Of a stretch of 64,000 bases of DNA, positions 1 to 64,000 are shown piece by piece. A model generated the notes under the pieces. That model had not been told where the DNA came from. It saw only the letters and a list, made by a program, of their open reading frames with translations, and ran no database searches. The DNA is from Flavobacterium sp. AED (GTDB taxonomy: Bacteria; Bacteroidota; Bacteroidia; Flavobacteriales; Flavobacteriaceae): assembly GCF_000812945.1 (NCBI RefSeq), contig NZ_JSYM01000003.1, positions 372,001 to 436,000 of the forward strand, given 5' to 3'. A program made the translations under genes and the position numbers. The first letter of the stretch is position 1; each line of letters opens with the position of its first letter.

Positions 1-734
1 AAATCAGAAGAGTAATACGACAGTAGTGCTTCCGTTTCATCTTGTGGGAGATTTACAAAATTCCCATTTGCATCGAAACGTTGCATGAATTTATCTCCCT
101 CAGGATTGTAATCTGGTTTTTCCCAATCGTATTTGATTACTTTTTTATACTCTGGTGTTTTGTAGATTAAAGATAAAACAAAACCAGTTATCAATCCTGC
201 CAAATGACCTTCCCAAGAAATTGCTTTTTCTCCCGAGGTCTCGGGACTTGGAAAAACATACCAAACCAAACCACCATAAATAACAATTACGGCAAGTGAC
301 AAAGCCACCAAGCGATAATATTGTGTTTGCATACCCTTGAAGAAAATAAAACTCACCAACACATAAATCAAACCACTAGCACCTATATGGTAATTATCTC
401 TCCCAATAACCCAAGTAATTATTCCCGAAAGCAAAATTCCAAATACAATAACTTTGACAGACTGATTGGCATAAAAAAATTGCAAAGCAGCCAATAAAAT
501 TAGCAATGGAATTGAATTGTTATAAAGATGCTTAATATCAGCATGAATAAAAGGGCTAAATAAGACTCCTTGTAAACCAGAAAACTCTCTTGGATAAATT
601 CCATATTCAACAAAATCAAAATCAAATCGAATTTCAAGCCAAAAAACAAACCAAAGGAATACTACAAAAAAAAGCGGAAGTCCAATAACCGCATTAGTAA
701 ATTTGAAATGATTATCCATTAGTTTTAGTTTCAT
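1..734 (-). CDS. rhomboid family intramembrane serine protease (C-terminus cut by window edge)
   Basis: Reading the minus strand from the ATG at 734 gives an open frame of about 244 codons that runs off the left edge. It is rich in hydrophobic segments. The rhomboid signatures are visible: a His/Asn-containing segment (HLYNN) in an early membrane helix, the GASG serine motif with the catalytic Ser near residue 120, and EGHLAG with the catalytic His near residue 177. Rhomboids cut transmembrane substrates inside the inner membrane. The C-terminal tail after the last helix is hydrophilic and its end is not seen. A second in-frame ATG at 719 is an alternative start. The gene is divergent from rarA. 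Confidence 0.88.
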   Translation of the reverse strand, partial: MKLKLMDNHFKFTNAVIGLPLFFVVFLWFVFWLEIRFDFDFVEYGIYPREFSGLQGVLFSPFIHADIKHLYNNSIPLLILLAALQFFYANQSVKVIVFGILLSGIITWVIGRDNYHIGASGLIYVLVSFIFFKGMQTQYYRLVALSLAVIVIYGGLVWYVFPSPETSGEKAISWEGHLAGLITGFVLSLIYKTPEYKKVIKYDWEKPDYNPEGDKFMQRFDANGNFVNLPQDETEALLSYYSSD

Positions 735-827
735 GTTCTTTTAAATTAAACTCAAAAACTTATCCAAAAGCAATTTAGTGCTATTTTGTCATAGTATAAC
801 TAAAAGGGCATTTTAAATACAATCCCC

Positions 828-908
828 TAGCCCAGATGGAAACGGCATCCTTTTTATCTCGTTTTTTAACGAGATAAAAAGATATAGTGGACAGCTGGAA
901 ATAGCTCC
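828..908 (+). repeat. dispersed intergenic repeat, copy 1 (short form)
   Basis: The left end reads TAGCCCAGATGG and the right end CAGCTGGAAATAGCTCC. Both ends match the copies at 11709-11850 and 27259-27398. The core is a perfect 13-bp stem with a TTTT loop (851-880) that the other copies lack. It lies between the divergent rhomboid and rarA genes and has no coding potential. Confidence 0.75.
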
Positions 909-993
909 AAATAAAAATAGTAATTTTACCAAAGTTATATTTTTGATTTATGATTGAAGATTAACGAATTTAGATTTCAGATTTAAAAAACAA

Positions 994-2271
994 ATGGAAG
1001 CACCACTTGCAGAACGCATTCGACCACAAAAACTAGAAGACTATATCAGTCAATCCCATTTGGTAGGACCAAGCGGCTCATTGACTCAACAAATTACAAA
1101 AGGAATAATTCCTTCGCTTATTTTCTGGGGACCACCTGGAACTGGAAAAACAACTTTGGCACAAATTATTGCACAAGAATCTAAACGACCTTTTTACATT
1201 TTGAGCGCTATCAATTCAGGTGTGAAGGATATTCGAGATGTTATTGAAAAAGCAAAACAAAGTGGCGGATTATTTACTGCAAAAAATCCTATCCTATTTA
1301 TTGATGAGATTCATCGTTTTAGCAAATCTCAGCAAGACTCTTTACTGGCTGCTGTGGAAAAAGGCTGGATAACACTGATAGGTGCAACCACAGAAAATCC
1401 AAGTTTTGAAGTTATTCCGGCGTTACTTTCGCGTTGCCAAGTTTATGTTTTAAATGCTTTTACAAAAGCCGATTTAGAAGCCTTATTGGAACGCGCCATG
1501 AAAACGGATAATTATTTAGCAAACAAAAAAATTGTTTTAAAAGAAACAGAAGCTCTATTAAGACTTTCCGGAGGTGATGGACGCAAGCTATTAAATATTT
1601 TTGAACTTGTCGTAAACGCTTCTAATGAAGCCGAAATTATAATCACTAACGATCGAGTCTTTGAATTGGTGCAACAAAATACCGTTTTGTATGACAAAAG
1701 TGGCGAACAGCATTATGATATTGTTTCGGCTTTTATAAAATCAATTCGAGGAAGTGATCCAAACGGAGCCGTTTATTGGCTTGCAAGAATGATTGAAGGT
1801 GGTGAAGATGTAAAATTCATAGCCAGACGTATGCTTATTCTAAGTAGTGAAGATATAGGAAATGCAAACCCTACTGCTTTCATCATGGCAAATAATGCAT
1901 TCCAGGCAGTTTCAACTATCGGCTATCCTGAAAGCAGAATTATATTAAGCCAATGCGCTATTTACTTAGCAACTTCCCCTAAAAGCAATGCTTCGTATCT
2001 TGCTATAGGAACTGCACAACAACTGGTGAAACAAACAGGCGACTTACCGGTCCCCATTCATTTGCGTAATGCACCCACAAAATTAATGAAAGAATTAGGC
2101 TATGGGGAAGAGTATAAATATTCTCATGATTTTGCCAACAATTTTGCTGAACAAGAATTTCTTCCTAATGATTTAAGTAATACCCCTATTTATAATCCGG
2201 GAAACAACTCGCGAGAAAATACCATTCGGGAATTCCTAAAAAATCGTTGGAAAAATAAATACGGGTATTAA
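994..2271 (+). CDS. rarA: replication-associated recombination protein A, AAA+ ATPase
   Basis: The 425-residue protein matches the RarA/MgsA/WRNIP1 family in length and motif order. It has Walker A GPPGTGKT at about 46-53, Walker B LFIDEIHRF at about 101-109, and a sensor-1 stretch GATTENPSF at about 130-138. The C-terminal region carries the family's helical tetramerisation domain, with the typical SSEDIGNANP stretch. RarA acts at stalled replication forks and interacts with SSB and the clamp-loader machinery. The gene stands alone on the plus strand. Its leader contains a TTTCAGATTT stretch like the heptamer repeat in front of obgE. Confidence 0.95.
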   Translation: MEAPLAERIRPQKLEDYISQSHLVGPSGSLTQQITKGIIPSLIFWGPPGTGKTTLAQIIAQESKRPFYILSAINSGVKDIRDVIEKAKQSGGLFTAKNPILFIDEIHRFSKSQQDSLLAAVEKGWITLIGATTENPSFEVIPALLSRCQVYVLNAFTKADLEALLERAMKTDNYLANKKIVLKETEALLRLSGGDGRKLLNIFELVVNASNEAEIIITNDRVFELVQQNTVLYDKSGEQHYDIVSAFIKSIRGSDPNGAVYWLARMIEGGEDVKFIARRMLILSSEDIGNANPTAFIMANNAFQAVSTIGYPESRIILSQCAIYLATSPKSNASYLAIGTAQQLVKQTGDLPVPIHLRNAPTKLMKELGYGEEYKYSHDFANNFAEQEFLPNDLSNTPIYNPGNNSRENTIREFLKNRWKNKYGY

Positions 2272-2277
2272 AATTAA

Positions 2278-2300
2278 AAGCGATGCATTGTGCATCGCTT
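2278..2300. terminator. bidirectional terminator hairpin between convergent genes
   Basis: A perfect 10-bp stem (AAGCGATGCA paired with TGCATCGCTT) with a 3-base loop lies between rarA and the convergent gene at 2323-3084. The T-rich tail is on the minus-strand side, so it best serves the minus-strand gene. Confidence 0.7.
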
Positions 2301-2322
2301 AGAAAATTATATCTTTTGAAAT

Positions 2323-3084
2323 CTAAAATTTAACATCTACTTTTTCAGAAATTAATTTATCATTCTGGTAATATTCAAAAAACCATTGGTTGTCCTTTGC
2401 AATTAGAATACCTTGTATATTCCCTCTAGCAGCAATGAAACAATCCTTTCTTGAAGAATTAAATATTTTCAGAATCACTTTTGGCGTACTATCAATTAAT
2501 TGAAAACCTGTAGCTGTAGGTTGTGCATAAAGTGTTCCCAAATTATCCCCACCTATGTTTGCCTTAACAGTTTCGCTTGTAGATAGAGGTGCTGAAACTT
2601 CTTGATAAACTGGCGATGGACTAGTTGGGCTAAAATTTGTATCTGAATTGCGAACAACTGTATTATTATATTTATATTCCAATGCATAAACAGAAATAAA
2701 AGCTTTATTCAAAGCCTCAGTATAGGCCAATTGAAAATCTTTTTCTTTACTTATACCGCTAGCAGATTGAAAAATAATTTTTCCATTACAATCCTTGAAA
2801 GTGATATATAATTTTGTTGTTAAAAAAGACTTTTCTTTTACAACATCAAAATACATCAAACTACATCTATCATTGTATTCTTTTGGTAAAGACTCATTTG
2901 CATAAAAGGCCTGAAAGCCAGCTTTATTCAAATTAAACTTAGATAAAGTTGCGAGTCTATATTGATTATCACTTTTTATAAAGTCAAATTTTAAAGGAAT
3001 AAGTACTGCTTTATAATCATTTATAGATTGCGAGAAACAGTAACTTGAAATTAATACTGCGAGAAATAGGAATCGTGTTTTCAT
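2323..3084 (-). CDS. hypothetical secreted protein, 253 aa
   Basis: The N-terminus (MKTRFLFLAVLISSYCFSQS) is a clear Sec signal peptide with probable cleavage around residues 18-20. The rest is soluble, with no motif I can assign. A Ser/Thr/Pro-rich stretch near residues 145-165 may be a linker between an N-terminal domain (about 20-140) and a C-terminal domain (about 175-253) that ends in a beta-rich KDNQWFFEYY segment. It probably resides in the periplasm or outer envelope. The gene is convergent with rarA and upstream of nothing obviously co-transcribed. Function unknown. Confidence 0.8.
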   Translation of the reverse strand: MKTRFLFLAVLISSYCFSQSINDYKAVLIPLKFDFIKSDNQYRLATLSKFNLNKAGFQAFYANESLPKEYNDRCSLMYFDVVKEKSFLTTKLYITFKDCNGKIIFQSASGISKEKDFQLAYTEALNKAFISVYALEYKYNNTVVRNSDTNFSPTSPSPVYQEVSAPLSTSETVKANIGGDNLGTLYAQPTATGFQLIDSTPKVILKIFNSSRKDCFIAARGNIQGILIAKDNQWFFEYYQNDKLISEKVDVKF

Positions 3085-3169
3085 ATGTAGCTAATATTTG
3101 TTTTTAATTTAAATGGCATCGTCTTTCTTCATTTATGCTTGCATTTTTGAATCATGGCGATAGGATAAT

Positions 3170-3859
3170 TTATAAATATTTTTTTAATTCTAATAAGTGA
3201 TTGACTTGTTTAATATCTTGTTCCACTTGTGCTTTACTTTCATTAAAATAAATAGCATCAAAACCTGCATTAAGAGCTCCTTCAACATCTGCTTCTAAGC
3301 TATCCCCAATCATAATACTGCTTTCTTTTTTGGCTTTTGCCAAATCAAGGGCATATTCGAAAATAATAGGATTTGGCTTTTTTACACCTGCCATTTCAGA
3401 ATTAGTAATTGTTTGAAAATAATTCCCAATATTTGAATTGTTTAACTTTTTAAATTGCACTTCAGCAAAACCATTGGTAATAATATGCAGTTTATATTTT
3501 TGATTTAAATAATCCAAAACCTCAAAAGTTCCATCAAAAAGATGGTTATTTTCAGGTAATCGCTGAATGTATTCTTGAGCTATCGTTTCAATCTCCTCAT
3601 CAGAAATAGCGTAGTTTAATGCATCAAAAGAATGTTTCAACCGATTGTAGCGCAATTCACCATGCGTAATTTTATCATATTGATATAACTTCCAACATGC
3701 TTGATTTATTGGCACATATTTTTCAATGAATGCTGCGGTTTCAATTGTTGGGTGGCTTTTATTAAAAATAGCCTCAAACGTTAATTCAGAATTTTTATCA
3801 AAATCCCAAAGCGTATGATCTAAATCAAAGAATACGTCTTTTATAATGGTATGTTTCAT
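3170..3859 (-). CDS. YjjG-family HAD noncanonical pyrimidine nucleotidase
   Basis: This is a HAD-superfamily phosphatase of 229 residues. Motif I is FDLDHTLWDFD with Asp12, Asp14 and Thr16; motif II is ITNG near 127-130; the motif III Lys is in GVKKPNP near 160; motif IV is GDSLEADVEGA near 185-194. The LDHTLWDF form and the cap length fit YjjG-type nucleotidases, which dephosphorylate pyrimidine nucleoside monophosphates including damaged ones. It is the last gene of a tight minus-strand run below radC (9-base gap), so it is likely co-transcribed with radC. The exact substrate is inferred from the family only. Confidence 0.85.
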   Translation of the reverse strand: MKHTIIKDVFFDLDHTLWDFDKNSELTFEAIFNKSHPTIETAAFIEKYVPINQACWKLYQYDKITHGELRYNRLKHSFDALNYAISDEEIETIAQEYIQRLPENNHLFDGTFEVLDYLNQKYKLHIITNGFAEVQFKKLNNSNIGNYFQTITNSEMAGVKKPNPIIFEYALDLAKAKKESSIMIGDSLEADVEGALNAGFDAIYFNESKAQVEQDIKQVNHLLELKKYL

Positions 3860-3868
3860 TTTTAACTT

Positions 3869-4570
3869 CTAAAATATTCCTTCATCGACAAAGCTAAAAT
3901 AACTAGTTTCAGTCACGATAAGATGGTCTAAAACTTTTATTTCTAAGCTATCTCCTGCTAGTTTTAGTTTCCGTGTAATTTGTTTGTCAGCATCGCTTGG
4001 AATCAATGTTCCCGAAGGATGATTATGACATAATATTAATCCCGTTGCCCCCATTTCAAGTGCCGTTTTAAAAACCAATCGCACATCAACCAAAGTTCCA
4101 GTTATTCCGCCTTTACTTAATTGTGATTTTGAAATGACTTTATTTGAATTATTCAAATATACAATCCAAAATTCCTCGTGTGGCAATTCACCAATAATAG
4201 GTTGCATGATTTCAAAAATCGTTTTACTGGAAGTAATTTTTGTTAATTCAACTGCATCCTCTGCCCTTCTTCGTCTTCCCAGTTCCAAAGCGGCAATAAT
4301 CGAAATTGCTTTGGCCTCGCCTATTCCTTTAAAATTTGTCAATTGAGAAATCGATAATTTTCCTAACGCATTCAAATTATTATTGACACTCCCTAAAATC
4401 CGTTTACTTAAATCAACCGCTGATTCGTTACGACTTCCTGAACCTATCAAAATAGCAATCAGTTCTGCATCGCTCAAAACACTTTTGCCTTTGAGCATTA
4501 GTTTTTCTCTTGGTTTGTCGTCTTCGGACCAATTAGTAATTGGGAAAAAAGAATTTTCAGGCATAGGCAT
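3869..4570 (-). CDS. radC: RadC family JAB/MPN-domain protein
   Basis: The 233-residue protein has an N-terminal helix-hairpin-helix region (about 75-95) and a C-terminal JAMM metal site: His182, His184, Ser192 and Asp195 in CHNHPSGTLIPSDAD. This is the standard RadC layout and length. RadC was named for a DNA-repair phenotype, but its biochemical role is unsettled. Family members often sit near mobile elements, yet here it is in a housekeeping run with 7-9 base gaps to the GNAT gene upstream and the HAD gene downstream, so it is probably part of the chromosomal backbone. Confidence 0.93.
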   Translation of the reverse strand: MPMPENSFFPITNWSEDDKPREKLMLKGKSVLSDAELIAILIGSGSRNESAVDLSKRILGSVNNNLNALGKLSISQLTNFKGIGEAKAISIIAALELGRRRRAEDAVELTKITSSKTIFEIMQPIIGELPHEEFWIVYLNNSNKVISKSQLSKGGITGTLVDVRLVFKTALEMGATGLILCHNHPSGTLIPSDADKQITRKLKLAGDSLEIKVLDHLIVTETSYFSFVDEGIF

Positions 4571-4577
4571 ATTTCTC

Positions 4578-5036
4578 TTAAATTTGTTTTTTCATACAAA
4601 TACTATTTTCTAAGCCTACATAAGGTTCGTAATTATCAACAATAGTATAGCCTACTTTTTGATACAAACCGATGGCTTCTTTTTGTTTATACAACGTTTC
4701 TAAAACAGAGAAAGAAAAACCTAACTCATGCGCCCAAAGCTCTAGTTCTTGCAATATTTTTTGCGCGAACCCCATTCCTCGTGCTTCGGGAGAAACAAAC
4801 ATACGCTTTAATTCAATTGTATTTTTATCGTATTTCTTAAAACAACCACAGGCTACAGCTTTATCATCGAGATAAATAATAACAACATTAGGATTTAATT
4901 CTATAACGTTATTTCCCCAATAATTTGTTTTTAATTCTGGATAACGCTCCCAAAGACTGGCATCTAATGCTGCAATGAGAGTTCCAAAATCTAGATTCTC
5001 ACTGGTCGTTTTAATAACTTCTATTTTGTTATTCAT
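4578..5036 (-). CDS. GNAT family N-acetyltransferase
   Basis: This 152-residue protein covers one GNAT fold. The acetyl-CoA pyrophosphate loop is visible as SPEARGMGFAQKIL (about residues 82-95), preceded by the ELKRMFV strand and followed by a C-terminal YQKVGYT segment typical of the family. The acceptor cannot be told from sequence. It lies 7 bases from both mpl upstream and radC downstream, which suggests one transcript. Confidence 0.88.
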   Translation of the reverse strand: MNNKIEVIKTTSENLDFGTLIAALDASLWERYPELKTNYWGNNVIELNPNVVIIYLDDKAVACGCFKKYDKNTIELKRMFVSPEARGMGFAQKILQELELWAHELGFSFSVLETLYKQKEAIGLYQKVGYTIVDNYEPYVGLENSICMKKQI

Positions 5037-5043
5037 CCTATTT

Positions 5044-6399
5044 CTATTTCATCAATTCCTTTACTTCATCGAAATTTAATCCACCATAATTCCCTGAACT
5101 CATCAATAACAAAGCTGAATTTTCAAGATTTAAATGAAACAAATAGTCTTTGAAATCTTTTGGATTGGTATAAATGATTAAATCTTTTCTGTTGAATGCA
5201 TTTGCTATTTGTTCATAAGTCACTTCTTCCAGCTGCTTAATTTTTACTGCATCAGGCGAATAGAAAACAACTGCTTTATCAGCATGTTCCAACGCACCTT
5301 CATATTCTTTTAAAAATTCAGCATTCAGGCTACTATACGTATGCAACTCTAAACAAGCCACCAAAGTTCTATTTGGATATTGTTCTTTTACAGCTTTTGT
5401 TGTTGCCGCCACTTTGCTTGGCGAATGGGCAAAATCTTTATACGCTACTTTAGTTTTGCTTTCAGCGATTTTTTCTAATCGTTTTGAAGCGCCTTTAAAA
5501 CTCGCGATAGCTTCATAAAAATCGGCTTCATCGACTCCCATATTCTGGCAAATCCATTTGGCTCCAGCCAAATTATTAAGATTGTGTGCTCCAAAAACTT
5601 CTATTGGCATGTCGCCTTCCGGAGTTTCGAGAAGTGTAACACCATCACTTACGGTATATTTTGGAGTATGATAGGATAATTTTCGGATTGGGTTCGTAGC
5701 GGCTTCGGCAACACGTTTCACTTCGGAATCATCTTCATTGTAAACCAAAATCCCACCATTTGTAATTTTGTCAATAAAAATTTCAAACTGTTCTACATAA
5801 TTTTCATACGTTGGAAAAACATTGATATGATCCCAAGCTATTCCAGAAATCAAAGCAATATTGGGTTGGTACAAATGAAACTTTGGCCTTCTGTCTATTG
5901 GAGAAGACAAATATTCATCTCCTTCCAAAACAATAAAATCATTTTCTTCTGTAAGATGCACCATCGTGTCAAATCCTTCCAGTTGTGCACCAACCATATA
6001 ATCTACCGCTATATCGTGGTAATGCATCACATGAAGAATCATTGAAGTTATGGTTGTTTTCCCATGAGAACCACCAATGACAACACGTGTTTTATTTTTA
6101 GATTGTTCATAAAGGAATTCAGGATAGGAATATATTTTCAAACCTAATTCTTGAGCTTTCAACAGTTCTGGATTATCAGCTTTGGCATGCATTCCTAGAA
6201 TTACTGCTTCAACATCTGAGGTAATTTTTTCAGGAAACCAACCTAACTCAGGAGGCAAAATTCCTTTCTTATCTAATCTTGATTTTGATGGTTCAAAAAT
6301 GGCATCATCACTTCCCGTTACTTGGTATCCTTTGTTGTGTAATGCTAAAGCTAGATTGTGCATGGCACTTCCACCGATAGCTATAAAATGTGTACGCAT
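5044..6399 (-). CDS. mpl: UDP-N-acetylmuramate:L-Ala-gamma-D-Glu-meso-DAP ligase (peptidoglycan recycling)
   Basis: The protein is a 451-residue Mur ligase. It has an N-terminal Rossmann-like domain starting with HFIAIGGSAMHNLA, a central ATP loop GGSHGKTT at about 109-116, and a C-terminal ligase domain with a DFAHSPSKV motif. The opening and the DFAHSP motif point to Mpl rather than biosynthetic MurC. Mpl re-attaches recovered tripeptide to UDP-MurNAc in the cytoplasm. It heads a run with the GNAT, radC and HAD genes. The anhydro-MurNAc kinase gene anmK, another recycling gene, is in the same window at 39555-40625. Confidence 0.92.
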   Translation of the reverse strand: MRTHFIAIGGSAMHNLALALHNKGYQVTGSDDAIFEPSKSRLDKKGILPPELGWFPEKITSDVEAVILGMHAKADNPELLKAQELGLKIYSYPEFLYEQSKNKTRVVIGGSHGKTTITSMILHVMHYHDIAVDYMVGAQLEGFDTMVHLTEENDFIVLEGDEYLSSPIDRRPKFHLYQPNIALISGIAWDHINVFPTYENYVEQFEIFIDKITNGGILVYNEDDSEVKRVAEAATNPIRKLSYHTPKYTVSDGVTLLETPEGDMPIEVFGAHNLNNLAGAKWICQNMGVDEADFYEAIASFKGASKRLEKIAESKTKVAYKDFAHSPSKVAATTKAVKEQYPNRTLVACLELHTYSSLNAEFLKEYEGALEHADKAVVFYSPDAVKIKQLEEVTYEQIANAFNRKDLIIYTNPKDFKDYLFHLNLENSALLLMSSGNYGGLNFDEVKELMK

Positions 6400-6460
6400 T
6401 TTAGTTTATGATTTATAGTTGTTGTATTCGAAATAAGTCAGTAATTAATACTTGATCCAT

Positions 6461-7156
6461 TTATCCTTTTTTATCTTTATATTCTTCTAAAACTGATTTG
6501 GCTTTTTCAGGATCATTCATTTTGTTTTTATACAAATTAGCCAGCATTTGATAGCTGACTTTTGACCCACCTACAGCTATTGCTTTTTTATATTGTTGTT
6601 CGGCGACTTTGTATCTTTTAAAATATTCATCAATATGTCCTTTAGATAAATACCCATCAACGGGTGACAATCGTAACAATTCATTTGAATACTTTATAGC
6701 TTTAGATTCACTACCCCCAACAATTCCGGGTAACTGAATATACAATTCTACTAATGCCCAACGTGCCTCAATATGCTTTGGGTTAAAAACTATCGCTTTT
6801 TCAAAGGACTCTTTAACTTCATCTATCATTCCAAGGGCCTTAAATTTATTGACCTGTGTGGCTTTCATTCCTAGCGCTCCTCCATATTTAAAATAATAAT
6901 TAGCTTCCGAAGGTTTTAATTGTTTGAGTTTTTTATAATAACCAATCGCTTTATCCCAAGATTTATTTCGTCCGGCTATATCTCCTAAATATTCAATGGT
7001 TTTCAAATCAGAAGGATTGGTCTTCAAAATGGATTCAAAAAGGGACTGTGCCTGATCAAATTTTTCTTCTTTGAAAAATTTCTCTGCTTTATCAAAATTG
7101 GATTGAGACCAAATCATTAAAGGAAGTAATAAAAAGAAGTATACCATTTTTTTCAT
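6461..7156 (-). CDS. secreted tetratricopeptide-repeat protein
   Basis: The 231-residue protein has a short signal peptide (MKKMVYFFLLLPLMIWSQS). Consecutive TPR-like helix pairs run from about residue 20 to the end, for example NFDKAEKFFKEEKFDQAQSL, KSWDKAIGYYKKLKQLKPSE and KRYKVAEQQYKKAIAVGGSK. TPRs are protein-binding scaffolds. Export suggests a periplasmic or outer-membrane partner, which cannot be named. It lies 61 bases upstream of mpl in the same direction. Confidence 0.85.
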   Translation of the reverse strand: MKKMVYFFLLLPLMIWSQSNFDKAEKFFKEEKFDQAQSLFESILKTNPSDLKTIEYLGDIAGRNKSWDKAIGYYKKLKQLKPSEANYYFKYGGALGMKATQVNKFKALGMIDEVKESFEKAIVFNPKHIEARWALVELYIQLPGIVGGSESKAIKYSNELLRLSPVDGYLSKGHIDEYFKRYKVAEQQYKKAIAVGGSKVSYQMLANLYKNKMNDPEKAKSVLEEYKDKKG

Positions 7157-7270
7157 CTTTCAAAAATAAGGAAATTTTGAAGTATTAAACAGCTTTTTTT
7201 AGGCTAAAAGAACCCAAAATTAAAAAAGGAAACATAATGAATAAGAAACATTACCATAACATAGAGTAAT

Positions 7271-7278
7271 TACTTTCG
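7271..7278 (+). promoter_or_regulatory. possible -7 element (TACTTTCG) before the metallophosphoesterase
   Basis: The motif matches TAnnTTTG at seven of eight positions. It lies only 12 bases before the ATG, which would leave a very short leader, so the assignment is weak. Confidence 0.25.
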
Positions 7279-7290
7279 TTAAAACAAATT

Positions 7291-8106
7291 ATGAAAAGAA
7301 AGAGAAAAATTCCTTTAGTGGTATTAAGCGATGTACACTTAGGAACATATGGCTGCCAAGCCAAAGAATTACTGCAATATTTAAAATCTATTCAACCACA
7401 AATGTTGGTTTTAAATGGAGATATTATTGATATGTGGAGTTTTAGCAAAAGCTATTTTCCAGCATCACACATGAATGTCTTGAGACAAATTATAAAGATG
7501 TCAAATCAAGGAACCCGTGTTATTTACATTACCGGAAATCATGATGAAGCTTTGAGAAAATATTCTGATTTTATTTTAGGGAATTTTGAGCTGGCAGATA
7601 AATTAATTCTGGATTTAGACGGAAAGAAAACGTGGATTTTCCACGGAGATGTATTTGACTCCTCTACGAAAGGTTATGCTAAAATATTAGCCAAGCTTGG
7701 TGGAAAAGGATATGATTTATTGATTTTAATCAACAGTTTGATTAATTGGTTTTTAGTGCTTTTGGGAAAAGAGAAAAGAAGCTATTCAAAAATGATTAAA
7801 GACAGTGTCAAGAAAGCGGTTTCGTTTGTATCCAATTTTGAAACTACAGCAGCAGAAATTGCCATTCAAAAAAAATACAGCTATGTAATTTGTGGACATA
7901 TTCATAAACCCCAAATGAAGGAAGTTGAAAACGAACATGGGAAAGTGATGTATCTCAATAGTGGCGATTGGGTTGAAAACCTAACTGCATTGGAATACAA
8001 AAAAGAAAAGTGGCGTATTTATCAATACAAAAGATCCGACTATTTAGACCTTGAAAACAAAGAAGACAAAATTGTCAATGATATTGTTACTAAAATTTTA
8101 TCCTAG
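7291..8106 (+). CDS. LpxH-like metallophosphoesterase (UDP-2,3-diacylglucosamine diphosphatase family)
   Basis: The 271-residue protein shows all the calcineurin-type metal motifs: LSDVHLG (Asp14, His16), NGDIID (about 42-47), GNHDE (about 82-86), a downstream FHGDVFD, and CGHIHKPQ near residue 205. The arrangement resembles the LpxH/UDP-2,3-diacylglucosamine hydrolase family, but genomes of this group usually encode several such paralogues, so the lipid A assignment is only probable. It is followed on the same strand, after about 100 bases, by a MurG-like glycosyltransferase, a pairing that suggests joint work on an envelope glycolipid. Confidence 0.8.
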   Translation: MKRKRKIPLVVLSDVHLGTYGCQAKELLQYLKSIQPQMLVLNGDIIDMWSFSKSYFPASHMNVLRQIIKMSNQGTRVIYITGNHDEALRKYSDFILGNFELADKLILDLDGKKTWIFHGDVFDSSTKGYAKILAKLGGKGYDLLILINSLINWFLVLLGKEKRSYSKMIKDSVKKAVSFVSNFETTAAEIAIQKKYSYVICGHIHKPQMKEVENEHGKVMYLNSGDWVENLTALEYKKEKWRIYQYKRSDYLDLENKEDKIVNDIVTKILS

Positions 8107-8179
8107 CTATTTCGCACAATTACTTTCAAAATCAAACCATTAAAAAACAAGTTTTTCTATCATTTTTTAATTAGAAATT

Positions 8180-8187
8180 TATATTCG
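8180..8187 (+). promoter_or_regulatory. possible -7 element (TATATTCG) before the glycosyltransferase
   Basis: One mismatch to TAnnTTTG, 21 bases before the ATG at 8209. It suggests the glycosyltransferase can be transcribed separately from the phosphoesterase upstream. No clear -33 TTG was found. Confidence 0.3.
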
Positions 8188-8208
8188 ATACAATCTAAAT
8201 AAATTCAC

Positions 8209-9210
8209 ATGAAAATATTTTATGCTATTCAAGCTACTGGCAATGGACATATCAGCAGAGCAATTCAATTACATCCTTATTTAAAAAAGTTTGGAACTGT
8301 CGATTTTTTTATGAGCGGAAACAATGCCAATCTGGATGTCAATTTGCCTATAAAATTCAAAAGCGATGGCTGTAGCTTACACTACAGTAAATGTGGCGGT
8401 TTAAATTATTGGGATATTGCCAAAAACATTAAACCATTACAGATGTTCAACGATGCAAAGTCGCTACCATTAAAAAATTATGATGTTGTAATTAATGATT
8501 TTGATTCGATAACTTCCCTTGCCTGCAAATTACAAAAAGTACACTCCGTACAATTTGGACACCAAGCCAGTTTTATTTCAGAATCGACGCCAAGACCAGA
8601 AAAGAAGAGCATTATGGGAGAAATGATTCTGAAACATTATGCGCCTTCTCCACAATATATTGGCTTGCATTTTGACAAATACGACTCCTTTATACGCCCT
8701 CCAATTATCAAGGATGAGATCCTAAATGCCGAACCTAAAAATAAGGGTCATATTACCGTTTATTTGCCTTCTTTTCAAAAGGATTGTTTAGAAAAAGCAT
8801 TCAACAAGCTTCCTAACTTCTCTTTCCATTGGTTTTTGAATGATATAAAAACCAAACACACTATAAAAAACGTTACTTATTTTCCCGTTAATCAAGCATA
8901 CTTCAATAAAAGTCTAATAACTTGTGAAGGAATTATTACTGGCGGAGGATTTGAAACGCCCGCTGAGGCATTATATTTAGAAAAAAAAATACTTTCTATT
9001 CCTATTCGGAAACACTATGAACAAGAATGCAATGCAGCGGCTCTCAAAAAAATGGGTGTTCCAGTCCTTTATGATGTTGATGATGATCTCTATTTAACAA
9101 TAGAAAACTGGCTTGATTCTCCTACAAAATACCCAAAGATACAGGCTAACAATATCCCCGAAACCTTGCAATTTTTATTTGATACTTATAATCATAACGG
9201 AATCCAATAA
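8209..9210 (+). CDS. MurG-like glycosyltransferase (MJ1255/VC2487 type)
   Basis: The 333-residue protein opens with a GT-B style N-terminal motif (IQATGNGHISRAIQ, residues 7-20). In its second half it has the donor-binding segment ITGGGFETPAEALYLEKKILSIP, as in MurG/UGT-type enzymes. No membrane span or signal peptide is seen, so it acts at the cytoplasmic face. The family commonly occurs with metallophosphoesterases like the gene just upstream. Donor and acceptor are unknown; an envelope lipid acceptor is an inference. Confidence 0.82.
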   Translation: MKIFYAIQATGNGHISRAIQLHPYLKKFGTVDFFMSGNNANLDVNLPIKFKSDGCSLHYSKCGGLNYWDIAKNIKPLQMFNDAKSLPLKNYDVVINDFDSITSLACKLQKVHSVQFGHQASFISESTPRPEKKSIMGEMILKHYAPSPQYIGLHFDKYDSFIRPPIIKDEILNAEPKNKGHITVYLPSFQKDCLEKAFNKLPNFSFHWFLNDIKTKHTIKNVTYFPVNQAYFNKSLITCEGIITGGGFETPAEALYLEKKILSIPIRKHYEQECNAAALKKMGVPVLYDVDDDLYLTIENWLDSPTKYPKIQANNIPETLQFLFDTYNHNGIQ

Positions 9211-9223
9211 ATTATAAAAACAG

Positions 9224-9253
9224 AAAAAGGTGCTCTTTTCAGAACACCTTTTT
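9224..9253. terminator. bidirectional terminator between glycosyltransferase and obgE
   Basis: The stem AAAAAGGTG pairs with CACCTTTTT, followed by one mismatch and three more pairs around a TTTC loop. The T tract after it on the plus strand and the run of A before it allow termination in both directions. Confidence 0.8.
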
Positions 9254-9271
9254 ATATAATTTTTAAAAATA

Positions 9272-10273
9272 TTAGTCATTCAACATTTTCCATAATTTGT
9301 CTTTCAATTCGGTCAAACCTTGTTGAGCCACAGAAGAGATAAACATATAAGGAATGTCTTTGAAAGCAACGTCTAATTCTGTTTTCAATTCAGCTTTCAA
9401 CTCATCATCGAGCATGTCGCATTTTGAAATCACCAATAAACGCTCTTTGTCAAGCATTTCTGGATTGTATTTTGTCAATTCGTTTACCAAAATATCGTAT
9501 TCGGCTTTAATGTCTGGCGTATCCACTGGAACTAAGAACAATAAAGTTGAATTACGTTCAATATGTCGCAAGAAATAATGTCCAAGACCTTTCCCTTCGG
9601 CAGCACCTTCGATAATTCCGGGAATATCAGCAATTACAAAAGATTGGAAATCTCTGTAGGCTACAATTCCAAGATTTGGTTTTAGAGTAGTAAACGGATA
9701 ATCCGCAATTTTTGGTTTAGCTGAAGTCAGTACTGACAACAATGTTGATTTTCCTGCATTAGGAAAACCTACTAAACCTACATCGGCTAGCACTTTTAGT
9801 TCAAGAATAACATCCATTTCTGCACCTGGCAAACCTGGTTGTGAGTATCTAGGCGTTTGATTGGTTGAGCTTCTAAAATGCCAGTTCCCTAAACCTCCTT
9901 TTCCACCACGAGAAAGTATTTGTTTTTCACCGTCCTCGGTAATTTCAAATAATATTTCTCCGGTTTCTTTATCTTTTACAACAGTTCCTAGCGGAACTTC
10001 AATGAATTTATCATCTCCATCAGCACCTGTGCTTCTGTCACCACTACCATCTCCACCGTTACCAGCTTTAATATGTCGCGCAAATTTAAGGTGAAACAAT
10101 GTCCAAAGACCTTTGTTACCAACCAAAAAAACATGACCACCACGACCACCATCACCACCATCAGGACCACCTTTTTCAATAAATTTTTCTCTATGCAAAT
10201 GCGTAGATCCTTTTCCTCCTTTTCCGGAAGAAACATATATTTTAACGTAATCTACAAAATTCCCTTCAGTCAT
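9272..10273 (-). CDS. obgE: GTPase Obg
   Basis: The 333-residue protein has the glycine-rich Obg fold at about 1-158 (for example [12 protein letters not shown]) and then the GTPase domain with G1 GFPNAGKS at about 169-176, switch II/G3 DIPGIIEGA from about 216, and an SKCD G4 motif. It ends near residue 333 without the extra OCT domain, as is common outside Firmicutes. Obg is an essential ribosome-associated GTPase in 50S maturation and stress control. Its leader holds four copies of a 7-base repeat just in front of the ATG. Confidence 0.96.
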
Positions 10274-10281
10274 TTTTTTTA

Positions 10282-10312
10282 ATTTCAGATTTCAGATTTC
10301 AGATTTCAGATT
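10282..10312. repeat. heptanucleotide tandem repeat in the obgE leader
   Basis: Four exact copies of ATTTCAG followed by a partial ATT (plus-strand reading) lie 8 bases upstream of the obgE ATG. Related single units occur before rarA (about 970-985). Confidence 0.85.
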
Positions 10313-10360
10313 GAAAAATTCAAACTGCTATCTGTCTCCTGTCCTCTATTTCTATTATTA

Positions 10361-11632
10361 TTATTTAAGTGCTTTCACCATCACTTTATCAATCTTCACG
10401 CCATCCATATCAATGACTTCCAACTCAAATTTTTGCCAAATTAATTTCTCCCCTTGTTTAGGTATATGAGAGAGTTCTGTCATTATTAACCCACTCACTG
10501 TGGTTACCTCGTAATCATTGATTAATTCATCTAATTCAAAATACGTCAAGAAATCATGTAAGGAATAATGACCATCAACTAGCCAACTTCCATCTTCTCT
10601 TTCAATCAACTGAAAATCATCTTTATAAAAATCAGAAGCGTCTCCTACCAAGGCTTCCAGAATATCATTTAAAGTAATTACGCCTTGAAAAACACCGTAT
10701 TCATCAGAAACAAATGCATAATGAATACCTGTTTTTTTGAAGTTTTCTAAGGCTATATAAGCAGTAGTTTGCTCCATCATAAAAGGAGCTTCCGTCATTA
10801 TATCCGCTAAATTGAAGTTTTCATTTTCAAAATGAGCAAAAATATTTTTTAAATTAACAACACCAACAATATCATCATAATTTTCACCATAAACAGGGTA
10901 AATGGAATGTAGCTCTTTTAACATGAATTCCTTAACCTGTTCTTTATCAGAATGCAAAGGTAAAAAAACTACTGACTTCCTGTGCGTCATCAAGGAGTTT
11001 ATTTTTCGGTCTCCAATATGAAAAACACGCTCCACAATATCTTGTTCAATTTCCTGTACTTCTCCACCTTCAGTACCTTCTTTGATAATCGCTTTTATTT
11101 CTTCTTCGGTTACTTTACCGTCGGCTGTTGGTTTTATTTTTAAAATATCCAATAAAAAATCAGTTGAAGTGGTCAACATCCAAATAAATGGCGCCGTAAT
11201 AATAGACACCACTTTCATGGGTAATGCCACCGCTTTAGCAATCGATTCCGGATGATTCAATCCTATTCTTTTAGGTAATAACTCTCCTAAAACCAAAGAG
11301 AAAAAAGTCAATATTACTACTACTATACCTACTGCAACTGAATGCGCGTAAGGTCTTATCATTTCAAATCCAAATATAAACGCTTCAACATCTTTGGTTA
11401 TTTTATCACCACTATAAATACCGGTAAGAATCCCTATCAGTGTTATTCCTATTTGTACTGTTGACAAAAACTTATTTGGAGAATTAGCTAAATCCAATGC
11501 AATTTTAGCGCTTTTATTTCCTTTTTTTGCTGCGGTCTCTAATCTGTTTTTTCGTGCTGAAATCAATGCGATTTCTGACATAGAGAAAACCCCATTTAAT
11601 AGTATTAGAAAAAATATTATTAGTATTTCCAA
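10361..11632 (-). CDS. CNNM/CorC-family transporter-associated protein (DUF21, CBS pair, CorC_HlyC)
   Basis: The 423-residue protein has an N-terminal DUF21/CNNM membrane domain with about four hydrophobic segments (residues 1-180), a CBS pair (about 200-330), and a C-terminal CorC_HlyC domain. The family is linked to Mg2+/Co2+ efflux; the old name hemolysin is misleading. The start is TTG at 11632. The frame upstream is open only to a TAA at 11657-11659 with no ATG, and the first residues (EILIIFFLILLNGVFSMSE) are the conserved first helix. It sits between adk and obgE in a run that is otherwise ordinary housekeeping. Confidence 0.9.
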   Translation of the reverse strand: MEILIIFFLILLNGVFSMSEIALISARKNRLETAAKKGNKSAKIALDLANSPNKFLSTVQIGITLIGILTGIYSGDKITKDVEAFIFGFEMIRPYAHSVAVGIVVVILTFFSLVLGELLPKRIGLNHPESIAKAVALPMKVVSIITAPFIWMLTTSTDFLLDILKIKPTADGKVTEEEIKAIIKEGTEGGEVQEIEQDIVERVFHIGDRKINSLMTHRKSVVFLPLHSDKEQVKEFMLKELHSIYPVYGENYDDIVGVVNLKNIFAHFENENFNLADIMTEAPFMMEQTTAYIALENFKKTGIHYAFVSDEYGVFQGVITLNDILEALVGDASDFYKDDFQLIEREDGSWLVDGHYSLHDFLTYFELDELINDYEVTTVSGLIMTELSHIPKQGEKLIWQKFELEVIDMDGVKIDKVMVKALK

Positions 11633-11708
11633 TTTTTTAGTTGATTCGTTTTTTATTTAAATTCTGATTCCTGAGTTTTTACTTTCTGAAATCTGCGATC
11701 CAGATTTT

Positions 11709-11850
11709 TAGCCCTGATGGTAATGAAAAGCCCGGAGTTAAAAAAGCTAATTTTTCTTGTCAAAAAAGAGCGACCAAAGGAAGCTCCTTTTATTACTTAG
11801 AAAAATAGTTTTTTTAACGAGGACTTGTAATGTACAGCTGGAATTGCTGC
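11709..11850 (+). repeat. dispersed intergenic repeat, copy 2 (long form)
   Basis: The left end is TAGCCCTGATGGTAATGAAA and the right end TGTACAGCTGGAATTGCTGC. The core holds a GAGC/GCTC stem around an 11-base loop GACCAAAGGAA. Nearly the same loop is present in copy 3 on the other strand. The right end reaches the first base of the adk stop codon. Confidence 0.8.
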
Positions 11851-12422
11851 TATAAATTATCAATAACGCTACTTACTCTTTCAGTAATTTCAGCAATTGA
11901 ACCTATTCCATTTACTGCGTGAAATTTTCCTTGCTCCTGATAATAATCCATTAAAGGAGCTGTTTTTTCATTGTATTCTTGGTACCGATTTCTGATTTTT
12001 TCTTCGTCTTGATCATCAATTCTACCACTTGTTTTTCCTCTTTCAAGTAATCTTGCAACCAAGATTTCATCATCGGCCTCGAGCGCAATTGTTGCGGCAA
12101 CTTGAGAACCTATTGAAGTAAGAAATACATCTAAATCTTTGGCTTGTGAAATTGTTCTTGGGTACCCGTCAAACAAAATTCCATTGGTATCTGGGTGTTT
12201 ATTTACCTCATCTATTAGCATTTTAGTAGTCAATTCATCTGGCACTAAATCCCCAGCATCCATATATACTCTTGCTTGTTTCCCAAGTTCGGTATCGTTT
12301 TTTAAATTAAAACGAAATACATCACCCGTGGAGATATGCGTTAATTTGTATTTTTCTTTTAAAAATTCAGCTTGAGTTCCTTTACCTGCTCCTGGTTTTC
12401 CAAATAAAACAATGTTAGTCAT
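11850..12422 (-). CDS. adk: adenylate kinase (short-lid type)
   Basis: The 190-residue protein has the P-loop GKPGAGKGTQ (8-17), the AMP-binding THISTGDVFR segment (28-37), FDGYPRT and a short lid (GKTSGRIDDQDEEKI), so it is the form lacking the zinc-finger lid. It interconverts ATP + AMP and 2 ADP in the cytoplasm. It follows hpt after 12 bases and is probably co-transcribed with it. A dispersed repeat copy abuts its stop codon. Confidence 0.96.
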   Translation of the reverse strand: MTNIVLFGKPGAGKGTQAEFLKEKYKLTHISTGDVFRFNLKNDTELGKQARVYMDAGDLVPDELTTKMLIDEVNKHPDTNGILFDGYPRTISQAKDLDVFLTSIGSQVAATIALEADDEILVARLLERGKTSGRIDDQDEEKIRNRYQEYNEKTAPLMDYYQEQGKFHAVNGIGSIAEITERVSSVIDNL

Positions 12423-12434
12423 GTTGTTGTGTAG

Positions 12435-12965
12435 TTATTCTTTTAATTTATATACTTCGGGTAAATTCCTTCCTAAACCATCATAATCTAGTCCAAAACC
12501 TACAATAAACTTATTTGGAATTCGAATTCCAACGTAATCTATTTTTACTTCCTTTGTGTATGCTTCCGGTTTGAAAAAAAGTGTTGCTATTTTAAAATGT
12601 TTTACATTTTGTTTTTTGAATAATTCTTTCAGTTCCACTAAAGTATTTCCGGTATCTACAATATCTTCTATTATAATAACGGTGCGTCCGGTCAAATCCT
12701 GATTCAGTCCTATTAATTGTTTTACTTCGTTTGTGGAAGAAGTTCCTTCGTAAGAGGCCATTTTTATGAAAGATACCTCACATGGTTTTTTATACAGTTT
12801 CATAAAATCCGAAACTACCATAAAAGAACCATTCAAGACACCCACAAATACTGGTATTTCGTCAGCAAAATCATCTTCTATTTGCGCAACCATTTTTGCG
12901 ATTGCAAAGTCAATTTCTTTAGCAGAAATAAACGGAACAAATTGTTTATCGTGAAGTTGTATCAT
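12435..12965 (-). CDS. hpt: hypoxanthine phosphoribosyltransferase
   Basis: The protein has about 176 residues from the ATG at 12965. The PRPP-binding loop VIIIEDIVDTGNTL and the flanking PRTase core are clear. It salvages hypoxanthine/guanine to IMP/GMP. The frame is open further up to 13031, but a canonical -7 box (TATCTTTG, minus strand) lies at 12990-12997, between the two candidate starts. The longer start would therefore be outside the transcript, and I chose 12965. It is upstream of adk with a 12-base gap. Confidence 0.94.
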   Translation of the reverse strand: MIQLHDKQFVPFISAKEIDFAIAKMVAQIEDDFADEIPVFVGVLNGSFMVVSDFMKLYKKPCEVSFIKMASYEGTSSTNEVKQLIGLNQDLTGRTVIIIEDIVDTGNTLVELKELFKKQNVKHFKIATLFFKPEAYTKEVKIDYVGIRIPNKFIVGFGLDYDGLGRNLPEVYKLKE

Positions 12966-12989
12966 TATTTTCGTGTTTAAAATAATGCG

Positions 12990-13016
12990 CAAAGATACAG
13001 AATTCGAATTTGACAA
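12990..13016 (-). promoter_or_regulatory. promoter of hpt-adk
   Basis: On the minus strand TATCTTTG (12990-12997) matches TAnnTTTG exactly. A TTG at 13014-13016 is 16 bases upstream, slightly short of the usual 17-23 spacing. The -7 box is 24 bases from the chosen hpt ATG. Confidence 0.6.
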
Positions 13017-13174
13017 TTGATAAATGGGCATTAATTTGTAATCGAGTGATTGAATGCACTAATTATCCTAATAACACAACTATAAAATTTAAATTAAAAA
13101 TCTTAAAAAATTCATATAATTTAATCAAAAACAAGCAGTTAGACGACTATTAGAATCTGTTAATCGAAAAAATA

Positions 13175-13204
13175 TTGTATTGAATTTATTTATTCCTAAA
13201 TTTA
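13175..13204 (+). promoter_or_regulatory. possible promoter of the DUF1800 gene
   Basis: TTG (13175-13177), 19 bases, then TAAATTTA (13197-13204), which differs from TAnnTTTG only in the last base. It is 28 bases before the ATG at 13233. Confidence 0.35.
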
Positions 13205-13232
13205 AGTGTAGGATATTGAAAATCGTAAAATT

Positions 13233-14885
13233 ATGGCTTCATTAAATCCAAATACAGCAGTTTTAGGTGTCAAAAACGCTAAACATTTATTGCGAAGAGC
13301 AACTTTTGTTTACACCAAGGTCTTGATAGACCAATATTCTAAATTAACTCCAAGCGAAGCTTTGGATTTATTATTAGCAGACAATCCACTTACCATTAAT
13401 CTACCTTATGACCCTCTTCCATTAACAGCACCCGATGGTTACTGGACTGAATCTACAAATTTAGCAACTACATTTCTTGATCAAAATAGAAAAGCAACAA
13501 TTGTAACTGGATGGTGGTGGTATAATTCTATAAGTAGTCCGACGTTAAAATTCAAACTTTCTCATTTTCTATCAACCCGATTTACCGTGATAAGAAATAC
13601 TGATGTATCTGGATCAGCAACAGAGTTTTATGACTACATCCGTTTGCTTTTATTTTATTCTTATGGTAACTATAAAAAGTTAGCAAAAAAAATGACGCTC
13701 AATAATGCTATGCTTTGTTTTTTAAATAACAATTCTAATATAAAGAGTTCCCCAAATGAAAATTATGCTCGTGAATTTCTAGAATTATTCACCATAGGCA
13801 AAGGTGTGCAAATTGCCGCTGGAAATTACACGAATTATACGGAGTCAGATATTGTTCAGGCAGCACGAATTTTAACCGGATTTAAAAGAAAAGCGGACCG
13901 GTCTATAATTGATTCTGATACTGGAATTCCAAAAGGATACAATCAATTCTCTGATCACAATACTAGTTCTAAAACATTTAGCGGTGCTTTTAACAACAAA
14001 ATAATTACTTCTGCAAGTGATGCCGCTTCGATGGATACCGAATTAGAGAATTACATTGAAATGGTTTTTAACCAACCGGCTACAGCCAAAAATATTTGCA
14101 GAAAAATATATTCCTATTTTGTAAAAAGTACTATTTCAACCGAAGCTGAAAATGATATTATAACTCCCTTAGCACAAGAACTCTATGACAATGGCTATGA
14201 AATTATTCCAATTATTAGAAAATTATTAGAAAGCCAACATTTTTATGATTTAGATGACAGTAATGCAACTGATGAAACTATTGGAGGAATTATAAAATCC
14301 CCAATTCAACAACTCTCAGAAATATGTACGTATTTACAAGCTACCATACCAGATCCTACTTCTAAGCCATTAGAATTTTACAGTACTTTTTGGTTCAATT
14401 TTGCTTATAATACATTTTTAACAAGTTCAAATATGGGGTTATTTAATCCTGAAAATGTAGCTGGTCATGCTGCCTATTATCAGGCTCCTGATTTTGATAA
14501 AAACTGGATCTCTTCTTCCACTTTAATCGCAAAATATAGGTTAGGGGAGTCCTTACTTGACGGAGTAAACAGGATTGCTGGCAATAGTAATATCACCGCC
14601 AAAATATATATTCCAGACGTACTAAAAAACACTGGAATTGTATCAAATCCTTCGGATCCTTTTGTGTTAACTTCTGAGTTATGTAATGCACTTTTTGCTC
14701 AGGAAGCAGACACTGATCGTATTAACTATTTTATGAATTCTTTCCTCCTGCAGGGTCTTTCTGATTATTATTGGACAGATGCATGGAATACTTTTATCAG
14801 CACCAATAATAGTACAGTGGTCGAGTCTCGATTAAAGCTATTAGTAACCAAAATATTAAGAGCTCCCGAATCTCAAATGTTTTAG
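13233..14885 (+). CDS. DUF1800 family protein
   Basis: The 550-residue protein fits the DUF1800 family: the N-terminal HLLRRATF motif, a central ENYAREFLELFTIG segment, DIVQAARILTGF, and a C-terminal part on GHAAYYQAPDFDKNW. Function is unknown, but DUF1800 genes are nearly always followed by a DUF1501 gene, as here. No signal peptide is visible at this start, and I saw no upstream ATG adding one. The last codons (from about 14841) are the first unit of a 64-bp tandem repeat that continues into the intergenic space. Confidence 0.88.
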   Translation: MASLNPNTAVLGVKNAKHLLRRATFVYTKVLIDQYSKLTPSEALDLLLADNPLTINLPYDPLPLTAPDGYWTESTNLATTFLDQNRKATIVTGWWWYNSISSPTLKFKLSHFLSTRFTVIRNTDVSGSATEFYDYIRLLLFYSYGNYKKLAKKMTLNNAMLCFLNNNSNIKSSPNENYAREFLELFTIGKGVQIAAGNYTNYTESDIVQAARILTGFKRKADRSIIDSDTGIPKGYNQFSDHNTSSKTFSGAFNNKIITSASDAASMDTELENYIEMVFNQPATAKNICRKIYSYFVKSTISTEAENDIITPLAQELYDNGYEIIPIIRKLLESQHFYDLDDSNATDETIGGIIKSPIQQLSEICTYLQATIPDPTSKPLEFYSTFWFNFAYNTFLTSSNMGLFNPENVAGHAAYYQAPDFDKNWISSSTLIAKYRLGESLLDGVNRIAGNSNITAKIYIPDVLKNTGIVSNPSDPFVLTSELCNALFAQEADTDRINYFMNSFLLQGLSDYYWTDAWNTFISTNNSTVVESRLKLLVTKILRAPESQMF

Positions 14886-15030
14886 TATTATTTCAAAAAT
14901 TTATTTAGGAACCAAGATATTTAAGGAAACTTAAATCTCAAATATTTTGGTATCATTCAAAAATTCATTTAACGACCAAGGTATTAAGAGACCCCAAATC
15001 TCGTACGTTTTAGTATTATTTCCATAATTA
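14841..15030 (+). repeat. 64-bp tandem repeat, three degenerate units, first unit inside the DUF1800 gene
   Basis: The ACCAA core recurs at 14847, 14911 and 14975, a spacing of exactly 64 bases. Each unit then contains AATCTC, a GTTTTAGTATTATTTC-like stretch and AATT. Unit 1 encodes the end of DUF1800 and its stop; units 2 and 3 are noncoding copies. Confidence 0.8.
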
Positions 15031-15050
15031 ATAACAAAACAACAAATATC

Positions 15051-16694
15051 ATGAGAAGAAGAAATTTTATTAAATTGACTTCAACAGCTAGTGCACTTTC
15101 ATTATTGCCTACAGAAGTTTTTGCTCTTTTCAAATCAGCAGGCATGACAACCTGCCCTGATTCCAGCTCAAAAAAAATAGTTTTAATTCAATTAGCTGGC
15201 GCTAATGATGGATTAAATACTATTGTACCCATCAATCAATATGATACTTATGCAGCATTGCGACCGAACATAAAGCTTAATAATGTTGGGATGACAAATG
15301 GTATTATAAATCTGGATTCAACTTTAGCATTAACAGATCAAGTAGGACTACATCCTTCATTAATAGGGTTTAAAAACCTGTATGATAACGGATTCATGAG
15401 AATCATTCAAGGGGTTGGCTATCCATCCCAAGACAAATCCCATTTTAAATCAACTGATTTATGGTTAACAGGAGGAGATGGCACCATGGCCAATAATAAT
15501 TTTGACAGCGGATGGACGGGACGTTTTCTTGAGAATTATTATGCCGATTTTTTAAATTCAAACTTTCCTTTAGGAATTCAACTTGGAAGCAGTGACAATT
15601 CATTAGGTTTTCATGGTGAAATTGAACACGGCATGTCTTTAAATATTAGCGGTCAGGATTTATCCGGATTTTATTCTGTAGTGAATGGTTTAGGAGGACA
15701 ACCACCAGCAACTATTGCAGATTCAGAATATGGAGGTTTAATTCAATACATTATTAACAATGATACTTCCACAAATTCTTATGCGCAAACTATTTCGAAT
15801 TCCTTTAATTCTGGATCCAACACATTAACCTATCCTAATACCAATTTATCCAATCAGTTAAAAACAGTAGCACGTTTTATTTCAGGTGGTCTTCAAACCA
15901 AGGTTTATTTAGTTAAAGTGGGCGGATTTGACACTCATGACATGCAAGTAGCCGCAAATAATACGACACATTTAGGTAATCATGCCAATCTTTTGACTCA
16001 AATATCAGAGGCGATTAGCACTTTCATCACGGATTTGAACAATCAAAACATAGGAAATGATGTTGTGGCGGTAACTTTTTCAGAATTTGGGAGAAAAGCG
16101 GGAGAAAATGCAAGCCTAGGTACTGATCATGGAGAAATTGCCCCGATGTTTGTTTTTGGAAATGCAATAAATCCGGGAATCTCTGGTACAAATATTAATT
16201 TATCAGAAGCCGTTTTAGCAAATAATTATCAGGTTCGAACTGTTCAGCATGATAACAGGAGAGTTTTTAGTACAATCCTTCAAGATTGGTTTGGAACGAG
16301 CAACCAAACATTGGATTTGACTTTTTATAATAACACCACCAATACTGGATTTTCAAATAATAAAATAGCGGATTTAATAAAAACTCCAAACGTAGTTAAT
16401 TCGACCTGTTATACTGACAAATTACTTTCCCTAAATGAATTCAAAAATGCGTATGAAGTTCTCATTTATCCAAATCCAACTTCAGAACTCATCACCATTA
16501 ATGCACCAAACAACAATGATATTTATTCGGTTTCCATATATTCAATAGACGGGAAATTTATTGGAAAATATAAAAACCCTTTAAACGGCAGTCAGTTTTC
16601 AATTAATGTTGAAAATCTATCCACGGGGTTTTATAATTTAAAAATCGAGACTACCAACGGGAACTTTTCTAAAAAAGTAATCGTGAGAAGATAA
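15051..16694 (+). CDS. DUF1501 (sulfatase-like fold) protein with Tat-like leader and T9SS type A sorting domain
   Basis: The 547-residue protein starts with MRRRNFIKLTSTASAL, a twin-arginine style leader, then the DUF1501 body: LIQLAGANDGLNTIVPI near 45-61, KSHFKSTDLWLTG, VGGFDTHDMQ, and FSEFGRKAGENASLGTDHGE. From about residue 473 there is a Por-type C-terminal sorting domain (YPNPTSE, then VSIYSIDGKFIG, ending KKVIVRR) that directs type IX secretion. The combination predicts export to the cell surface. Substrate and activity are unknown. It forms the usual pair with the DUF1800 gene upstream, separated by the 64-bp repeats. Confidence 0.9.
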   Translation: MRRRNFIKLTSTASALSLLPTEVFALFKSAGMTTCPDSSSKKIVLIQLAGANDGLNTIVPINQYDTYAALRPNIKLNNVGMTNGIINLDSTLALTDQVGLHPSLIGFKNLYDNGFMRIIQGVGYPSQDKSHFKSTDLWLTGGDGTMANNNFDSGWTGRFLENYYADFLNSNFPLGIQLGSSDNSLGFHGEIEHGMSLNISGQDLSGFYSVVNGLGGQPPATIADSEYGGLIQYIINNDTSTNSYAQTISNSFNSGSNTLTYPNTNLSNQLKTVARFISGGLQTKVYLVKVGGFDTHDMQVAANNTTHLGNHANLLTQISEAISTFITDLNNQNIGNDVVAVTFSEFGRKAGENASLGTDHGEIAPMFVFGNAINPGISGTNINLSEAVLANNYQVRTVQHDNRRVFSTILQDWFGTSNQTLDLTFYNNTTNTGFSNNKIADLIKTPNVVNSTCYTDKLLSLNEFKNAYEVLIYPNPTSELITINAPNNNDIYSVSIYSIDGKFIGKYKNPLNGSQFSINVENLSTGFYNLKIETTNGNFSKKVIVRR

Positions 16695-16765
16695 CATCCT
16701 CAATATTGAAATATCTATAAAACTATTTTACAAGTCGTATCTTTTTATTATTAATCATTTAAAAG

Positions 16766-16773
16766 TATCTTTG
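16766..16773 (+). promoter_or_regulatory. -7 element of the purK-purE promoter
   Basis: TATCTTTG is an exact TAnnTTTG match, 35 bases before the purK ATG. No clear TTG is found at the -33 position. The implied leader of about 30 bases is too short for a purine riboswitch. Confidence 0.5.
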
Positions 16774-16808
16774 TAAAATCAATTTTACAGATAAATTTCT
16801 ATACAACG

Positions 16809-17960
16809 ATGAATTATTTTTCTTCTGATTTTAAACTGGGAATTCTAGGCGGCGGACAACTTGGCAAAATGCTGTTGTTTGACACCCGAAAATTCGACAT
16901 ACAAACTTATGTACTTGATCCAAGTGATGAAGCACCATGCAAAATAGCTTGCGACCAATTTTTCAAAGGGGACTTAATGAATTTTGAAACCGTTTATAAT
17001 TTTGGAAAATTAGTTGATGTTTTGACTTTTGAAATCGAATTGGTTAATCTTGAAGCTTTAGTAAAACTCGAGGAAGAAGGATTAAAAGTATATCCTTCTC
17101 CTAAAACACTGAAACTTATTCAAAACAAAGGAATTCAAAAAGATTTTTACTTACAACATACTATTCCAACTGCAAATTACAAGCGATTTCCTAATCTAAA
17201 AAGTGTAATTGTTGACATTCTTGATTCCAAACTAAAATTACCATTTATATGGAAATGTACGGAATTTGGATACGACGGAAATGGCGTTAAAGTAATTCGA
17301 CAAATATCGGATTTAGATAATTTAGCCAATGTAGAATGCATTGCTGAAGAAATGATTCCATTCAAAAATGAATTGGCAGTTATTGTTTGTCGCAATCCTT
17401 CAGGAGAAATAAAAACCTATCCTGTGGTTGAAATGGAATTTCATCCAGAAGCCAACCAAGTGGAATATGTCATTTGTCCTGCTCGCATTGATGATAAAGT
17501 AGCCGAAAAAGCAAGAGCAATCGCGTTGAATGTTTCCGAAAAATTCAATCACGTTGGTTTATTAGCCGTTGAAATGTTTCAAACTGAAAATGATGAAATA
17601 CTAGTTAACGAAGTTGCTCCTCGCCCGCACAATTCAGGTCATTATTCTATTGAAGCCAGTTATACCTCACAATTTGAAAACCATTTACGCGCCATTCTCA
17701 ATTTACCTTTAGGAAATACGGACAGTAAAGTAGCAGGGATTATGGTGAATTTGGTAGGTGCAGAAGGTTTTTCTGGAGATGTAATTTATGAAAATATCGA
17801 AAAAATATTAGGTTGGAATGGTGTTACGCCGCACATTTACGGAAAAAAACAAACGCGTCCCTTTAGAAAAATGGGACATGTAACCATCGTAAATGAAGAT
17901 ATTAACGAAGCCCGAAGAATTGCTGAAAACGTGAAGAATACGATTCGAGTAATTGCCTAA
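16809..17960 (+). CDS. purK: N5-carboxyaminoimidazole ribonucleotide synthase
   Basis: The 383-residue ATP-grasp protein opens with LGILGGGQLGKML (residues 11-23) and contains the conserved KCTEFGYDGNGV and NEVAPRPHNSGHYSIEA segments of PurK. It uses ATP and bicarbonate to carboxylate AIR to N5-CAIR in purine biosynthesis. purE, the next enzyme of the pathway, follows after 73 bases on the same strand, the standard pairing. Confidence 0.96.
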   Translation: MNYFSSDFKLGILGGGQLGKMLLFDTRKFDIQTYVLDPSDEAPCKIACDQFFKGDLMNFETVYNFGKLVDVLTFEIELVNLEALVKLEEEGLKVYPSPKTLKLIQNKGIQKDFYLQHTIPTANYKRFPNLKSVIVDILDSKLKLPFIWKCTEFGYDGNGVKVIRQISDLDNLANVECIAEEMIPFKNELAVIVCRNPSGEIKTYPVVEMEFHPEANQVEYVICPARIDDKVAEKARAIALNVSEKFNHVGLLAVEMFQTENDEILVNEVAPRPHNSGHYSIEASYTSQFENHLRAILNLPLGNTDSKVAGIMVNLVGAEGFSGDVIYENIEKILGWNGVTPHIYGKKQTRPFRKMGHVTIVNEDINEARRIAENVKNTIRVIA

Positions 17961-18033
17961 ATTATTTAAAAGTAAAATTATAAATTTTGATTAATCGATT
18001 AAACGGATAAGCAAATAAACAAATAAAACGATA

Positions 18034-18516
18034 ATGAAAGTAGCCGTAATAATGGGAAGCATCTCTGATATGCCAGTTATGCAAGAAGCCATAGACATCT
18101 TAAAAGCATTTGATATAGAAACAGAAGTTGACATTGTTTCTGCACACAGAACTCCAGAAAAATTATTTGATTTTAGTAAAAATGCACATCATCGTGGAAT
18201 TACGGTAATTATTGCCGGTGCTGGCGGTGCTGCACATTTACCTGGAATGGTCGCTTCGATGTCGCCACTTCCAGTAATTGGTGTTCCTGTAAAATCCAGT
18301 AATTCAATTGATGGTTGGGATAGTATTTTATCCATTCTTCAAATGCCGGGTGGCGTTCCTGTAGCAACTGTTGCACTAAATGGAGCAAAAAATGCTGGAA
18401 TTCTTGCCGCTCAAATCATAGGAAGTCACAACAAAAGTGTCCTTGACAGAATCATATTGTATAAAACTGGATTGAAAGAAGCGGTAAATATTGCCTCCGA
18501 AACTCTTAATAAATAA
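18034..18516 (+). CDS. purE: N5-carboxyaminoimidazole ribonucleotide mutase
   Basis: The 160-residue protein has MGSISDMPVM (8-17), VSAHRTPEKL (39-48) and the AGAGGAAHLPGMVA loop (61-74), which together define class I PurE. It converts N5-CAIR to CAIR and forms octamers in the cytoplasm. A strong terminator follows at once. Confidence 0.97.
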   Translation: MKVAVIMGSISDMPVMQEAIDILKAFDIETEVDIVSAHRTPEKLFDFSKNAHHRGITVIIAGAGGAAHLPGMVASMSPLPVIGVPVKSSNSIDGWDSILSILQMPGGVPVATVALNGAKNAGILAAQIIGSHNKSVLDRIILYKTGLKEAVNIASETLNK

Positions 18517-18518
18517 TA

Positions 18519-18546
18519 AAAAAAGCTCCATTACGGAGCTTTTTTT
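18519..18546. terminator. terminator after purE (bidirectional)
   Basis: The stem AAAAAAGCTCC pairs with GGAGCTTTTTT around the loop ATTAC and ends in a T tract. It also faces the convergent gene at 18566-19231. Confidence 0.88.
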
Positions 18547-18565
18547 ATTTCAAATCAGGAATTCT

Positions 18566-19231
18566 TTATTCTACATTGACTGCTACTTCCAGAACTCCTT
18601 CGAATTCCGAAGCAATGATATCTTCTTTGTTTAACCAATATTCTGAGGTAGTCAAAGTATAATTTACGTTATCCGAAGTTGTCAAATTCCATAAAATATC
18701 TTCGGCTTCCGGAAAAGGTGCATTTTCATTCATCGCGTGATCAAACAATCTTTTGATAAGAGTACTCCCTGACAAACCGTTACTTAACAATTTTAAAACA
18801 TTTTCTTTCGTTAATTCACTTGCTCCTTCTGATGCCGTCATACTGCACTCAAGAATTGTGGCTTTTGCATTAGGGAATTTACCGTTGTACGCTTTAAAAA
18901 GCAATTGATTGACATGAAATAAAGTCGAATGCAAACCTATTTCAGGATATTCTTCACAGACTTTGTCTAAAAACATATCATTTGAAATTTGCTGAATTTG
19001 ACCTTCATTTAAATCTTGTGATAATTTGTATTCCAATACAATTACAGCAGCATCTTTAGGTTCAAAATCAGAAATTGCCATAAATAACAATTCTCTTAAA
19101 CTGGCTGCATCAGCATCTGAAGCATCTGGATAATCGAATTTTTCAAGTAGTTTGACATAATCTTCATTTGTCCAATATTCCTCGATTTGATCAACAGTAT
19201 TAGCGCTTTTTATTATAATTTGATACTTCAT
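18566..19231 (-). CDS. hypothetical protein, 221 aa, acidic, cytoplasmic
   Basis: I do not recognise this family. The protein is acidic and soluble, with no signal peptide or membrane span. It starts with a beta-strand-like MKYQIIIKSA, then a mostly helical middle, and ends with a segment that looks beta-rich (LWNLTTSDNVNYTLTTSEYW). It is flanked by the purE terminator and faces away from the oligopeptidase gene. The reading frame is intact and uses codons like its neighbours, so it is a real gene of unknown role. Confidence 0.75.
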   Translation of the reverse strand: MKYQIIIKSANTVDQIEEYWTNEDYVKLLEKFDYPDASDADAASLRELLFMAISDFEPKDAAVIVLEYKLSQDLNEGQIQQISNDMFLDKVCEEYPEIGLHSTLFHVNQLLFKAYNGKFPNAKATILECSMTASEGASELTKENVLKLLSNGLSGSTLIKRLFDHAMNENAPFPEAEDILWNLTTSDNVNYTLTTSEYWLNKEDIIASEFEGVLEVAVNVE

Positions 19232-19397
19232 ATTTTATTTATTTTTTAATCCGTTTCTTCAAAAACCAATCCTTTTTTTACAATTTAAGGCTTTATTACT
19301 GCCAAACGAAATAAATAACATTTAAATAACACAATCCATTCTAGCATTTTAGGGCAAATCAATTCCTTTAGCAACCTCATTTTTTTCAATAAATCCA

Positions 19398-19405
19398 TAC
19401 CTTTG
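19398..19405 (+). promoter_or_regulatory. -7 element of the M3 peptidase promoter
   Basis: TACCTTTG is an exact TAnnTTTG match, 41 bases before the ATG at 19447. No TTG is found at the right distance. Confidence 0.45.
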
Positions 19406-19446
19406 TTATCTTTAAACATCGAATTATTTTTATAAAAAAAATACAA

Positions 19447-21474
19447 ATGAGCATCCTAACACACCATTTCAATACAAAATATAACACTGCCCCTTTTTCG
19501 AAAATAAAGAACGAAGATTTTCTTCCTGCTTTTCAAAAAGGAATCGAATTTGCAAAAGCCGAAATCGATGCTATTGTAAGAAATCCTATAAAACCAACTT
19601 TCGAAAATACGATTGAAGCATTAGCATTCAGCGGAGATGTTTTGGATAGAATTTCAAGTATATTTTTCAATTTGAATTCAGCGGAAACGAATGATGAGAT
19701 TCAAAAAATTGCACAGGAAGTCTCTCCTTTATTGTCTGAATTTGGAAATGATGTTCGCCTAAATCCAGATTTATTTGCTAGAGTAAAAACGGTTTACGAG
19801 CAAAGAGACAAGCTGAATCTAAATCCGGAACAAACAACACTTTTAGATAAAAAATACAAAAGCTTCTCCAGAAACGGAGCTAATTTACCGGAAGACAAGA
19901 AGAATCAATTACGAGAAATCGACAAAGAATTATCGAAAATGAGTTTGCAGTTTGGTGAAAATGTTTTGGCCGAAACGCAAGCGTATCAATTGCATATTAC
20001 AAACGAATCCGATTTAGCTGGTTTACCGGAAGGAACTACAGAAGCAGCCCATTCATTGGCTAAAAGTCAAGAAAAAGAAGGCTGGATTTTTACGTTGGAT
20101 TATCCAAGCTATGTTCCGTTTGTGACGTATGCTGATAATCGTGAACTACGCAAGAAAATGGCAATCGCTTTTGGTGCCAAAGGTTTTCAAAATAACGAAT
20201 TTGACAATCAGGAAATCGTACTTAAAATTGCCAAATTGCGTTTTGACCGAGCTCAGGTTTTAGGATATGCATCTCACGCTCATTTTGTTCTTGAAGAAAG
20301 AATGGCAGAAAATCCAGAGAAAGTAAAAACATTTTCGAATGACTTATTAGAAAAAGCCAAACCGGCCGCTTTGAAAGAATTTGCACAATTGACCGCTTTC
20401 GCAAAAGAATTAGATGGTATTGAACAATTGGAAAAATGGGATGGTGCCTATTATTCGGAGAAATTGAAGCAGCAATTATTCAATCTGGATGATGAAATAT
20501 TAAAACCGTATTTCCAATTAGAAAAAGTCTTGGACGGTGCTTTTGCAGTAGCACAAAAATTATATGGAATCACCTTCGAAGAAATTTTCGAAGTGGATAA
20601 ATACCATGAAGAAGTAAAAACGTATGAAGTAAAAGACGAGGAAGACCAATTAGTTGCCGTATTTTATGCTGATTTCTTTCCAAGAAAAGGCAAACGCAAC
20701 GGAGCCTGGATGACGTCTTTTAAATCGCAATACATAAAAAAAGGAATCAACGAAAGACCACACATTTCAATTGTATGTAATTTCACAAAACCTACAGAAA
20801 CAAAACCATCTTTGTTAACTTTTAATGAAGTAACGACTTTGTTTCATGAATTTGGCCATGCGCTACACGGCATGTTAGCTAACACAACATATCCAAGTCT
20901 ATCAGGAACTTCTGTGTATTGGGATTTCGTGGAATTGCCAAGTCAAATTTTGGAAAACTGGTGCTACGAGCCGGAAGCATTGGCTTTGTTCGCATACCAT
21001 TATCAAACTGGCGAAATGATTCCGATGAAATTAGTTCATAAAATTAAAGAAAGTGCCAGTTTTCAAGAAGGAATGGCAACGATGCGCCAATTGAGTTTTG
21101 GATTGTTAGATATGGGTTGGCATGCTCAGAATCCATCAAACATTAAAGATATCAAAGCTTTCGAAACCGAACAATTTGCAGCCACACAACTCTATCCTGA
21201 TGTAAAGGAAAATGCAATGAGCACTTCTTTTTCCCATATTTTTCAAGGTGGTTATTCTTCTGGATATTACAGCTACAAATGGGCGGAAGTTCTGGATGCT
21301 GATGCTTTCGAATATTTTCAGGAAAAAGGTATTTTCAATAAAGAAGTGGCAACCAAATTCAAGGAAAATGTACTTTCTAAAGGCGGAACAGAACATCCGA
21401 TGATTTTGTACAAACGCTTTAGAGGACAGGAACCGAAGCCGGAAGCGCTGTTGAGAAGAGCGGGATTGGTTTAA
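19447..21474 (+). CDS. dcp: M3 family oligopeptidase / peptidyl-dipeptidase
   Basis: The 675-residue protein is a full-length M3A metallopeptidase. The zinc motif HEFGHALHG begins at His467, with the third ligand in the following VELPSQILENW helix, and the GYSSGYYSYKWAEVLDADAF segment is typical of Dcp and oligopeptidase A. There is no signal peptide, so it is cytoplasmic and degrades short peptides. I cannot decide between Dcp and PrlC specificity from motifs alone; the symbol reflects the usual naming. Confidence 0.9.
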   Translation: MSILTHHFNTKYNTAPFSKIKNEDFLPAFQKGIEFAKAEIDAIVRNPIKPTFENTIEALAFSGDVLDRISSIFFNLNSAETNDEIQKIAQEVSPLLSEFGNDVRLNPDLFARVKTVYEQRDKLNLNPEQTTLLDKKYKSFSRNGANLPEDKKNQLREIDKELSKMSLQFGENVLAETQAYQLHITNESDLAGLPEGTTEAAHSLAKSQEKEGWIFTLDYPSYVPFVTYADNRELRKKMAIAFGAKGFQNNEFDNQEIVLKIAKLRFDRAQVLGYASHAHFVLEERMAENPEKVKTFSNDLLEKAKPAALKEFAQLTAFAKELDGIEQLEKWDGAYYSEKLKQQLFNLDDEILKPYFQLEKVLDGAFAVAQKLYGITFEEIFEVDKYHEEVKTYEVKDEEDQLVAVFYADFFPRKGKRNGAWMTSFKSQYIKKGINERPHISIVCNFTKPTETKPSLLTFNEVTTLFHEFGHALHGMLANTTYPSLSGTSVYWDFVELPSQILENWCYEPEALALFAYHYQTGEMIPMKLVHKIKESASFQEGMATMRQLSFGLLDMGWHAQNPSNIKDIKAFETEQFAATQLYPDVKENAMSTSFSHIFQGGYSSGYYSYKWAEVLDADAFEYFQEKGIFNKEVATKFKENVLSKGGTEHPMILYKRFRGQEPKPEALLRRAGLV

Positions 21475-21489
21475 ATGAATGATTATTTG

Positions 21490-21521
21490 AAACCCGAAGT
21501 TTAAATTTCTTCGGGTTTTTT
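21490..21521 (+). terminator. terminator after the M3 peptidase gene
   Basis: The stem AAACCCGAAG pairs with CTTCGGGTTT across a 9-base loop and is followed by more T. Confidence 0.85.
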
Positions 21522-21649
21522 AATGCGCTATGATTTAGTACTGAAAATTAAAATGCAATAATTTACTTTTGTTAAAGATTTAAAATCAACTCATTCTTAC
21601 CATTGGGTCAAAAATCATTATTGAAGACAAACGAAAAACCTAAATTTTG

Positions 21650-22105
21650 ATGACTACCATAAAAATTCGAACAAAAATAAAAGCACCAATACAAACTGTT
21701 TTTGATGTATCAAGAGATATTGACGTACACCAACAATCAGCAAGTCCTACAAAGGAAACCGCTATCGACGGAATAACTACAGGATTGATCAATTACAACG
21801 AAACGGTGACTTGGCGCGGTAAACATTTTGGTTTTTATCTGACTCATAAAAGCCGAATAACTGCTATGAATCTGTATGAGTATTTTGTAGATGAAATGGA
21901 AGAAGGAAAATTCAAATCATTCCGACACGAACATTTTTTTTATGAAAAAAATGGCGTCACCACAATGAAGGACAAATTGTATTATGAAATGCCCTATGGA
22001 CTCCTTGGCGAACTATTTGACTTTTTATTTTTAAAAAATCATCTGATCAATTTTCTTATCGAAAGAAATAAAATATTAAAAAATTTATCTGAAAACGAGC
22101 AGTAA
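21650..22105 (+). CDS. SRPBCC (START-like) family protein
   Basis: The protein has about 151 residues from the ATG at 21650; a TTG just before it is less likely. The N-terminus TIKIRTKIKAPIQTVFDVSRDIDVHQ is a typical SRPBCC opening, and the rest alternates strands and helix through ETVTWRGKHFGFYLTHKSRIT and MKDKLYYEMPYGLLGELFD. The fold makes a hydrophobic pocket; ligand unknown. Its last 21 bases overlap the 3' end of the convergent UbiA-like gene. Confidence 0.8.
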   Translation: MTTIKIRTKIKAPIQTVFDVSRDIDVHQQSASPTKETAIDGITTGLINYNETVTWRGKHFGFYLTHKSRITAMNLYEYFVDEMEEGKFKSFRHEHFFYEKNGVTTMKDKLYYEMPYGLLGELFDFLFLKNHLINFLIERNKILKNLSENEQ

Positions 22106-22900
22106 TAACCACCAAACAATTGGCACGCTTTCCACCCAAAAAGAAGTATAGTATTTGGAGCGTTTTTCATTGGCAAAAACCAGAAACAATGCAATCATAA
22201 TCACTAGTATCAAGTTTACAATTAATTGATTTTCATCAAAATTACTTTTTAGTAATTCCAGAAAATAAAAAGGAATCAAAAGTAACAATCCCAGCATTTT
22301 GGTTCGCTTCACTCCTATTTGTTGCGGTACGGTTTGTAAATGTGGATCATCATTTGCCAAATCAATAATTTCAAAAATAAGCACCAATACAAAAATCAGG
22401 ATAAATCGCTGTATGCATTTCAGATAGAAATCAAGTGTTATCGAAACATCAGCATTCAAAATAGGCAAAGCCAAAGTCACTCCTACCCAACACAACGCCA
22501 CAATGTAAATTTTTACGCCAGCCCAGTTTCTTGCATTTTTTTTATTTGGAAAAAACGGAAGCGTGTACAATAAAGTGATACTCAAAAAAGCGACTGCTAC
22601 GATTTGGGTAATCCGCTGCAAATGAAAAAAATAAAAACCAACCAAAAGAAGCGCAAAAAAACTAAATACGGCAATGATTTTCAACTCCTTGCGCATCTTT
22701 AATTTTTTGGCTCTGGCCAAAGCATCATATTTTACGAAATTATATCCTACAATTGTTCCAAAAAAAACAAAATTAGCTATTGGTTCATCCGAAAAAATGT
22801 GGAACATATGTTGCGTCATTCGCACTAAGGCATAACACGACAATCCCACGTGAATACTGCTATTGATATAAAAATTGAATAGTTGTTTAAAAATCTTCAT
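22085..22900 (-). CDS. UbiA-like integral membrane protein
   Basis: The 271-residue protein is almost entirely hydrophobic, with about eight membrane segments. A loop reading FEIIDLANDDPHLQTVPQQIG resembles the second Asp-rich motif of UbiA prenyltransferases, while the first motif is reduced to NFVKYDALARAKK. It may be a divergent UbiA-fold enzyme or a relative that has lost prenyl transfer. The 3' end overlaps the SRPBCC gene by 21 bases in convergent orientation. Confidence 0.7.
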   Translation of the reverse strand: MKIFKQLFNFYINSSIHVGLSCYALVRMTQHMFHIFSDEPIANFVFFGTIVGYNFVKYDALARAKKLKMRKELKIIAVFSFFALLLVGFYFFHLQRITQIVAVAFLSITLLYTLPFFPNKKNARNWAGVKIYIVALCWVGVTLALPILNADVSITLDFYLKCIQRFILIFVLVLIFEIIDLANDDPHLQTVPQQIGVKRTKMLGLLLLIPFYFLELLKSNFDENQLIVNLILVIMIALFLVFANEKRSKYYTSFWVESVPIVWWLLLLVFR

Positions 22901-22996
22901 TAGACAAAATTAGTCAATTGTGAACAAATACATCATTTAGTTGAAAAATTGATAAAAAAGGAGACCAAAAATACCTTTTAGATTATTAATAATACT

Positions 22997-23004
22997 TAAT
23001 TTTG
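22997..23004 (+). promoter_or_regulatory. -7 element of the gcvP promoter
   Basis: TAATTTTG matches TAnnTTTG, 32 bases before the ATG. The leader is too short to hold a glycine riboswitch. Confidence 0.45.
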
Positions 23005-23036
23005 CACCACTAAAAAAACAACACCTACATTTTTAT

Positions 23037-25886
23037 ATGAAAACAGATGCTTTTGCTTTAAGACACATTGGTCCAAGAGAAAACGACCTACAACATATGT
23101 TGAAAACGATTGGAGCGGAGACGCTTGACCAGTTGATTTTCGAGACAATTCCTAGTGATATTCGTCTAAAAGCTGATTTAGATTTAGATCCGGCAATGAC
23201 CGAATATGAATTTGCAAATCACATTCAAAAATTAGGGAATAAAAATAAAGTTTTCCAATCCTACATTGGTTTGGGTTACAATGCAGCTATTATCCCTGCA
23301 GTTATCCAAAGAAACGTTTTTGAAAACCCGGGATGGTACACTGCTTACACACCTTATCAAGCTGAAATTGCCCAAGGTCGTTTAGAAGCAATTTTGAATT
23401 TTCAAACTATGGTTATCGAATTAACCGGAATGGAAATTGCCAATGCTTCTTTATTGGACGAAGGAACTGCCGCTGCTGAAGCAATGGCATTACTTTTTGA
23501 TGTTCGCTCTCGTGACCAAAAGAAAAATAATGTTTGTAAATTCTTCGTTTCCGAAGAAATATTACCGCAAACTTTATCGGTTTTACAAACGCGTTCTACA
23601 CCAGTTGGTGTTGAATTAGTAATTGGAAACCATGAAGATTTTGACTTTTCAACGGAATATTTTGGAGCTATTCTTCAATATCCAGGAAAATTTGGACAAG
23701 TTCATGACTATGCTGATTTCATAGCTAAAGCTGCCACAAACGAAATAAAAGTAGCTGTTGCTGCTGACATTTTGAGTTTGGCAAAATTAACTCCTCCTGG
23801 AGAAATGGGCGCTGCAGTTGTTCTTGGAACTACACAACGTTTCGGAATTCCATTAGGTTACGGTGGTCCACATGCTGCCTATTTCGCTACTAAAGACGAA
23901 TACAAAAGAAGCATGCCAGGAAGAATCATCGGTGTAACTGTTGATACGAATGGCAATCGTGCCTTGCGTATGGCGTTACAAACCCGTGAGCAACACATTA
24001 AACGTGACAAAGCCACTTCAAATATTTGTACTGCACAAGTTTTATTGTCCGTTATGGCAGGAATGTATGCCGTTTATCACGGACCAAAAGGCTTGCAATA
24101 TATCGCTAATAAAGTCCATGCTTCGGCAGCTACATTGGCAAACGCATTAGAAAAACTAGGTTTACAACAAACCAATACTGCTTTCTTTGACACTATTGTT
24201 GTTAAGGCTGATGCCAAAAAAGTGAAGGCTATTGCTGAACAAAACGAAATCAACTTTTATTACATCGACGAAAATACGGTTTCAATTTCTTTAAACGAAA
24301 CAACAAGTATAGCTGATTTAAATACTATTATTGCTGTTTTTGCTTCCGCAAAAGAGACTCAAGCAACTACAATTGAAAGTTTATCAGAAACCAATCATTT
24401 TCCAGAAAACATAAACAGAACATCTACTTTCTTACAACATGATGTTTTCAACAAACACCATTCGGAAACCGCTTTGATGCGTTACATCAAAATGCTGGAA
24501 CGAAAAGATTTGGCTTTAAATCATTCCATGATTTCACTAGGTTCTTGTACCATGAAACTGAATGCAGCTTCAGAAATGTTGCCATTAAGCATGCCACAAT
24601 GGAATAACATTCACCCATTTGCACCGCTTGACCAAGCACAAGGATACCAAGAAATGTTGGCTAAACTAGAGCAACAATTAAATGTTATCACTGGTTTTGC
24701 AGGAACAACTTTACAACCTAACTCAGGTGCGCAAGGGGAATATGCAGGATTAATGGTTATTCGTGCCTACCATCAGTCAAGAGGAGATCATCATAGAAAT
24801 ATTGCTTTAATTCCATCATCAGCTCACGGAACAAATCCGGCTTCAGCAGCTATGGCAGGAATGAAAGTAATTGTTACTAAAACATTGGAAAATGGAAATA
24901 TCGACGTTGAAGATTTACGTGAAAAAGCAGTTCTTCATGCAGCCAATCTTTCTTGTTTAATGGTAACCTATCCATCAACTCACGGTGTTTTTGAAAGTGC
25001 TATTAAAGAAATCACACAATTGATTCACGATAACGGTGGACAAGTTTATATGGATGGTGCCAATATGAATGCGCAAGTAGGATTAACAAATCCTGCAACT
25101 ATTGGTGCTGACGTTTGTCACTTAAACTTACACAAAACGTTTGCAATTCCTCACGGTGGTGGTGGACCAGGAGTTGGACCAATATGTGTTGCTCCACAAT
25201 TAGTTCCATTTTTACCATCAAACCCTGTAATCCCAACAGGAGGTTCAACTGCAATCACAGCTATCTCTGCAGCTCCTTGGGGTTCTGCTTTAGTCTGTTT
25301 GATTTCTTACGGTTACATCTCAATGTTGGGTGCCGAAGGTTTGAAACAATCCACTCAATATGCGATTCTAAACGCAAACTACATTAAAGAAAAATTAAAC
25401 GGTCATTATGATACGTTATATTCTGGAGAAATGGGTCGTGCGGCTCACGAAATGATCTTGGAATGTCGTCCTTTCAAACAAAAAGGAATTGAAGTTACTG
25501 ATATCGCAAAACGTCTAATGGATTATGGTTTCCACGCTCCTACCGTTTCTTTCCCAGTTGCAGGAACCTTAATGATTGAACCAACAGAAAGTGAAAATTT
25601 AGAAGAGTTAGACCGTTTTTGTGACGCGATGATTTCAATCAGAAAAGAAATTGAAGCTGCTACTATTGAAGATAAAAACAATGTTTTGAAAAATTCTCCA
25701 CATACGTTAGCCATGCTTACAACTGATGTTTGGGACTTCCCTTACACTCGCGAACAAGCAGCTTTCCCATTAGATTATATTGCTGAAAATAAATTCTGGC
25801 CAACTGTTCGTCGTGCTGACGATGCTTATGGCGATAGAAATTTAGTTTGTTCTTGTGCGCCAATTGAGGCGTATATGGAAAGCTAA
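23037..25886 (+). CDS. gcvP: glycine dehydrogenase (decarboxylating), P-protein
   Basis: At 949 residues this is the single-chain P-protein with fused N- and C-halves. The N-terminus has FALRHIGPRENDLQHML and the C-half carries the PLP lysine in LNLHKTFAIPHGGGGPG (Lys700). It decarboxylates glycine and loads the aminomethyl group onto the H-protein of the glycine cleavage system. The gcvT and gcvH partners are not in this window. The gene has its own promoter and terminator. Confidence 0.97.
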   Translation: MKTDAFALRHIGPRENDLQHMLKTIGAETLDQLIFETIPSDIRLKADLDLDPAMTEYEFANHIQKLGNKNKVFQSYIGLGYNAAIIPAVIQRNVFENPGWYTAYTPYQAEIAQGRLEAILNFQTMVIELTGMEIANASLLDEGTAAAEAMALLFDVRSRDQKKNNVCKFFVSEEILPQTLSVLQTRSTPVGVELVIGNHEDFDFSTEYFGAILQYPGKFGQVHDYADFIAKAATNEIKVAVAADILSLAKLTPPGEMGAAVVLGTTQRFGIPLGYGGPHAAYFATKDEYKRSMPGRIIGVTVDTNGNRALRMALQTREQHIKRDKATSNICTAQVLLSVMAGMYAVYHGPKGLQYIANKVHASAATLANALEKLGLQQTNTAFFDTIVVKADAKKVKAIAEQNEINFYYIDENTVSISLNETTSIADLNTIIAVFASAKETQATTIESLSETNHFPENINRTSTFLQHDVFNKHHSETALMRYIKMLERKDLALNHSMISLGSCTMKLNAASEMLPLSMPQWNNIHPFAPLDQAQGYQEMLAKLEQQLNVITGFAGTTLQPNSGAQGEYAGLMVIRAYHQSRGDHHRNIALIPSSAHGTNPASAAMAGMKVIVTKTLENGNIDVEDLREKAVLHAANLSCLMVTYPSTHGVFESAIKEITQLIHDNGGQVYMDGANMNAQVGLTNPATIGADVCHLNLHKTFAIPHGGGGPGVGPICVAPQLVPFLPSNPVIPTGGSTAITAISAAPWGSALVCLISYGYISMLGAEGLKQSTQYAILNANYIKEKLNGHYDTLYSGEMGRAAHEMILECRPFKQKGIEVTDIAKRLMDYGFHAPTVSFPVAGTLMIEPTESENLEELDRFCDAMISIRKEIEAATIEDKNNVLKNSPHTLAMLTTDVWDFPYTREQAAFPLDYIAENKFWPTVRRADDAYGDRNLVCSCAPIEAYMES

Positions 25887-25904
25887 TTTTTAAATTAATT
25901 CAAT

Positions 25905-25936
25905 AAAATGTCTCGAGAAATCGGGGCATTTTTTTT
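25905..25936 (+). terminator. terminator after gcvP
   Basis: The stem AAAATGTCTCGA pairs with TCGGGGCATTTT (two G-T pairs) around a GAAA tetraloop and is followed by T's. Confidence 0.85.
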
Positions 25937-26177
25937 ATACTTGAAAATTTATACAAAATTTTAAAAATAGTACAATGTAAATTCTTAAAAGATCCATTTT
26001 ACTAATTGCAACAATTAGCAAAGAAATATCGCATCGTTTTTTGTAATTTGTAAAAAAATAATCAATATTTTTGCCAATAAATTATTATTTCATAATTATA
26101 TGCATGCATAGTAAATTTTATGAGTGTACTAATTTATTTATGATTAAATTAGCCTGAATTTTTGGAAAAATAACCCG

Positions 26178-27236
26178 ATGAAAATAAAAATAACTGGAAT
26201 AGGAAGTTATATTCCTGAGAAAAAAGTAAGCAATACAGACTTTGGCGAACATGTTTTTTTAAACGAAGATGGAACCGCCTTTGGTTACCCTAACGAAGTT
26301 GTCATTAATAAATTTAAAGGGATAACGGGAATCGAACACAGACGTTATGCCGAGGATGAGTACACCTCATCTGATTTAGCTTTTTTTGCTTCTCAAAAAG
26401 CAATAGAAAATGCAGGAATTGATCCGGAAACAATAGATTATATCATCTTTGCACACAACTTTGGTGATGTAAAATCCGGAACAAATCAATCTGATATGAT
26501 TCCAAGTTTGGCCACACGTGTGAAACATAAACTACAAATAAAGAACCCAAAATGCGTTGCTTATGATATCCTTTTTGGATGTCCAGGCTGGATAGAAGGG
26601 GTTATGCAGGCCAATGCTTTCATCAAATCAGGAATGGCAAAACGATGCCTTGTAATTGGAGCCGAAACGCTTTCAAGGGTAGTCGACGCACATGACAGGG
26701 ATTCTATGATATATTCGGATGGCGCTGGTGCCTCAGTCATTGAAGCTTCTGATGATGAAACAGGAATGTTGTCTTATGAAAGTGCTACGTATGCGAATGA
26801 TGAAGCTAATTATTTATTTTTTGGAAAATCATACAATCCTGATTTAGATCCAGACATTCGTTACATAAAAATGTATGGTCGAAAAATATACGAATTTGCA
26901 TTAAGCCAAGTTCCGGCTGCAATGAAAAGTTGCTTAGACAAAAGCGGAATAGGCATTGATGACGTGAAAAAAATCCTTATCCATCAAGCCAATGAAAAAA
27001 TGGACGAAGCGATAATTCAACGTTTTTACAAATTACACGACAGACCCGTACCAAAAGACATCATGCCTATGAGCATCCATGAACTTGGAAATAGCAGTGT
27101 GGCAACAGTACCTACGCTTTACGACCTGTTAATTCGCGGAGAAATAGAAAACCAATCCATACAAAAAGGCGATGTTCTTATCTTTGCATCAGTTGGTGCG
27201 GGAATGAATATCAACGCATTTGTTTATAGATATTAA
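26178..27236 (+). CDS. beta-ketoacyl-ACP synthase III family protein
   Basis: The 352-residue thiolase-fold enzyme has the full KAS III triad: Cys135 in FGCPGW, His269 in IHQANEK and Asn305 in ELGNSSVATVP. KAS III enzymes start fatty-acid or polyketide chains by condensing acyl-CoA with malonyl-ACP. The presence of a methyltransferase, a glycosyltransferase and MlaE/MlaF genes downstream suggests lipid work, but this may also be the housekeeping FabH; paralogues are common in this group. The 290 bases upstream show only AT-rich sequence with no clear promoter. Confidence 0.87.
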   Translation: MKIKITGIGSYIPEKKVSNTDFGEHVFLNEDGTAFGYPNEVVINKFKGITGIEHRRYAEDEYTSSDLAFFASQKAIENAGIDPETIDYIIFAHNFGDVKSGTNQSDMIPSLATRVKHKLQIKNPKCVAYDILFGCPGWIEGVMQANAFIKSGMAKRCLVIGAETLSRVVDAHDRDSMIYSDGAGASVIEASDDETGMLSYESATYANDEANYLFFGKSYNPDLDPDIRYIKMYGRKIYEFALSQVPAAMKSCLDKSGIGIDDVKKILIHQANEKMDEAIIQRFYKLHDRPVPKDIMPMSIHELGNSSVATVPTLYDLLIRGEIENQSIQKGDVLIFASVGAGMNINAFVYRY

Positions 27237-27258
27237 GCATCAAGGAATTTGGTAATCA

Positions 27259-27398
27259 GGAGCTAATCCGGCTGTACATTACAATTCCTCACTACAAAAC
27301 TTGTTTTTCTAAGGTGCAAGAAAGCTTCTTTTAGTCGCTTTTTGCACCTTGAAAAACTACATTTTGAAGCTCCGGGATTTTCATTCCCATCCGGGCTA
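27259..27398 (-). repeat. dispersed intergenic repeat, copy 3 (long form, inverted)
   Basis: Read on the minus strand, it begins TAGCCCGGATGGGAATGAAA and ends TGTACAGCCGGATTAGCTCC. The core at 27311-27350 is a strong hairpin: 9 bp (AAGGTGCAA with TTGCACCTT), a one-base bulge, then AAAGC with GCTTT around the loop GACTAAAAGAA (minus strand). It matches copy 2 over nearly its whole length. Confidence 0.8.
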
Positions 27399-27428
27399 AA
27401 AAACAATGCCCAAAAACACATTTATTAC

Positions 27429-27436
27429 TATATTTG
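27429..27436 (+). promoter_or_regulatory. -7 element for the methyltransferase-GT2 genes
   Basis: TATATTTG is an exact match, 34 bases before the ATG at 27471. It lies downstream of an alternative start at 27342, which supports the shorter protein. No TTG lies at the -33 distance. Confidence 0.5.
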
Positions 27437-27470
27437 TGCCTTCGTGCCCTTGCGGCAAAATCAAAAAAAC

Positions 27471-27995
27471 ATGTACGAAAAAACGTTTCCCAATAAAAGA
27501 TTCAAACACACTTTAGAATTTCTAAAAAAACACATCTCAACGGATGAAACCATATTAGATTTAGGTGTAGAAAACCCTTTTTCTAAAATCATGAAATCGG
27601 AAGGATTTACTGTTAAAAACACAACAGGAGAAGACTTAGATACCGACCAAACTGTACTTTCAAATGAAAAAAAGGATGTGGTAACAGCTTTTGAAATCTT
27701 TGAACATTTGCTAAATCCTTACACGATTTTAAGCGAAATAAAATCCGATAAGCTTTTTATATCGATCCCAATGCGTTTGTGGTTTTCACCAGCATATAGA
27801 AGTAAAACTGATATGTGGGATAGACATTACCATGAATTTGAAGATTGGCAATTAGACTGGCTATTGGAAAAAACAGGTTGGAAAATAATCGACAGAGAAA
27901 AATGGACCAATCCAGTAAAAAAATTTGGTCTTCGTCCCTTATTGAGAAAATTCACCAACAGGTATTATATTGTTTACGCTGAAAAAATAAAATAA
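27471..27995 (+). CDS. class I SAM-dependent methyltransferase-like protein
   Basis: The protein has about 174 residues from the ATG at 27471. The open frame extends upstream to 27342, but that part overlaps the dispersed repeat and a -7 box, so I excluded it. The region DETILDLGVENPFSKIM resembles motif I of class I methyltransferases, followed by VVTAFEIFEHLLNPYTIL, as in Methyltransf_11/23 types. Substrate unknown. Its stop codon overlaps the start of the GT2 gene by one base (TAATG), so translation is coupled. Confidence 0.78.
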   Translation: MYEKTFPNKRFKHTLEFLKKHISTDETILDLGVENPFSKIMKSEGFTVKNTTGEDLDTDQTVLSNEKKDVVTAFEIFEHLLNPYTILSEIKSDKLFISIPMRLWFSPAYRSKTDMWDRHYHEFEDWQLDWLLEKTGWKIIDREKWTNPVKKFGLRPLLRKFTNRYYIVYAEKIK

Positions 27996-28843
27996 TGAAT
28001 TATTACATTGTTATTCCGGCTCATAACGAAGAAGCATTTATTGCTTTAACATTGGAATCTTTGATTTCTCAAACCGTTTTACCAAAAAAAGTAGTCGTAG
28101 TCAATGACAATTCCACTGATAAAACTGCCGAAATTGTAACAGCTTTCGCTAAAGAAAATCCGTTTATCACTTTGGTAAACAAAACTTCAAGTGCCATACA
28201 TCTCCCGGGAAGTAAAGTCATTCAGGCTTTTCACAAAGGTTTCGAAACATTGGACGAAGCGTATGACGTTATCGTAAAACTGGATGCAGATTTAATTTTA
28301 CCTAACAACTATTTTGAAACTGTTTTAAATATTTTCGAAAAAGATGCAACAATAGGAATGGCAGGTGGATTTGCCTACATTGAAAAAAATGGCGAATGGA
28401 TTCTGGAAAACCTAACCGATAAAGACCATATTCGTGGTGCCTTTAAAGCCTACAGAAAAGCATGTTTTGAACAAATAGGGAATTTAAAACCAGCTATGGG
28501 TTGGGATACCGTTGATGAATTATTATCTAAATTTCACGGATGGAAAGTAGTTACTGATGCTTCCTTAATCGTAAAACATTTGAAACCAACAGGTGCTAAT
28601 TATAACAAAACAGCCCGATACAAACAAGGCGAAGCATTTTACACTTTAGGTTACGGATTTTTAATCACTTCGATTGCTTCAGCAAAACTGGCAATGATGA
28701 AGAAAAAGCCTTTCCTTTTTTTAGATTACATCAAAGGTTTTTGGAAAGCCAAAGCGGCTAAAACTCCTTTATTAGTAACAGCAGAACAAGCAAAATTTAT
28801 TCGAAAGTATCGTTTAAAGAAAATGAAAGAAAAGCTTTTTTAG
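27995..28843 (+). CDS. glycosyltransferase family 2
   Basis: The 282-residue GT-A enzyme has the N-terminal YIVIPAHNEEAFIALTLESL, then VVVNDNSTDKTAEI, and the metal-binding region in IVKLDADLILP (about 88-98). A later MGWDTVDELL segment fits the acceptor site. There is no strong membrane span apart from a weakly hydrophobic patch near residue 220. It starts on the last base of the methyltransferase gene. The sugar and acceptor are unknown; an envelope glycolipid is plausible from the neighbours. Confidence 0.86.
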   Translation: MNYYIVIPAHNEEAFIALTLESLISQTVLPKKVVVVNDNSTDKTAEIVTAFAKENPFITLVNKTSSAIHLPGSKVIQAFHKGFETLDEAYDVIVKLDADLILPNNYFETVLNIFEKDATIGMAGGFAYIEKNGEWILENLTDKDHIRGAFKAYRKACFEQIGNLKPAMGWDTVDELLSKFHGWKVVTDASLIVKHLKPTGANYNKTARYKQGEAFYTLGYGFLITSIASAKLAMMKKKPFLFLDYIKGFWKAKAAKTPLLVTAEQAKFIRKYRLKKMKEKLF

Positions 28844-28921
28844 CTTCATTAATCAAAAAATTGCAAACTGAAAAGTATAAACTGCTAACTAATCCTTAAT
28901 TTAGCCTATAATCGTAAAACT

Positions 28922-29668
28922 ATGATGCTCATTCGTTATATATCTCAAATAGGAAGATACTTCCTAATGCTGAAAGAAATTTTCAATAAACAGACGAAAT
29001 GGTCTGTGATGAAAAATTTAATTTTCAAAGAAATTGATGATTTAATTATTGGCTCTCTTGGAATTGTAGCTTTCATTTCTTTCTTCGTAGGAGGTGTTGT
29101 TGCTATACAGACTGCATTAAATTTGACAAACCCTTTGATTCCTAAATATCTTATAGGTTTTGCGACTCGACAATCTATTATTTTAGAGTTTGCACCTACT
29201 TTTATTTCCGTGGTTATGGCAGGAAAAATGGGTTCGTTTATTACCTCAAGTATTGGTACCATGAGAGTAACGGAACAAATCGATGCCCTTGAAGTTATGG
29301 GAGTAAATTCATTAAATTATTTAGTTTTTCCTAAACTAATGGCATTATTATTATATCCGTTTCTTATTGGGATTGCTATGTTTCTTGGTATTCTAGGTGG
29401 TTATATAGCTAGTGTATATGGCGGTTTTGGAAGCAGCGTTGATTTTGTTGATGGAATTCAAAGAGAATTTATTCCTTTTCATATTGCCTATGCTTTTATA
29501 AAGACTTTCATATTTGCTTTACTTTTAGCAACAATCCCATCCTTTCACGGATACTATATGAAAGGTGGAGCACTAGAGGTAGGAAAAGCCAGTACAGTAT
29601 CCTTTGTATGGACATCAGTGACCATTATTTTGATGAATTATATTTTAACACAATTACTCTTAACGTAA
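28922..29668 (+). CDS. MlaE-family ABC transporter permease
   Basis: The 248-residue protein has about five to six membrane segments and the MlaE/YrbE hallmarks: IVAFISFFVGGVVAIQTA, the ...EFAPTFISVVMAGKMGSFITSSIGTMRVTEQIDALEVMG... stretch (about residues 89-128) and a C-terminal TSVTIILMNYILTQ. It is the inner-membrane part of a phospholipid transport ABC system. The ATPase gene follows with a one-base TAATG overlap. The usual MCE-domain partner (MlaD) does not follow. Confidence 0.92.
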   Translation: MMLIRYISQIGRYFLMLKEIFNKQTKWSVMKNLIFKEIDDLIIGSLGIVAFISFFVGGVVAIQTALNLTNPLIPKYLIGFATRQSIILEFAPTFISVVMAGKMGSFITSSIGTMRVTEQIDALEVMGVNSLNYLVFPKLMALLLYPFLIGIAMFLGILGGYIASVYGGFGSSVDFVDGIQREFIPFHIAYAFIKTFIFALLLATIPSFHGYYMKGGALEVGKASTVSFVWTSVTIILMNYILTQLLLT

Positions 29669-30429
29669 TGATAGAAGTAAAAAACGTAGAAAAATCATTT
29701 GGCGATATTAAAATTCTTAAAGGCGTATCGACTGTTTTTGAAACTGGTAAAACAAATCTAATTATAGGACAAAGTGGATCAGGTAAAACCGTTTTGCTAA
29801 AAAGTCTTTTAGGAATTCATCAACCAGAATCTGGAACAATATCATTTGACGGAAGAGTATATTGTGATTTTAATGCTGATGAAAAACGGGAACTACGAAC
29901 TGAAATAGGAATGGTTTTTCAAGGTAGTGCCTTATTTGATTCTATGACTGTCGCTGAAAATGTGGGCTTCCCATTGAAAATGTTCACCAAAGATAATAGA
30001 GCAAAAATTCAACAACGTGTAGATTTTGTATTAAAAAGAGTCAATCTTACTGACGCCCATAAAAAATTACCATCTGAAATTTCAGGAGGGATGCAAAAAC
30101 GTGTCGCTATTGCCCGCGCTATTGTAAACAATCCAAAATACCTTTTCTGTGATGAACCAAACTCTGGATTAGACCCAAATACAGCTATATTAATAGATAA
30201 TCTTATTAAAGAAATCACGGAAGAATACAATATCACTACTGTTATAAACACTCATGATATGAACTCAGTGATGGAAATTGGGGAGAAAATTTTATTCCTA
30301 AAAGATGGTGTAAAAGCTTGGGAAGGAACTAAAGAAGAAATTTTCAGGACTGATAATCAAGCTGTAGTTGACTTTGTTTATTCTTCGAATTTATTCAAAA
30401 AAGTAAGAGAGGCTTATTTGAAAGAGTAA
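29668..30429 (+). CDS. MlaF-type ABC transporter ATP-binding protein
   Basis: The protein has about 253 residues from the ATG at 29668, which overlaps the permease stop; an open frame back to 29608 is ignored. It has Walker A GQSGSGKT (34-41), Q-loop MVFQGSALFDSMTV, signature ISGGMQKR and Walker B YLFCDEPNSGLD, followed by an H-loop NTHDM. The order and the ISGGMQKR form fit MlaF, which powers retrograde or anterograde phospholipid movement between membranes. Confidence 0.92.
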   Translation: MIEVKNVEKSFGDIKILKGVSTVFETGKTNLIIGQSGSGKTVLLKSLLGIHQPESGTISFDGRVYCDFNADEKRELRTEIGMVFQGSALFDSMTVAENVGFPLKMFTKDNRAKIQQRVDFVLKRVNLTDAHKKLPSEISGGMQKRVAIARAIVNNPKYLFCDEPNSGLDPNTAILIDNLIKEITEEYNITTVINTHDMNSVMEIGEKILFLKDGVKAWEGTKEEIFRTDNQAVVDFVYSSNLFKKVREAYLKE

Positions 30430-30444
30430 TTTTTTTAAAAAAAA

Positions 30445-31047
30445 TTAACTGGTTTTCAATAACTCTACTTCTGCATTAGGATTGAATAAATACGTTTTAC
30501 CAGAACTTATCTCTAAGCATTCAAAACGTTTGGTTCTAATGGCTATTTTTTTAAAAATCTTTCCGTTTTGGATTCTGAAAACGCTGCCATAAGGAATTTC
30601 GAAAACATAATTTTTATCATTTTGCTGATCAAATTGTTTTAATGCCAATGCCAAAGTAGCATCGGTATCACTGCTGGCTGTTGGATTTTTGAAATGTCTC
30701 GCCAACAACGGCAACAAGTGATTTGGAAAAATCTCCGGGCGAATGTATGGAATCATTAATCGTTGAAAGGAATACTTCCACTCGTTTCCATGAGGCTTAA
30801 TATGTCTCCCAAATTTCTCAAACGCAACCAAATGAGAAATTTCATGAATCAACGTAATCAAAAACTTGTATTTATTCAAGTTTGAATTTACCGTGATTTC
30901 ATGCTTACCATTCAAGCCTTTTCGATAATCACCATGACGCGTTTGACGCTCGTTAACAATCTTAAGGTGAACCTGATTTTCCACAATGAGTTCAAAGACT
31001 GGCTTTACGGCATGTTCCGGTATGTAACGCGCTAATGTCTCACTCAT
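30445..31047 (-). CDS. SprT-like zinc metallopeptidase domain protein
   Basis: The 200-residue protein has the zinc motif HEISH at 68-72 and a third His near 86 (PHGNEW), the SprT/Spartan core. The C-terminal 90 residues form a basic, probably beta-rich region without the usual paired cysteines of a zinc ribbon. SprT-like proteins are mostly uncharacterised in bacteria, although the eukaryotic relative cuts DNA-protein crosslinks. It is convergent with the MlaF gene and follows the SDR gene on the minus strand after 35 bases. Confidence 0.85.
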   Translation of the reverse strand: MSETLARYIPEHAVKPVFELIVENQVHLKIVNERQTRHGDYRKGLNGKHEITVNSNLNKYKFLITLIHEISHLVAFEKFGRHIKPHGNEWKYSFQRLMIPYIRPEIFPNHLLPLLARHFKNPTASSDTDATLALALKQFDQQNDKNYVFEIPYGSVFRIQNGKIFKKIAIRTKRFECLEISSGKTYLFNPNAEVELLKTS

Positions 31048-31082
31048 AATTCACCACTTACTTAAATTTTTATAACTCTTTG

Positions 31083-31760
31083 TTACGGATTTGTAGAAGA
31101 CACTTGCAACACTTTTCCGTTGAAATATTTATTTCCGGTCAGTGTAAAATTAAAAATATAATCTGCCATTTCACTTGCCGTAATTGGAGCTTGATAACCA
31201 GGAAAAGCTTCCGCCAACATTTCTGTTTGAACGGAACCTAATGCCAAAACATTAAAAGCAATACCTCGCTCTTTATATTCCTCTGCTAATAACTCTGACA
31301 GTGTAATAACGGCACCTTTACTGGAACTATACGCTGCAAGTCCGGCAAACTTTAAACTTCCTTGAATTCCGCCCATAGAACTTATCGTTACAACGTGACT
31401 ACCTTTTTGTAAATAAGACAAGCAAATTCGGGTCAAATTAGCAACACCAAAAACATTGACTTTATAGATATTTTCAAAATCTTCCTGAGACGTTTCTGAA
31501 AAGGGTTTCAACAATAAACTTCCTGCATTATGAACGACAGCATCAATTTGTTTCCAAGACTTAGAAAGAAAATCTTGCACTTTTTCCAATTCAGACTCAT
31601 TGGACAAATCAACCGAAAGACAAGTGATATTTTCATTCCCTAATAAAGCCTGAGGAATTTTTCTCGAAATAGCCAAAACTTGATGTCCAGCCTTGGCAAA
31701 TTGCAATGCCAACTCATATCCTATACCTCTGCTCGTTCCTGTAATAATAATATTTTTCAT
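31083..31760 (-). CDS. short-chain dehydrogenase/reductase
   Basis: The 225-residue Rossmann protein has the cofactor motif TGTSRGIG (7-14), NAG (78-80), the catalytic Ser at about 127 in ISSMGG, and Tyr144/Lys148 in YSSSKG. There is no signal peptide. Substrate unknown; the short length is typical of classical SDRs. Confidence 0.92.
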   Translation of the reverse strand: MKNIIITGTSRGIGYELALQFAKAGHQVLAISRKIPQALLGNENITCLSVDLSNESELEKVQDFLSKSWKQIDAVVHNAGSLLLKPFSETSQEDFENIYKVNVFGVANLTRICLSYLQKGSHVVTISSMGGIQGSLKFAGLAAYSSSKGAVITLSELLAEEYKERGIAFNVLALGSVQTEMLAEAFPGYQAPITASEMADYIFNFTLTGNKYFNGKVLQVSSTNP

Positions 31761-31891
31761 GTAGCAAAAATAAACAAAAACACTAAAAAAACATCATTTT
31801 GACGGTAGGTATTCTTTCGAAGATAAAAATAAGGTTTTCTATAATTTTGCTTAATTTTGCCGAAACAAAATAAGATTTGAATTCGCATAAG

Positions 31892-32461
31892 ATGATAGCA
31901 AACATACAATTTGAAGTAGCAAAACTGAGTGACATTGATGGAGTATTAGCATTACAGGAATTATATCTTGTGTCTAATTTATCTGAAGAAGAAAAAGAAT
32001 TTGGTTTTGTTACCACACCGTTTACAATTCCCCAATTAACCGAAGTCATAGAGCAACAAGGCTTATTTCTTGCTAAAGACAATAGTAAAACCATTGCTTA
32101 CATATTTTCTGGAAGCTGGGATTTTTTCAACCAATGGCCCATATTCAATTACATGATTACGCTATTACCTGATCTTAAATTTTTAGATTTCGATGTTACT
32201 ACAACCAACAGTTTTCAATATGGACCTATTTGTATCGATAAAAAATACAGAGGAAAAGGATTGATAACTCCCCTTTTTGAATTCATGAGAAAACACATTG
32301 TCAAAAGGTATCCATTAGCATTGACCTTTATCAATAAAACTAATATTCCATCGACAAAAGCGCATACCGAAAAACTAAAATGGACGATTATTGGTGATTT
32401 TCAATTCAACAATAACAACTATTTTATTTTGGCTTATAATATGAATCAGCCTGTCTCTTAA
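31892..32461 (+). CDS. GNAT-like N-acetyltransferase
   Basis: The protein has about 189 residues from the ATG at 31892; the frame is open back to a TTG at 31877 but the ATG is preferred. The N-terminus FEVAKLSDIDGVLALQELY is a GNAT opening. The CoA loop is around YRGKGLITPLFEFM (about 119-132), and the C-terminus has the FINKTNIPSTKAHTEKLKW segment. TAATTTTG sequences at 31842-31849 and 31852-31859 are candidate -7 boxes. Acceptor unknown. Confidence 0.82.
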   Translation: MIANIQFEVAKLSDIDGVLALQELYLVSNLSEEEKEFGFVTTPFTIPQLTEVIEQQGLFLAKDNSKTIAYIFSGSWDFFNQWPIFNYMITLLPDLKFLDFDVTTTNSFQYGPICIDKKYRGKGLITPLFEFMRKHIVKRYPLALTFINKTNIPSTKAHTEKLKWTIIGDFQFNNNNYFILAYNMNQPVS

Positions 32462-32467
32462 TATTCA

Positions 32468-33445
32468 CTAATTCATATGAATTTCATGTGTTGCCGTATT
32501 GGCCATTTGTGTTACGGCAGGTAATAATTCCTGAATAAATGAAGTCATGTGAGGTAAATCCATAACTTTAAATTCATCCGAAACATGATGGTAGAATTCG
32601 AAATTTTCAAAATCGAAAGTACTAACAGACTGGCAAGGGACCTTGAAAACATTGTAAAAAGAATAATTATCTGACCTGTAAAACAATTGATATTCGGCTT
32701 CTTTTGGTAGAAAACCAATCGTGTTTTTTCCTGTATATTCATTGATTTTACCTGCCATATTCGATTTGTCAAAACCGGTAATATACGCCAGATAATCTCT
32801 TTTCATTGGCACTCCTATCATCTCAATATTGAATTGTGCGTATAAATTAAAATTTTGAGCTTTTAGCTTTTTGGCTAAATGTTTAGAGCCTAACAATCCC
32901 TTTTCTTCACCAGCAAAGAACACAAAAAGAATACTCCTTTTATTGTTTTTAGCACTACTGAAATATTTTGCCATTTCAGCAACTGCTGTTGTTCCCGAAG
33001 CATCATCATTCGCACCATTATTTATAAAATCTCCATTTACCCCTTTTTTATCGATTCCTATATGATCATAATGTCCGCTAATAATAACGAATTCATTTTT
33101 TAGTACAGGATCGTTTCCTTCAACAAAACCGACGATATTAAAAGCAGGTTCTTTGAAATTTGATAACGTATCGCGATAACTGGAAAAATAAGGCTTAACA
33201 TTATTGTCTTTGAAAAACTGTTCCAAATAATCTGCGGCTTTCACCATTCCTTTTGTTCCGGTTTCTCTGCCTTCCAATTCATCCGAAGTCAAGTATTTCA
33301 ACGTTTCCGCAACATCACTTTCTTTGACTCTATATTCAGACAGCTCTAATTTTAATCGGGTATCGTTTGTAGCTTGAGCTGTGATAGGAGAATTTCGTAC
33401 GCATCCGAACAGAACTAACGGTAGCAGTAAAAATCTGTTTTTCAT
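32468..33445 (-). CDS. M28 family metallopeptidase, probable lipoprotein
   Basis: The protein has about 325 residues from the ATG at 33445. It starts MKNRFLLLPLVLFGCVRNS, a lipoprotein signal with the lipid Cys at 15. M28 zinc ligands are visible in order: SGHYDHIG, GANDDASG, FAGEEKGLLG and FNIEMIG. It is an exopeptidase anchored in the envelope, probably trimming peptides in the periplasm. A frame open to 33502 would add 19 residues that hide the lipobox, so I chose the shorter start. It is the last gene of a seven-gene minus-strand run. Confidence 0.9.
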   Translation of the reverse strand: MKNRFLLLPLVLFGCVRNSPITAQATNDTRLKLELSEYRVKESDVAETLKYLTSDELEGRETGTKGMVKAADYLEQFFKDNNVKPYFSSYRDTLSNFKEPAFNIVGFVEGNDPVLKNEFVIISGHYDHIGIDKKGVNGDFINNGANDDASGTTAVAEMAKYFSSAKNNKRSILFVFFAGEEKGLLGSKHLAKKLKAQNFNLYAQFNIEMIGVPMKRDYLAYITGFDKSNMAGKINEYTGKNTIGFLPKEAEYQLFYRSDNYSFYNVFKVPCQSVSTFDFENFEFYHHVSDEFKVMDLPHMTSFIQELLPAVTQMANTATHEIHMN

Positions 33446-33506
33446 AGTTAATAATTCTTTGGTTAAAAGAAGCAATATCCTTATTCTAATTAATAGGATC
33501 AAAATC

Positions 33507-34148
33507 TTATTTCTTATAATATTTTTTGTAGACAGTATACATTTGAATAAGAGCTAAAACTACAAAAAATAACGGAATAATTACGGGTACTATATATCTT
33601 GAAAAACTAGCCGTGTTTTGGGAAAACAAATTTAGAATAATTACTAAAGCCAGCATTCCAAAAAATGTCCCTACCAAAGTCCCAAAAACGTAATAATATT
33701 TAAGTCTTTTCTCGATAGCAATATAATTTCCATTAATCAAATAGAGATTCCATCCCGTCCAGAATGGCACTTGAAGAAAATTGATACCATTCAAAAACAC
33801 ACCGATAAGAAAAGGCGAATATTCTATAAACTTCTCTAAATCGTTATGATTTTCTACGGTTTGATTCGAATGAGCATAAAACGAATATCCCAGAAACAGC
33901 AAAAAGAAGACTGCAAAAAAATCGATAATTTTCATCAATTTTTTATTGTTTACCAATTGATTTGCAAAAATCAACGTGAAGTAAATTACAAAAACCTCAA
34001 CCGAAATAACGCCCAACAAATAAAAAATCAAACTATTAATTCCTAATTCAGAATAAATTTCGAATCCAATAATATTTAAATATCCCAGTGGAACTGAGCC
34101 AAGAAAACTCACCAAGAAACCAACGAGAATATTTTTTATAACTTTCAT
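33507..34148 (-). CDS. LysE-like integral membrane protein
   Basis: The 213-residue protein has about six hydrophobic segments. The N-terminus (LVGFLVSFLGSVPLGYLNIIGFEIY) resembles the LysE/RhtB first helix with its conserved small-residue and Pro motif. Members export amino acids or related small molecules, but the similarity I see is limited to the N-terminal motif and the topology. It lies 4 bases after the ATP-grasp gene in the same direction. Confidence 0.62.
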   Translation of the reverse strand: MKVIKNILVGFLVSFLGSVPLGYLNIIGFEIYSELGINSLIFYLLGVISVEVFVIYFTLIFANQLVNNKKLMKIIDFFAVFFLLFLGYSFYAHSNQTVENHNDLEKFIEYSPFLIGVFLNGINFLQVPFWTGWNLYLINGNYIAIEKRLKYYYVFGTLVGTFFGMLALVIILNLFSQNTASFSRYIVPVIIPLFFVVLALIQMYTVYKKYYKK

Positions 34149-34152
34149 TTTA

Positions 34153-35187
34153 TTAGAAATTTACTATTCTATTGCTTTGCTCTACATGCAAACGATATTC
34201 TTTCATCCCTTCCTTGTGGGACAAATACGGATTTCCGGCTTTATGATTTTCAACACTTATTTCATACATATACGTAATATGCCGAGCAAGTTCTTTCCAC
34301 GCAAATAGCAACGAATGTTTTGGATCATAAATATGCGTAGGTTCACTTGCAGCTCCATTCAACTCAACAATAGCACAATTTTTCCCTTCTTCTAAATCTT
34401 CGAAAGTAGTGTACATCACATCCAATCTTCCGAAATAGAAACCCGGAATTTGCAAACACATTTCATTGATGCTTTCATTTAATTTTGGGGTTATCCAATG
34501 GCTTCCATCAATAAATTTTGCGCCTCGTGCGTGATTTCCGTACGGAACCAAATTTAGTTTTTCTCCTTTTGGCAAAACCTCCAATAATTTCTTACCGTAT
34601 TCTTGTTGCAATACTTTAAGCTGTAATTCGTAACGCGGGTTTTTCTTGATTAACTGTTCAATAGTTGCAATTCCATCCCCGGTGATTATTAGAAATTCTT
34701 TGGAAACTATTCCTGTTATTTTACCCGTTTTCTCGTGTGGATAACGTACATAAAAAATGCCAACTTCATTTTCAAAAGGAATTAAATCTTGCACTACATA
34801 ATCAAAATTTGCCTTTTCAGCGTATATTTTTAAATCGGCAACAGTATTTATTTTCTTGACTCCAGAACCACGCAAACCAATATCAGGTTTTGCAATCAAT
34901 GGATATTTTATTCCAGAAAATTCGATTATTTTTAGAATTTCTTCCAGTGAAGTTCCTTCGATTATGAGTTCGGTTTTTGGATAATACCGCTGTGGGATTA
35001 AATCGTAGATGGCTTTTTTGGACTCCATCATAAATCCGCCATTTTTTATTGTTGGATTTGCCGCGTTAAAGAAAAAAATAGATTTTGCTTTAAGCGAATA
35101 AAATGCCCAAAGAAAATAAATTGGAATATAAACAATCTGAAATGGCCAATATTCCCAATGCGTAATCTTATGAAAAAGTAATTTCAA
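34153..35187 (-). CDS. ATP-grasp domain protein (D-Ala-D-Ala ligase-like)
   Basis: In the 344-residue protein, a hydrophobic segment near residues 12-32 (WPFQIVYIPIYFLWAFYSLK) suggests membrane association. It is followed by an ATP-grasp fold with KYPLIAKPDIGLRGSGVKKI (nucleotide loop), VVQDLIPFENEVGIFYVRYP, and FGRLDVMY...AIVELNGAASEPTHIYDP for metal binding. The family forms an acyl phosphate and ligates an amine or thiol; the substrate is not predictable. It lies 11 bases below the NRDE gene. Confidence 0.8.
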   Translation of the reverse strand: MKLLFHKITHWEYWPFQIVYIPIYFLWAFYSLKAKSIFFFNAANPTIKNGGFMMESKKAIYDLIPQRYYPKTELIIEGTSLEEILKIIEFSGIKYPLIAKPDIGLRGSGVKKINTVADLKIYAEKANFDYVVQDLIPFENEVGIFYVRYPHEKTGKITGIVSKEFLIITGDGIATIEQLIKKNPRYELQLKVLQQEYGKKLLEVLPKGEKLNLVPYGNHARGAKFIDGSHWITPKLNESINEMCLQIPGFYFGRLDVMYTTFEDLEEGKNCAIVELNGAASEPTHIYDPKHSLLFAWKELARHITYMYEISVENHKAGNPYLSHKEGMKEYRLHVEQSNRIVNF

Positions 35188-35198
35188 TTGAGAAAATT

Positions 35199-35909
35199 TT
35201 AAATAGTGATAAATGAGGTCTTATGCTCTTTTTGTGCAATCAAATCGCAATGCAATATAGCGACTTTATTTTTTTCGATTACAGATTGGGTAATACTTAA
35301 GGTTTTCATTTCGTCATTCCGATTGATAACCAATCCGTTTTCTTGATTTTCCTCTTCGGTATAGCGATGAAAATGAAGCATCTCTGTTTCAGATATTTCT
35401 GGATTTGCATCCAAAAAAGTATAAAACCAATTTGTACGTTTCTCCCGAATTGCCGCTGGATACAATGTTGACGAAGACCAAATATGATTTTTATGAATAT
35501 CTAAAGGAGTCGTTTCTTTTTGACTTCCATTCCATCGCAATTGAAACAGCTCCTTATTTTGAAATAAAACTAATGTAAAAGGTTCTATGTTTTCCAAATC
35601 AATTTCGTTCCAAAAATCCTTCGGCGATAAACTGCTAATAACATCTAGCACAATTAGACCACGACTTTTCCTGTAAGGAAGTACTACTTTGTGTTTTTCG
35701 TCAGCACCATTTAATAAAACTAAAACAGTTCCATTTGCATCGACAACAAACCAAGTTCCACCAGCTTTTGGGTCTTTTGGAAAAATGACATTCTTGCCTT
35801 TTAAGGTATAATCTCTGGGTGGTATTGCAGACGGTCTAATTACTTTTTCATCTCGATTTGAGGTAATGATTATCCTATCATGGACATGAACAAAACTTAC
35901 TGTGCACAT
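35199..35909 (-). CDS. NRDE (TANGO2-like) family protein
   Basis: The 236-residue protein starts MCTVSFVHVHDRIIITSNRDEKVIRP. Cys2 and the SNRDE motif (17-21) are the family hallmark, and KAGGTWFVVDANGTVLVLLN follows near 48-67. Cys2 as the first residue after Met suggests an N-terminal nucleophile fold. The function is unclear in bacteria; the animal relative TANGO2 is linked to heme or lipid handling. Its first 13 bases overlap the 3' end of the DinB gene. Confidence 0.9.
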   Translation of the reverse strand: MCTVSFVHVHDRIIITSNRDEKVIRPSAIPPRDYTLKGKNVIFPKDPKAGGTWFVVDANGTVLVLLNGADEKHKVVLPYRKSRGLIVLDVISSLSPKDFWNEIDLENIEPFTLVLFQNKELFQLRWNGSQKETTPLDIHKNHIWSSSTLYPAAIREKRTNWFYTFLDANPEISETEMLHFHRYTEEENQENGLVINRNDEMKTLSITQSVIEKNKVAILHCDLIAQKEHKTSFITI

Positions 35910-36385
35910 TGATTCCTGTATTCAATTGTAGAACGGGCAACTCCAAAATTCTCATCGACCGTAATATTTTCACATTTTAAAATAGCCACTTTTATCAGTG
36001 CCTGATGATGAATACAATGTTCTAAATTATAAAGCAATTCTCTATAATAATTACTTTGAATTCGGATTTCTTCACCGTCAATCACTTGTTGTAAATCGAT
36101 ATTTTTATTCTCTTTTTCAAGATTATTTTTAATTTCTAAAATATGATGAATCGCATAATTCATATCAGTTTGGATTAATACATTACGTTCTCTTTTATCG
36201 TAATTCACAATCCCTAAATCGTATTGATTCTCGAGGCATTGAAACATTTCGATAATATGCCTCGTGTGTTCACCTATACTGGCATTACTCAATTCAGCAC
36301 ATGGGTTTGAGTAATCCTTTTTCGATAATTGATTGAGTAAATCAATCAATTCGTTTAGACTATTAGTAATAGAAGGTATCAGCAT
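35897..36385 (-). CDS. DinB-like four-helix protein
   Basis: The 162-residue protein is mostly helical and fits the DinB/YfiT superfamily. Three candidate metal-binding histidines lie in IGEHTRHIIEMF (near residues 47-58) and in NLEHCIHHQALIKVA (near 120-134). Such proteins are metal-dependent hydrolases or thiol transferases. Here it overlaps the NRDE gene by 13 bases and starts one base after the DoxX gene, so the genes are surely co-transcribed. Confidence 0.82.
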   Translation of the reverse strand: MLIPSITNSLNELIDLLNQLSKKDYSNPCAELSNASIGEHTRHIIEMFQCLENQYDLGIVNYDKRERNVLIQTDMNYAIHHILEIKNNLEKENKNIDLQQVIDGEEIRIQSNYYRELLYNLEHCIHHQALIKVAILKCENITVDENFGVARSTIEYRNQCAQ

Positions 36386-36386
36386 A

Positions 36387-36776
36387 TTATCGTTTTAATT
36401 TTAACAAATTTGACAGTTTATCTCTATTTAAAAAGATCAAAGTAAGACAACTAAATAAGGTTATGTTAGCCAACGCAAATAGTGTTCCACCATCTCCCTC
36501 GACTTCAATTCCAAGAACAAACAGGTGCGAAAGAATAGCACCAACCATTATTCCGGAACCCAGTAATGCACCCTGCAATGTAGTTCTAGGCATTAAAATT
36601 AGAATTACAGTAATCAATTCTAAAATTCCAGTACCAATTCTTCCATAAGGTTCCACTCCCAAAGTACTAAAAATATAAATACTTTCTTCAGCTCCAGTAA
36701 ATTTAAAATATAACGTTTGTGATAAAATTACTGCAACTGCAATCCGTAAAATCCAAGATAAAATAGTTGTTTTCAT
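36387..36776 (-). CDS. DoxX family membrane protein
   Basis: The 129-residue protein has four hydrophobic helices (about 8-25, 45-62, 70-92, 97-115). The ILRIAVAVILSQTLYFKFTG opening and YGRIGTGILELITVILIL are typical of DoxX/DoxD-like proteins, small inner-membrane proteins linked to redox or quinone chemistry. It lies 10 bases after the YHS gene. Confidence 0.8.
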   Translation of the reverse strand: MKTTILSWILRIAVAVILSQTLYFKFTGAEESIYIFSTLGVEPYGRIGTGILELITVILILMPRTTLQGALLGSGIMVGAILSHLFVLGIEVEGDGGTLFALANITLFSCLTLIFLNRDKLSNLLKLKR

Positions 36777-36786
36777 GATTACTGTT

Positions 36787-37296
36787 TTATTTGATTATTT
36801 TTTTCCAATTACTCTCTGCTTTTGACTTTAAATTAGCTTGGTCTTTATTCCAACTTTTCAATGTATTATTGAAATAAGCATTATAAAATAAATATAATTT
36901 TTCGTCAATAATTTTAAAAGTATCTGGGTTAATCTCGACTTTTTCTCCTGAGTCCCCCATCGCATAAGCGCACCAACCTCCAAATTGTGGTTCATATTTC
37001 AAAGGATTTTTTAAGAAATACTCTTTATTTACAGGCATTGAAAAATTATATGTCACCCCTTCGTATGTTGCTGTCAGTTCTTTTTTTCCCTTTACGGCTT
37101 TCCCTTGTTTAAAATAAGCTACTGGATCGTAGCCTTGTATGGCAACTTTACGTTCTAAATTGAAATGAGTTAATCGACTATTTTCGGTTTGCGCAAATGT
37201 TGATAATGAAATAAAGACAACAAATAGATATAGAATCTGTTTTTTGCTTACAAGTTTAAAACTATTTTTTTGGCCTTTGTGATTTTTTGACTTCAT
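36787..37296 (-). CDS. YHS domain secreted protein
   Basis: The 169-residue protein has a signal-type hydrophobic segment at about 18-35 (KKQILYLFVVFISLSTFAQ), then a YHS domain: VAIQGYDPVAYFKQGKAVKG, YNFSMPVNKEYFLKNPLKYEPQFGGWCAYAM. YHS domains are small metal-linked modules; the form FGGWCAYAMG is common in flavobacterial periplasmic proteins. It is the first gene of the run reaching to the M28 gene and has an upstream -7 box. Confidence 0.87.
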   Translation of the reverse strand: MKSKNHKGQKNSFKLVSKKQILYLFVVFISLSTFAQTENSRLTHFNLERKVAIQGYDPVAYFKQGKAVKGKKELTATYEGVTYNFSMPVNKEYFLKNPLKYEPQFGGWCAYAMGDSGEKVEINPDTFKIIDEKLYLFYNAYFNNTLKSWNKDQANLKSKAESNWKKIIK

Positions 37297-37337
37297 TGTA
37301 TTTTAATTTAAAAATGATACTTCGTTTATTTCTTAAA

Positions 37338-37345
37338 CAAAGATA
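37338..37345 (-). promoter_or_regulatory. -7 element for the YHS-to-M28 gene run
   Basis: The minus strand reads TATCTTTG, an exact TAnnTTTG match, 41 bases before the YHS ATG. No TTG is at the -33 distance. It separates this run from the Crp/Fnr gene upstream. Confidence 0.5.
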
Positions 37346-37403
37346 TTTAGAATCAAAAAAGCCATTTGTCAGCTACTTTACAATAGATACGAAATAATTG
37401 AAA

Positions 37404-38081
37404 CTACAGTTTTGAAATGTCCGAGATAATGATTTCTTTTCGGTTATAAATCAGTGTTCCGTTAGTTTCCATTTCATTTAGCAATTGAGTCGCAGTCTGT
37501 CTTGAAGTACAAATAATCTGTGCAATGTCATTTTGTGTGAGATAATTTTCAATCACGACTTTATTATCTACTCTTTTACCTTCTTTTTCAGCCCAATCTT
37601 TTAGAAACTGAAACAATCTGGTTTTTGCATCTTTAGAAATCAAATTAGAATAACTATTCTTGATGCGTTTCATTTTTAAACCTACAAATTTGGTATAAGA
37701 AAGTGCCAAACTAGGATTTCGCAACAATAAATCCTCGAAATCTGACATTAGAAAGCTACAAATAGCCACATCATCAGAAAGTACTTTTGCATATTCATTT
37801 GCTTCATCATCGGCTTCTAAAGTCAGTTCCCCGAATAAATCCCCTTTTTGAATAATATCTTTTATCGTTTCATTTCCTTCTTCATCAACTGCTACAATTT
37901 TGATATTCCCTTTTTTCAGCAGAAAAATCCTTGGCACATCCGAAGAAGAAAAATAAATAATTTCGCCTTTTTTCGCTTTTTTAAAACCGGTAATAATGCA
38001 CAATTGTTTGATTTGTCCAAAACTCAATGTTCGAAACAATTTGTGATCGCGCAAATACCAATATTTTAAATCTTCGTACAT
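37404..38081 (-). CDS. Crp/Fnr family transcriptional regulator
   Basis: The protein has about 225 residues from the ATG at 38081. It has an N-terminal cyclic-nucleotide-type beta barrel (GEIIYFSSSDVPRIFLLKKGNIKI... and IQKGDLFGELTLE) and a C-terminal winged helix with YLTQNDIAQIICTSRQTATQLLNEME. No four-Cys Fe-S cluster set is seen, so it is not an oxygen-sensing FNR. A longer frame to 38141 overlaps the terminator hairpin at 38130-38161, so I rejected it. It sits just upstream of the YHS-to-M28 run, a possible target. Confidence 0.9.
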   Translation of the reverse strand: MYEDLKYWYLRDHKLFRTLSFGQIKQLCIITGFKKAKKGEIIYFSSSDVPRIFLLKKGNIKIVAVDEEGNETIKDIIQKGDLFGELTLEADDEANEYAKVLSDDVAICSFLMSDFEDLLLRNPSLALSYTKFVGLKMKRIKNSYSNLISKDAKTRLFQFLKDWAEKEGKRVDNKVVIENYLTQNDIAQIICTSRQTATQLLNEMETNGTLIYNRKEIIISDISKL

Positions 38082-38129
38082 GAAAGTAATTGTTTCAGTA
38101 AATGTATTAAAAAAATGACTTAAAAAACA

Positions 38130-38161
38130 AAACCCTTTCAAATCATAACTTGAAAGGGTTT
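38130..38161 (-). terminator. terminator after the acyl-CoA dehydrogenase gene
   Basis: A perfect 12-bp stem (AAACCCTTTCAA with TTGAAAGGGTTT) has an 8-base loop; on the minus strand it is followed by TGTTTTTTAAG. Confidence 0.85.
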
Positions 38162-38182
38162 AAAAATTTAATACAATTTTAT

Positions 38183-39322
38183 CTACGAAACTAATGTTCT
38201 TGAAATCACAATACGCTGAATTTCAGAAGTCCCCTCATATATTTGAGTGATTTTGGCATCACGCATCATACGTTCTACATGATACTCGGCAACATAGCCA
38301 TTCCCACCGTGAATTTGAACTGCTTCAATAGTCGTATCCATAGCGGTTTGTGAAGCAAATAACTTAGCCATTGCTCCAGATTGAGAAATATCCATTCCCA
38401 AGTCTTTTTCAGATGCCGCTTTAAAACACAACATTCTGGCAGCCATAATTTGAGTTGCCATATCCGCTAATTTAAAAGCAATCGCTTGGTGTTTGAAAAT
38501 TTCTTTCCCAAAAGCTTTACGTTCTTGAGAATATTTCAAAGCCAACTCATAAGCACCAGTGGCAATTCCCAATGCTTGAGAAGCAATTCCTATTCTTCCG
38601 CCGTTTAGTACACTCATCGCAAAATTAAATCCAAATCCGTCTGCTCCAATTCGGTTTTCCTTTGGTACTTTAACATCATTAAACATTAACGAATGGGTAT
38701 CTGAACCACGAATTCCCATTTTTTTCTCTTTTGGACCAATATCAAAACCTGCCCAACCTTTTTCAACTATAAATGCATTAATTCCTTTATGTCCTTTTTC
38801 AACATCAGTTTGAGCAATTACAATATAGGTAGATGCCGAAGATCCATTAGTAATCCAGTTCTTGGTTCCATTCAATAAATAATAATCTCCCTTATCGATT
38901 GCCGTTGTTTTTTGCGAAGTCGCATCAGAACCTGCTTCAGGCTCAGACAAACAAAAAGCGCCAATTACATCTCCTTTGGCAAGAGGAACTAAGTATTTCA
39001 TTTTTTGTTCTTCATTGCAATACTTTTCTAAACCTGCACAAACCAAAGAGTTATTTACAGACATTACCACTGCCGAAGATGCATCTACTTTAGCAATTTC
39101 AGTAATCGCCAAAACATAAGAAACGCTATCCAATCCGGAACCGCCATATTTAGGATCCACCATCATTCCTAAAAAACCAAGCTCCGCCATTTTTTTCACC
39201 TGTTCCGTTGGAAATTTAGAGAATTCATCTCTTTCAATAACACCTGGCAATAATTCGTTTTGAGCAAAATCTTTAGCTGCTTGCTGAATCATTAACTGCT
39301 CCTCGGTTAGATTAAAATCCAT
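38183..39322 (-). CDS. acyl-CoA dehydrogenase
   Basis: The 379-residue flavoprotein has the standard order: helical N-domain, AFCLSEPEAGSDA (FAD/substrate contact near 127-139), YLLNGTKNWITNG, a second helical domain, and the catalytic Glu in QIYEGTSEIQR (near residue 363). It resembles short-chain/butyryl-CoA dehydrogenases and oxidises acyl-CoA for beta-oxidation or branched-chain degradation. An exact -7 box (TATCTTTG, minus strand) at 39502-39509 may start transcription, giving a leader of about 170 bases. Confidence 0.94.
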   Translation of the reverse strand: MDFNLTEEQLMIQQAAKDFAQNELLPGVIERDEFSKFPTEQVKKMAELGFLGMMVDPKYGGSGLDSVSYVLAITEIAKVDASSAVVMSVNNSLVCAGLEKYCNEEQKMKYLVPLAKGDVIGAFCLSEPEAGSDATSQKTTAIDKGDYYLLNGTKNWITNGSSASTYIVIAQTDVEKGHKGINAFIVEKGWAGFDIGPKEKKMGIRGSDTHSLMFNDVKVPKENRIGADGFGFNFAMSVLNGGRIGIASQALGIATGAYELALKYSQERKAFGKEIFKHQAIAFKLADMATQIMAARMLCFKAASEKDLGMDISQSGAMAKLFASQTAMDTTIEAVQIHGGNGYVAEYHVERMMRDAKITQIYEGTSEIQRIVISRTLVS

Positions 39323-39501
39323 AACTATATATTGTTTATTTTATTAAAATTTCAACTCTACAAATAAAAGTAAAATTACTCAATTACAATCCTTAAATTT
39401 ACAGCTTAAGAATTTTTTTTATATATTTTACTTTTCGTTTTAAAATTGACGATTGTTTTGATTTGCTTCCATTAAATTACTTTTTATTTAAAAAAAGCAT
39501 C

Positions 39502-39509
39502 CAAAGATA
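39502..39509 (-). promoter_or_regulatory. possible -7 element for the acyl-CoA dehydrogenase
   Basis: TATCTTTG on the minus strand, exact, but 179 bases from the ATG and without a -33 TTG. Confidence 0.3.
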
Positions 39510-39529
39510 CTTTTTTATTATGAAATTAC

Positions 39530-39537
39530 TAATTTTG
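39530..39537 (+). promoter_or_regulatory. possible -7 element for anmK
   Basis: TAATTTTG, 17 bases before the ATG at 39555. Divergent from the element at 39502-39509. Confidence 0.35.
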
Positions 39538-39554
39538 ATTTAGAATTTTATTCA

Positions 39555-40625
39555 ATGAAGGAAGATTACTATAACGTTATCGGAGTAATGTCAGGAACTT
39601 CGCTTGACGGAGTCGATTTAGCACATATTCAATTTAGTGTAAAGAACAATAAATGGACTTTCGAAATTCTTGAAAGCGAAACTATTGCCTATGGTTTAAG
39701 CTGGATAAAAAGTCTAAAATCTGCGGTGGATTACTCTAAAGTACAGCTCGAAAAATTAAATCAGGATTACACCCACCTTCTCGCTTCCATTATTGCTGCT
39801 TTTATCGAAAAACATAAAATCGAAAACCTGGATGCCGTTTGTTCGCATGGACATACTATTTTACATCAACCACAGAATGGGTTTACGCTTCAAATTGGGA
39901 ATTTATCCGAAATCGCTACTTTAATTCACCAAACGGTAGTCTGCGACTTTAGAGTACAAGATGTCCAACTTGGCGGTCAAGGTGCTCCTTTAGTTCCTAT
40001 TGGTGACCGAATATTATTTCCTGAATACGATTATTGCATGAATTTAGGTGGTTTTTCGAATGTATCTTTTGAACAAGACAAGCAACGAATTGCCTTTGAT
40101 ATTTCACCGGTAAACACCGTTTTAAATTTTTACGCTAATCAATTGGGATTCGATTATGATGATAAAGGGACCATTTCTAGAACTGGAAAAATCGACACTA
40201 ATTTGCTACAAGAATTAAATGCTTTGGATTTTTACCAAAAAAAATATCCTAAATCATTGGGTTTTGAATTTGTAAAAGAAACCGTTTTACCTTTAATCGA
40301 AAGTTTTGAAATTACTATTGAAGACAAATTATGCACGTTTACTGAACATGTAGCGCTACAGATTGCTTTGGCTTTGCCTAATAAAAACGGAAGTCTTTAT
40401 ATAACTGGCGGTGGCGCCTACAATGATTTTCTTATCGAACGTATTCAATTCTATTTACCGGAAATGAAAATCATAATTCCGTCAGCTAAAATTCTGGAAT
40501 TCAAAGAAGCGTTGATTTTTGCGTTGCTTGGCGTATTAAAATTACGAGGAGAAATCAATGTTTTGAGCAGCGTTACGGGTGCTAAAATGGATCACAGCTC
40601 TGGAAATATTTATTACTCAAAATAA
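39555..40625 (+). CDS. anmK: anhydro-N-acetylmuramic acid kinase
   Basis: The 356-residue protein starts with the AnmK phosphate-binding motif GVMSGTSLDGVDLA (9-22) and has DFRVQDVQLGGQGAPLVP (about 135-152), NLGGFSN and a late YITGGGAYNDFLIERI. It phosphorylates anhydro-MurNAc to MurNAc-6-P in cell-wall recycling, which fits with mpl elsewhere in the window. Confidence 0.94.
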   Translation: MKEDYYNVIGVMSGTSLDGVDLAHIQFSVKNNKWTFEILESETIAYGLSWIKSLKSAVDYSKVQLEKLNQDYTHLLASIIAAFIEKHKIENLDAVCSHGHTILHQPQNGFTLQIGNLSEIATLIHQTVVCDFRVQDVQLGGQGAPLVPIGDRILFPEYDYCMNLGGFSNVSFEQDKQRIAFDISPVNTVLNFYANQLGFDYDDKGTISRTGKIDTNLLQELNALDFYQKKYPKSLGFEFVKETVLPLIESFEITIEDKLCTFTEHVALQIALALPNKNGSLYITGGGAYNDFLIERIQFYLPEMKIIIPSAKILEFKEALIFALLGVLKLRGEINVLSSVTGAKMDHSSGNIYYSK

Positions 40626-40660
40626 TATCAAAAATACATAATTCGCATTATTCTATTTTT

Positions 40661-40668
40661 TATATTTG
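40661..40668 (+). promoter_or_regulatory. -7 element of the amino-acid dehydrogenase promoter
   Basis: TATATTTG, exact, 24 bases before the ATG at 40693. Confidence 0.5.
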
Positions 40669-40692
40669 TCAAAATTAAACATATCGCAATAA

Positions 40693-41919
40693 ATGAAAGA
40701 TTTATTAAAGAAATTCGAAAATAAAGAACCTGAGATAGTTTTCCATTGGAAAGATGCTGAAACAGAAGCCGAAGGTTGGACTGTGATTAATTCTCTTCGT
40801 GGTGGCGCTGCTGGCGGCGGAACTCGTATGAGAAAAGGATTGGATATGAATGAAGTTTTGTCTTTGGCAAAAACAATGGAAGTGAAATTTTCGGTTTCAG
40901 GACCTGCTATTGGCGGTGCTAAATCCGGAATTAATTTTGACCCAAATGACCCAAGAAAAAAAGGCGTTTTGCAACGTTGGTACAAAGCAGTTTCTCCTTT
41001 ATTGAAAAGTTATTACGGAACCGGAGGCGATTTGAATGTGGATGAAATTCATGAAGTTATCCCCATGACGGAAGAATGTGGTGTTTGGCATCCACAAGAA
41101 GGCGTTTTTAATGGACATTTCAAACCTACCGAAGCAGATAAAATCAACAGAATTGGTCAATTGCGTCAAGGTGTGGTTAAAGTAATTGAGAATCCAAAAT
41201 TCTCACCGGATGTTTCTCGAAAATATACCATTGCAGATATGATAACCGGTTTTGGCGTTGCCGAAGCAGTTCGTAATTATTACACTATTTATGGCGGCGA
41301 TGTAAAAGGCAAGAAAGCCATTGTTCAAGGCTTTGGAAATGTAGGATCAGCCGCAGCATTTTATTTGGCCGAAATGGGAGCAAAAATCATCGGTATTATT
41401 GATAGAGATGGCGGATTAATAAATGAAGAAGGTTTTACTTTTGAAGAAATAAAAGCATTATTCCTTGCTAAAGACGGAAACAAACTGGTTGCCGAAAACA
41501 TGATTCCTTTTGAAGAAATCAATAAAAAAATCTGGACAATCGGTGCTGAAATATTTACCCCTTGTGCAGCTTCCAGATTAGTGGCCCAATCTCAAATTGA
41601 TAGCTTGATCGCTAATGGTCTTGAAGTAATTTCATGTGGTGCTAATGTTCCTTTTGCAGACAAAGAAATATTTTTCGGTCCAATTATGGAAGATGTAGAT
41701 CATAAAGTGAGTTTGATTCCTGATTTTATTTCTAATTGTGGAATGGCTCGCGTTTTTGCTTATTTCATGGAAAAGAAAGTACAAATGACGGATGAAGCTA
41801 TCTTTCAAGACACATCAGAAACCATTAAAAAGGCAATTGAAAAAGCACATGATTTGAATCCAAGCAAAACAAATATTAGTGCCACTGCTTTCGAAATTGC
41901 ATTGAAACAGCTTACTTAA
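40693..41919 (+). CDS. Glu/Leu/Phe/Val dehydrogenase family protein
   Basis: The 408-residue protein has the catalytic lysine region GPAIGGAKSGINFDP (near 74-88), a dinucleotide fold with VQGFGNVGSAAAFYLAEMGAKI, and the EVISCGANVPF segment. It performs reversible oxidative deamination of an amino acid with NAD(P)+. Which amino acid cannot be decided from motifs; the length is a little below typical hexameric glutamate dehydrogenases. It has its own -7 box and a terminator. Confidence 0.9.
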   Translation: MKDLLKKFENKEPEIVFHWKDAETEAEGWTVINSLRGGAAGGGTRMRKGLDMNEVLSLAKTMEVKFSVSGPAIGGAKSGINFDPNDPRKKGVLQRWYKAVSPLLKSYYGTGGDLNVDEIHEVIPMTEECGVWHPQEGVFNGHFKPTEADKINRIGQLRQGVVKVIENPKFSPDVSRKYTIADMITGFGVAEAVRNYYTIYGGDVKGKKAIVQGFGNVGSAAAFYLAEMGAKIIGIIDRDGGLINEEGFTFEEIKALFLAKDGNKLVAENMIPFEEINKKIWTIGAEIFTPCAASRLVAQSQIDSLIANGLEVISCGANVPFADKEIFFGPIMEDVDHKVSLIPDFISNCGMARVFAYFMEKKVQMTDEAIFQDTSETIKKAIEKAHDLNPSKTNISATAFEIALKQLT

Positions 41920-41949
41920 AAAATAGCATTCATAAAACATATTGGAACT

Positions 41950-41985
41950 GGGATTAAGTAGATTATTCAACATCTATTTAATCCC
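41950..41985 (+). terminator. terminator after the amino-acid dehydrogenase
   Basis: The stem GGGATTAAGTAGA pairs with TCTATTTAATCCC (one G-T pair) over a 10-base loop and is followed by TTTTCTTATTTC. Confidence 0.8.
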
Positions 41986-42112
41986 TTTTCTTATTTCTAA
42001 TTTTAAATAAAAGCAAACTTATTTATATTCCCTCAGTAGCTTTTTACTCTTGACAATTTTTAGTACTTTTCAACGTTTTTTAGTAATACACTTTTTTAAA
42101 TTTAAAATACAA

Positions 42113-43012
42113 ATGAGTTCCACCATTTCATCAGACCAAAAGAAATCTTTAGCAATATCAATTCTTTTGTATGCGACAATGTTGTTAATTTTATTTTTCA
42201 TACGCTTTTGGCCACCAGCAAACTTGGCTGAACTTGCCGGAGGTGGTGGAGGTGGCGGCGTTACCGTTAATTTTGGAGATAGCGATTTAGGATCTGGAGC
42301 GAATTATAAAAGCGAAGTGCTGCAAGTAAAAAATCAAACCAAACAAACACCAACAAAAACAATACCTCAAGAAGCTATCTTATCCCAGGAAAACAGTACC
42401 GAAGAAAGTGTTGTCATTCCTCAAAAAGAAAAACCTAAAAAACCAATAACTGTTGTAAAGGAAGAACCTAAACCGGTGGTTGTAAAACCTAAAGTTTCCA
42501 ATAATACTAACGATGCGTTATCCAGTATTCTAAAAGGTTCCAATAAAGGTGGTGATGGCGATGACAAAGCTGCCGGAAATAAAGGAAAATCAAACGGAAG
42601 TTTAAGTTCTAATGGTTATTACGGAACTGGAGGTTCCGGTGGAGGAACAGGTGGCGGAAATGGCACTGGAAACGGAATAGGGACTGGTAGTGGATATGGC
42701 TCTGGAAGTGGAGGAGGAAACGGAAGTGGTTCCGGAGGCGGTAGCGGTTACTCCTTAGGAAACAGAAAAGCAGTTTCTAAACCAGCACCTAAATACACCT
42801 GTAACGAAGAAGGAAAAGTTGTTGTAGAAGTTTCTGTAGATAGAAATGGACGAACTATAAATGCAATTGCCGGTATAAAAGGAACCACTAATACAGCGCG
42901 ATGTTTGCTAGATCAAGCAAGAATCGCAGCGATGAATACTAAATGGGATGCCAGCAGTGATGCCCCGGAAAAACAAGTGGGCAAGATTGTTTACAATTTC
43001 AATTTAAATTAA
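42113..43012 (+). CDS. TonB-like energy transducer with glycine-rich linker
   Basis: The protein has about 299 residues from the ATG at 42113; a TTG-started frame from 42050 adds an unlikely extension. It has one N-terminal membrane anchor (SLAISILLYATMLLILFFI), a long low-complexity periplasmic spacer with Lys/Pro and Gly/Ser repeats (GGTGGGNGTGNG and similar), and a C-terminal TonB-like domain with GKVVVEVSVDRNGRTINA. It would couple proton-motive force from ExbB/ExbD to outer-membrane receptors such as SusC. exbD and exbB lie downstream in convergent orientation. Confidence 0.85.
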   Translation: MSSTISSDQKKSLAISILLYATMLLILFFIRFWPPANLAELAGGGGGGGVTVNFGDSDLGSGANYKSEVLQVKNQTKQTPTKTIPQEAILSQENSTEESVVIPQKEKPKKPITVVKEEPKPVVVKPKVSNNTNDALSSILKGSNKGGDGDDKAAGNKGKSNGSLSSNGYYGTGGSGGGTGGGNGTGNGIGTGSGYGSGSGGGNGSGSGGGSGYSLGNRKAVSKPAPKYTCNEEGKVVVEVSVDRNGRTINAIAGIKGTTNTARCLLDQARIAAMNTKWDASSDAPEKQVGKIVYNFNLN

Positions 43013-43033
43013 ATACCAATAATTTAAACATAA

Positions 43034-43065
43034 AAAAAATGCCTCGACTTATCGAGGCATTTTTT
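43034..43065. terminator. bidirectional terminator between the TonB-like gene and exbD
   Basis: The stem AAAAAATGCCTCGA pairs with TCGAGGCATTTTT over a CTTA loop; A and T tracts flank it on both sides. Confidence 0.88.
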
Positions 43066-43133
43066 ATATAATTTACAATCATCCGAAGAAAAATCTCAAC
43101 TATGCAATTGCTTATTAAAAACTCGCAATGACG

Positions 43134-43529
43134 TTACTTTGGACTGGTAGCAATCACAAACTTCAAATTATTTTTTACCCCTATTTGCAATACATCAACT
43201 AAGTCTTGCACTTGCAAATTAAATGGGATTCTCACGACAACCGTTTGATCCTTTTCACTATTCATTTTAGACATTAAAGTCGCCTCTAGTTCCTCAAATG
43301 CTACCGGTTGTTTGTCGATATAGAATTTCTTGTCTTCGGTAACTGACAAACTGATGTATTGCTTGTTGGTTTTCTCGTTAGCCTTAGCTTTTGGTAATGT
43401 CATTTTTATAACATTAGGATTAGCCAAAGTGGATATGATCAGGAAAAACAACAACAAGAAAAACATAATATCACTTAATGACGAAGTAGCCACTTCGGCA
43501 TGAAATCTTCTTTTTCGTTTTATAGACAT
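43134..43529 (-). CDS. exbD: ExbD/TolR family biopolymer transport protein
   Basis: The 131-residue protein has a basic cytoplasmic start (MSIKRKRRFHAEVATSSLSDIMFFLLLFFLIIST), a single membrane helix with the functional Asp20 (SDIMFF), and a periplasmic domain with YISLSVTEDKKFYIDKQPV. It works with ExbB to harvest the proton gradient. It starts one base after the exbB gene. Confidence 0.92.
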   Translation of the reverse strand: MSIKRKRRFHAEVATSSLSDIMFFLLLFFLIISTLANPNVIKMTLPKAKANEKTNKQYISLSVTEDKKFYIDKQPVAFEELEATLMSKMNSEKDQTVVVRIPFNLQVQDLVDVLQIGVKNNLKFVIATSPK

Positions 43530-43530
43530 G

Positions 43531-44226
43531 TTACGATCTTTGAATAATATTTACGAATTCCAGTATCTGTTTTTGAATTTTCAAAGCAAAATTATCAATT
43601 TTTCCGTTTAATAAGTGATATGCGCTATACGCAATAATACCAACTAATAATCCAGAACCACTACTGATCATTTTCTCGTATAAACCACCAGAGATATTAC
43701 CAATACTAATATTTTCAGTAACCGAAATACTATAAAATATTTTAATTACTCCTGAAATAGTTCCAATAAATCCTAAAGTTGGCGCAATCCCTGCAATAAG
43801 ACCTAATTGACCCAAATGCTTCTCCATTTCTCCAATTTCAATGTCGGCAGCGCGATCCATATTAGATTCAATTTCGGCAATAGGTCTGCCAATAACAAGA
43901 ATTCCTTCTTTAATAATGTTCCCGGAAGACGTGTTGCTTCTTTCAGCGATAGATCGAGCCAATTCCAAATTACCTGAATTTAGATTATCTCTTACATCTA
44001 ACATCAATCGGTGATCAATTTTCGATGCTTTATTAATATATAAAGTACGTTCTATAATCAAATAAAAAGTATAGAATAATAGGATTGAAATTGGGATTAA
44101 GAAGAACCCTCCTTTTAAAATAAATTCCAAAACAGAGATTTCAGTATTTGGTGCAATTTTCTCGATTACTACGTTTGACGCAGCATTAGCAATAGTGTCG
44201 GCCTGTAATTGTATAAAACTAAACAT
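43531..44226 (-). CDS. exbB: ExbB/MotA/TolQ family proton channel protein
   Basis: The 231-residue protein has three membrane segments and the conserved block HLGQLGLIAGIAPTLGFIGTISGVI (about 135-160), followed by YEKMISSGSGLLVGIIAYSAYHLL. It forms the pentameric channel around ExbD. The gene is first in the exbB-exbD pair; a near-match -7 (TATCTTTA, minus strand) occurs about 60 bases upstream of the ATG, around 44282-44289. Confidence 0.92.
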   Translation of the reverse strand: MFSFIQLQADTIANAASNVVIEKIAPNTEISVLEFILKGGFFLIPISILLFYTFYLIIERTLYINKASKIDHRLMLDVRDNLNSGNLELARSIAERSNTSSGNIIKEGILVIGRPIAEIESNMDRAADIEIGEMEKHLGQLGLIAGIAPTLGFIGTISGVIKIFYSISVTENISIGNISGGLYEKMISSGSGLLVGIIAYSAYHLLNGKIDNFALKIQKQILEFVNIIQRS

Positions 44227-44355
44227 ATATTATTATTGATTTTTACTCATTAATTCTAAAAATTATTTCAATTTTGCAATAAAGATACTTTTCGATGTAC
44301 TATTAAACTAAAAAAATCGAAAAATATTTTAAACAACTACTATTTTATTCAAAAA

Positions 44356-45591
44356 ATGAACTATCAGGAAACTATAAATTGGATGTTTAATCAACTCCCG
44401 ATGTACCAACTGCAGGGCGCTTCGGCCTATAAAAAAGATTTAACCAACACGCATTTACTAATAGATCATCTTGACAATCCTCAAGAAAAAATAAAATGCA
44501 TTCATGTTGCAGGAACTAACGGAAAAGGTTCTACCTCGCACATGCTGGCTTCCATACTACAGGAAGCGGGCTATAAAGTGGGATTATACACTTCTCCTCA
44601 TCTAAAAGATTTCCGGGAGCGCATCAAAATTAACGGAATGGAAATTTCTGAAGCATTTGTTACTGATTTTACAAATAAGCACAAAGCTTTTTTTGAAGCA
44701 AATGATATGAGTTTCTTTGAAATGACCGTTGGATTGGCTTTTGATTATTTTGCAAAAGAAAAAGTGGACATCACCATTATAGAAGTTGGAATGGGCGGAA
44801 GATTAGACGCTACCAATGTCATTACGCCACTTGTATCCGTTATTACAAATATTGGATTGGATCATACCCAATTTCTTGGCAACACACTTGAAGCTGTTGC
44901 TTTTGAAAAAGCGGGAATTATAAAACCAAACATTCCCGTAGTGATTGGAGAATATACTCCTGAAACCAAACCCGTTTTTTTGGCGAAAGCCAAAGAATGC
45001 AACTCCGAAATCTATTTTGCTTCCGATTCAATTACAGAAACCTATCCTTCTGATTTAATTGGCGATTATCAACTCCATAATAAAAAAACCGCAATACAAA
45101 CAATTGCTATTTTAAATGCGCAAAAAGAATTTAAAGTCTTCCAGGATGATATCAAATCTGGTTTGCTTCTGGTTGTAAAAAATACAGGACTTCAAGGAAG
45201 ATGGCAACAACTAGGTGAATCCCCAAAAGTTATTTGCGACACCGCACACAACAAAAACGGATTAGAAATTGTCATGAACCAGATTCAAAAAGAAACGTTC
45301 GAAAAACTACATATTGTACTTGGAATGGTCAATGACAAAGATTTAGATGAAGTTTTACCTTTATTCCCAAAGAATGCCATTTATTATTTCTGTAAACCAA
45401 ACATTCCCCGTGGTTTAGACGCTGCCATTTTACAAGAAAAAGCAAAAACACATCATCTTAATGGAAACACATATACCTCTGTAACAGACGCTTATGAGTC
45501 ATCTAAGAATACTGCCACAAAAAATGATTTTATCTTTATTGGTGGCAGTACGTTTGTAGTAGCTGAATTGCCTTTAAATAAAGGGATTTAA
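44356..45591 (+). CDS. folC: bifunctional folylpolyglutamate synthase / dihydrofolate synthase
   Basis: The 411-residue Mur-ligase-like enzyme has the ATP loop VAGTNGKGSTSHML (near 51-64), TSPHLKDFRERI, EVGMGGRLDATNVI, and a C-terminal DTAHNKNGLEI (near 296). These are the FolC signatures. It adds glutamate to dihydropteroate and to folates. The gene is divergent from exbB. Confidence 0.94.
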   Translation: MNYQETINWMFNQLPMYQLQGASAYKKDLTNTHLLIDHLDNPQEKIKCIHVAGTNGKGSTSHMLASILQEAGYKVGLYTSPHLKDFRERIKINGMEISEAFVTDFTNKHKAFFEANDMSFFEMTVGLAFDYFAKEKVDITIIEVGMGGRLDATNVITPLVSVITNIGLDHTQFLGNTLEAVAFEKAGIIKPNIPVVIGEYTPETKPVFLAKAKECNSEIYFASDSITETYPSDLIGDYQLHNKKTAIQTIAILNAQKEFKVFQDDIKSGLLLVVKNTGLQGRWQQLGESPKVICDTAHNKNGLEIVMNQIQKETFEKLHIVLGMVNDKDLDEVLPLFPKNAIYYFCKPNIPRGLDAAILQEKAKTHHLNGNTYTSVTDAYESSKNTATKNDFIFIGGSTFVVAELPLNKGI

Positions 45592-45708
45592 CTTTGCGCA
45601 ATAATTATCTTCAAAAATAAATTGTTTATTTCCGCAACTAATTGACTCATAATTAGTTAAATTTATGTGACTATTTTTATTCATTAATCACTTAATTCTT
45701 AAACTATT

Positions 45709-46503
45709 ATGAAAAAGAAAGACAATTTAGCATTGAGATTGTTAATTTTAACATTCATGTTAAGCATCGGAATGTTTGCTCAAGAGGACCCTAAACCTGT
45801 ATTTATTACAGTGACGACATTACACAGAAATTTAGATACGGATAGGAAAGACTGGAAACAAACCGAACAAGAATACTTTGACAAAGTCACCAGTAAGAAC
45901 GATTTAATAATTGGCTCCGAAATTCTTAATCATTATTTTACAGAAAATAGTTCTGAGGTTTTACTGGTATCTGTTTTTAAAACTTGGGAAGACATCGAAA
46001 AATCTAATGATGTTTCTAATGAATTAATTAAAAAAGGTTGGCCAGATGAAAAAATCAGAAAGGCCTTTTTTGATAAATACAATACGTATTACGGCCCTAT
46101 GCATTCTGATGAAATCTATTCTTCAATTACAGGATCTAAAGAATTCAAACCCACTTCAAAAGAACCTATGGTTGTCTATATCCGAAAATCTCAAATGTCG
46201 CTGAATGGTCAAGGAAAAGGCATGAAAGAATTTAATGAAAAAATAACCATGAACAACCCTTATATCAAAGGATATTACCCAAATCGTCATGCTTGGGGAT
46301 CTGACAGCAGGGATTTTCTCGAAGCTTATTATTATGATTCCTTATCCGATTTAGAAAAATCCAGCGATAAACAAACGGAGTTAATAAAAACAACTTGGCC
46401 AAAAGAAGATGATCGAAAAGTATTTTTTGATGGATTGAACAAAGCTTTTACAGGCATTCATGGTGATTTCATTTACCATAACGAACCTTCACTTTCCAAA
46501 TAA
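45709..46503 (+). CDS. secreted protein with two repeated alpha/beta domains, unknown function
   Basis: The 264-residue protein has a signal peptide (MKKKDNLALRLLILTFMLSIGMFAQE). The mature part consists of two related halves. In the first, KTWEDIEKSNDVSNELIKKG is followed by WPDEKIRKAFFDKYNTYYG and MHSDEIY; in the second, DSLSDLEKSSDKQTELIKTT is followed by WPKEDDRKVFFDGLNKAFTG and IHGDFIY. Each half starts with a beta strand (VFITVTTLHR and MVVYIRKSQ). This looks like a tandem dimeric alpha/beta-barrel (ABM/EthD-like) fold, an inference. Family not recognised. Confidence 0.8.
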   Translation: MKKKDNLALRLLILTFMLSIGMFAQEDPKPVFITVTTLHRNLDTDRKDWKQTEQEYFDKVTSKNDLIIGSEILNHYFTENSSEVLLVSVFKTWEDIEKSNDVSNELIKKGWPDEKIRKAFFDKYNTYYGPMHSDEIYSSITGSKEFKPTSKEPMVVYIRKSQMSLNGQGKGMKEFNEKITMNNPYIKGYYPNRHAWGSDSRDFLEAYYYDSLSDLEKSSDKQTELIKTTWPKEDDRKVFFDGLNKAFTGIHGDFIYHNEPSLSK

Positions 46504-46509
46504 ATTATA

Positions 46510-46563
46510 AATTTTCAAATAAACTCCGTCTTGCAATCTATAATCGGAGTTTATTTGAAAATT
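46510..46563. other. long perfect hairpin after the two-domain secreted protein gene
   Basis: A 19-bp perfect stem (AATTTTCAAATAAACTCCG and its complement) with a 16-base loop lies 7 bases after the stop. A clean T tract is missing on either side, so it may be a terminator or a transcript-stabilising structure. Confidence 0.6.
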
Positions 46564-46640
46564 CAATCAAACCTAATAAACTAAATACCAATTAAATATA
46601 AATTCTTTCGAAAAAATATTAAAATTTGTGCAGAAATGTT

Positions 46641-46670
46641 TTGGATAAGCGAAAAACAAGCTTATATTTG
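46641..46670 (+). promoter_or_regulatory. promoter of tRNA-Val
   Basis: TTG (46641-46643), 19 bases, TATATTTG (46663-46670): a perfect match to the Bacteroidota consensus, 39 bases before the tRNA. Confidence 0.8.
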
Positions 46671-46709
46671 CACTCGCAATAAGGTAATGAAAATTACTAA
46701 ATTGTACTA

Positions 46710-46784
46710 GGGCGATTAGCTCAGCTGGTTCAGAGCACCTCGTTTACACCGAGGGGGTCGGGGGTTCGAACCCCTCATCGCCCA
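46710..46784 (+). tRNA. tRNA-Val (anticodon UAC)
   Basis: The 75-base cloverleaf has acceptor stem GGGCGAT with ATCGCCC, D-arm with AGCTCAGCTGGTT, anticodon stem CCTCG/CGAGG with loop TTTACAC (anticodon TAC at 46745-46747), and T-arm GGGGG TTCGAAC CCCTC-like pairing. The 3' CCA is not encoded. It stands alone with its own promoter and terminator. Confidence 0.96.
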
Positions 46785-46785
46785 C

Positions 46786-46819
46786 AAAAAACTTCATTAG
46801 AAATAATGGAGTTTTTTTT
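46786..46819 (+). terminator. terminator after tRNA-Val
   Basis: The stem AAAACTTCATTA pairs with TAATGGAGTTTT (one G-T pair) over a GAAA loop, followed by T's. Confidence 0.85.
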
Positions 46820-46857
46820 ATGCTTATATTTTTCTAAATTTTCAGGATTACCCCTTG

Positions 46858-48777
46858 TTATTTCCTAAGCCACAATACATCATAAGCGCTAATAAAGTTT
46901 TTTTCGTGAATCTCAATATCAGTTGCCGTTAGCAAATTATACATTTTATCTCCACTAAAATCAGCAAACAAACTTCTTTCAAAAACAGTATCAAATTCAG
47001 AAAAATTCACAATAACACATATCTCCTCCCCTTTGCTATCCGTTTTTTTATATACTAACAAATGTGTATTCCCGTAATCAATAAATTCTAAATCATTATT
47101 ATCTGCGAAAGCTGGAGTTTGCTTCCTGATTTCAATTAATTGCTTTAACTGTTTATAAACCTGAGCTTGTGCCGATGCAGAATCTTCTATGTTTTCGACC
47201 AAACTCCAATTCATTTTAGAACGGTGCAACCAGCGGTTATCATACTTCTTACTTTCATCATTTAAGTAATCGTAATTATTTGGCAGAGCAACCTCATCTC
47301 CACTATAAATCATTGGCAAACCACCTAAAGACAAAATAACAGCATGCTGTAAATTGATACGTTTTATAGCTAGTTGAATTTGTTCTTGATTATTTTCTTT
47401 TAATGCTTTTTCAAAACCACATAATGCCGCCATAGAGCCAGAAATACGGGCATTACCAGTTTCATGCTCAATCATAAAACGCGCACCCAATGCAAAACTG
47501 CCATTAAAACCATCACAATAATGTTTTAAAATATACAAGCGATGCTGTAAACTGTCTAATCCAAGTTCAGTAACTAATTTGTCATCAAATCCCAGTCCTA
47601 TATCATCATGACAACGGGCATAATTTATCCAGGTTGTATTTCTTGGTTTTTTAGGAACCGCTTTGATTGATTTTTTAAGTAAATTAGTATTTCGCGTAGC
47701 CAAAGCTTCCCAACTCAACGCCATAAAATTAGCATTATACGCAATGTCACACTCATCACCTTGAGCTACTCCTTCACCAAAATACTTTATAATTTCCTCA
47801 GGAGCCACAATCGCTTCAGCAATATAGGCAACACCCGGAGCCACAATCTGACCACATAATTTAAAGAGCTGCAACAAAGAATGAACTTCCGGTAAATTTT
47901 GATTAAATTTCCCTATTACCTTCCACATGAAAGCTACAGCATCTAAACGAAAAATATCTATTCCTTTATTAGACCAAAACAACATGGTGTCTATCATTTC
48001 CACTAGAACCATTGGATTCTTATAATTCAAATCCCATTGATAGCCATAAAATAAAGTCATTACCCATTGATCACTCTCTGGCAAATAGGTGAAATTCCCA
48101 GGTGAAGTATCCGGAAAAATTTCAATCATTGTTTGTTCATAAGCATTCGGTAAATTTCTGTCTGGAAAAAAATAGAAAAAATCTTTGTACTTTGGATGCC
48201 CTTTACGAGCCTCAACAGCCCATTGATGCTGATCTGCACAATGATTGAGCACAAAATCCATAATTAAATTCATATCATTTTTTTGAAACTCTTGTACCAA
48301 AGCTTCAAAATCCTTCATTGTTCCAAATTTAGGATTCACCTCACGGTAATTACGCACAGCATAACCGCCATCATTTTCAAATTCTGGCACATCCAAAAAA
48401 GGCATTAGATGCACTGTGTTAATTCCCAAATCTCTGAAGTAAGGGATTTTCTCTTTCAATCCATTAAAATCAGTATTAAAAAGATCAACATACAACATCA
48501 TCCCAACAATTTTCTCACTAGAATACCAATTAGGATTAGAAACACGCGTCATATCGCGTTTCTTTTGCAAAGCAGAACGTTCTTCAAAATTCTTGACCAA
48601 AGACTTCAATAATAAATCAAACGCCTCATCTTTATAAGGACTATTGGAATATAATTTTTGATATAAATCACTAATAATTGGAAAATTTGCTCCCAATCTT
48701 AAATGAAAATTCTTGTCTTTAATTTTTATATCTTCCAAGAAAACATTCAATTTCGATAACTTTTCAGCCTGTTGCAT
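46858..48777 (-). CDS. GH13 alpha-glucosidase-type enzyme, amylosucrase-like
   Basis: The 639-residue protein has an N-terminal helical domain (about 1-90), then the (beta/alpha)8 barrel with DFVLNHCADQHQWA, GIDIFRLDAVAFMWK (nucleophile Asp279), YIAEAIVAPEE (acid/base Glu321) and NYARCHDDIG, and a C-terminal beta domain. The N-terminal domain and the DECDIAYNANFM stretch are typical of amylosucrases (GH13 subfamily 4). No signal peptide, so cytoplasmic. It could act on sucrose or be a hydrolase; motifs do not decide. A -7 box lies at 48840-48847, and the Nudix-type regulator is encoded next to it. Confidence 0.85.
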   Translation of the reverse strand: MQQAEKLSKLNVFLEDIKIKDKNFHLRLGANFPIISDLYQKLYSNSPYKDEAFDLLLKSLVKNFEERSALQKKRDMTRVSNPNWYSSEKIVGMMLYVDLFNTDFNGLKEKIPYFRDLGINTVHLMPFLDVPEFENDGGYAVRNYREVNPKFGTMKDFEALVQEFQKNDMNLIMDFVLNHCADQHQWAVEARKGHPKYKDFFYFFPDRNLPNAYEQTMIEIFPDTSPGNFTYLPESDQWVMTLFYGYQWDLNYKNPMVLVEMIDTMLFWSNKGIDIFRLDAVAFMWKVIGKFNQNLPEVHSLLQLFKLCGQIVAPGVAYIAEAIVAPEEIIKYFGEGVAQGDECDIAYNANFMALSWEALATRNTNLLKKSIKAVPKKPRNTTWINYARCHDDIGLGFDDKLVTELGLDSLQHRLYILKHYCDGFNGSFALGARFMIEHETGNARISGSMAALCGFEKALKENNQEQIQLAIKRINLQHAVILSLGGLPMIYSGDEVALPNNYDYLNDESKKYDNRWLHRSKMNWSLVENIEDSASAQAQVYKQLKQLIEIRKQTPAFADNNDLEFIDYGNTHLLVYKKTDSKGEEICVIVNFSEFDTVFERSLFADFSGDKMYNLLTATDIEIHEKNFISAYDVLWLRK

Positions 48778-48839
48778 ATTTATATAAATTTTTACCTATT
48801 TATCATTATTTATCTTAAAATAATATAGAGTCCTATTTC

Positions 48840-48847
48840 CAAAGATA
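48840..48847 (-). promoter_or_regulatory. -7 element of the GH13 promoter
   Basis: The minus strand reads TATCTTTG, an exact match, 62 bases before the GH13 ATG. Confidence 0.45.
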
Positions 48848-48953
48848 AAATGATTTTAAATATAATAAAAAAATGCATCCCGAAAAAAAATTACATTAAG
48901 AACCTAATTTATTACAAAAATAACAAAGACATTATTCATTATTATTTCCAAGC

Positions 48954-48983
48954 ATAAAGGCTACCCTTTCGGATAGCCTTTAT
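48954..48983 (-). terminator. terminator hairpin after the Nudix-type regulator gene
   Basis: The stem ATAAAGGCTACCC pairs with GGATAGCCTTTAT (one G-T pair); on the minus strand the loop is a GAAA tetraloop. It lies between the regulator and the GH13 gene. Confidence 0.75.
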
Positions 48984-49071
48984 CGTTTATTATTCTTCAA
49001 ATTGGTTTTAAAAATGCATTTCATTCCACTTTATATTCTTTTTTTTGAATCAATCATGGAACATAGAAAAA

Positions 49072-49827
49072 CTACCAACCTTGATGCAACCCATTCTTTA
49101 CAACTTCATTGTATTTATCTTGATCGAAGCTATATAAATTTGGCGCTTTATGAGCCACATTGCTTTTCTTTTCATCGAGTTTTGTAAGTATTCCTATAGC
49201 AGTTATTTTGCGAAGAAAATTTCTTCGATCGAGCTTTCTGCCTAATATAGTTTCATACAGTTTTTGCAATTCAGGTATCGTAAATTTTTCAGGAAGTAAA
49301 TTGTACCCTACCGGTATTAGATTCAATTCCATTCGTAAAGTCTCCAATGCCTTATCCAAAATTTCTTTATGATCCAAAATCAAATCTGGTACCGCATCAT
49401 GATCAATCCATTCCACAATTTCATTTTTACCTTCTGGTTGCGGAACCGTTTTTAAAAAATCTACTAATGCATAATAACCTACAGTTACGAAACGATTCGT
49501 ATACCACTTCCCATCATCTAAAGGTATCCCGTAAAAATTCAAAACGCCGTTACTAAAATCAATACTATTTCTTTTAACGGCTCCAAATGTTGCAAATTGC
49601 CTCAGGAAAATTCCCTTTAAACCTGTTCTCCCATGTAAAATACTAACTGCCGCTTGATCAATATCTTCATTAATAGGCACAAAACCACCAGGTAAGGCCC
49701 ACTGATCGTTGTATTTTGTTTTTATCAATAATATCTTAAGCTGATTATCATGAAATCCGAAAATCACACAATCTATTGATAAACCTGGCTGATAATTTTC
49801 CCTGTTATCTAAAATATTTTTTAACAT
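49072..49827 (-). CDS. Nudix-fold transcriptional regulator (NrtR/AraR-like)
   Basis: The 251-residue protein has an N-terminal Nudix-like domain (about 15-150: SIDCVIFGFHDNQLKILLIK, WALPGGFVPINEDIDQAAV) and a C-terminal winged helix (FTIPELQKLYETILGRKLDRRNFLRKI, about 185-215). The Nudix box keeps the first Gly and Glu, but the REXXEE block is replaced by SILHGRTG, so hydrolysis is unlikely. This is the pattern of Nudix-type sugar regulators in Bacteroidota. AATGT/ACATT palindromes upstream may be its operator. Likely targets are the GH13 gene, the glucan operon, or both. Confidence 0.86.
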   Translation of the reverse strand: MLKNILDNRENYQPGLSIDCVIFGFHDNQLKILLIKTKYNDQWALPGGFVPINEDIDQAAVSILHGRTGLKGIFLRQFATFGAVKRNSIDFSNGVLNFYGIPLDDGKWYTNRFVTVGYYALVDFLKTVPQPEGKNEIVEWIDHDAVPDLILDHKEILDKALETLRMELNLIPVGYNLLPEKFTIPELQKLYETILGRKLDRRNFLRKITAIGILTKLDEKKSNVAHKAPNLYSFDQDKYNEVVKNGLHQGW

Positions 49828-49885
49828 GCGATTTTTATAGTATTAAATTTATGCGTTTTAAAAGGCGCAATTTAGTTCATTTTTT

Positions 49886-49916
49886 CAAAGAAAATAAATG
49901 AATGTTACATTTTCAA
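49886..49916 (-). promoter_or_regulatory. possible promoter and operator of the Nudix-type regulator
   Basis: On the minus strand TTG (49914-49916), 20 bases, TTTCTTTG (49886-49893, one mismatch). The palindrome AATGTTACATT (49901-49911) lies exactly in the spacer, a position expected for autorepression. Confidence 0.4.
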
Positions 49917-50050
49917 AACGAGTCCTATAATTCTACGCTTTAAAGACCAAGGAAATGATTTGAATAAAAAACAAACCTATTCAATAATAAGACATACTCC
50001 CGCAAAAATTAACTAAAAAATATTCAAAAAAAAGATACATAAAAAAATCA

Positions 50051-50087
50051 TTTGAAATGCATTGCAAATCAAAAAAAAATGTACATT
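50051..50087. promoter_or_regulatory. pair of palindromes, candidate operators
   Basis: An 18-base imperfect palindrome around ATGCAT (50051-50068, two mismatched positions) and the perfect AATGTACATT (50078-50087) lie 10 bases apart. The second shares its half-site with the palindrome in the regulator promoter. Confidence 0.35.
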
Positions 50088-50195
50088 GCGTCAAAACAAC
50101 ACAAGTATTACCAAAGCAATAAATAGCTCTCAAAAAAGAACTAAATTAAAGATTACGAAAAACAACTAATTGTGACTAGTTAAGAACTCAATCTT

Positions 50196-50490
50196 ATGCC
50201 TAAAAGCAGACGATAGGGATAAACTACAAGTCTAGTTTTGAAAAGATAATTGAAGAAAAAGTTCTTACTGTTCTAGAAAAACATCATGGACTGAAGAGGA
50301 AAAAAAGCTTCGTTTTTAGAAGCGATCTTATCAGACTTATTAATAAATTTATTTTCTTGAGAAAAATTCACAAGTAAAAATCTAGATATAATATTGAAAT
50401 CTGCTAACCAAAATTTAAAAAGCATTTGCGAAAATTGTTGATTAATTGTTGTTAAAAAAGTATTGAAACAGAATTTAAAAGAGGTTGACC
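50196..50490 (+). pseudogene. possible decayed gene
   Basis: The plus strand reads MPKSRR, a stop, then about 50 sense codons (GLNYKSSFEKIIEEKVLTVL..., to a TAA near 50370), and a shifted frame NLDIILKSANQNLKSICENC, stop, LIVVKKVLKQNLKEVDL with a stop just before the terminator loop closes. The protein-like composition over several frames suggests a broken small gene. No family is recognised. Confidence 0.25.
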
Positions 50491-50508
50491 TGTAAGTCAA
50501 CCTCTTTT
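50477..50508. terminator. strong terminator in the gap
   Basis: The stem AAAAGAGGTTGAC pairs with GTCAACCTCTTTT over CTGTAA and is followed by TT. It would end any plus-strand transcript of the gap and could also stop read-through from the glucan operon. Confidence 0.75.
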
Positions 50509-50742
50509 TTAAATTCCCTCTTTATCAAATGTGTTTTCCTATATTTAATACTATAACTACAAGTTCATCAGGAAAATTGATTAAGAGTCAATACTTTTTT
50601 TATTCATACCTACATCAATTTCAACATTCTAGCAAGTGCGATTCATTAAAAAAATACCGCATCAAATATATTAATTTTGAGCAATAAAGCCCAAAATACT
50701 ATTAAAATATAAAATAAATTCCTTTTTATTTACATAAAATTA

Positions 50743-50797
50743 AAGGATTTAAGAAATAGAACTCCTTAGTAATCACAATCATTTACTATAAATCCTT
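50743..50797 (-). terminator. possible end structure of the glucan operon
   Basis: The inverted repeat AAGGATTTA/TAAATCCTT encloses a smaller AGTAA/TTACT repeat; on the minus strand a TTTAATTTTA tail follows. It lies 39 bases after the GH3 stop codon. Confidence 0.35.
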
Positions 50798-50835
50798 ATT
50801 TTATCTAAAAAAACAAATCCCTATTCTTTCAGTAA

Positions 50836-53064
50836 TTATTGTTTCATCAATTCAAAAGTGTCTTTCAAACGAATATCTACAGAAGATGATCCAATCATTA
50901 AATCAAAGTCCCCAGGTTCAGTACCCCACTGTAATGCTGCATTATAAAAAGACAGTTTTTCTTTGTCAATACTAAATTTTACTGTTTTAGTTTCTCCAGC
51001 ATTCAGTTTTATCTTTTGGAAATCTTTCAGTTCAATAATTGGTCGTACTACTGACCCAACTTTGTCTCTTAAATACAACTGAACTACTTCTTCTCCCGCT
51101 ACTTTTCCTGAATTGGTTATAGTTACTGAAGCTTCGATTGTCTCTGTACTTTTTATTTTATTTTTAGATAATTTCAAATTAGAATATTCAAAAGTGGTAT
51201 AACTCAACCCGTATCCAAAAGGAAATTTAGGACTGTTTTTTAAGTCCGTATATGCCGAAACATAATTGGATTCCGTTTCGTTTTTAGCTGGTCTTCCTGT
51301 ATTAAAATGATTGTAATAGATAGGAATTTGTCCTTCTTCTCTTGGAAAAGACATTGGTAATTTCCCCGAAGGATTGTAATCGCCAAACAAAACATCGGCA
51401 ATGGCATTTCCTGCTTCGCTTCCCAACCACCACGTATACAGAATTGCAGGAACATTATCAGCAGTCCAATTAAAAATAAGCGGTCTTCCTGCGTTGATTA
51501 AAACCACAACAGGTTTTCCCGTCCCTTGAATCGCTTTTATCAAATCTTCCTGAACGCCCGGCAAACGAAGATTGCTGCGACTTTTTGCCTCACCGCTCAT
51601 ATCTCTTCTTTCCCCAATACTTAAAATTACAACATCAGCTTGATTCGCAACAGCGATCGCTTCAGCAAAACCATCTTTATTATCACCTTCAATTTCACAA
51701 CCTTTGGCGTAAAGCAACTTCGCAGTATTCCCAACCTTATTTTGCAAACCTTCCCATTGTGAAATAACTTGTTTGTCATAATCCACTTCTGGCAATTCTA
51801 CGGACCAAAAACCCATGTTTTGCTTGCGTTCTTTAACCAACGGACCAATAAAAGCAATTGTTTTTGTTTGTTTTGAAATAGGTAAAATGTTTTTATCATT
51901 CTTCAACAATACAATACTTTTTGCTGCAACTTCTCTCGCTGCTTTTCTATGTTCCGGATTGTTCAATTCTTTTTGTTCTCTTTCCGGATTGAAATATTTA
52001 TACGGATCTTCAAATAATCCCAATTCAAATTTCTTGCGTAAAATTCTTTTCACGGCATCATCAATTAGCGCAATTGGAACTTTTTTCTCTTTTACTAATT
52101 GTGCCAAATTATATCGGTACGCATTACTTTCCATGTCCATATCACTTCCTGCAGTTATAGCAGCTAATGCGGCTTCTTTACTGTCTTTTACATATCCGTG
52201 ATTGATCATTTCTCCTATTGACCCCCAATCAGAAACCACAAAACCTTGAAAATTCCATTTCCCTTTCAGAATGTCTCTTTGCAAATATTTATTTCCTGTT
52301 GCCGGAATTCCGTTAAGGTCATTGAAAGAATTCATGAAAGTAGCCGCCCCAGCATCCAAAGCTGACTTGAAAGGTGGCAAATACGTTTCCCAAAGCATTC
52401 TTTCGCTCATATCAACCGAATTGTAATCTCTCCCGCCAACAGCAGCTCCATAAGCCGCAAAATGTTTCACGCAAGCCATTACGGAATTGACATCACCCAA
52501 TTTCCCTTGAAAACCTTTCACCCTGGCATAAGCAATCCTCGAACCCAAATAGGTATCTTCTCCGGCACCTTCCATTACACGTCCCCAACGAGGATCACGC
52601 GCAATATCCACCATGGGCGCAAATGTCCAATGGATTCCGCTTGCAGCCGCTTCGGTTGCAGCAATTCTTGCCGAAAGTTCCATCGCATCTAAATCCCAAC
52701 TTGCGGCTTCTGCCAAAGGAATTGGAAAAGTAGTTTTATATCCATGAATAACATCTTGGCCAAATAACAACGGAATTTTCAATCTCGATTGCATCGCTAA
52801 TTCTTGGTATTGTCTCGTGTGTTGCGTTCCCAAAACATTCAACATAGAACCGATTAAACCTGTTTTAATTTCGGATTGTTTATTCGGATTTATGGTTATT
52901 GGTCCAGTCGCAGCATTGTCTCCAGTATATTGATTAAGTTGCCCTATTTTCTCTTCAAGAGTCATTCGCTTTAGCAAAGCATCTACTTTTTGGCCAATCG
53001 TTTTTTGTTGAGAAAACGTAATAAAGCAGGTCAATAAAAGTGTTGTAGTTACTATTTTTTTCAT
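50836..53064 (-). CDS. bglX: GH3 beta-glucosidase, exported
   Basis: The protein has about 742 residues from the ATG at 53064, starting with the signal peptide MKKIVTTTLLLTCFITFSQ; a longer frame to 53115 would hide it. The GH3 barrel has KHFAAYGAAVGGRDYN and the nucleophile Asp279 in FVVSDWGSIGEM. The alpha/beta sandwich follows, and a fibronectin III-like domain ends the protein. It releases glucose from beta-linked oligosaccharides in the periplasm. It is the last gene of the glucan operon, 76 bases after the GH5 gene. Confidence 0.94.
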   Translation of the reverse strand: MKKIVTTTLLLTCFITFSQQKTIGQKVDALLKRMTLEEKIGQLNQYTGDNAATGPITINPNKQSEIKTGLIGSMLNVLGTQHTRQYQELAMQSRLKIPLLFGQDVIHGYKTTFPIPLAEAASWDLDAMELSARIAATEAAASGIHWTFAPMVDIARDPRWGRVMEGAGEDTYLGSRIAYARVKGFQGKLGDVNSVMACVKHFAAYGAAVGGRDYNSVDMSERMLWETYLPPFKSALDAGAATFMNSFNDLNGIPATGNKYLQRDILKGKWNFQGFVVSDWGSIGEMINHGYVKDSKEAALAAITAGSDMDMESNAYRYNLAQLVKEKKVPIALIDDAVKRILRKKFELGLFEDPYKYFNPEREQKELNNPEHRKAAREVAAKSIVLLKNDKNILPISKQTKTIAFIGPLVKERKQNMGFWSVELPEVDYDKQVISQWEGLQNKVGNTAKLLYAKGCEIEGDNKDGFAEAIAVANQADVVILSIGERRDMSGEAKSRSNLRLPGVQEDLIKAIQGTGKPVVVLINAGRPLIFNWTADNVPAILYTWWLGSEAGNAIADVLFGDYNPSGKLPMSFPREEGQIPIYYNHFNTGRPAKNETESNYVSAYTDLKNSPKFPFGYGLSYTTFEYSNLKLSKNKIKSTETIEASVTITNSGKVAGEEVVQLYLRDKVGSVVRPIIELKDFQKIKLNAGETKTVKFSIDKEKLSFYNAALQWGTEPGDFDLMIGSSSVDIRLKDTFELMKQ

Positions 53065-53140
53065 TTCTAATTGCTGTGTTATTTTATAATCAATTTCATT
53101 TATACCATAATCCAAAAATTAGGAAATGGCATTTTATTTT

Positions 53141-54880
53141 TTACTCGCTTGGTTTTTTAAATTCTAAAAAGTTTAAATTGAAATTTCCTTTTTCGAAATA
53201 GACTCTAATTTTATTTGTTCCTTGTTTTAAAACCACATTTTTCAAAGTCACCGTTTGCCAATTACCTATCCCTCCAGAAGATGGAATCGTAATGGTTTCA
53301 GAAAGTTGCCCGTTTTCATCTTTAAGAAAAAGCTTCCCTCCGGCTACTTCACTTGAATACCGAATATCAACATCGAATGTTTTCTCTGCATTTAAATTTA
53401 ATGTGTATTGCAACCATTCCCCGTCTTCAATAAAGGCTACATGAAAACCATTAGTAACTTTATCATTGCAAGATTGAATGTCAACACCATCATTTCTCAT
53501 GGCACCACCTTTATTCCATTTGGTAAATTTAGTGCCATCATAATTGGCGACATCTTTATCAAAATAAGCATATCCGTTTTGCCCTAAATCATATTCTGTT
53601 GCAAACACTTTTCCAGGCAACGGATGACTTTTGTATTTTTTAGTGTCAGTTGTTTGCACTTGTCTGAACATCGCATCAATCACATCATATCTGATGGTCA
53701 GATTTTTAATTTTGTAGTTTTCAGCAATTTGCATTAGCGCTTTTTTTGCAAAAGCTACTGTTGGCTTTTTTCCTCCGGTTGCCCAATATTGCAATAATTG
53801 CTCGTATTCCGGTGTTTTTGTAACCGAAGTAACTCCCGCTAAATTTTCAATTTTTTTCATTGGCCAAAAAGCCCAACCTATATTATTGGATTCTACCAAA
53901 GAGATTGCTTCCTTAAACCAAACATTAGAGTTTTCACCACTTTCACCTAACCAAATTGGCACATTGTATTCGGTTCTGAAATTCAACATATTCTGTATGG
54001 AAGCCGTATCATTATCGTTCCAGTATTTGTGAAAGCTCAACGCCATATTATCGTCCCAAAGCGGAAACATCCCATTGTAATTATTTCCCCAGCAATTTCC
54101 TTCTATAAAAATTAAATGATTGGTATCTACTTCTCTTATGGTCTTTGTAATTCTGACTTGCAATGCTCTTAAAGGCGCGTTAGATTTTTCATCACATCCA
54201 TTTTGATTCGTTCCCGTGAAATTCCAATTGGGTTCATTGATAATATCATAGGCTCCAATCCAAGGATTATCTTTGTAACGCAATGCTAATTTTTTCCAAA
54301 GCGCCACCATTTTATCCTGATTTGCCGTATTTTCCCAAAGTGATGGTTTTGAATCATCATAATCGGATATATTGGCATCTTTTCCCTGACCTCCAGGAGT
54401 TGCATGTAAATCTAAAATCAAATATATTTTATTGGCAGCGCACCATTTCAATACATCATCCGTCATTTTAAAACCTTCTTCCAACCAAGTATTCTGACCC
54501 GAAACTGCTTCTTTTTCAATAGGCAATGTATACAAGTTGTAATGCATGGGCAATCGAATGGAGTTGAAACCCCAAGCCGCCAATGAATCAATATCGCTTT
54601 TTGTAATTCCGTTTGCTTTATAGGCATCATAAAACTTCTCCGTGTTTTTAGTTCCAATTAAATCCGTAATCTTTTGTTTTATTGCATGTTGCGAACCTGC
54701 AAACGAACCAGTTTGAAGCATGTATCCTTCCTGAACCATCCATCCTCCTAATCCCAAACCGCGCAACACCACATTTTGTCCATTTCCATCGACAATTTTC
54801 TGTCCATTTCTATGTAGAAATCCTTGTCCGAAGGAGGAAACTGATAAAGAAATAAGAAATAATAGAACTATTTTTTTCAT
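53141..54880 (-). CDS. GH5 family glucanase with C-terminal CBM6-like domain
   Basis: The protein has about 579 residues from the ATG at 54880, with signal peptide MKKIVLLFLISLSVSSFGQ. The GH5 barrel has RLPMHYN, the acid/base Glu216 in IINEPNW and the nucleophile Glu313 in LGESGEN. From about residue 440 a CBM6-like beta sandwich follows (DIQSCNDKVTNGFHVAFI, GEWLQYTLNLN, ending FNLNFLEFKKPSE). GH5 acts on many beta-glucans; with the neighbours a beta-1,3- or beta-1,6-glucan is likely. It lies 33 bases after the GH30 gene. Confidence 0.9.
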   Translation of the reverse strand: MKKIVLLFLISLSVSSFGQGFLHRNGQKIVDGNGQNVVLRGLGLGGWMVQEGYMLQTGSFAGSQHAIKQKITDLIGTKNTEKFYDAYKANGITKSDIDSLAAWGFNSIRLPMHYNLYTLPIEKEAVSGQNTWLEEGFKMTDDVLKWCAANKIYLILDLHATPGGQGKDANISDYDDSKPSLWENTANQDKMVALWKKLALRYKDNPWIGAYDIINEPNWNFTGTNQNGCDEKSNAPLRALQVRITKTIREVDTNHLIFIEGNCWGNNYNGMFPLWDDNMALSFHKYWNDNDTASIQNMLNFRTEYNVPIWLGESGENSNVWFKEAISLVESNNIGWAFWPMKKIENLAGVTSVTKTPEYEQLLQYWATGGKKPTVAFAKKALMQIAENYKIKNLTIRYDVIDAMFRQVQTTDTKKYKSHPLPGKVFATEYDLGQNGYAYFDKDVANYDGTKFTKWNKGGAMRNDGVDIQSCNDKVTNGFHVAFIEDGEWLQYTLNLNAEKTFDVDIRYSSEVAGGKLFLKDENGQLSETITIPSSGGIGNWQTVTLKNVVLKQGTNKIRVYFEKGNFNLNFLEFKKPSE

Positions 54881-54913
54881 AGAGAAGATTTTAAAACAAA
54901 TCGTTTTTGGCAT

Positions 54914-56371
54914 TTAATAAACTAATGTTTGAATAGCATGAGGCAGTATATAAATTTCGGCAGCTTTTGTTCCAATGCACAAATTATACTTCAACTTCTT
55001 ATCGGTTTTATTCATAACCACCGTTACTGCTTTACCATTCTGGTTTAAAAACGAAGTAGTCATTAAATAGCTTTGACTGGAAACACTGCTTATTCTTTTT
55101 GCGCTTTTACCAATAAATTTAGAAAAATGACCAATAAAATAATAGGAAGGCGTATAGATTAATTCCCCTGTTTTTGTATCGCCATGTATCGGCGAAAAGC
55201 AAAAATTTCCTACATGATTTGGTCCTCCATTTTCATCCAAAAGAATATTCCAATCTGTCCAACCTACTGTACCATTATTAAAGTCATGAATCATGGATTC
55301 TCCATATCGTTCCCCATTTGCCCAAAGTTGTAATTTTTTAAAATCAAATTTCTCAACACAACCTTCCGTGAACATTAAGTTTTTGTCAGGATACATTTCG
55401 TGCACTTTTCCAACATTTTCAAACATAGAATCTCCTCCGCTCCAGTTTTCATACCAATGAAAACCAATTCCCCAAACATATTTATTAGCTTGCGGGTCAT
55501 CAAGAATTGTACTCGCTCTTTGTGCCAGTAAATCTCTGTTGTGATCCCAAACCGTAATTTTTTTATCACCAAGTCCTGCTTTTTTCAATGTTGGTCCCAA
55601 ATAATTCTTCAGAAAATCACGTTCTTCTTCGGCCGTGTAAATACAGGATTCCCATGTTTGTCTAGCCATTGGCTCATTTTGAATTGTCAATCCCCAAACT
55701 GGAATTCCTTCTTTTTGGTAGCTATTAATAAATTTCACATAATAATTAGCCCAAGACTGATAAAATTCAGGTAGTAATCTACCACCTCTCAACATGTTTT
55801 TAGTGTCTTTCATAAAAGCTGGTGGACTCCATGGAGTTACATACAATGTAGCCTTACCTCCAGCTGCTGCAATTGCCTTTTTGATTAATGGAATTTTAAA
55901 TTCTTTATCATGTGCAATGTTGAAACTTTTTAAAGCTGCATCACCTTCATCAATATAAGTATAACTTCCTGAACTAAAATCACAACTGTGAATATTCGTT
56001 CTTATTATTGAATACCCAATTCCTTTTTCTTTATCATAATAAGCTTCTAAGAATTCTTTCTGATTTTCTTTAGTCAATTTAGCAAAAACCTCAGCACTCG
56101 CATCCGTTATTGCTCCACCAATACCCAAAAATGTCTGAAAAGTTTTACTTGGATTCACAAAAACACACAGTTGAGTTTCTAAAGGTTGTTTTAAGTCCGT
56201 GAATTGCAGATTATCTGTTTTTGTTAATCTTAAATTTGTCCCGTCTGCGGTAGTATAGACGGTAACTGTCTTATTATTTGTTGAAAAAGGCTTCGATTGT
56301 ATTTTACTTTTTTGCTGAGCAAAAGCCAAAATAGACACTGCTATAAGTGCAGCCGTTGTGATTTTTTTCAT
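54914..56371 (-). CDS. GH30 family glucanase (signal peptidase I type)
   Basis: The 485-residue protein has the signal peptide MKKITTAALIAVSILAFAQQ. GH30 features are TFLGIGGAITDASAEVF, TPWSPPAFMKDT, the acid/base Glu233 in IQNEPMA and the nucleophile Glu336 in FTEGCVE. A C-terminal beta domain completes the GH30 form. Likely activity is beta-1,6-glucanase or beta-glucosidase. It shares the fold with the gene upstream but differs widely in sequence, so the two are not a recent duplication. Confidence 0.92.
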   Translation of the reverse strand: MKKITTAALIAVSILAFAQQKSKIQSKPFSTNNKTVTVYTTADGTNLRLTKTDNLQFTDLKQPLETQLCVFVNPSKTFQTFLGIGGAITDASAEVFAKLTKENQKEFLEAYYDKEKGIGYSIIRTNIHSCDFSSGSYTYIDEGDAALKSFNIAHDKEFKIPLIKKAIAAAGGKATLYVTPWSPPAFMKDTKNMLRGGRLLPEFYQSWANYYVKFINSYQKEGIPVWGLTIQNEPMARQTWESCIYTAEEERDFLKNYLGPTLKKAGLGDKKITVWDHNRDLLAQRASTILDDPQANKYVWGIGFHWYENWSGGDSMFENVGKVHEMYPDKNLMFTEGCVEKFDFKKLQLWANGERYGESMIHDFNNGTVGWTDWNILLDENGGPNHVGNFCFSPIHGDTKTGELIYTPSYYFIGHFSKFIGKSAKRISSVSSQSYLMTTSFLNQNGKAVTVVMNKTDKKLKYNLCIGTKAAEIYILPHAIQTLVY

Positions 56372-56414
56372 TCTATAAATATTACGTATGTTATTTTACC
56401 AAATATAGGCAGTT

Positions 56415-57869
56415 TTACCAAATAAATGTCCCTACTGAACCCGATTCTAATGACGTTGTTACCCAATTTCCATTGTACTTAACATTGAAAATTTCAGCAT
56501 TACTTCCATCATTTTCAACAATTAAAACGTTTTTCCCACTTGGTGTTTTAAAAGCTACGTTATTCAAGTTCCCACTTATAGTACTTGCAATTCTAACGGA
56601 ACCTGCAGGCACAAATTTAGAAGCATGTGCAATGATATAATACCCTACATTTCTGGTAAAATTATCACTACTATTTATCGTCAATGCTCCTTTACAGGTT
56701 GTACAACCACCCGGAGTATTAGGCCCAAAAGAAGCATTATTGGCTAAGTTCCATTCTAATGCTGTTTTGCTCCAATTTCTCATAGAACCAATAACAACAT
56801 TTTTCACATGCCATTTCAAATCCCCTTCAAAACTTCCGGTTGAGGATGTGTATTGTTCTGTGAAATATAAGTTTTTATTAGGGAAAGCATTGTGAACTGT
56901 TGACAAAGCACTTATATCTCCTTCGTACAAATGAAATGCAGAACCATCAACAAAAGGATAAGCTCCAGAATCGTTTAGAACTGCTATAGGATATTCCGGT
57001 TTGTTGCAATTATGGTCATAAGCCACAATTTTAGTCGTCAAATTTGCAGCCTGAAAAGCTGGTCCCAAATTGTTTTTTATAAAATCGGCCTGTTGTGAAG
57101 CGAGCATCAGCATACTAGGATTATTTCCAGGATGCAACGGCTCATTTTGTGGCGTAATGGCGTCAATAGTAATCCCTTCGGCTTTCATTTTTTGGATGTA
57201 TTTCACAAAATACTGTGCATAAATTCCATAATACTCCGATTTCAAACTTCCTCCAATAAAATTAGCATTGTCTTTCATCCATACTGGCGGGGACCATGGC
57301 GTAGCCATAATTTTAATCTTTGGATTGATTGCCACAATTTCTTTTAACATGGGAATCAAATCCGTTTTATCCGGAGCTAAACTAAAATTGTCTAAATTCA
57401 TATCTGTTTGTCCGCTTGGCAAATCATCATAAGTAAAGGGCGTAGCATTCATATCTGAGGCGCCAATACTGATTCTTAAATAACTTATTGCAATTGAATT
57501 GCCATTGGCACCAAATAATTCTTGCAATAATTCTTGTCTTTTTTGTGTATTTAATAAATTAATAACTTGAGCGCTTCCTCCAGTCAAAGTGTATCCAAAT
57601 CCATCAATACTTTGAAATGTCTGAGAATCATCAACCTCAATAGTAGCATAATTATTATAGGTTGTCCCAAATGCTAAAATTGATGTTTGCTTTTGAAGAT
57701 TTACAGTCTGATTGCCTTTGGTCAACCAAAAGTCAACTTCATTTACTGCTACCGGTGGAGTTGGTTTTGGAGTAGGATTAACAGTATCACTAGCCGGAGA
57801 ACATTTAGATAGCAGGACTGATAAGGTTATTAAAAAGAAAATTTTCATAGTATATTTTATAGTATTCAT
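56415..57869 (-). CDS. GH30 family endo-beta-1,6-glucanase-like lipoprotein
   Basis: The 484-residue protein has a lipoprotein signal (IFFLITLSVLLSKC), then a Pro/Thr-rich linker and the GH30 barrel: SIDGFGYTLTGGSAQVI, TPWSPPVWMKDN, acid/base Glu243 in TPQNEPLHPG, nucleophile Glu338 in YFTEQYTS. This form resembles bacterial endo-beta-1,6-glucanases (GH30 subfamily 3). The lipid anchor suggests a surface position, so it may make the first cuts. The start at 57869 follows the previous stop by one base; an ATG at 57848 also gives a working signal. Confidence 0.9.
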   Translation of the reverse strand: MNTIKYTMKIFFLITLSVLLSKCSPASDTVNPTPKPTPPVAVNEVDFWLTKGNQTVNLQKQTSILAFGTTYNNYATIEVDDSQTFQSIDGFGYTLTGGSAQVINLLNTQKRQELLQELFGANGNSIAISYLRISIGASDMNATPFTYDDLPSGQTDMNLDNFSLAPDKTDLIPMLKEIVAINPKIKIMATPWSPPVWMKDNANFIGGSLKSEYYGIYAQYFVKYIQKMKAEGITIDAITPQNEPLHPGNNPSMLMLASQQADFIKNNLGPAFQAANLTTKIVAYDHNCNKPEYPIAVLNDSGAYPFVDGSAFHLYEGDISALSTVHNAFPNKNLYFTEQYTSSTGSFEGDLKWHVKNVVIGSMRNWSKTALEWNLANNASFGPNTPGGCTTCKGALTINSSDNFTRNVGYYIIAHASKFVPAGSVRIASTISGNLNNVAFKTPSGKNVLIVENDGSNAEIFNVKYNGNWVTTSLESGSVGTFIW

Positions 57870-57870
57870 A

Positions 57871-58719
57871 TTAATTATTAAAATTTATTTCGACATAAAC
57901 CGGCAAATGGTCTGATGGATATCTTACATTTTTTGAATCGCTTAAAACTGCATATTTTTTGACTTTTAAAACACTGTCTTTAGAAATAAAAATATAGTCT
58001 ATCAATTTGGTTACTGGTTCATTATGTACAAAATTATTAAATGTTCCAGAAGGTCCAAAAGGCTTCTCTACTGAAGCTTCTCTACAATCGTTCATTACTT
58101 TTTTTAGTGCGATTATTCTATCTTCGTTAGGTTCTGAATTGAAATCTCCCATAAAAATTACAGGATATTTTTTAGTGTTCAGTTCCTTTATTTTCGAAAG
58201 AATAAGCTGTATTCCTTTGGTTCTTGCGTCTTCGCCAATGTGATCCAAATGCGTATTAAAAACCCAAAACAGTTGTTTTGTTTTCAAATCCTTGAACAGC
58301 GCATACGTACAAACTCGGTTGCAAGCGGCATCCCATCCCATAGAAATTTCATTTGGTGTTTCAGAAAGCCAAAAAGTGTTGCTTTCCTTAACGCTAAATC
58401 TTTCCTTTTTATAAAAAATATTCGAAGATTCTCCTTTTCCAATTCCTTCTCTCCCAATACCTACATTATCATATTGCAATAGCGCCGTTGCAATATCAAT
58501 AACTTGATTGGGTCTTGCTTCTTGAACTCCAAAAATATCTGGTTCGTAAAATTGAATCTGCGATGTAAAATAATCTTTTCGATGGTTCCAATCATTTTCT
58601 CCGTCACTCGCAACATCCAAACGAATGTTATACGTCATTACTTTTAATGTTTGGGCTTGAGAAAACAAACTCATTAGAAGAAAAAACACCGAATAGATTA
58701 TTTTTTTTGACTGATACAT
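57871..58719 (-). CDS. secreted endonuclease/exonuclease/phosphatase-fold protein
   Basis: The 282-residue protein has a signal peptide (MYQSKKIIYSVFFLLMSLFSQAQ). The EEP fold is clear: LKVMTYNIRLD, FGVQEARPNQ, NTHLDHIGEDAR, MGDFNSEPNED and the final SDHLPVYVEI with the catalytic Asp-His. EEP enzymes cut phosphodiesters or phosphomonoesters; an exported one within a glycan operon could remove phosphate from the glycan or act on extracellular DNA. It is tightly coupled to the GH30 lipoprotein gene (one-base gap). Confidence 0.9.
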   Translation of the reverse strand: MYQSKKIIYSVFFLLMSLFSQAQTLKVMTYNIRLDVASDGENDWNHRKDYFTSQIQFYEPDIFGVQEARPNQVIDIATALLQYDNVGIGREGIGKGESSNIFYKKERFSVKESNTFWLSETPNEISMGWDAACNRVCTYALFKDLKTKQLFWVFNTHLDHIGEDARTKGIQLILSKIKELNTKKYPVIFMGDFNSEPNEDRIIALKKVMNDCREASVEKPFGPSGTFNNFVHNEPVTKLIDYIFISKDSVLKVKKYAVLSDSKNVRYPSDHLPVYVEINFNN

Positions 58720-58751
58720 TTCTTTATTTTTAAATTATTATTCTCCACTGA

Positions 58752-58780
58752 AGCTTCTATCCAACTTACATATAGAAGCT
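58752..58780 (-). other. hairpin between the GH16 and EEP genes
   Basis: The 9-bp stem AGCTTCTAT/ATAGAAGCT has an 11-base loop and no T tract. Possible mRNA processing or stability element inside the operon. Confidence 0.4.
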
Positions 58781-58816
58781 CACAATGAAGAACGTACTAA
58801 CTAAACAAAAACACCA

Positions 58817-59920
58817 TTAATTATACACTCTAATATAATCTATCTCAAAAGTTGAAGAAGTAAAATTAGGATCAACAGGACCTCCCCAAACACCTCCCAT
58901 TGCTAAATTTACAATCAAGTAAAAGTTTTTGTTGAATGGAAATTTATCTGAATTTACAAACGTATAATACAAAATATCATCTACGTAAAACTTTATAGAA
59001 GTAGCCGTCCAATCAGCTGTATAGATATGAAATTCGGTATTATCATTAGGCACATTTATAGTTCCTGTATCTGGAGTATTTCCTGAACGCCCGGGGGAGT
59101 GCAATGATGAATGATTGACATTCAACTCTTTCCCAACAGATTCTAAAATATCTACTTCACCACATGCAGGCCACCCAACACTGCCAATATTGCTTCCCAG
59201 CATCCAAACTGCAGGCCAAGTCCCAACTCCAGTAGGTAATTTTGCTCTAATCACTATTTTGCCATAAGTAAAATCAAATTTTCCATTGGATTCCAGTCTT
59301 CCAGAAGTATAGTTTCCTTTCCCATATTGTTCCCTAATGGCTTTTATTTTCAAAACTCCCCCTTCAACAATGGTGTTTTCTGAACGATTGGTATACGATT
59401 GAAGTTCGTCGTTTACATAACCTGGATCCCATACTTGAAAATTCCATTTGGAGGCATCAGGTGCTCCGTCAATATTAAATTCATCTGACCAAACTAAAGA
59501 AGATCCCACAAAAACTGTTAATGAAAGCTTGGAAGAAATAAAATGCTCTGAATTGTATGCAGATACATATATAACATAAGTATTAGTCCCTGATGTTGTA
59601 TAGGTATAAGTAAAATCCCCACTTGTTAGCTCTTTAGTTTCTCCATTTCCAAGTAAAATTTTATAGGAAGTTGCATTAGTTGCACTTATACTAAAATTCA
59701 CAGTTCCGGTACCATTCCCATTTGGATTTTGTGCACTTACTCCAACTACTGTTGCTGAAATTGCAAGATTTGAAGGCGTTATTACAGCTTCACTTCCATC
59801 ATTAGTACTCCCACTACAGGAAAACAACATGAAAAAATTAGCTAAAGCAATGAAAAACAGAACTTTTGAAAATCGATAATTATTGTTTTTTGAAAATTGA
59901 ATCAACACATTATTTTTCAT
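58817..59920 (-). CDS. GH16 beta-1,3-glucanase (laminarinase-like) lipoprotein with PKD-like domain
   Basis: The 367-residue protein has an N-terminal hydrophobic segment ending in a lipobox-like FMLFSC (about 31-36). A PKD-like module (about 50-135) is followed by the GH16 domain: WSDEFN, ELQSYTNR, WPAVWMLG, and the catalytic EVDILE with Glu255 nucleophile and Glu260 acid/base. The layout fits beta-1,3-glucanases such as laminarinases. The PKD-like part is closely related to one in the next lipoprotein upstream. A terminator-like hairpin separates these two genes. Confidence 0.94.
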   Translation of the reverse strand: MKNNVLIQFSKNNNYRFSKVLFFIALANFFMLFSCSGSTNDGSEAVITPSNLAISATVVGVSAQNPNGNGTGTVNFSISATNATSYKILLGNGETKELTSGDFTYTYTTSGTNTYVIYVSAYNSEHFISSKLSLTVFVGSSLVWSDEFNIDGAPDASKWNFQVWDPGYVNDELQSYTNRSENTIVEGGVLKIKAIREQYGKGNYTSGRLESNGKFDFTYGKIVIRAKLPTGVGTWPAVWMLGSNIGSVGWPACGEVDILESVGKELNVNHSSLHSPGRSGNTPDTGTINVPNDNTEFHIYTADWTATSIKFYVDDILYYTFVNSDKFPFNKNFYLIVNLAMGGVWGGPVDPNFTSSTFEIDYIRVYN

Positions 59921-59955
59921 ATTTTTTTATTTTTTTAAAACTAATGTTAAAATAA

Positions 59956-59986
59956 AGCTCAGAACTACCAAATGTAGTTCTGAGCT
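59956..59986 (-). terminator. intra-operon terminator-like hairpin before GH16
   Basis: A perfect 13-bp stem (AGCTCAGAACTAC/GTAGTTCTGAGCT) over CAAAT (plus strand) is followed on the minus strand by TTTATTTTAAC. It lies 19 bases after the lipoprotein stop and 35 bases before the GH16 start. Confidence 0.75.
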
Positions 59987-60005
59987 CACATTTAATTTCA
60001 ATTAA

Positions 60006-60965
60006 TTAGAGTGCTGGTTTTAATTTTAAGTACCACGCATTTCCAGTTTCAGTTCCTTGAACTCTAACATACAAATAAGTTGATGTTATAGCCAAAATCT
60101 CATATTCTTTCTGAACAGCACCATACCCTATAAAGGTATTAACTCCTGATAATAAAATACTAGTCTGAGTAGAAGGGGAATTTGCAGGCTTAGATGCAAC
60201 AGCAGGTGCTCCTGATGATGCAGGTATAAAACTAAAAGCCGAAGTTCCTCCTCCATAAGGATAACATCCTTCATCACCTGATGATGGAATACCCGGAAGA
60301 CTTGTCAACGAACCCGTTTTTGTGAATGCTCCATCCGGAGTGGTAACTTGTAAAGAATAAGTTCCTGTTCCGGTAACTTTAGCAAAAGTAAAAGTGGCTG
60401 TATAAAACCCATTTGCAGAAGCAACTTTTTCATTAACTCCAGCAGCCCACCATTCTGGATTAATAGAATCTACACTCCATGGACCAACACCAAGATGACC
60501 TGTTACGCTTTTATCAACAACCCAAGTTTTTGACGCATTATTTGTTAAAGCTGTAACGATTGAAGCATCAACAGTAAAATCACTTCTTACCGTAACATCC
60601 TTAGTGACATTTGTAGAAGACCCACCTTTACCATAAGCAACAACAGTAATCCTATAGGTATTTATACCAAGAGTTGTGTACTTTTTAGTAGCTGTAGCAT
60701 TAGGCAAATAGATTAAATCTACTGCAGTATTAGCATCATAATCTATTTTATATGAAAGAGCATTTTCTCCCGTTACAGAAATTTTTACGCTTCCTGAACC
60801 GTCACCATTTGGATGCGCTGCATCTTGCCCTACAACTTCTGTATTGACAACAATATTTGACGGAGCTGTTAAATCTCCTAACGAATAGGTTTCTTGAGTA
60901 CAACTACTTAATGTTAGAAGCAACACCAAGAAAACACCAAAAATATATTTTAAATTTGTTTTCAT
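60006..60965 (-). CDS. surface lipoprotein with PKD-like domain (SusE/F-position glycan-binding candidate)
   Basis: The 319-residue protein has a lipobox (VFLVLLLTLSSC, Cys22). A PKD-like module covers about 35-130 (EVVGQDAAHPNGDGSGSVKI, GINTYRITVVAYG) and is followed by a second domain with NNASKTWVVDKSVTGHLGVGP (Lys-Thr-Trp-Val-Val-Asp), as found in other flavobacterial surface proteins. Its place after SusD suggests glycan binding at the cell surface; no catalytic motif is seen. It begins 9 bases after the previous gene. Confidence 0.82.
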   Translation of the reverse strand: MKTNLKYIFGVFLVLLLTLSSCTQETYSLGDLTAPSNIVVNTEVVGQDAAHPNGDGSGSVKISVTGENALSYKIDYDANTAVDLIYLPNATATKKYTTLGINTYRITVVAYGKGGSSTNVTKDVTVRSDFTVDASIVTALTNNASKTWVVDKSVTGHLGVGPWSVDSINPEWWAAGVNEKVASANGFYTATFTFAKVTGTGTYSLQVTTPDGAFTKTGSLTSLPGIPSSGDEGCYPYGGGTSAFSFIPASSGAPAVASKPANSPSTQTSILLSGVNTFIGYGAVQKEYEILAITSTYLYVRVQGTETGNAWYLKLKPAL

Positions 60966-60974
60966 AGTTTTATT

Positions 60975-62060
60975 TTAATTTGTTAATCGAATGTTATCAA
61001 CATAAATAACTTCTCCAACTCCAGGATCTGAATCATTGTAACGCAAAACAAGTTGTGTAAATTTAGCTCCTGCAGGTATCCCTGAAATAGTACTGTAATC
61101 AAATACAATTTCTTCCCAAGCGCCAGATGTAGTAAATGGTGCTTTTAGTACCGCAACTCCATTTGCAGGAGTTCCACCAACAGCCCATTCTAATTCAACA
61201 TTTAATTTTTTACCAATATTTGCAGGATCAGGATTGTAAGCTAAAACTTTAATTTTACTTCCATACGCAAAATTAAGAGGGATATTCAATGGACTATACG
61301 TACCACTCCATGAAGGCACTCCAGTTGGTTTAGTATATTTACCTACTGTTGCACTAGTATTTAAACCTGTCGCATTTGGATTTGCTACTTTAGAAAAAGT
61401 CACATCACCAAAAGTTCCAAAAAAGTAATTTACGGCTGCAGTTTCAAAATCAATAGGGAATCCAAATAATGTTTTAGTTCCTTGCGCAGTTGCCACTCCA
61501 CCACTTTGGGCTATCACTTTCAAAACAAAAGGTCCTCCCGTTGCCGGATATGTATGAGCTGGCAATTCTTGGTCTATAGCCATTGGTGTACCTACTTCAT
61601 TTGACACATCTCCATAATATACTAAAAATGATTTAGCGTATAATGCTGTAGCTTTTACTTTCATCTCACCAGAGGTAGAAATGATTAAGTTTTCGGGAGC
61701 TCTATAAACAACATCTAATGGAAATGTTTGTTCTGTTTTAGCACCAGAGATAGAAGTAGCAATAATTTTTACCGTATATTTTCCTTCAGGATAAACGTGA
61801 GTTGTACTTGCTCCTGGAGCAACTGTTGCTGGTGATCCAGTACCTTGCCCATAAACTACTTGAAACGAAGTAGCGCCATCAGCTGTTGGAGTTATCTTTA
61901 CTTTCCCTGAGTTATCCGTACTGATATCAAATATTTTATTGACATTTGCTGATGAATCTGTCCCTAAAAGAGCAGTGTCATTATTGATTCCCTCAACAGT
62001 ACAACTTATAGTAACAGCCAGTAGTAATACAAAGCTGAAAATAAATTTTATCTTTTTCAT
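60975..62060 (-). CDS. surface lipoprotein with two PKD-like modules and a C-terminal beta-sandwich domain
   Basis: The 361-residue protein has a lipobox (LLLAVTISC, Cys20). Two PKD-like modules follow (about 40-118 with THVYPEGKYTVKIIATS; 120-195 with AHTYPATGGPFVLKVIAQS). A C-terminal beta-sandwich (about 200-361), ending GEVIYVDNIRLTN, resembles carbohydrate-binding modules. It lies 14 bases after SusD in the operon, the position of SusE-type glycan-binding proteins. Confidence 0.82.
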   Translation of the reverse strand: MKKIKFIFSFVLLLAVTISCTVEGINNDTALLGTDSSANVNKIFDISTDNSGKVKITPTADGATSFQVVYGQGTGSPATVAPGASTTHVYPEGKYTVKIIATSISGAKTEQTFPLDVVYRAPENLIISTSGEMKVKATALYAKSFLVYYGDVSNEVGTPMAIDQELPAHTYPATGGPFVLKVIAQSGGVATAQGTKTLFGFPIDFETAAVNYFFGTFGDVTFSKVANPNATGLNTSATVGKYTKPTGVPSWSGTYSPLNIPLNFAYGSKIKVLAYNPDPANIGKKLNVELEWAVGGTPANGVAVLKAPFTTSGAWEEIVFDYSTISGIPAGAKFTQLVLRYNDSDPGVGEVIYVDNIRLTN

Positions 62061-62074
62061 AATTTTATCTTTTA

Positions 62075-63583
62075 TTAATTATACCCTGAGTTTTGTTTCA
62101 ATTTAGTTCCTTGAAGTTCTCTGGTTGGTAATGGAAAAATTTCATCTTTACCTGCTACGAAACCTCTGTTTGCTAATTTAGTTGCAGCATCTCCCCATCT
62201 CACTAAATCAAAGAATCTATGTCCTTCGCCTGCAAGTTCCATTCTTCTTTCATTTTTAATAGCCGCAAGTGTAACCGGAACAGAAGGCAAACCAACTCTT
62301 GCCCTAACCGCATCAAGTAAAGCTTGAGCTCTTGCTCCTGAACCTAATGCTTCAGCTTCCATCAAATAAGTATCGGCAAGTCTAATTACATAAGTATTCT
62401 GTCTGTAATTTAACTCTGCTGCTCCACCACCAGTACGAACATCTGTTTTTCTTGGAAGGAATTTATTCAAGAAATATCCTGTATCTTGATAGCCTCCAAT
62501 ATAATCTGCCTGACCTGCCGCTTTTAGAGCTTTTAGATCAAATACAGTAGCCCCAAATCTTGGATCTAATTTAATGGCATCATATAAATCTTGTGTGATA
62601 ACATTGAAACTCCATCCTGATGGCAAATCTGCAGCTGTAGAACCAGATGGTCTCGAATAACTTCTAGGACCTACCATAACATTTAATGAATTCCCTTCAT
62701 CTCTACCACTTCCCCAGAATCCCCAATCAGAATTACCGGCACTTGTGTGGGATACTTCAATAATTGACTCAGTATTAAATTTATTGGCAACAACCCATAA
62801 ATCATTAAAGTTAGACAACAATTTATTGCCGTATTGATTCGTTGCGCCCGGTGTACCATTTACTTGAGCCAAAACAGTAGCTGCCTCCGTTTTTTTACCT
62901 TCATACAAATATACTTTACCAAGCATTGCTTGAGCGGCACCTTTTGTAAGACGTCCAGATTCTGTTGCAGCTGGAACACTTGTTGGCAAAACACTTATTG
63001 CTTCTGACAAATCTTTTTCTATTTGAGCGTAAACGGCTTCAGGAGCTGCTTGCTCTACCTCATACATATTAGTCGCAGTCAATGGCTCTAATAATAATGG
63101 AACGTTTTTAAATATTCGAACCAAATTAAAATAATAGATAGCACGCAAGGCTTTCGACTCTCCAGTAAATCTGGATTTTAGATTATCTGCCATTGCAACA
63201 TCCGGTAATTTTAAAAGCAAGGTATTTGCTCTAAAAATCCCTTGGTAATGATCATTCCAAAAACTGCCAGGTACATTTGTTGAAGTAAGCGTATGTGTGG
63301 AGAAAGCTTGAATTCCTGCTCCATCTGTAGAACCACCACCACCGGCATAAAAATCATCTGAACCTGCGTTCATCATGGAAATTATATTTTCAAAACCGCC
63401 TGAATTTTTTCTGATTGGATCATAAACTCCAACTAGGGCTGCAGTCGCTTGTTCTTCATTAGCATAATAATTATCAGAAAGAAAGGCTCCTTTTGGTGTA
63501 ACATTCACAAACTCTTCAGAACAAGAGCCTAAGGAAACCAGTGCTGCTGCTATAAATAAATATTTAAATTTTATCGTTTTCAT
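62075..63583 (-). CDS. susD: SusD/RagB family nutrient-binding lipoprotein
   Basis: The 502-residue protein has a lipobox (AAALVSLGSC, Cys21). The SusD features are the N-terminal FVNVTPKGAFLSDNYYANEEQATAALVGVYD, helical TPR-like repeats (SKALRAIYYFNLVRIF, TKGAAQAMLGKVYLYEGKK), and the C-terminal RRMELAGEGHRFFDLVRWGDA. It sits over the SusC channel and hands over oligosaccharides. The gene begins 14 bases after the susC stop. Confidence 0.96.
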   Translation of the reverse strand: MKTIKFKYLFIAAALVSLGSCSEEFVNVTPKGAFLSDNYYANEEQATAALVGVYDPIRKNSGGFENIISMMNAGSDDFYAGGGGSTDGAGIQAFSTHTLTSTNVPGSFWNDHYQGIFRANTLLLKLPDVAMADNLKSRFTGESKALRAIYYFNLVRIFKNVPLLLEPLTATNMYEVEQAAPEAVYAQIEKDLSEAISVLPTSVPAATESGRLTKGAAQAMLGKVYLYEGKKTEAATVLAQVNGTPGATNQYGNKLLSNFNDLWVVANKFNTESIIEVSHTSAGNSDWGFWGSGRDEGNSLNVMVGPRSYSRPSGSTAADLPSGWSFNVITQDLYDAIKLDPRFGATVFDLKALKAAGQADYIGGYQDTGYFLNKFLPRKTDVRTGGGAAELNYRQNTYVIRLADTYLMEAEALGSGARAQALLDAVRARVGLPSVPVTLAAIKNERRMELAGEGHRFFDLVRWGDAATKLANRGFVAGKDEIFPLPTRELQGTKLKQNSGYN

Positions 63584-63597
63584 AATTCTTGATTTTA

Positions 63598-64000
63598 TTA
63601 AAATTGTAAATTGGCTCCAAACATAAATGTTCTTGCTTGTGGATAGATTCCTTTGTCTATTCCAAATACACCTCCACCAATTTCAGGATCATATCCCGTA
63701 TATTTGGTTAATGTAAATAGGTTTTCAGCAGTTAAATACAAGCGCAATTTATTGGCTCCAATTTTACTAATCACATCACTTGGTATTGAATATCCTAACT
63801 GAACTAATTTTAATCTCAGATAATCTCCTTTTTCTAAATAGAAATCAGACATTTTACCAAAATTGCCATTTGTATCATCATTTGTAAGTCTAGGATACAC
63901 ATTTGATGTTCCTTCACCAGTCCATCTGCTTAATGCAACAGTTTGATAGTTGGCGTTACCAACATCCAATCTACGCAAACCTTGGAAAATTTTATTTCCT
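63598..64000 (-). CDS. susC: SusC/RagA TonB-linked outer membrane protein (C-terminal 134 residues only)
   Basis: The frame runs from the right edge to a stop at 63598 and codes for the last part of the beta barrel. LRRLDVGNANYQTVALSRWTGEGT, LRLKLVQLGYSIPSDVI, LRLYLTAENLFTLTKYTGYDPEIGG and the final FMFGANLQF are typical SusC strands ending in an aromatic residue. The N-terminus with the plug and TonB box lies outside the window. Together with SusD it imports oligosaccharides. Confidence 0.93.
   Translation of the reverse strand, partial: GNKIFQGLRRLDVGNANYQTVALSRWTGEGTSNVYPRLTNDDTNGNFGKMSDFYLEKGDYLRLKLVQLGYSIPSDVISKIGANKLRLYLTAENLFTLTKYTGYDPEIGGGVFGIDKGIYPQARTFMFGANLQF

What the first reader, a model, noticed from the sequence alone, without database searches (positions are those of the whole stretch)
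828..908. Dispersed intergenic repeat with conserved ends and a variable hairpin core (copy 1 of 3)
The ends (TAGCCCnGATGG at the left; GnACAGCTGGAAnT... at the right) are shared with 11709-11850 and 27259-27398, but the core here is a different, perfect 13-bp hairpin. Constant ends with an exchangeable core suggest a mobile, REP/MITE-like element rather than a simple terminator. No transposase or RAYT-like gene is in the window. I have a vague memory of similar sequences in other flavobacterial intergenic regions, so this family may be noted in genomes without a described function.
Basis: seen in the sequence. Interest (0 to 1): 0.6.

Follow-up and report, generated by a model that had tools for sequence, protein, structure and literature searches.

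The report
Old fixed hairpin repeats, called Flavo-1
This is one of about a hundred copies of a known but unexplained hairpin repeat (Flavo-1) in a Flavobacterium genome; many copies stay at the same place and in the same direction in related species while the hairpin itself is often swapped or rewritten, so it looks less like a recently jumping element than like an old, selected structure of unknown job.

Summary
Window 825-905 (+) is a full match to Rfam RF01705, "Flavo-1 RNA" (77 bits); copies 2 (11706-11848 +) and 3 (27401-27261 -) are a long-core variant just below Rfam's cut-off. The genome lists about 100 matches. One imperfect stem is shared; its apex is exchangeable. The "recent mobile element" reading fails its own test: the three window copies have orthologues at the same sites and orientation in congener G007, and 53 of 72 fetched G007 copies match an own-genome Flavo-1 locus by flanking genes (42 on both sides), none in opposite orientation. 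No target-site duplications were found. Flavo-1-rich congeners exist without a match to the genome's RAYT, to any Y1 transposase, or to a reverse transcriptase. Structure is selected: in 26 rows at one site, 98% of pair cells are paired, with two-sided changes at 10 of 15 pairs. The "exchangeable core" is nevertheless real: at 25 of these 53 pairs at least ten other own copies match as well as or better than the orthologue. Best reading: an old, mainly vertically inherited, REPIN-like family of single-stranded hairpins without a known partner. DNA versus RNA action is unresolved.

The parts
825..905 (+). Flavo-1 element, copy 1 (Rfam RF01705, short-core type A, subtype GGCATCC/GATATA)
   Evidence: 77 bits, E 3e-15; model 1-76/76; RNA fold -26.1 kcal/mol, z -4.6
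828..849 (+). left arm of the conserved imperfect stem
850..881 (+). variable apical hairpin, 14 bp, loop of four
882..899 (+). right arm of the conserved stem
900..908 (+). conserved 3' tail AATAGCTCC, unpaired in the family model
11706..11848 (+). Flavo-1 copy 2, long-core variant (type D) with conserved apical domain GAGCGACCAAAGGAAGCTC
   Evidence: 35.6 bits, below the 42-bit cut-off; orthologue at the same site in G007
27261..27401 (-). Flavo-1 copy 3, long-core variant (type D)
   Evidence: 40.8 bits, below the cut-off; orthologue at the same site in G007
994..2271 (+). neighbouring gene, RarA/MgsA-type AAA ATPase (name from recall, no family search run), used to fetch 80 loci

Best explanation
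Copy 1 is a member of Flavo-1, an old dispersed family of imperfect hairpins. Shown: about 100 mostly intergenic copies in this genome; in the congeners tested many copies at orthologous sites in the same orientation; a stem with conserved mismatches kept paired by two-sided changes; variable apices; elements at a large share of orthologous sites that resemble other copies better than their orthologue. Inferred: the folded + strand is what is recognised, as single-stranded DNA more likely than as RNA, by an unidentified host factor. The family would thus be a domesticated, REPIN-like population of hairpins that is inherited mainly vertically, lost piecemeal, and now and then overwritten by another copy between its constant ends.
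For: Identity and copy number. Sites: 32 of 80 RarA loci carry an element starting 107-203 bp upstream of the gene, all +, with 0 hits in the reversed control of 1.53 Mb, on deep branches of the rarA tree too; 53 of 72 G007 copies match 52 of 94 own loci (the own loci cover roughly 7% of the genome); the window's three copies and no others in the syntenic G007 stretch. Structure: 26 rows, 98.2% of cells paired against 36-49% when slid, two-sided changes at 10 of 15 pairs. Conserved non-standard pair: A.G in 183 of 187 elements, G.A in 3. + strand: G.T wobbles outnumber A.C 59 to 26 over 187 elements. Not a leader RNA: neighbour strands 36/25/20/9; TAnnTTTG motifs mostly read away from the element (41 and 33 against 11.9 and 10.6 in shuffles). 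Swapping: at 25 of 53 pairs at least ten own paralogues match as well as or better than the orthologue, element and flank identity uncorrelated (rho 0.07); at C4:73330 against L253 the flanks match up to both ends with a different element between.
Against: No partner factor was found, and no exchange event was seen directly. The wobble excess is modest and its rows are not independent: own genome alone 21:13 (p 0.23), G007 alone 20:7 (p 0.02); a strand-specific RNA would explain it too. Folding does not favour DNA: the DNA fold of copy 1 is -15.2 kcal/mol on both strands and its centroid keeps only the apical hairpin, while the RNA centroid shows the family stem. No leading/lagging bias in G010 (30:25) or G066, so no support for a replication-fork step. 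Some low-identity pairs are mainly core changes (L317). 18 of 72 G007 copies have no counterpart among the own loci tested. Distribution in the phylum is patchy, which suggests gains or many losses.
Confidence: 0.5

Rival explanations
1. Flavo-1 acts as an RNA: a structured non-coding RNA or a protein-binding element in transcripts, as the 2010 discovery paper and Rfam file it.
For: Covariation with retained internal loops and A.G pairs; + strand wobble excess 59:26; RNA fold z -4.6 with the family stem in the centroid, which the DNA fold lacks; 2010 table: RNA 'probably', cis-regulatory 'probably not' (PMC2864571, passages); several 5' transcribed regions coincide with hits in F. psychrophilum (PMC9723704, passages).
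Against: No strand preference relative to genes; elements mostly upstream of promoter motifs; the F. psychrophilum authors found hits indistinctly sense or antisense and many outside transcribed regions.
Confidence: 0.27
2. An active REP/REPIN or MITE mobilised by the genome's RAYT or another Y1 transposase.
For: About 100 extragenic palindromic copies; a RAYT gene exists in the genome (NF047646, 95.3 bits, cut-off 80); patchy distribution in the phylum (44 of 296 genomes, 22 of 139 genera).
Against: The RAYT gene is flanked by another repeat; RAYT-like matches in 81 of 150 genomes of the genus against Flavo-1 in 140 of 150; G004 and G011 (88 and 44 matches) have no Y1 match; no TSD; orthologous sites.
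Confidence: 0.08
3. Relics: a once mobile family now decaying, with arm complementarity kept by hairpin-templated correction rather than by function.
For: Element-free rarA sites that look ragged or keep a right-end remnant (read by eye); two own copies are perfect palindromes (C4:8434, C2:430944); 10 of 150 genomes of the genus show no match (capped and strict filters).
Against: Arm correction would erase the conserved mismatches, yet A.G persists in 183 of 187; some elements are better conserved than their flanks (L251: 0.97 against 0.56 and 0.67).
Confidence: 0.1
4. A transcription terminator or mRNA-end stabiliser between transcription units.
For: Median distance to a facing gene end is 20-71 bases.
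Against: The scan found no terminator-like site at copy 1; the only one nearby is at 1010-990. Other copies were not scanned.
Confidence: 0.05

Closest known systems
Rfam RF01705 Flavo-1 RNA (PMC2864571)
   Same: Same family: copy 1 scores 77 bits over the whole model.
   Different: Filed as an sRNA gene; here it behaves as a dispersed intergenic repeat at conserved sites. Long-core copies 2 and 3 fall below the cut-off, and types B and C have other outer parts.
REP/REPIN populations with RAYT transposases (PMC8049555, passages; PMC3116915 and PMC3733652, listing and abstract start only)
   Same: Many short extragenic imperfect palindromes; mainly vertical inheritance and long persistence.
   Different: No RAYT dependence seen, ends TAGCCC/TAGCTCC instead of a GTAG or CGTC tag, and an exchangeable apex.
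ERIC and BOX repeats (from recall, no call)
   Same: Modular intergenic palindromes without a known transposase.
   Different: No sequence comparison was made here.

Membership tests
Rfam RF01705 Flavo-1 | score at or above the 42-bit gathering cut-off over the model | tested here: met
   copy 1: 77 bits
Rfam RF01705 Flavo-1 | the same cut-off for window copies 2 and 3 | tested here: not met
   35.6 and 40.8 bits, though ends and site behaviour are shared
Rfam RF01705 Flavo-1 | is an expressed RNA | not testable with these tools
   only passages of the F. psychrophilum transcriptome paper bear on it
REP/REPIN | high-copy extragenic imperfect palindrome | tested here: met
   2 of 92 lie inside an ORF call
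REP/REPIN | partner RAYT gene flanked by or co-occurring with the repeat | tested here: not met
   RAYT flanks carry another repeat; G004, G006, G010, G011 and G021 (88, 40, 57, 44, 66 matches) have no match to this RAYT
REP/REPIN | GTAG or CGTC tag at the hairpin foot | tested here: not met
   foot is mostly YYYTAGCCC in 69 type-A copies; tags taken from the PMC3733652 title and abstract start
MITE | target-site duplication | tested here: not met
   69 copies: mean longest flanking direct repeat 0.88 nt against 0.76 shuffled, 41 of 200 shuffles as high
MITE | clean empty sites or recent insertions | tested here: inconclusive
   element-free rarA sites look ragged or carry remnants, by eye; 18 of 72 G007 copies unmatched, their own-genome sites not read
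cis-regulatory leader RNA | fixed strand relative to the downstream gene, inside the 5' UTR | tested here: not met
intrinsic terminator | stem followed by a T run | tested here: not met
   copy 1 region only

The most novel reading that the evidence does not exclude
Flavo-1 is a site-locked exchange system: about 100 chromosomal 'slots' per genome, conserved in place and direction across congeners, whose hairpins are overwritten as whole units by copies from other slots between the constant ends TAGCCC and GGAAATAGCTCC, by a copy-and-replace process that needs neither RAYT/Y1 transposase nor reverse transcriptase and that acts on the folded + strand.
Probability: 0.25. Interest if true: 0.8.

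Novelty: already known. Interest (0 to 1): 0.5.

Why it matters
Flavo-1 was described in 2010 and submitted to Rfam, and has been listed among the most abundant bacterial sRNA families (PMC9029176, one section read) with no function. The data here argue against a conventional leader RNA and make the puzzle testable: which factor binds the folded strand, and how do whole hairpins come to differ at conserved sites? If the exchange is enzymatic, it would be an unusual kind of copying within a genome.

Tried and rejected
RAYT link: tested by protein, family and flanks; not supported. Reverse transcriptase (retro-copying): RT matches in 70 of 150 genomes of the genus; G001 (73 matches), G003 (59), G008 (37) and G013 (79) have none. 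These enzyme searches can miss divergent proteins, and drafts may lack genes. Replication-strand orientation: no bias in G010 (right arm 15+/14-, left arm 16+/10-) or G066 (7+/7-, 10+/5-), with the terminus assumed opposite dnaA. Spread on phages or plasmids: copy 1 gave no match at E 0.01 (no positive control run); exact patterns gave one viral contig for the short subtype and none for the long. Target-site duplications: none. Terminator: not supported at copy 1. The first ortholog count, 30 of 40 loci from five congeners, was made by hand from top-scoring hits and is superseded.

Mended on checking: the nine elements 8.6-10.7 kb downstream of rarA were first all taken for window copy 2's site; one search confirms this by both flanking genes for seven (six long-core, L188 short-core), not for L220 and L234. 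Two G007 copies (L304, L320) map to one own locus by one flank each. The mapping script picks the own locus with the highest same-side score, which favours same orientation; no reported match had any opposite-side score and unmatched copies had no hit at all above 45% identity.

Rows dropped: of 100 matches, 92 were read with flanks; four above the cut-off were not fetched, two were opposite-strand duplicates, two lay below the cut-off. Of 86 G007 matches, 72 were fetched; one above the cut-off and 13 below it were not. L348 was set aside as spurious (45% identity). Alignment A1 holds the window and 25 of 32 rarA-site elements; L177, L203, L216, L217, L223, L224 and L227 were left out. Pair counts use 41 of 53 pairs, those my matrix scored in both genomes. 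Copy numbers from searches of many genomes are lower bounds: only 15, 29 or 89 candidates were scored per genome.

Full report
What it is. Window 825-905 (+) is a full-length match to Rfam RF01705, Flavo-1 RNA (77 bits, E 3e-15). The window lies in a 3.93-Mb draft genome of 15 contigs; its RarA-like protein is up to 95% identical to those of named Flavobacterium species. That genome lists 100 matches at E up to 0.001, 95 over the cut-off, two of the 100 being the opposite strand of listed copies (150 of 1253 candidates scored). TAGCCCNGATNG occurs 61 times against 2 for the reversed pattern.

Anatomy. Ninety-two copies were read with flanks. They share an imperfect stem: in type A, left TAGCCCnGATnGnAGYGGnATCC and right GATAnAGCGnAnAGCn'GGA, with two internal loops, an A.G mismatch and an extra C. 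Three outer arrangements occur: type A (69), B (14) and C (6), with 3 unassigned. Two linked subtypes exist: AAATCC with GATT, and ATCC with GATA; in 67 of 69 matrix-scored copies both arms agree. The apex is a variable hairpin with a T-rich loop on the + strand (TCTTT in 52 of 174). Window copies 2 and 3 belong to a long variant (type D) with its own conserved apical domain. In some copies the apex holds another palindrome: CCTGAACTTGTTTCAGGAT was hit 7 times in the DNA held, all inside Flavo-1 elements, overlapping loci counted more than once.

Structure is selected. At the one site upstream of rarA, 26 rows (window plus 25 of 32 elements) give 98.2% of pair cells paired against 36-49% for slid controls, two-sided changes at 10 of 15 pairs, and no shuffle of 500 as high on four of five measures (2 of 500 on the fifth); the rows are related species, so the shuffle counts are not probabilities. 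Over 187 distinct elements the A.G mismatch is kept in 183 and is G.A in 3. G.T exceeds A.C 59 to 26 when the + strand is folded; own genome alone gives 21:13 (p 0.23), G007 alone 20:7 (p 0.02), pooled p 0.0004 without correction for relatedness. Folding energies alone do not separate strands: RNA -26.1 and -24.2, DNA -15.2 and -15.2 kcal/mol; the DNA centroid keeps only the apical hairpin.

The sites are old. RarA was used to fetch 80 loci. A two-block matrix scan found 48 elements in them and none in the reversed control. Thirty-two start 107-203 bp upstream of rarA, all in the orientation of copy 1. Seven are at the site of window copy 2, by both flanking genes, all +: six long-core, one (L188) short-core. 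Five lie about 1 kb upstream of rarA on the other strand (not checked to be one site), and four elsewhere. On the rarA tree the upstream site is occupied on deep branches too, with many absences; several empty sites look ragged or keep a right-end remnant, by eye. In congener G007, 53 of 72 fetched copies have flanking genes matching an own-genome Flavo-1 locus (52 of 94 loci tested), 42 of them on both sides and none with opposite-side matches. In 58 kb of G007 DNA that aligns with window 45-45567, the scan found exactly three elements, at the sites of the window's three, same type and orientation.

The element at a site is often another one. For the 53 pairs, element identity is unrelated to 40-nt flank identity (rho 0.07, p 0.63). 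At 17 the orthologue is the best match among 94 own elements, up to full identity; at 25 at least ten own paralogues match as well or better; 11 lie between. At C4:73330 against L253 the flanks match up to both ends while subtype, paired positions and apex all differ; G013 at the same site has the subtype of G007, so the own lineage seems to have changed, and its closest own copy is C2:213569 at 95%. Of 41 pairs scored in both genomes, 13 differ in subtype (one more could not be typed), and two-sided pair changes per site are 0 in 17, 1 in 8, 2 in 8, 3 in 5 and 4 in 3. Not all are swaps: in L317 mainly the apex changed, and single compensated changes occur.

Who could move it. The genome has one RAYT gene (NF047646, 95.3 bits against 80), flanked by a different repeat, and one IS200-type gene. 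Among 150 genomes of the genus (own included) Flavo-1 is found in 140, a match to this RAYT in 81, any Y1 domain in 108 and a reverse transcriptase in 70. G004 and G011 (88 and 44 matches) have no Y1 match; G001, G003, G008 and G013 have no RT match. No target-site duplications; no phage or plasmid match to copy 1, one exact-pattern match in viral contigs. In the phylum it is found in 44 of 296 genomes and 22 of 139 genera, patchily outside Flavobacterium; patchiness leaves room for gains as well as losses.

RNA or DNA. Neighbouring genes show no clear strand preference (36 both -, 25 both +, 20 divergent, 9 convergent, 2 unresolved, simple ORF calls). TAnnTTTG motifs are enriched reading away from the element on both sides (41 and 33 against 11.9 and 10.6 in mononucleotide shuffles), weakly so reading in from the left (28 against 16.5) and not from the right (16 against 14.1). 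At rarA the likely promoter, read by eye, lies between element and gene. The F. psychrophilum transcriptome paper (passages) reports Flavo-1 hits indistinctly sense or antisense to transcripts, many outside them, and several coinciding with 5' transcribed regions. I lean to a DNA-level hairpin read from its + strand, but no replication-strand bias was found and RNA action remains possible.

Literature. Flavo-1 was defined in PMC2864571 (table passages) and is listed without function in PMC9029176 (section 6 and a table passage). Searches for the name, the accession and for flavobacterial REP-like repeats listed no paper on exchange of Flavo-1 at fixed sites; I judged by listings and passages, and the library holds open-licence papers only.

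Noticed in passing
G000:C2:232046-232642 (L100:1189-1788 -), outside the window: A single RAYT gene with its own flanking repeat (GTCTCTGACTTTGCGCA and its complement), apparently a flavobacterial REP family of its own.
   Followed up: partly
G000:C4:8434-8512 and G000:C2:430944-431026: Two Flavo-1 copies are perfect palindromes over the arms printed: the right arm is the complement of the left, mismatches erased, as arm-templated correction would produce.
   Followed up: no
L001, L002, L036, L052, L317: Flavo-1 apices carry long palindromes, in several cases CTAGTCCTGAACTTGTTTCAGGATC and its complement, as if another repeat were nested in the loop.
   Followed up: partly
type B copies, e.g. 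G000:C1:203686-203766, C1:1991143-1991234: The same stem is closed by a different outer part, GCGTGAGGG...CCCGACCC hairpin GGGTCACGCCC, suggesting a three-way junction.
   Followed up: no
window 42982-43067 (+): A sub-threshold Rfam match to the phenylalanine leader (34.4 bits, cut-off 55).
   Followed up: no
downstream of several type A copies, e.g. G000:C2:213569 and C3:75851: A second small hairpin (TCCTGAAATTCATCAGGA or similar) follows the element's right end.
   Followed up: no
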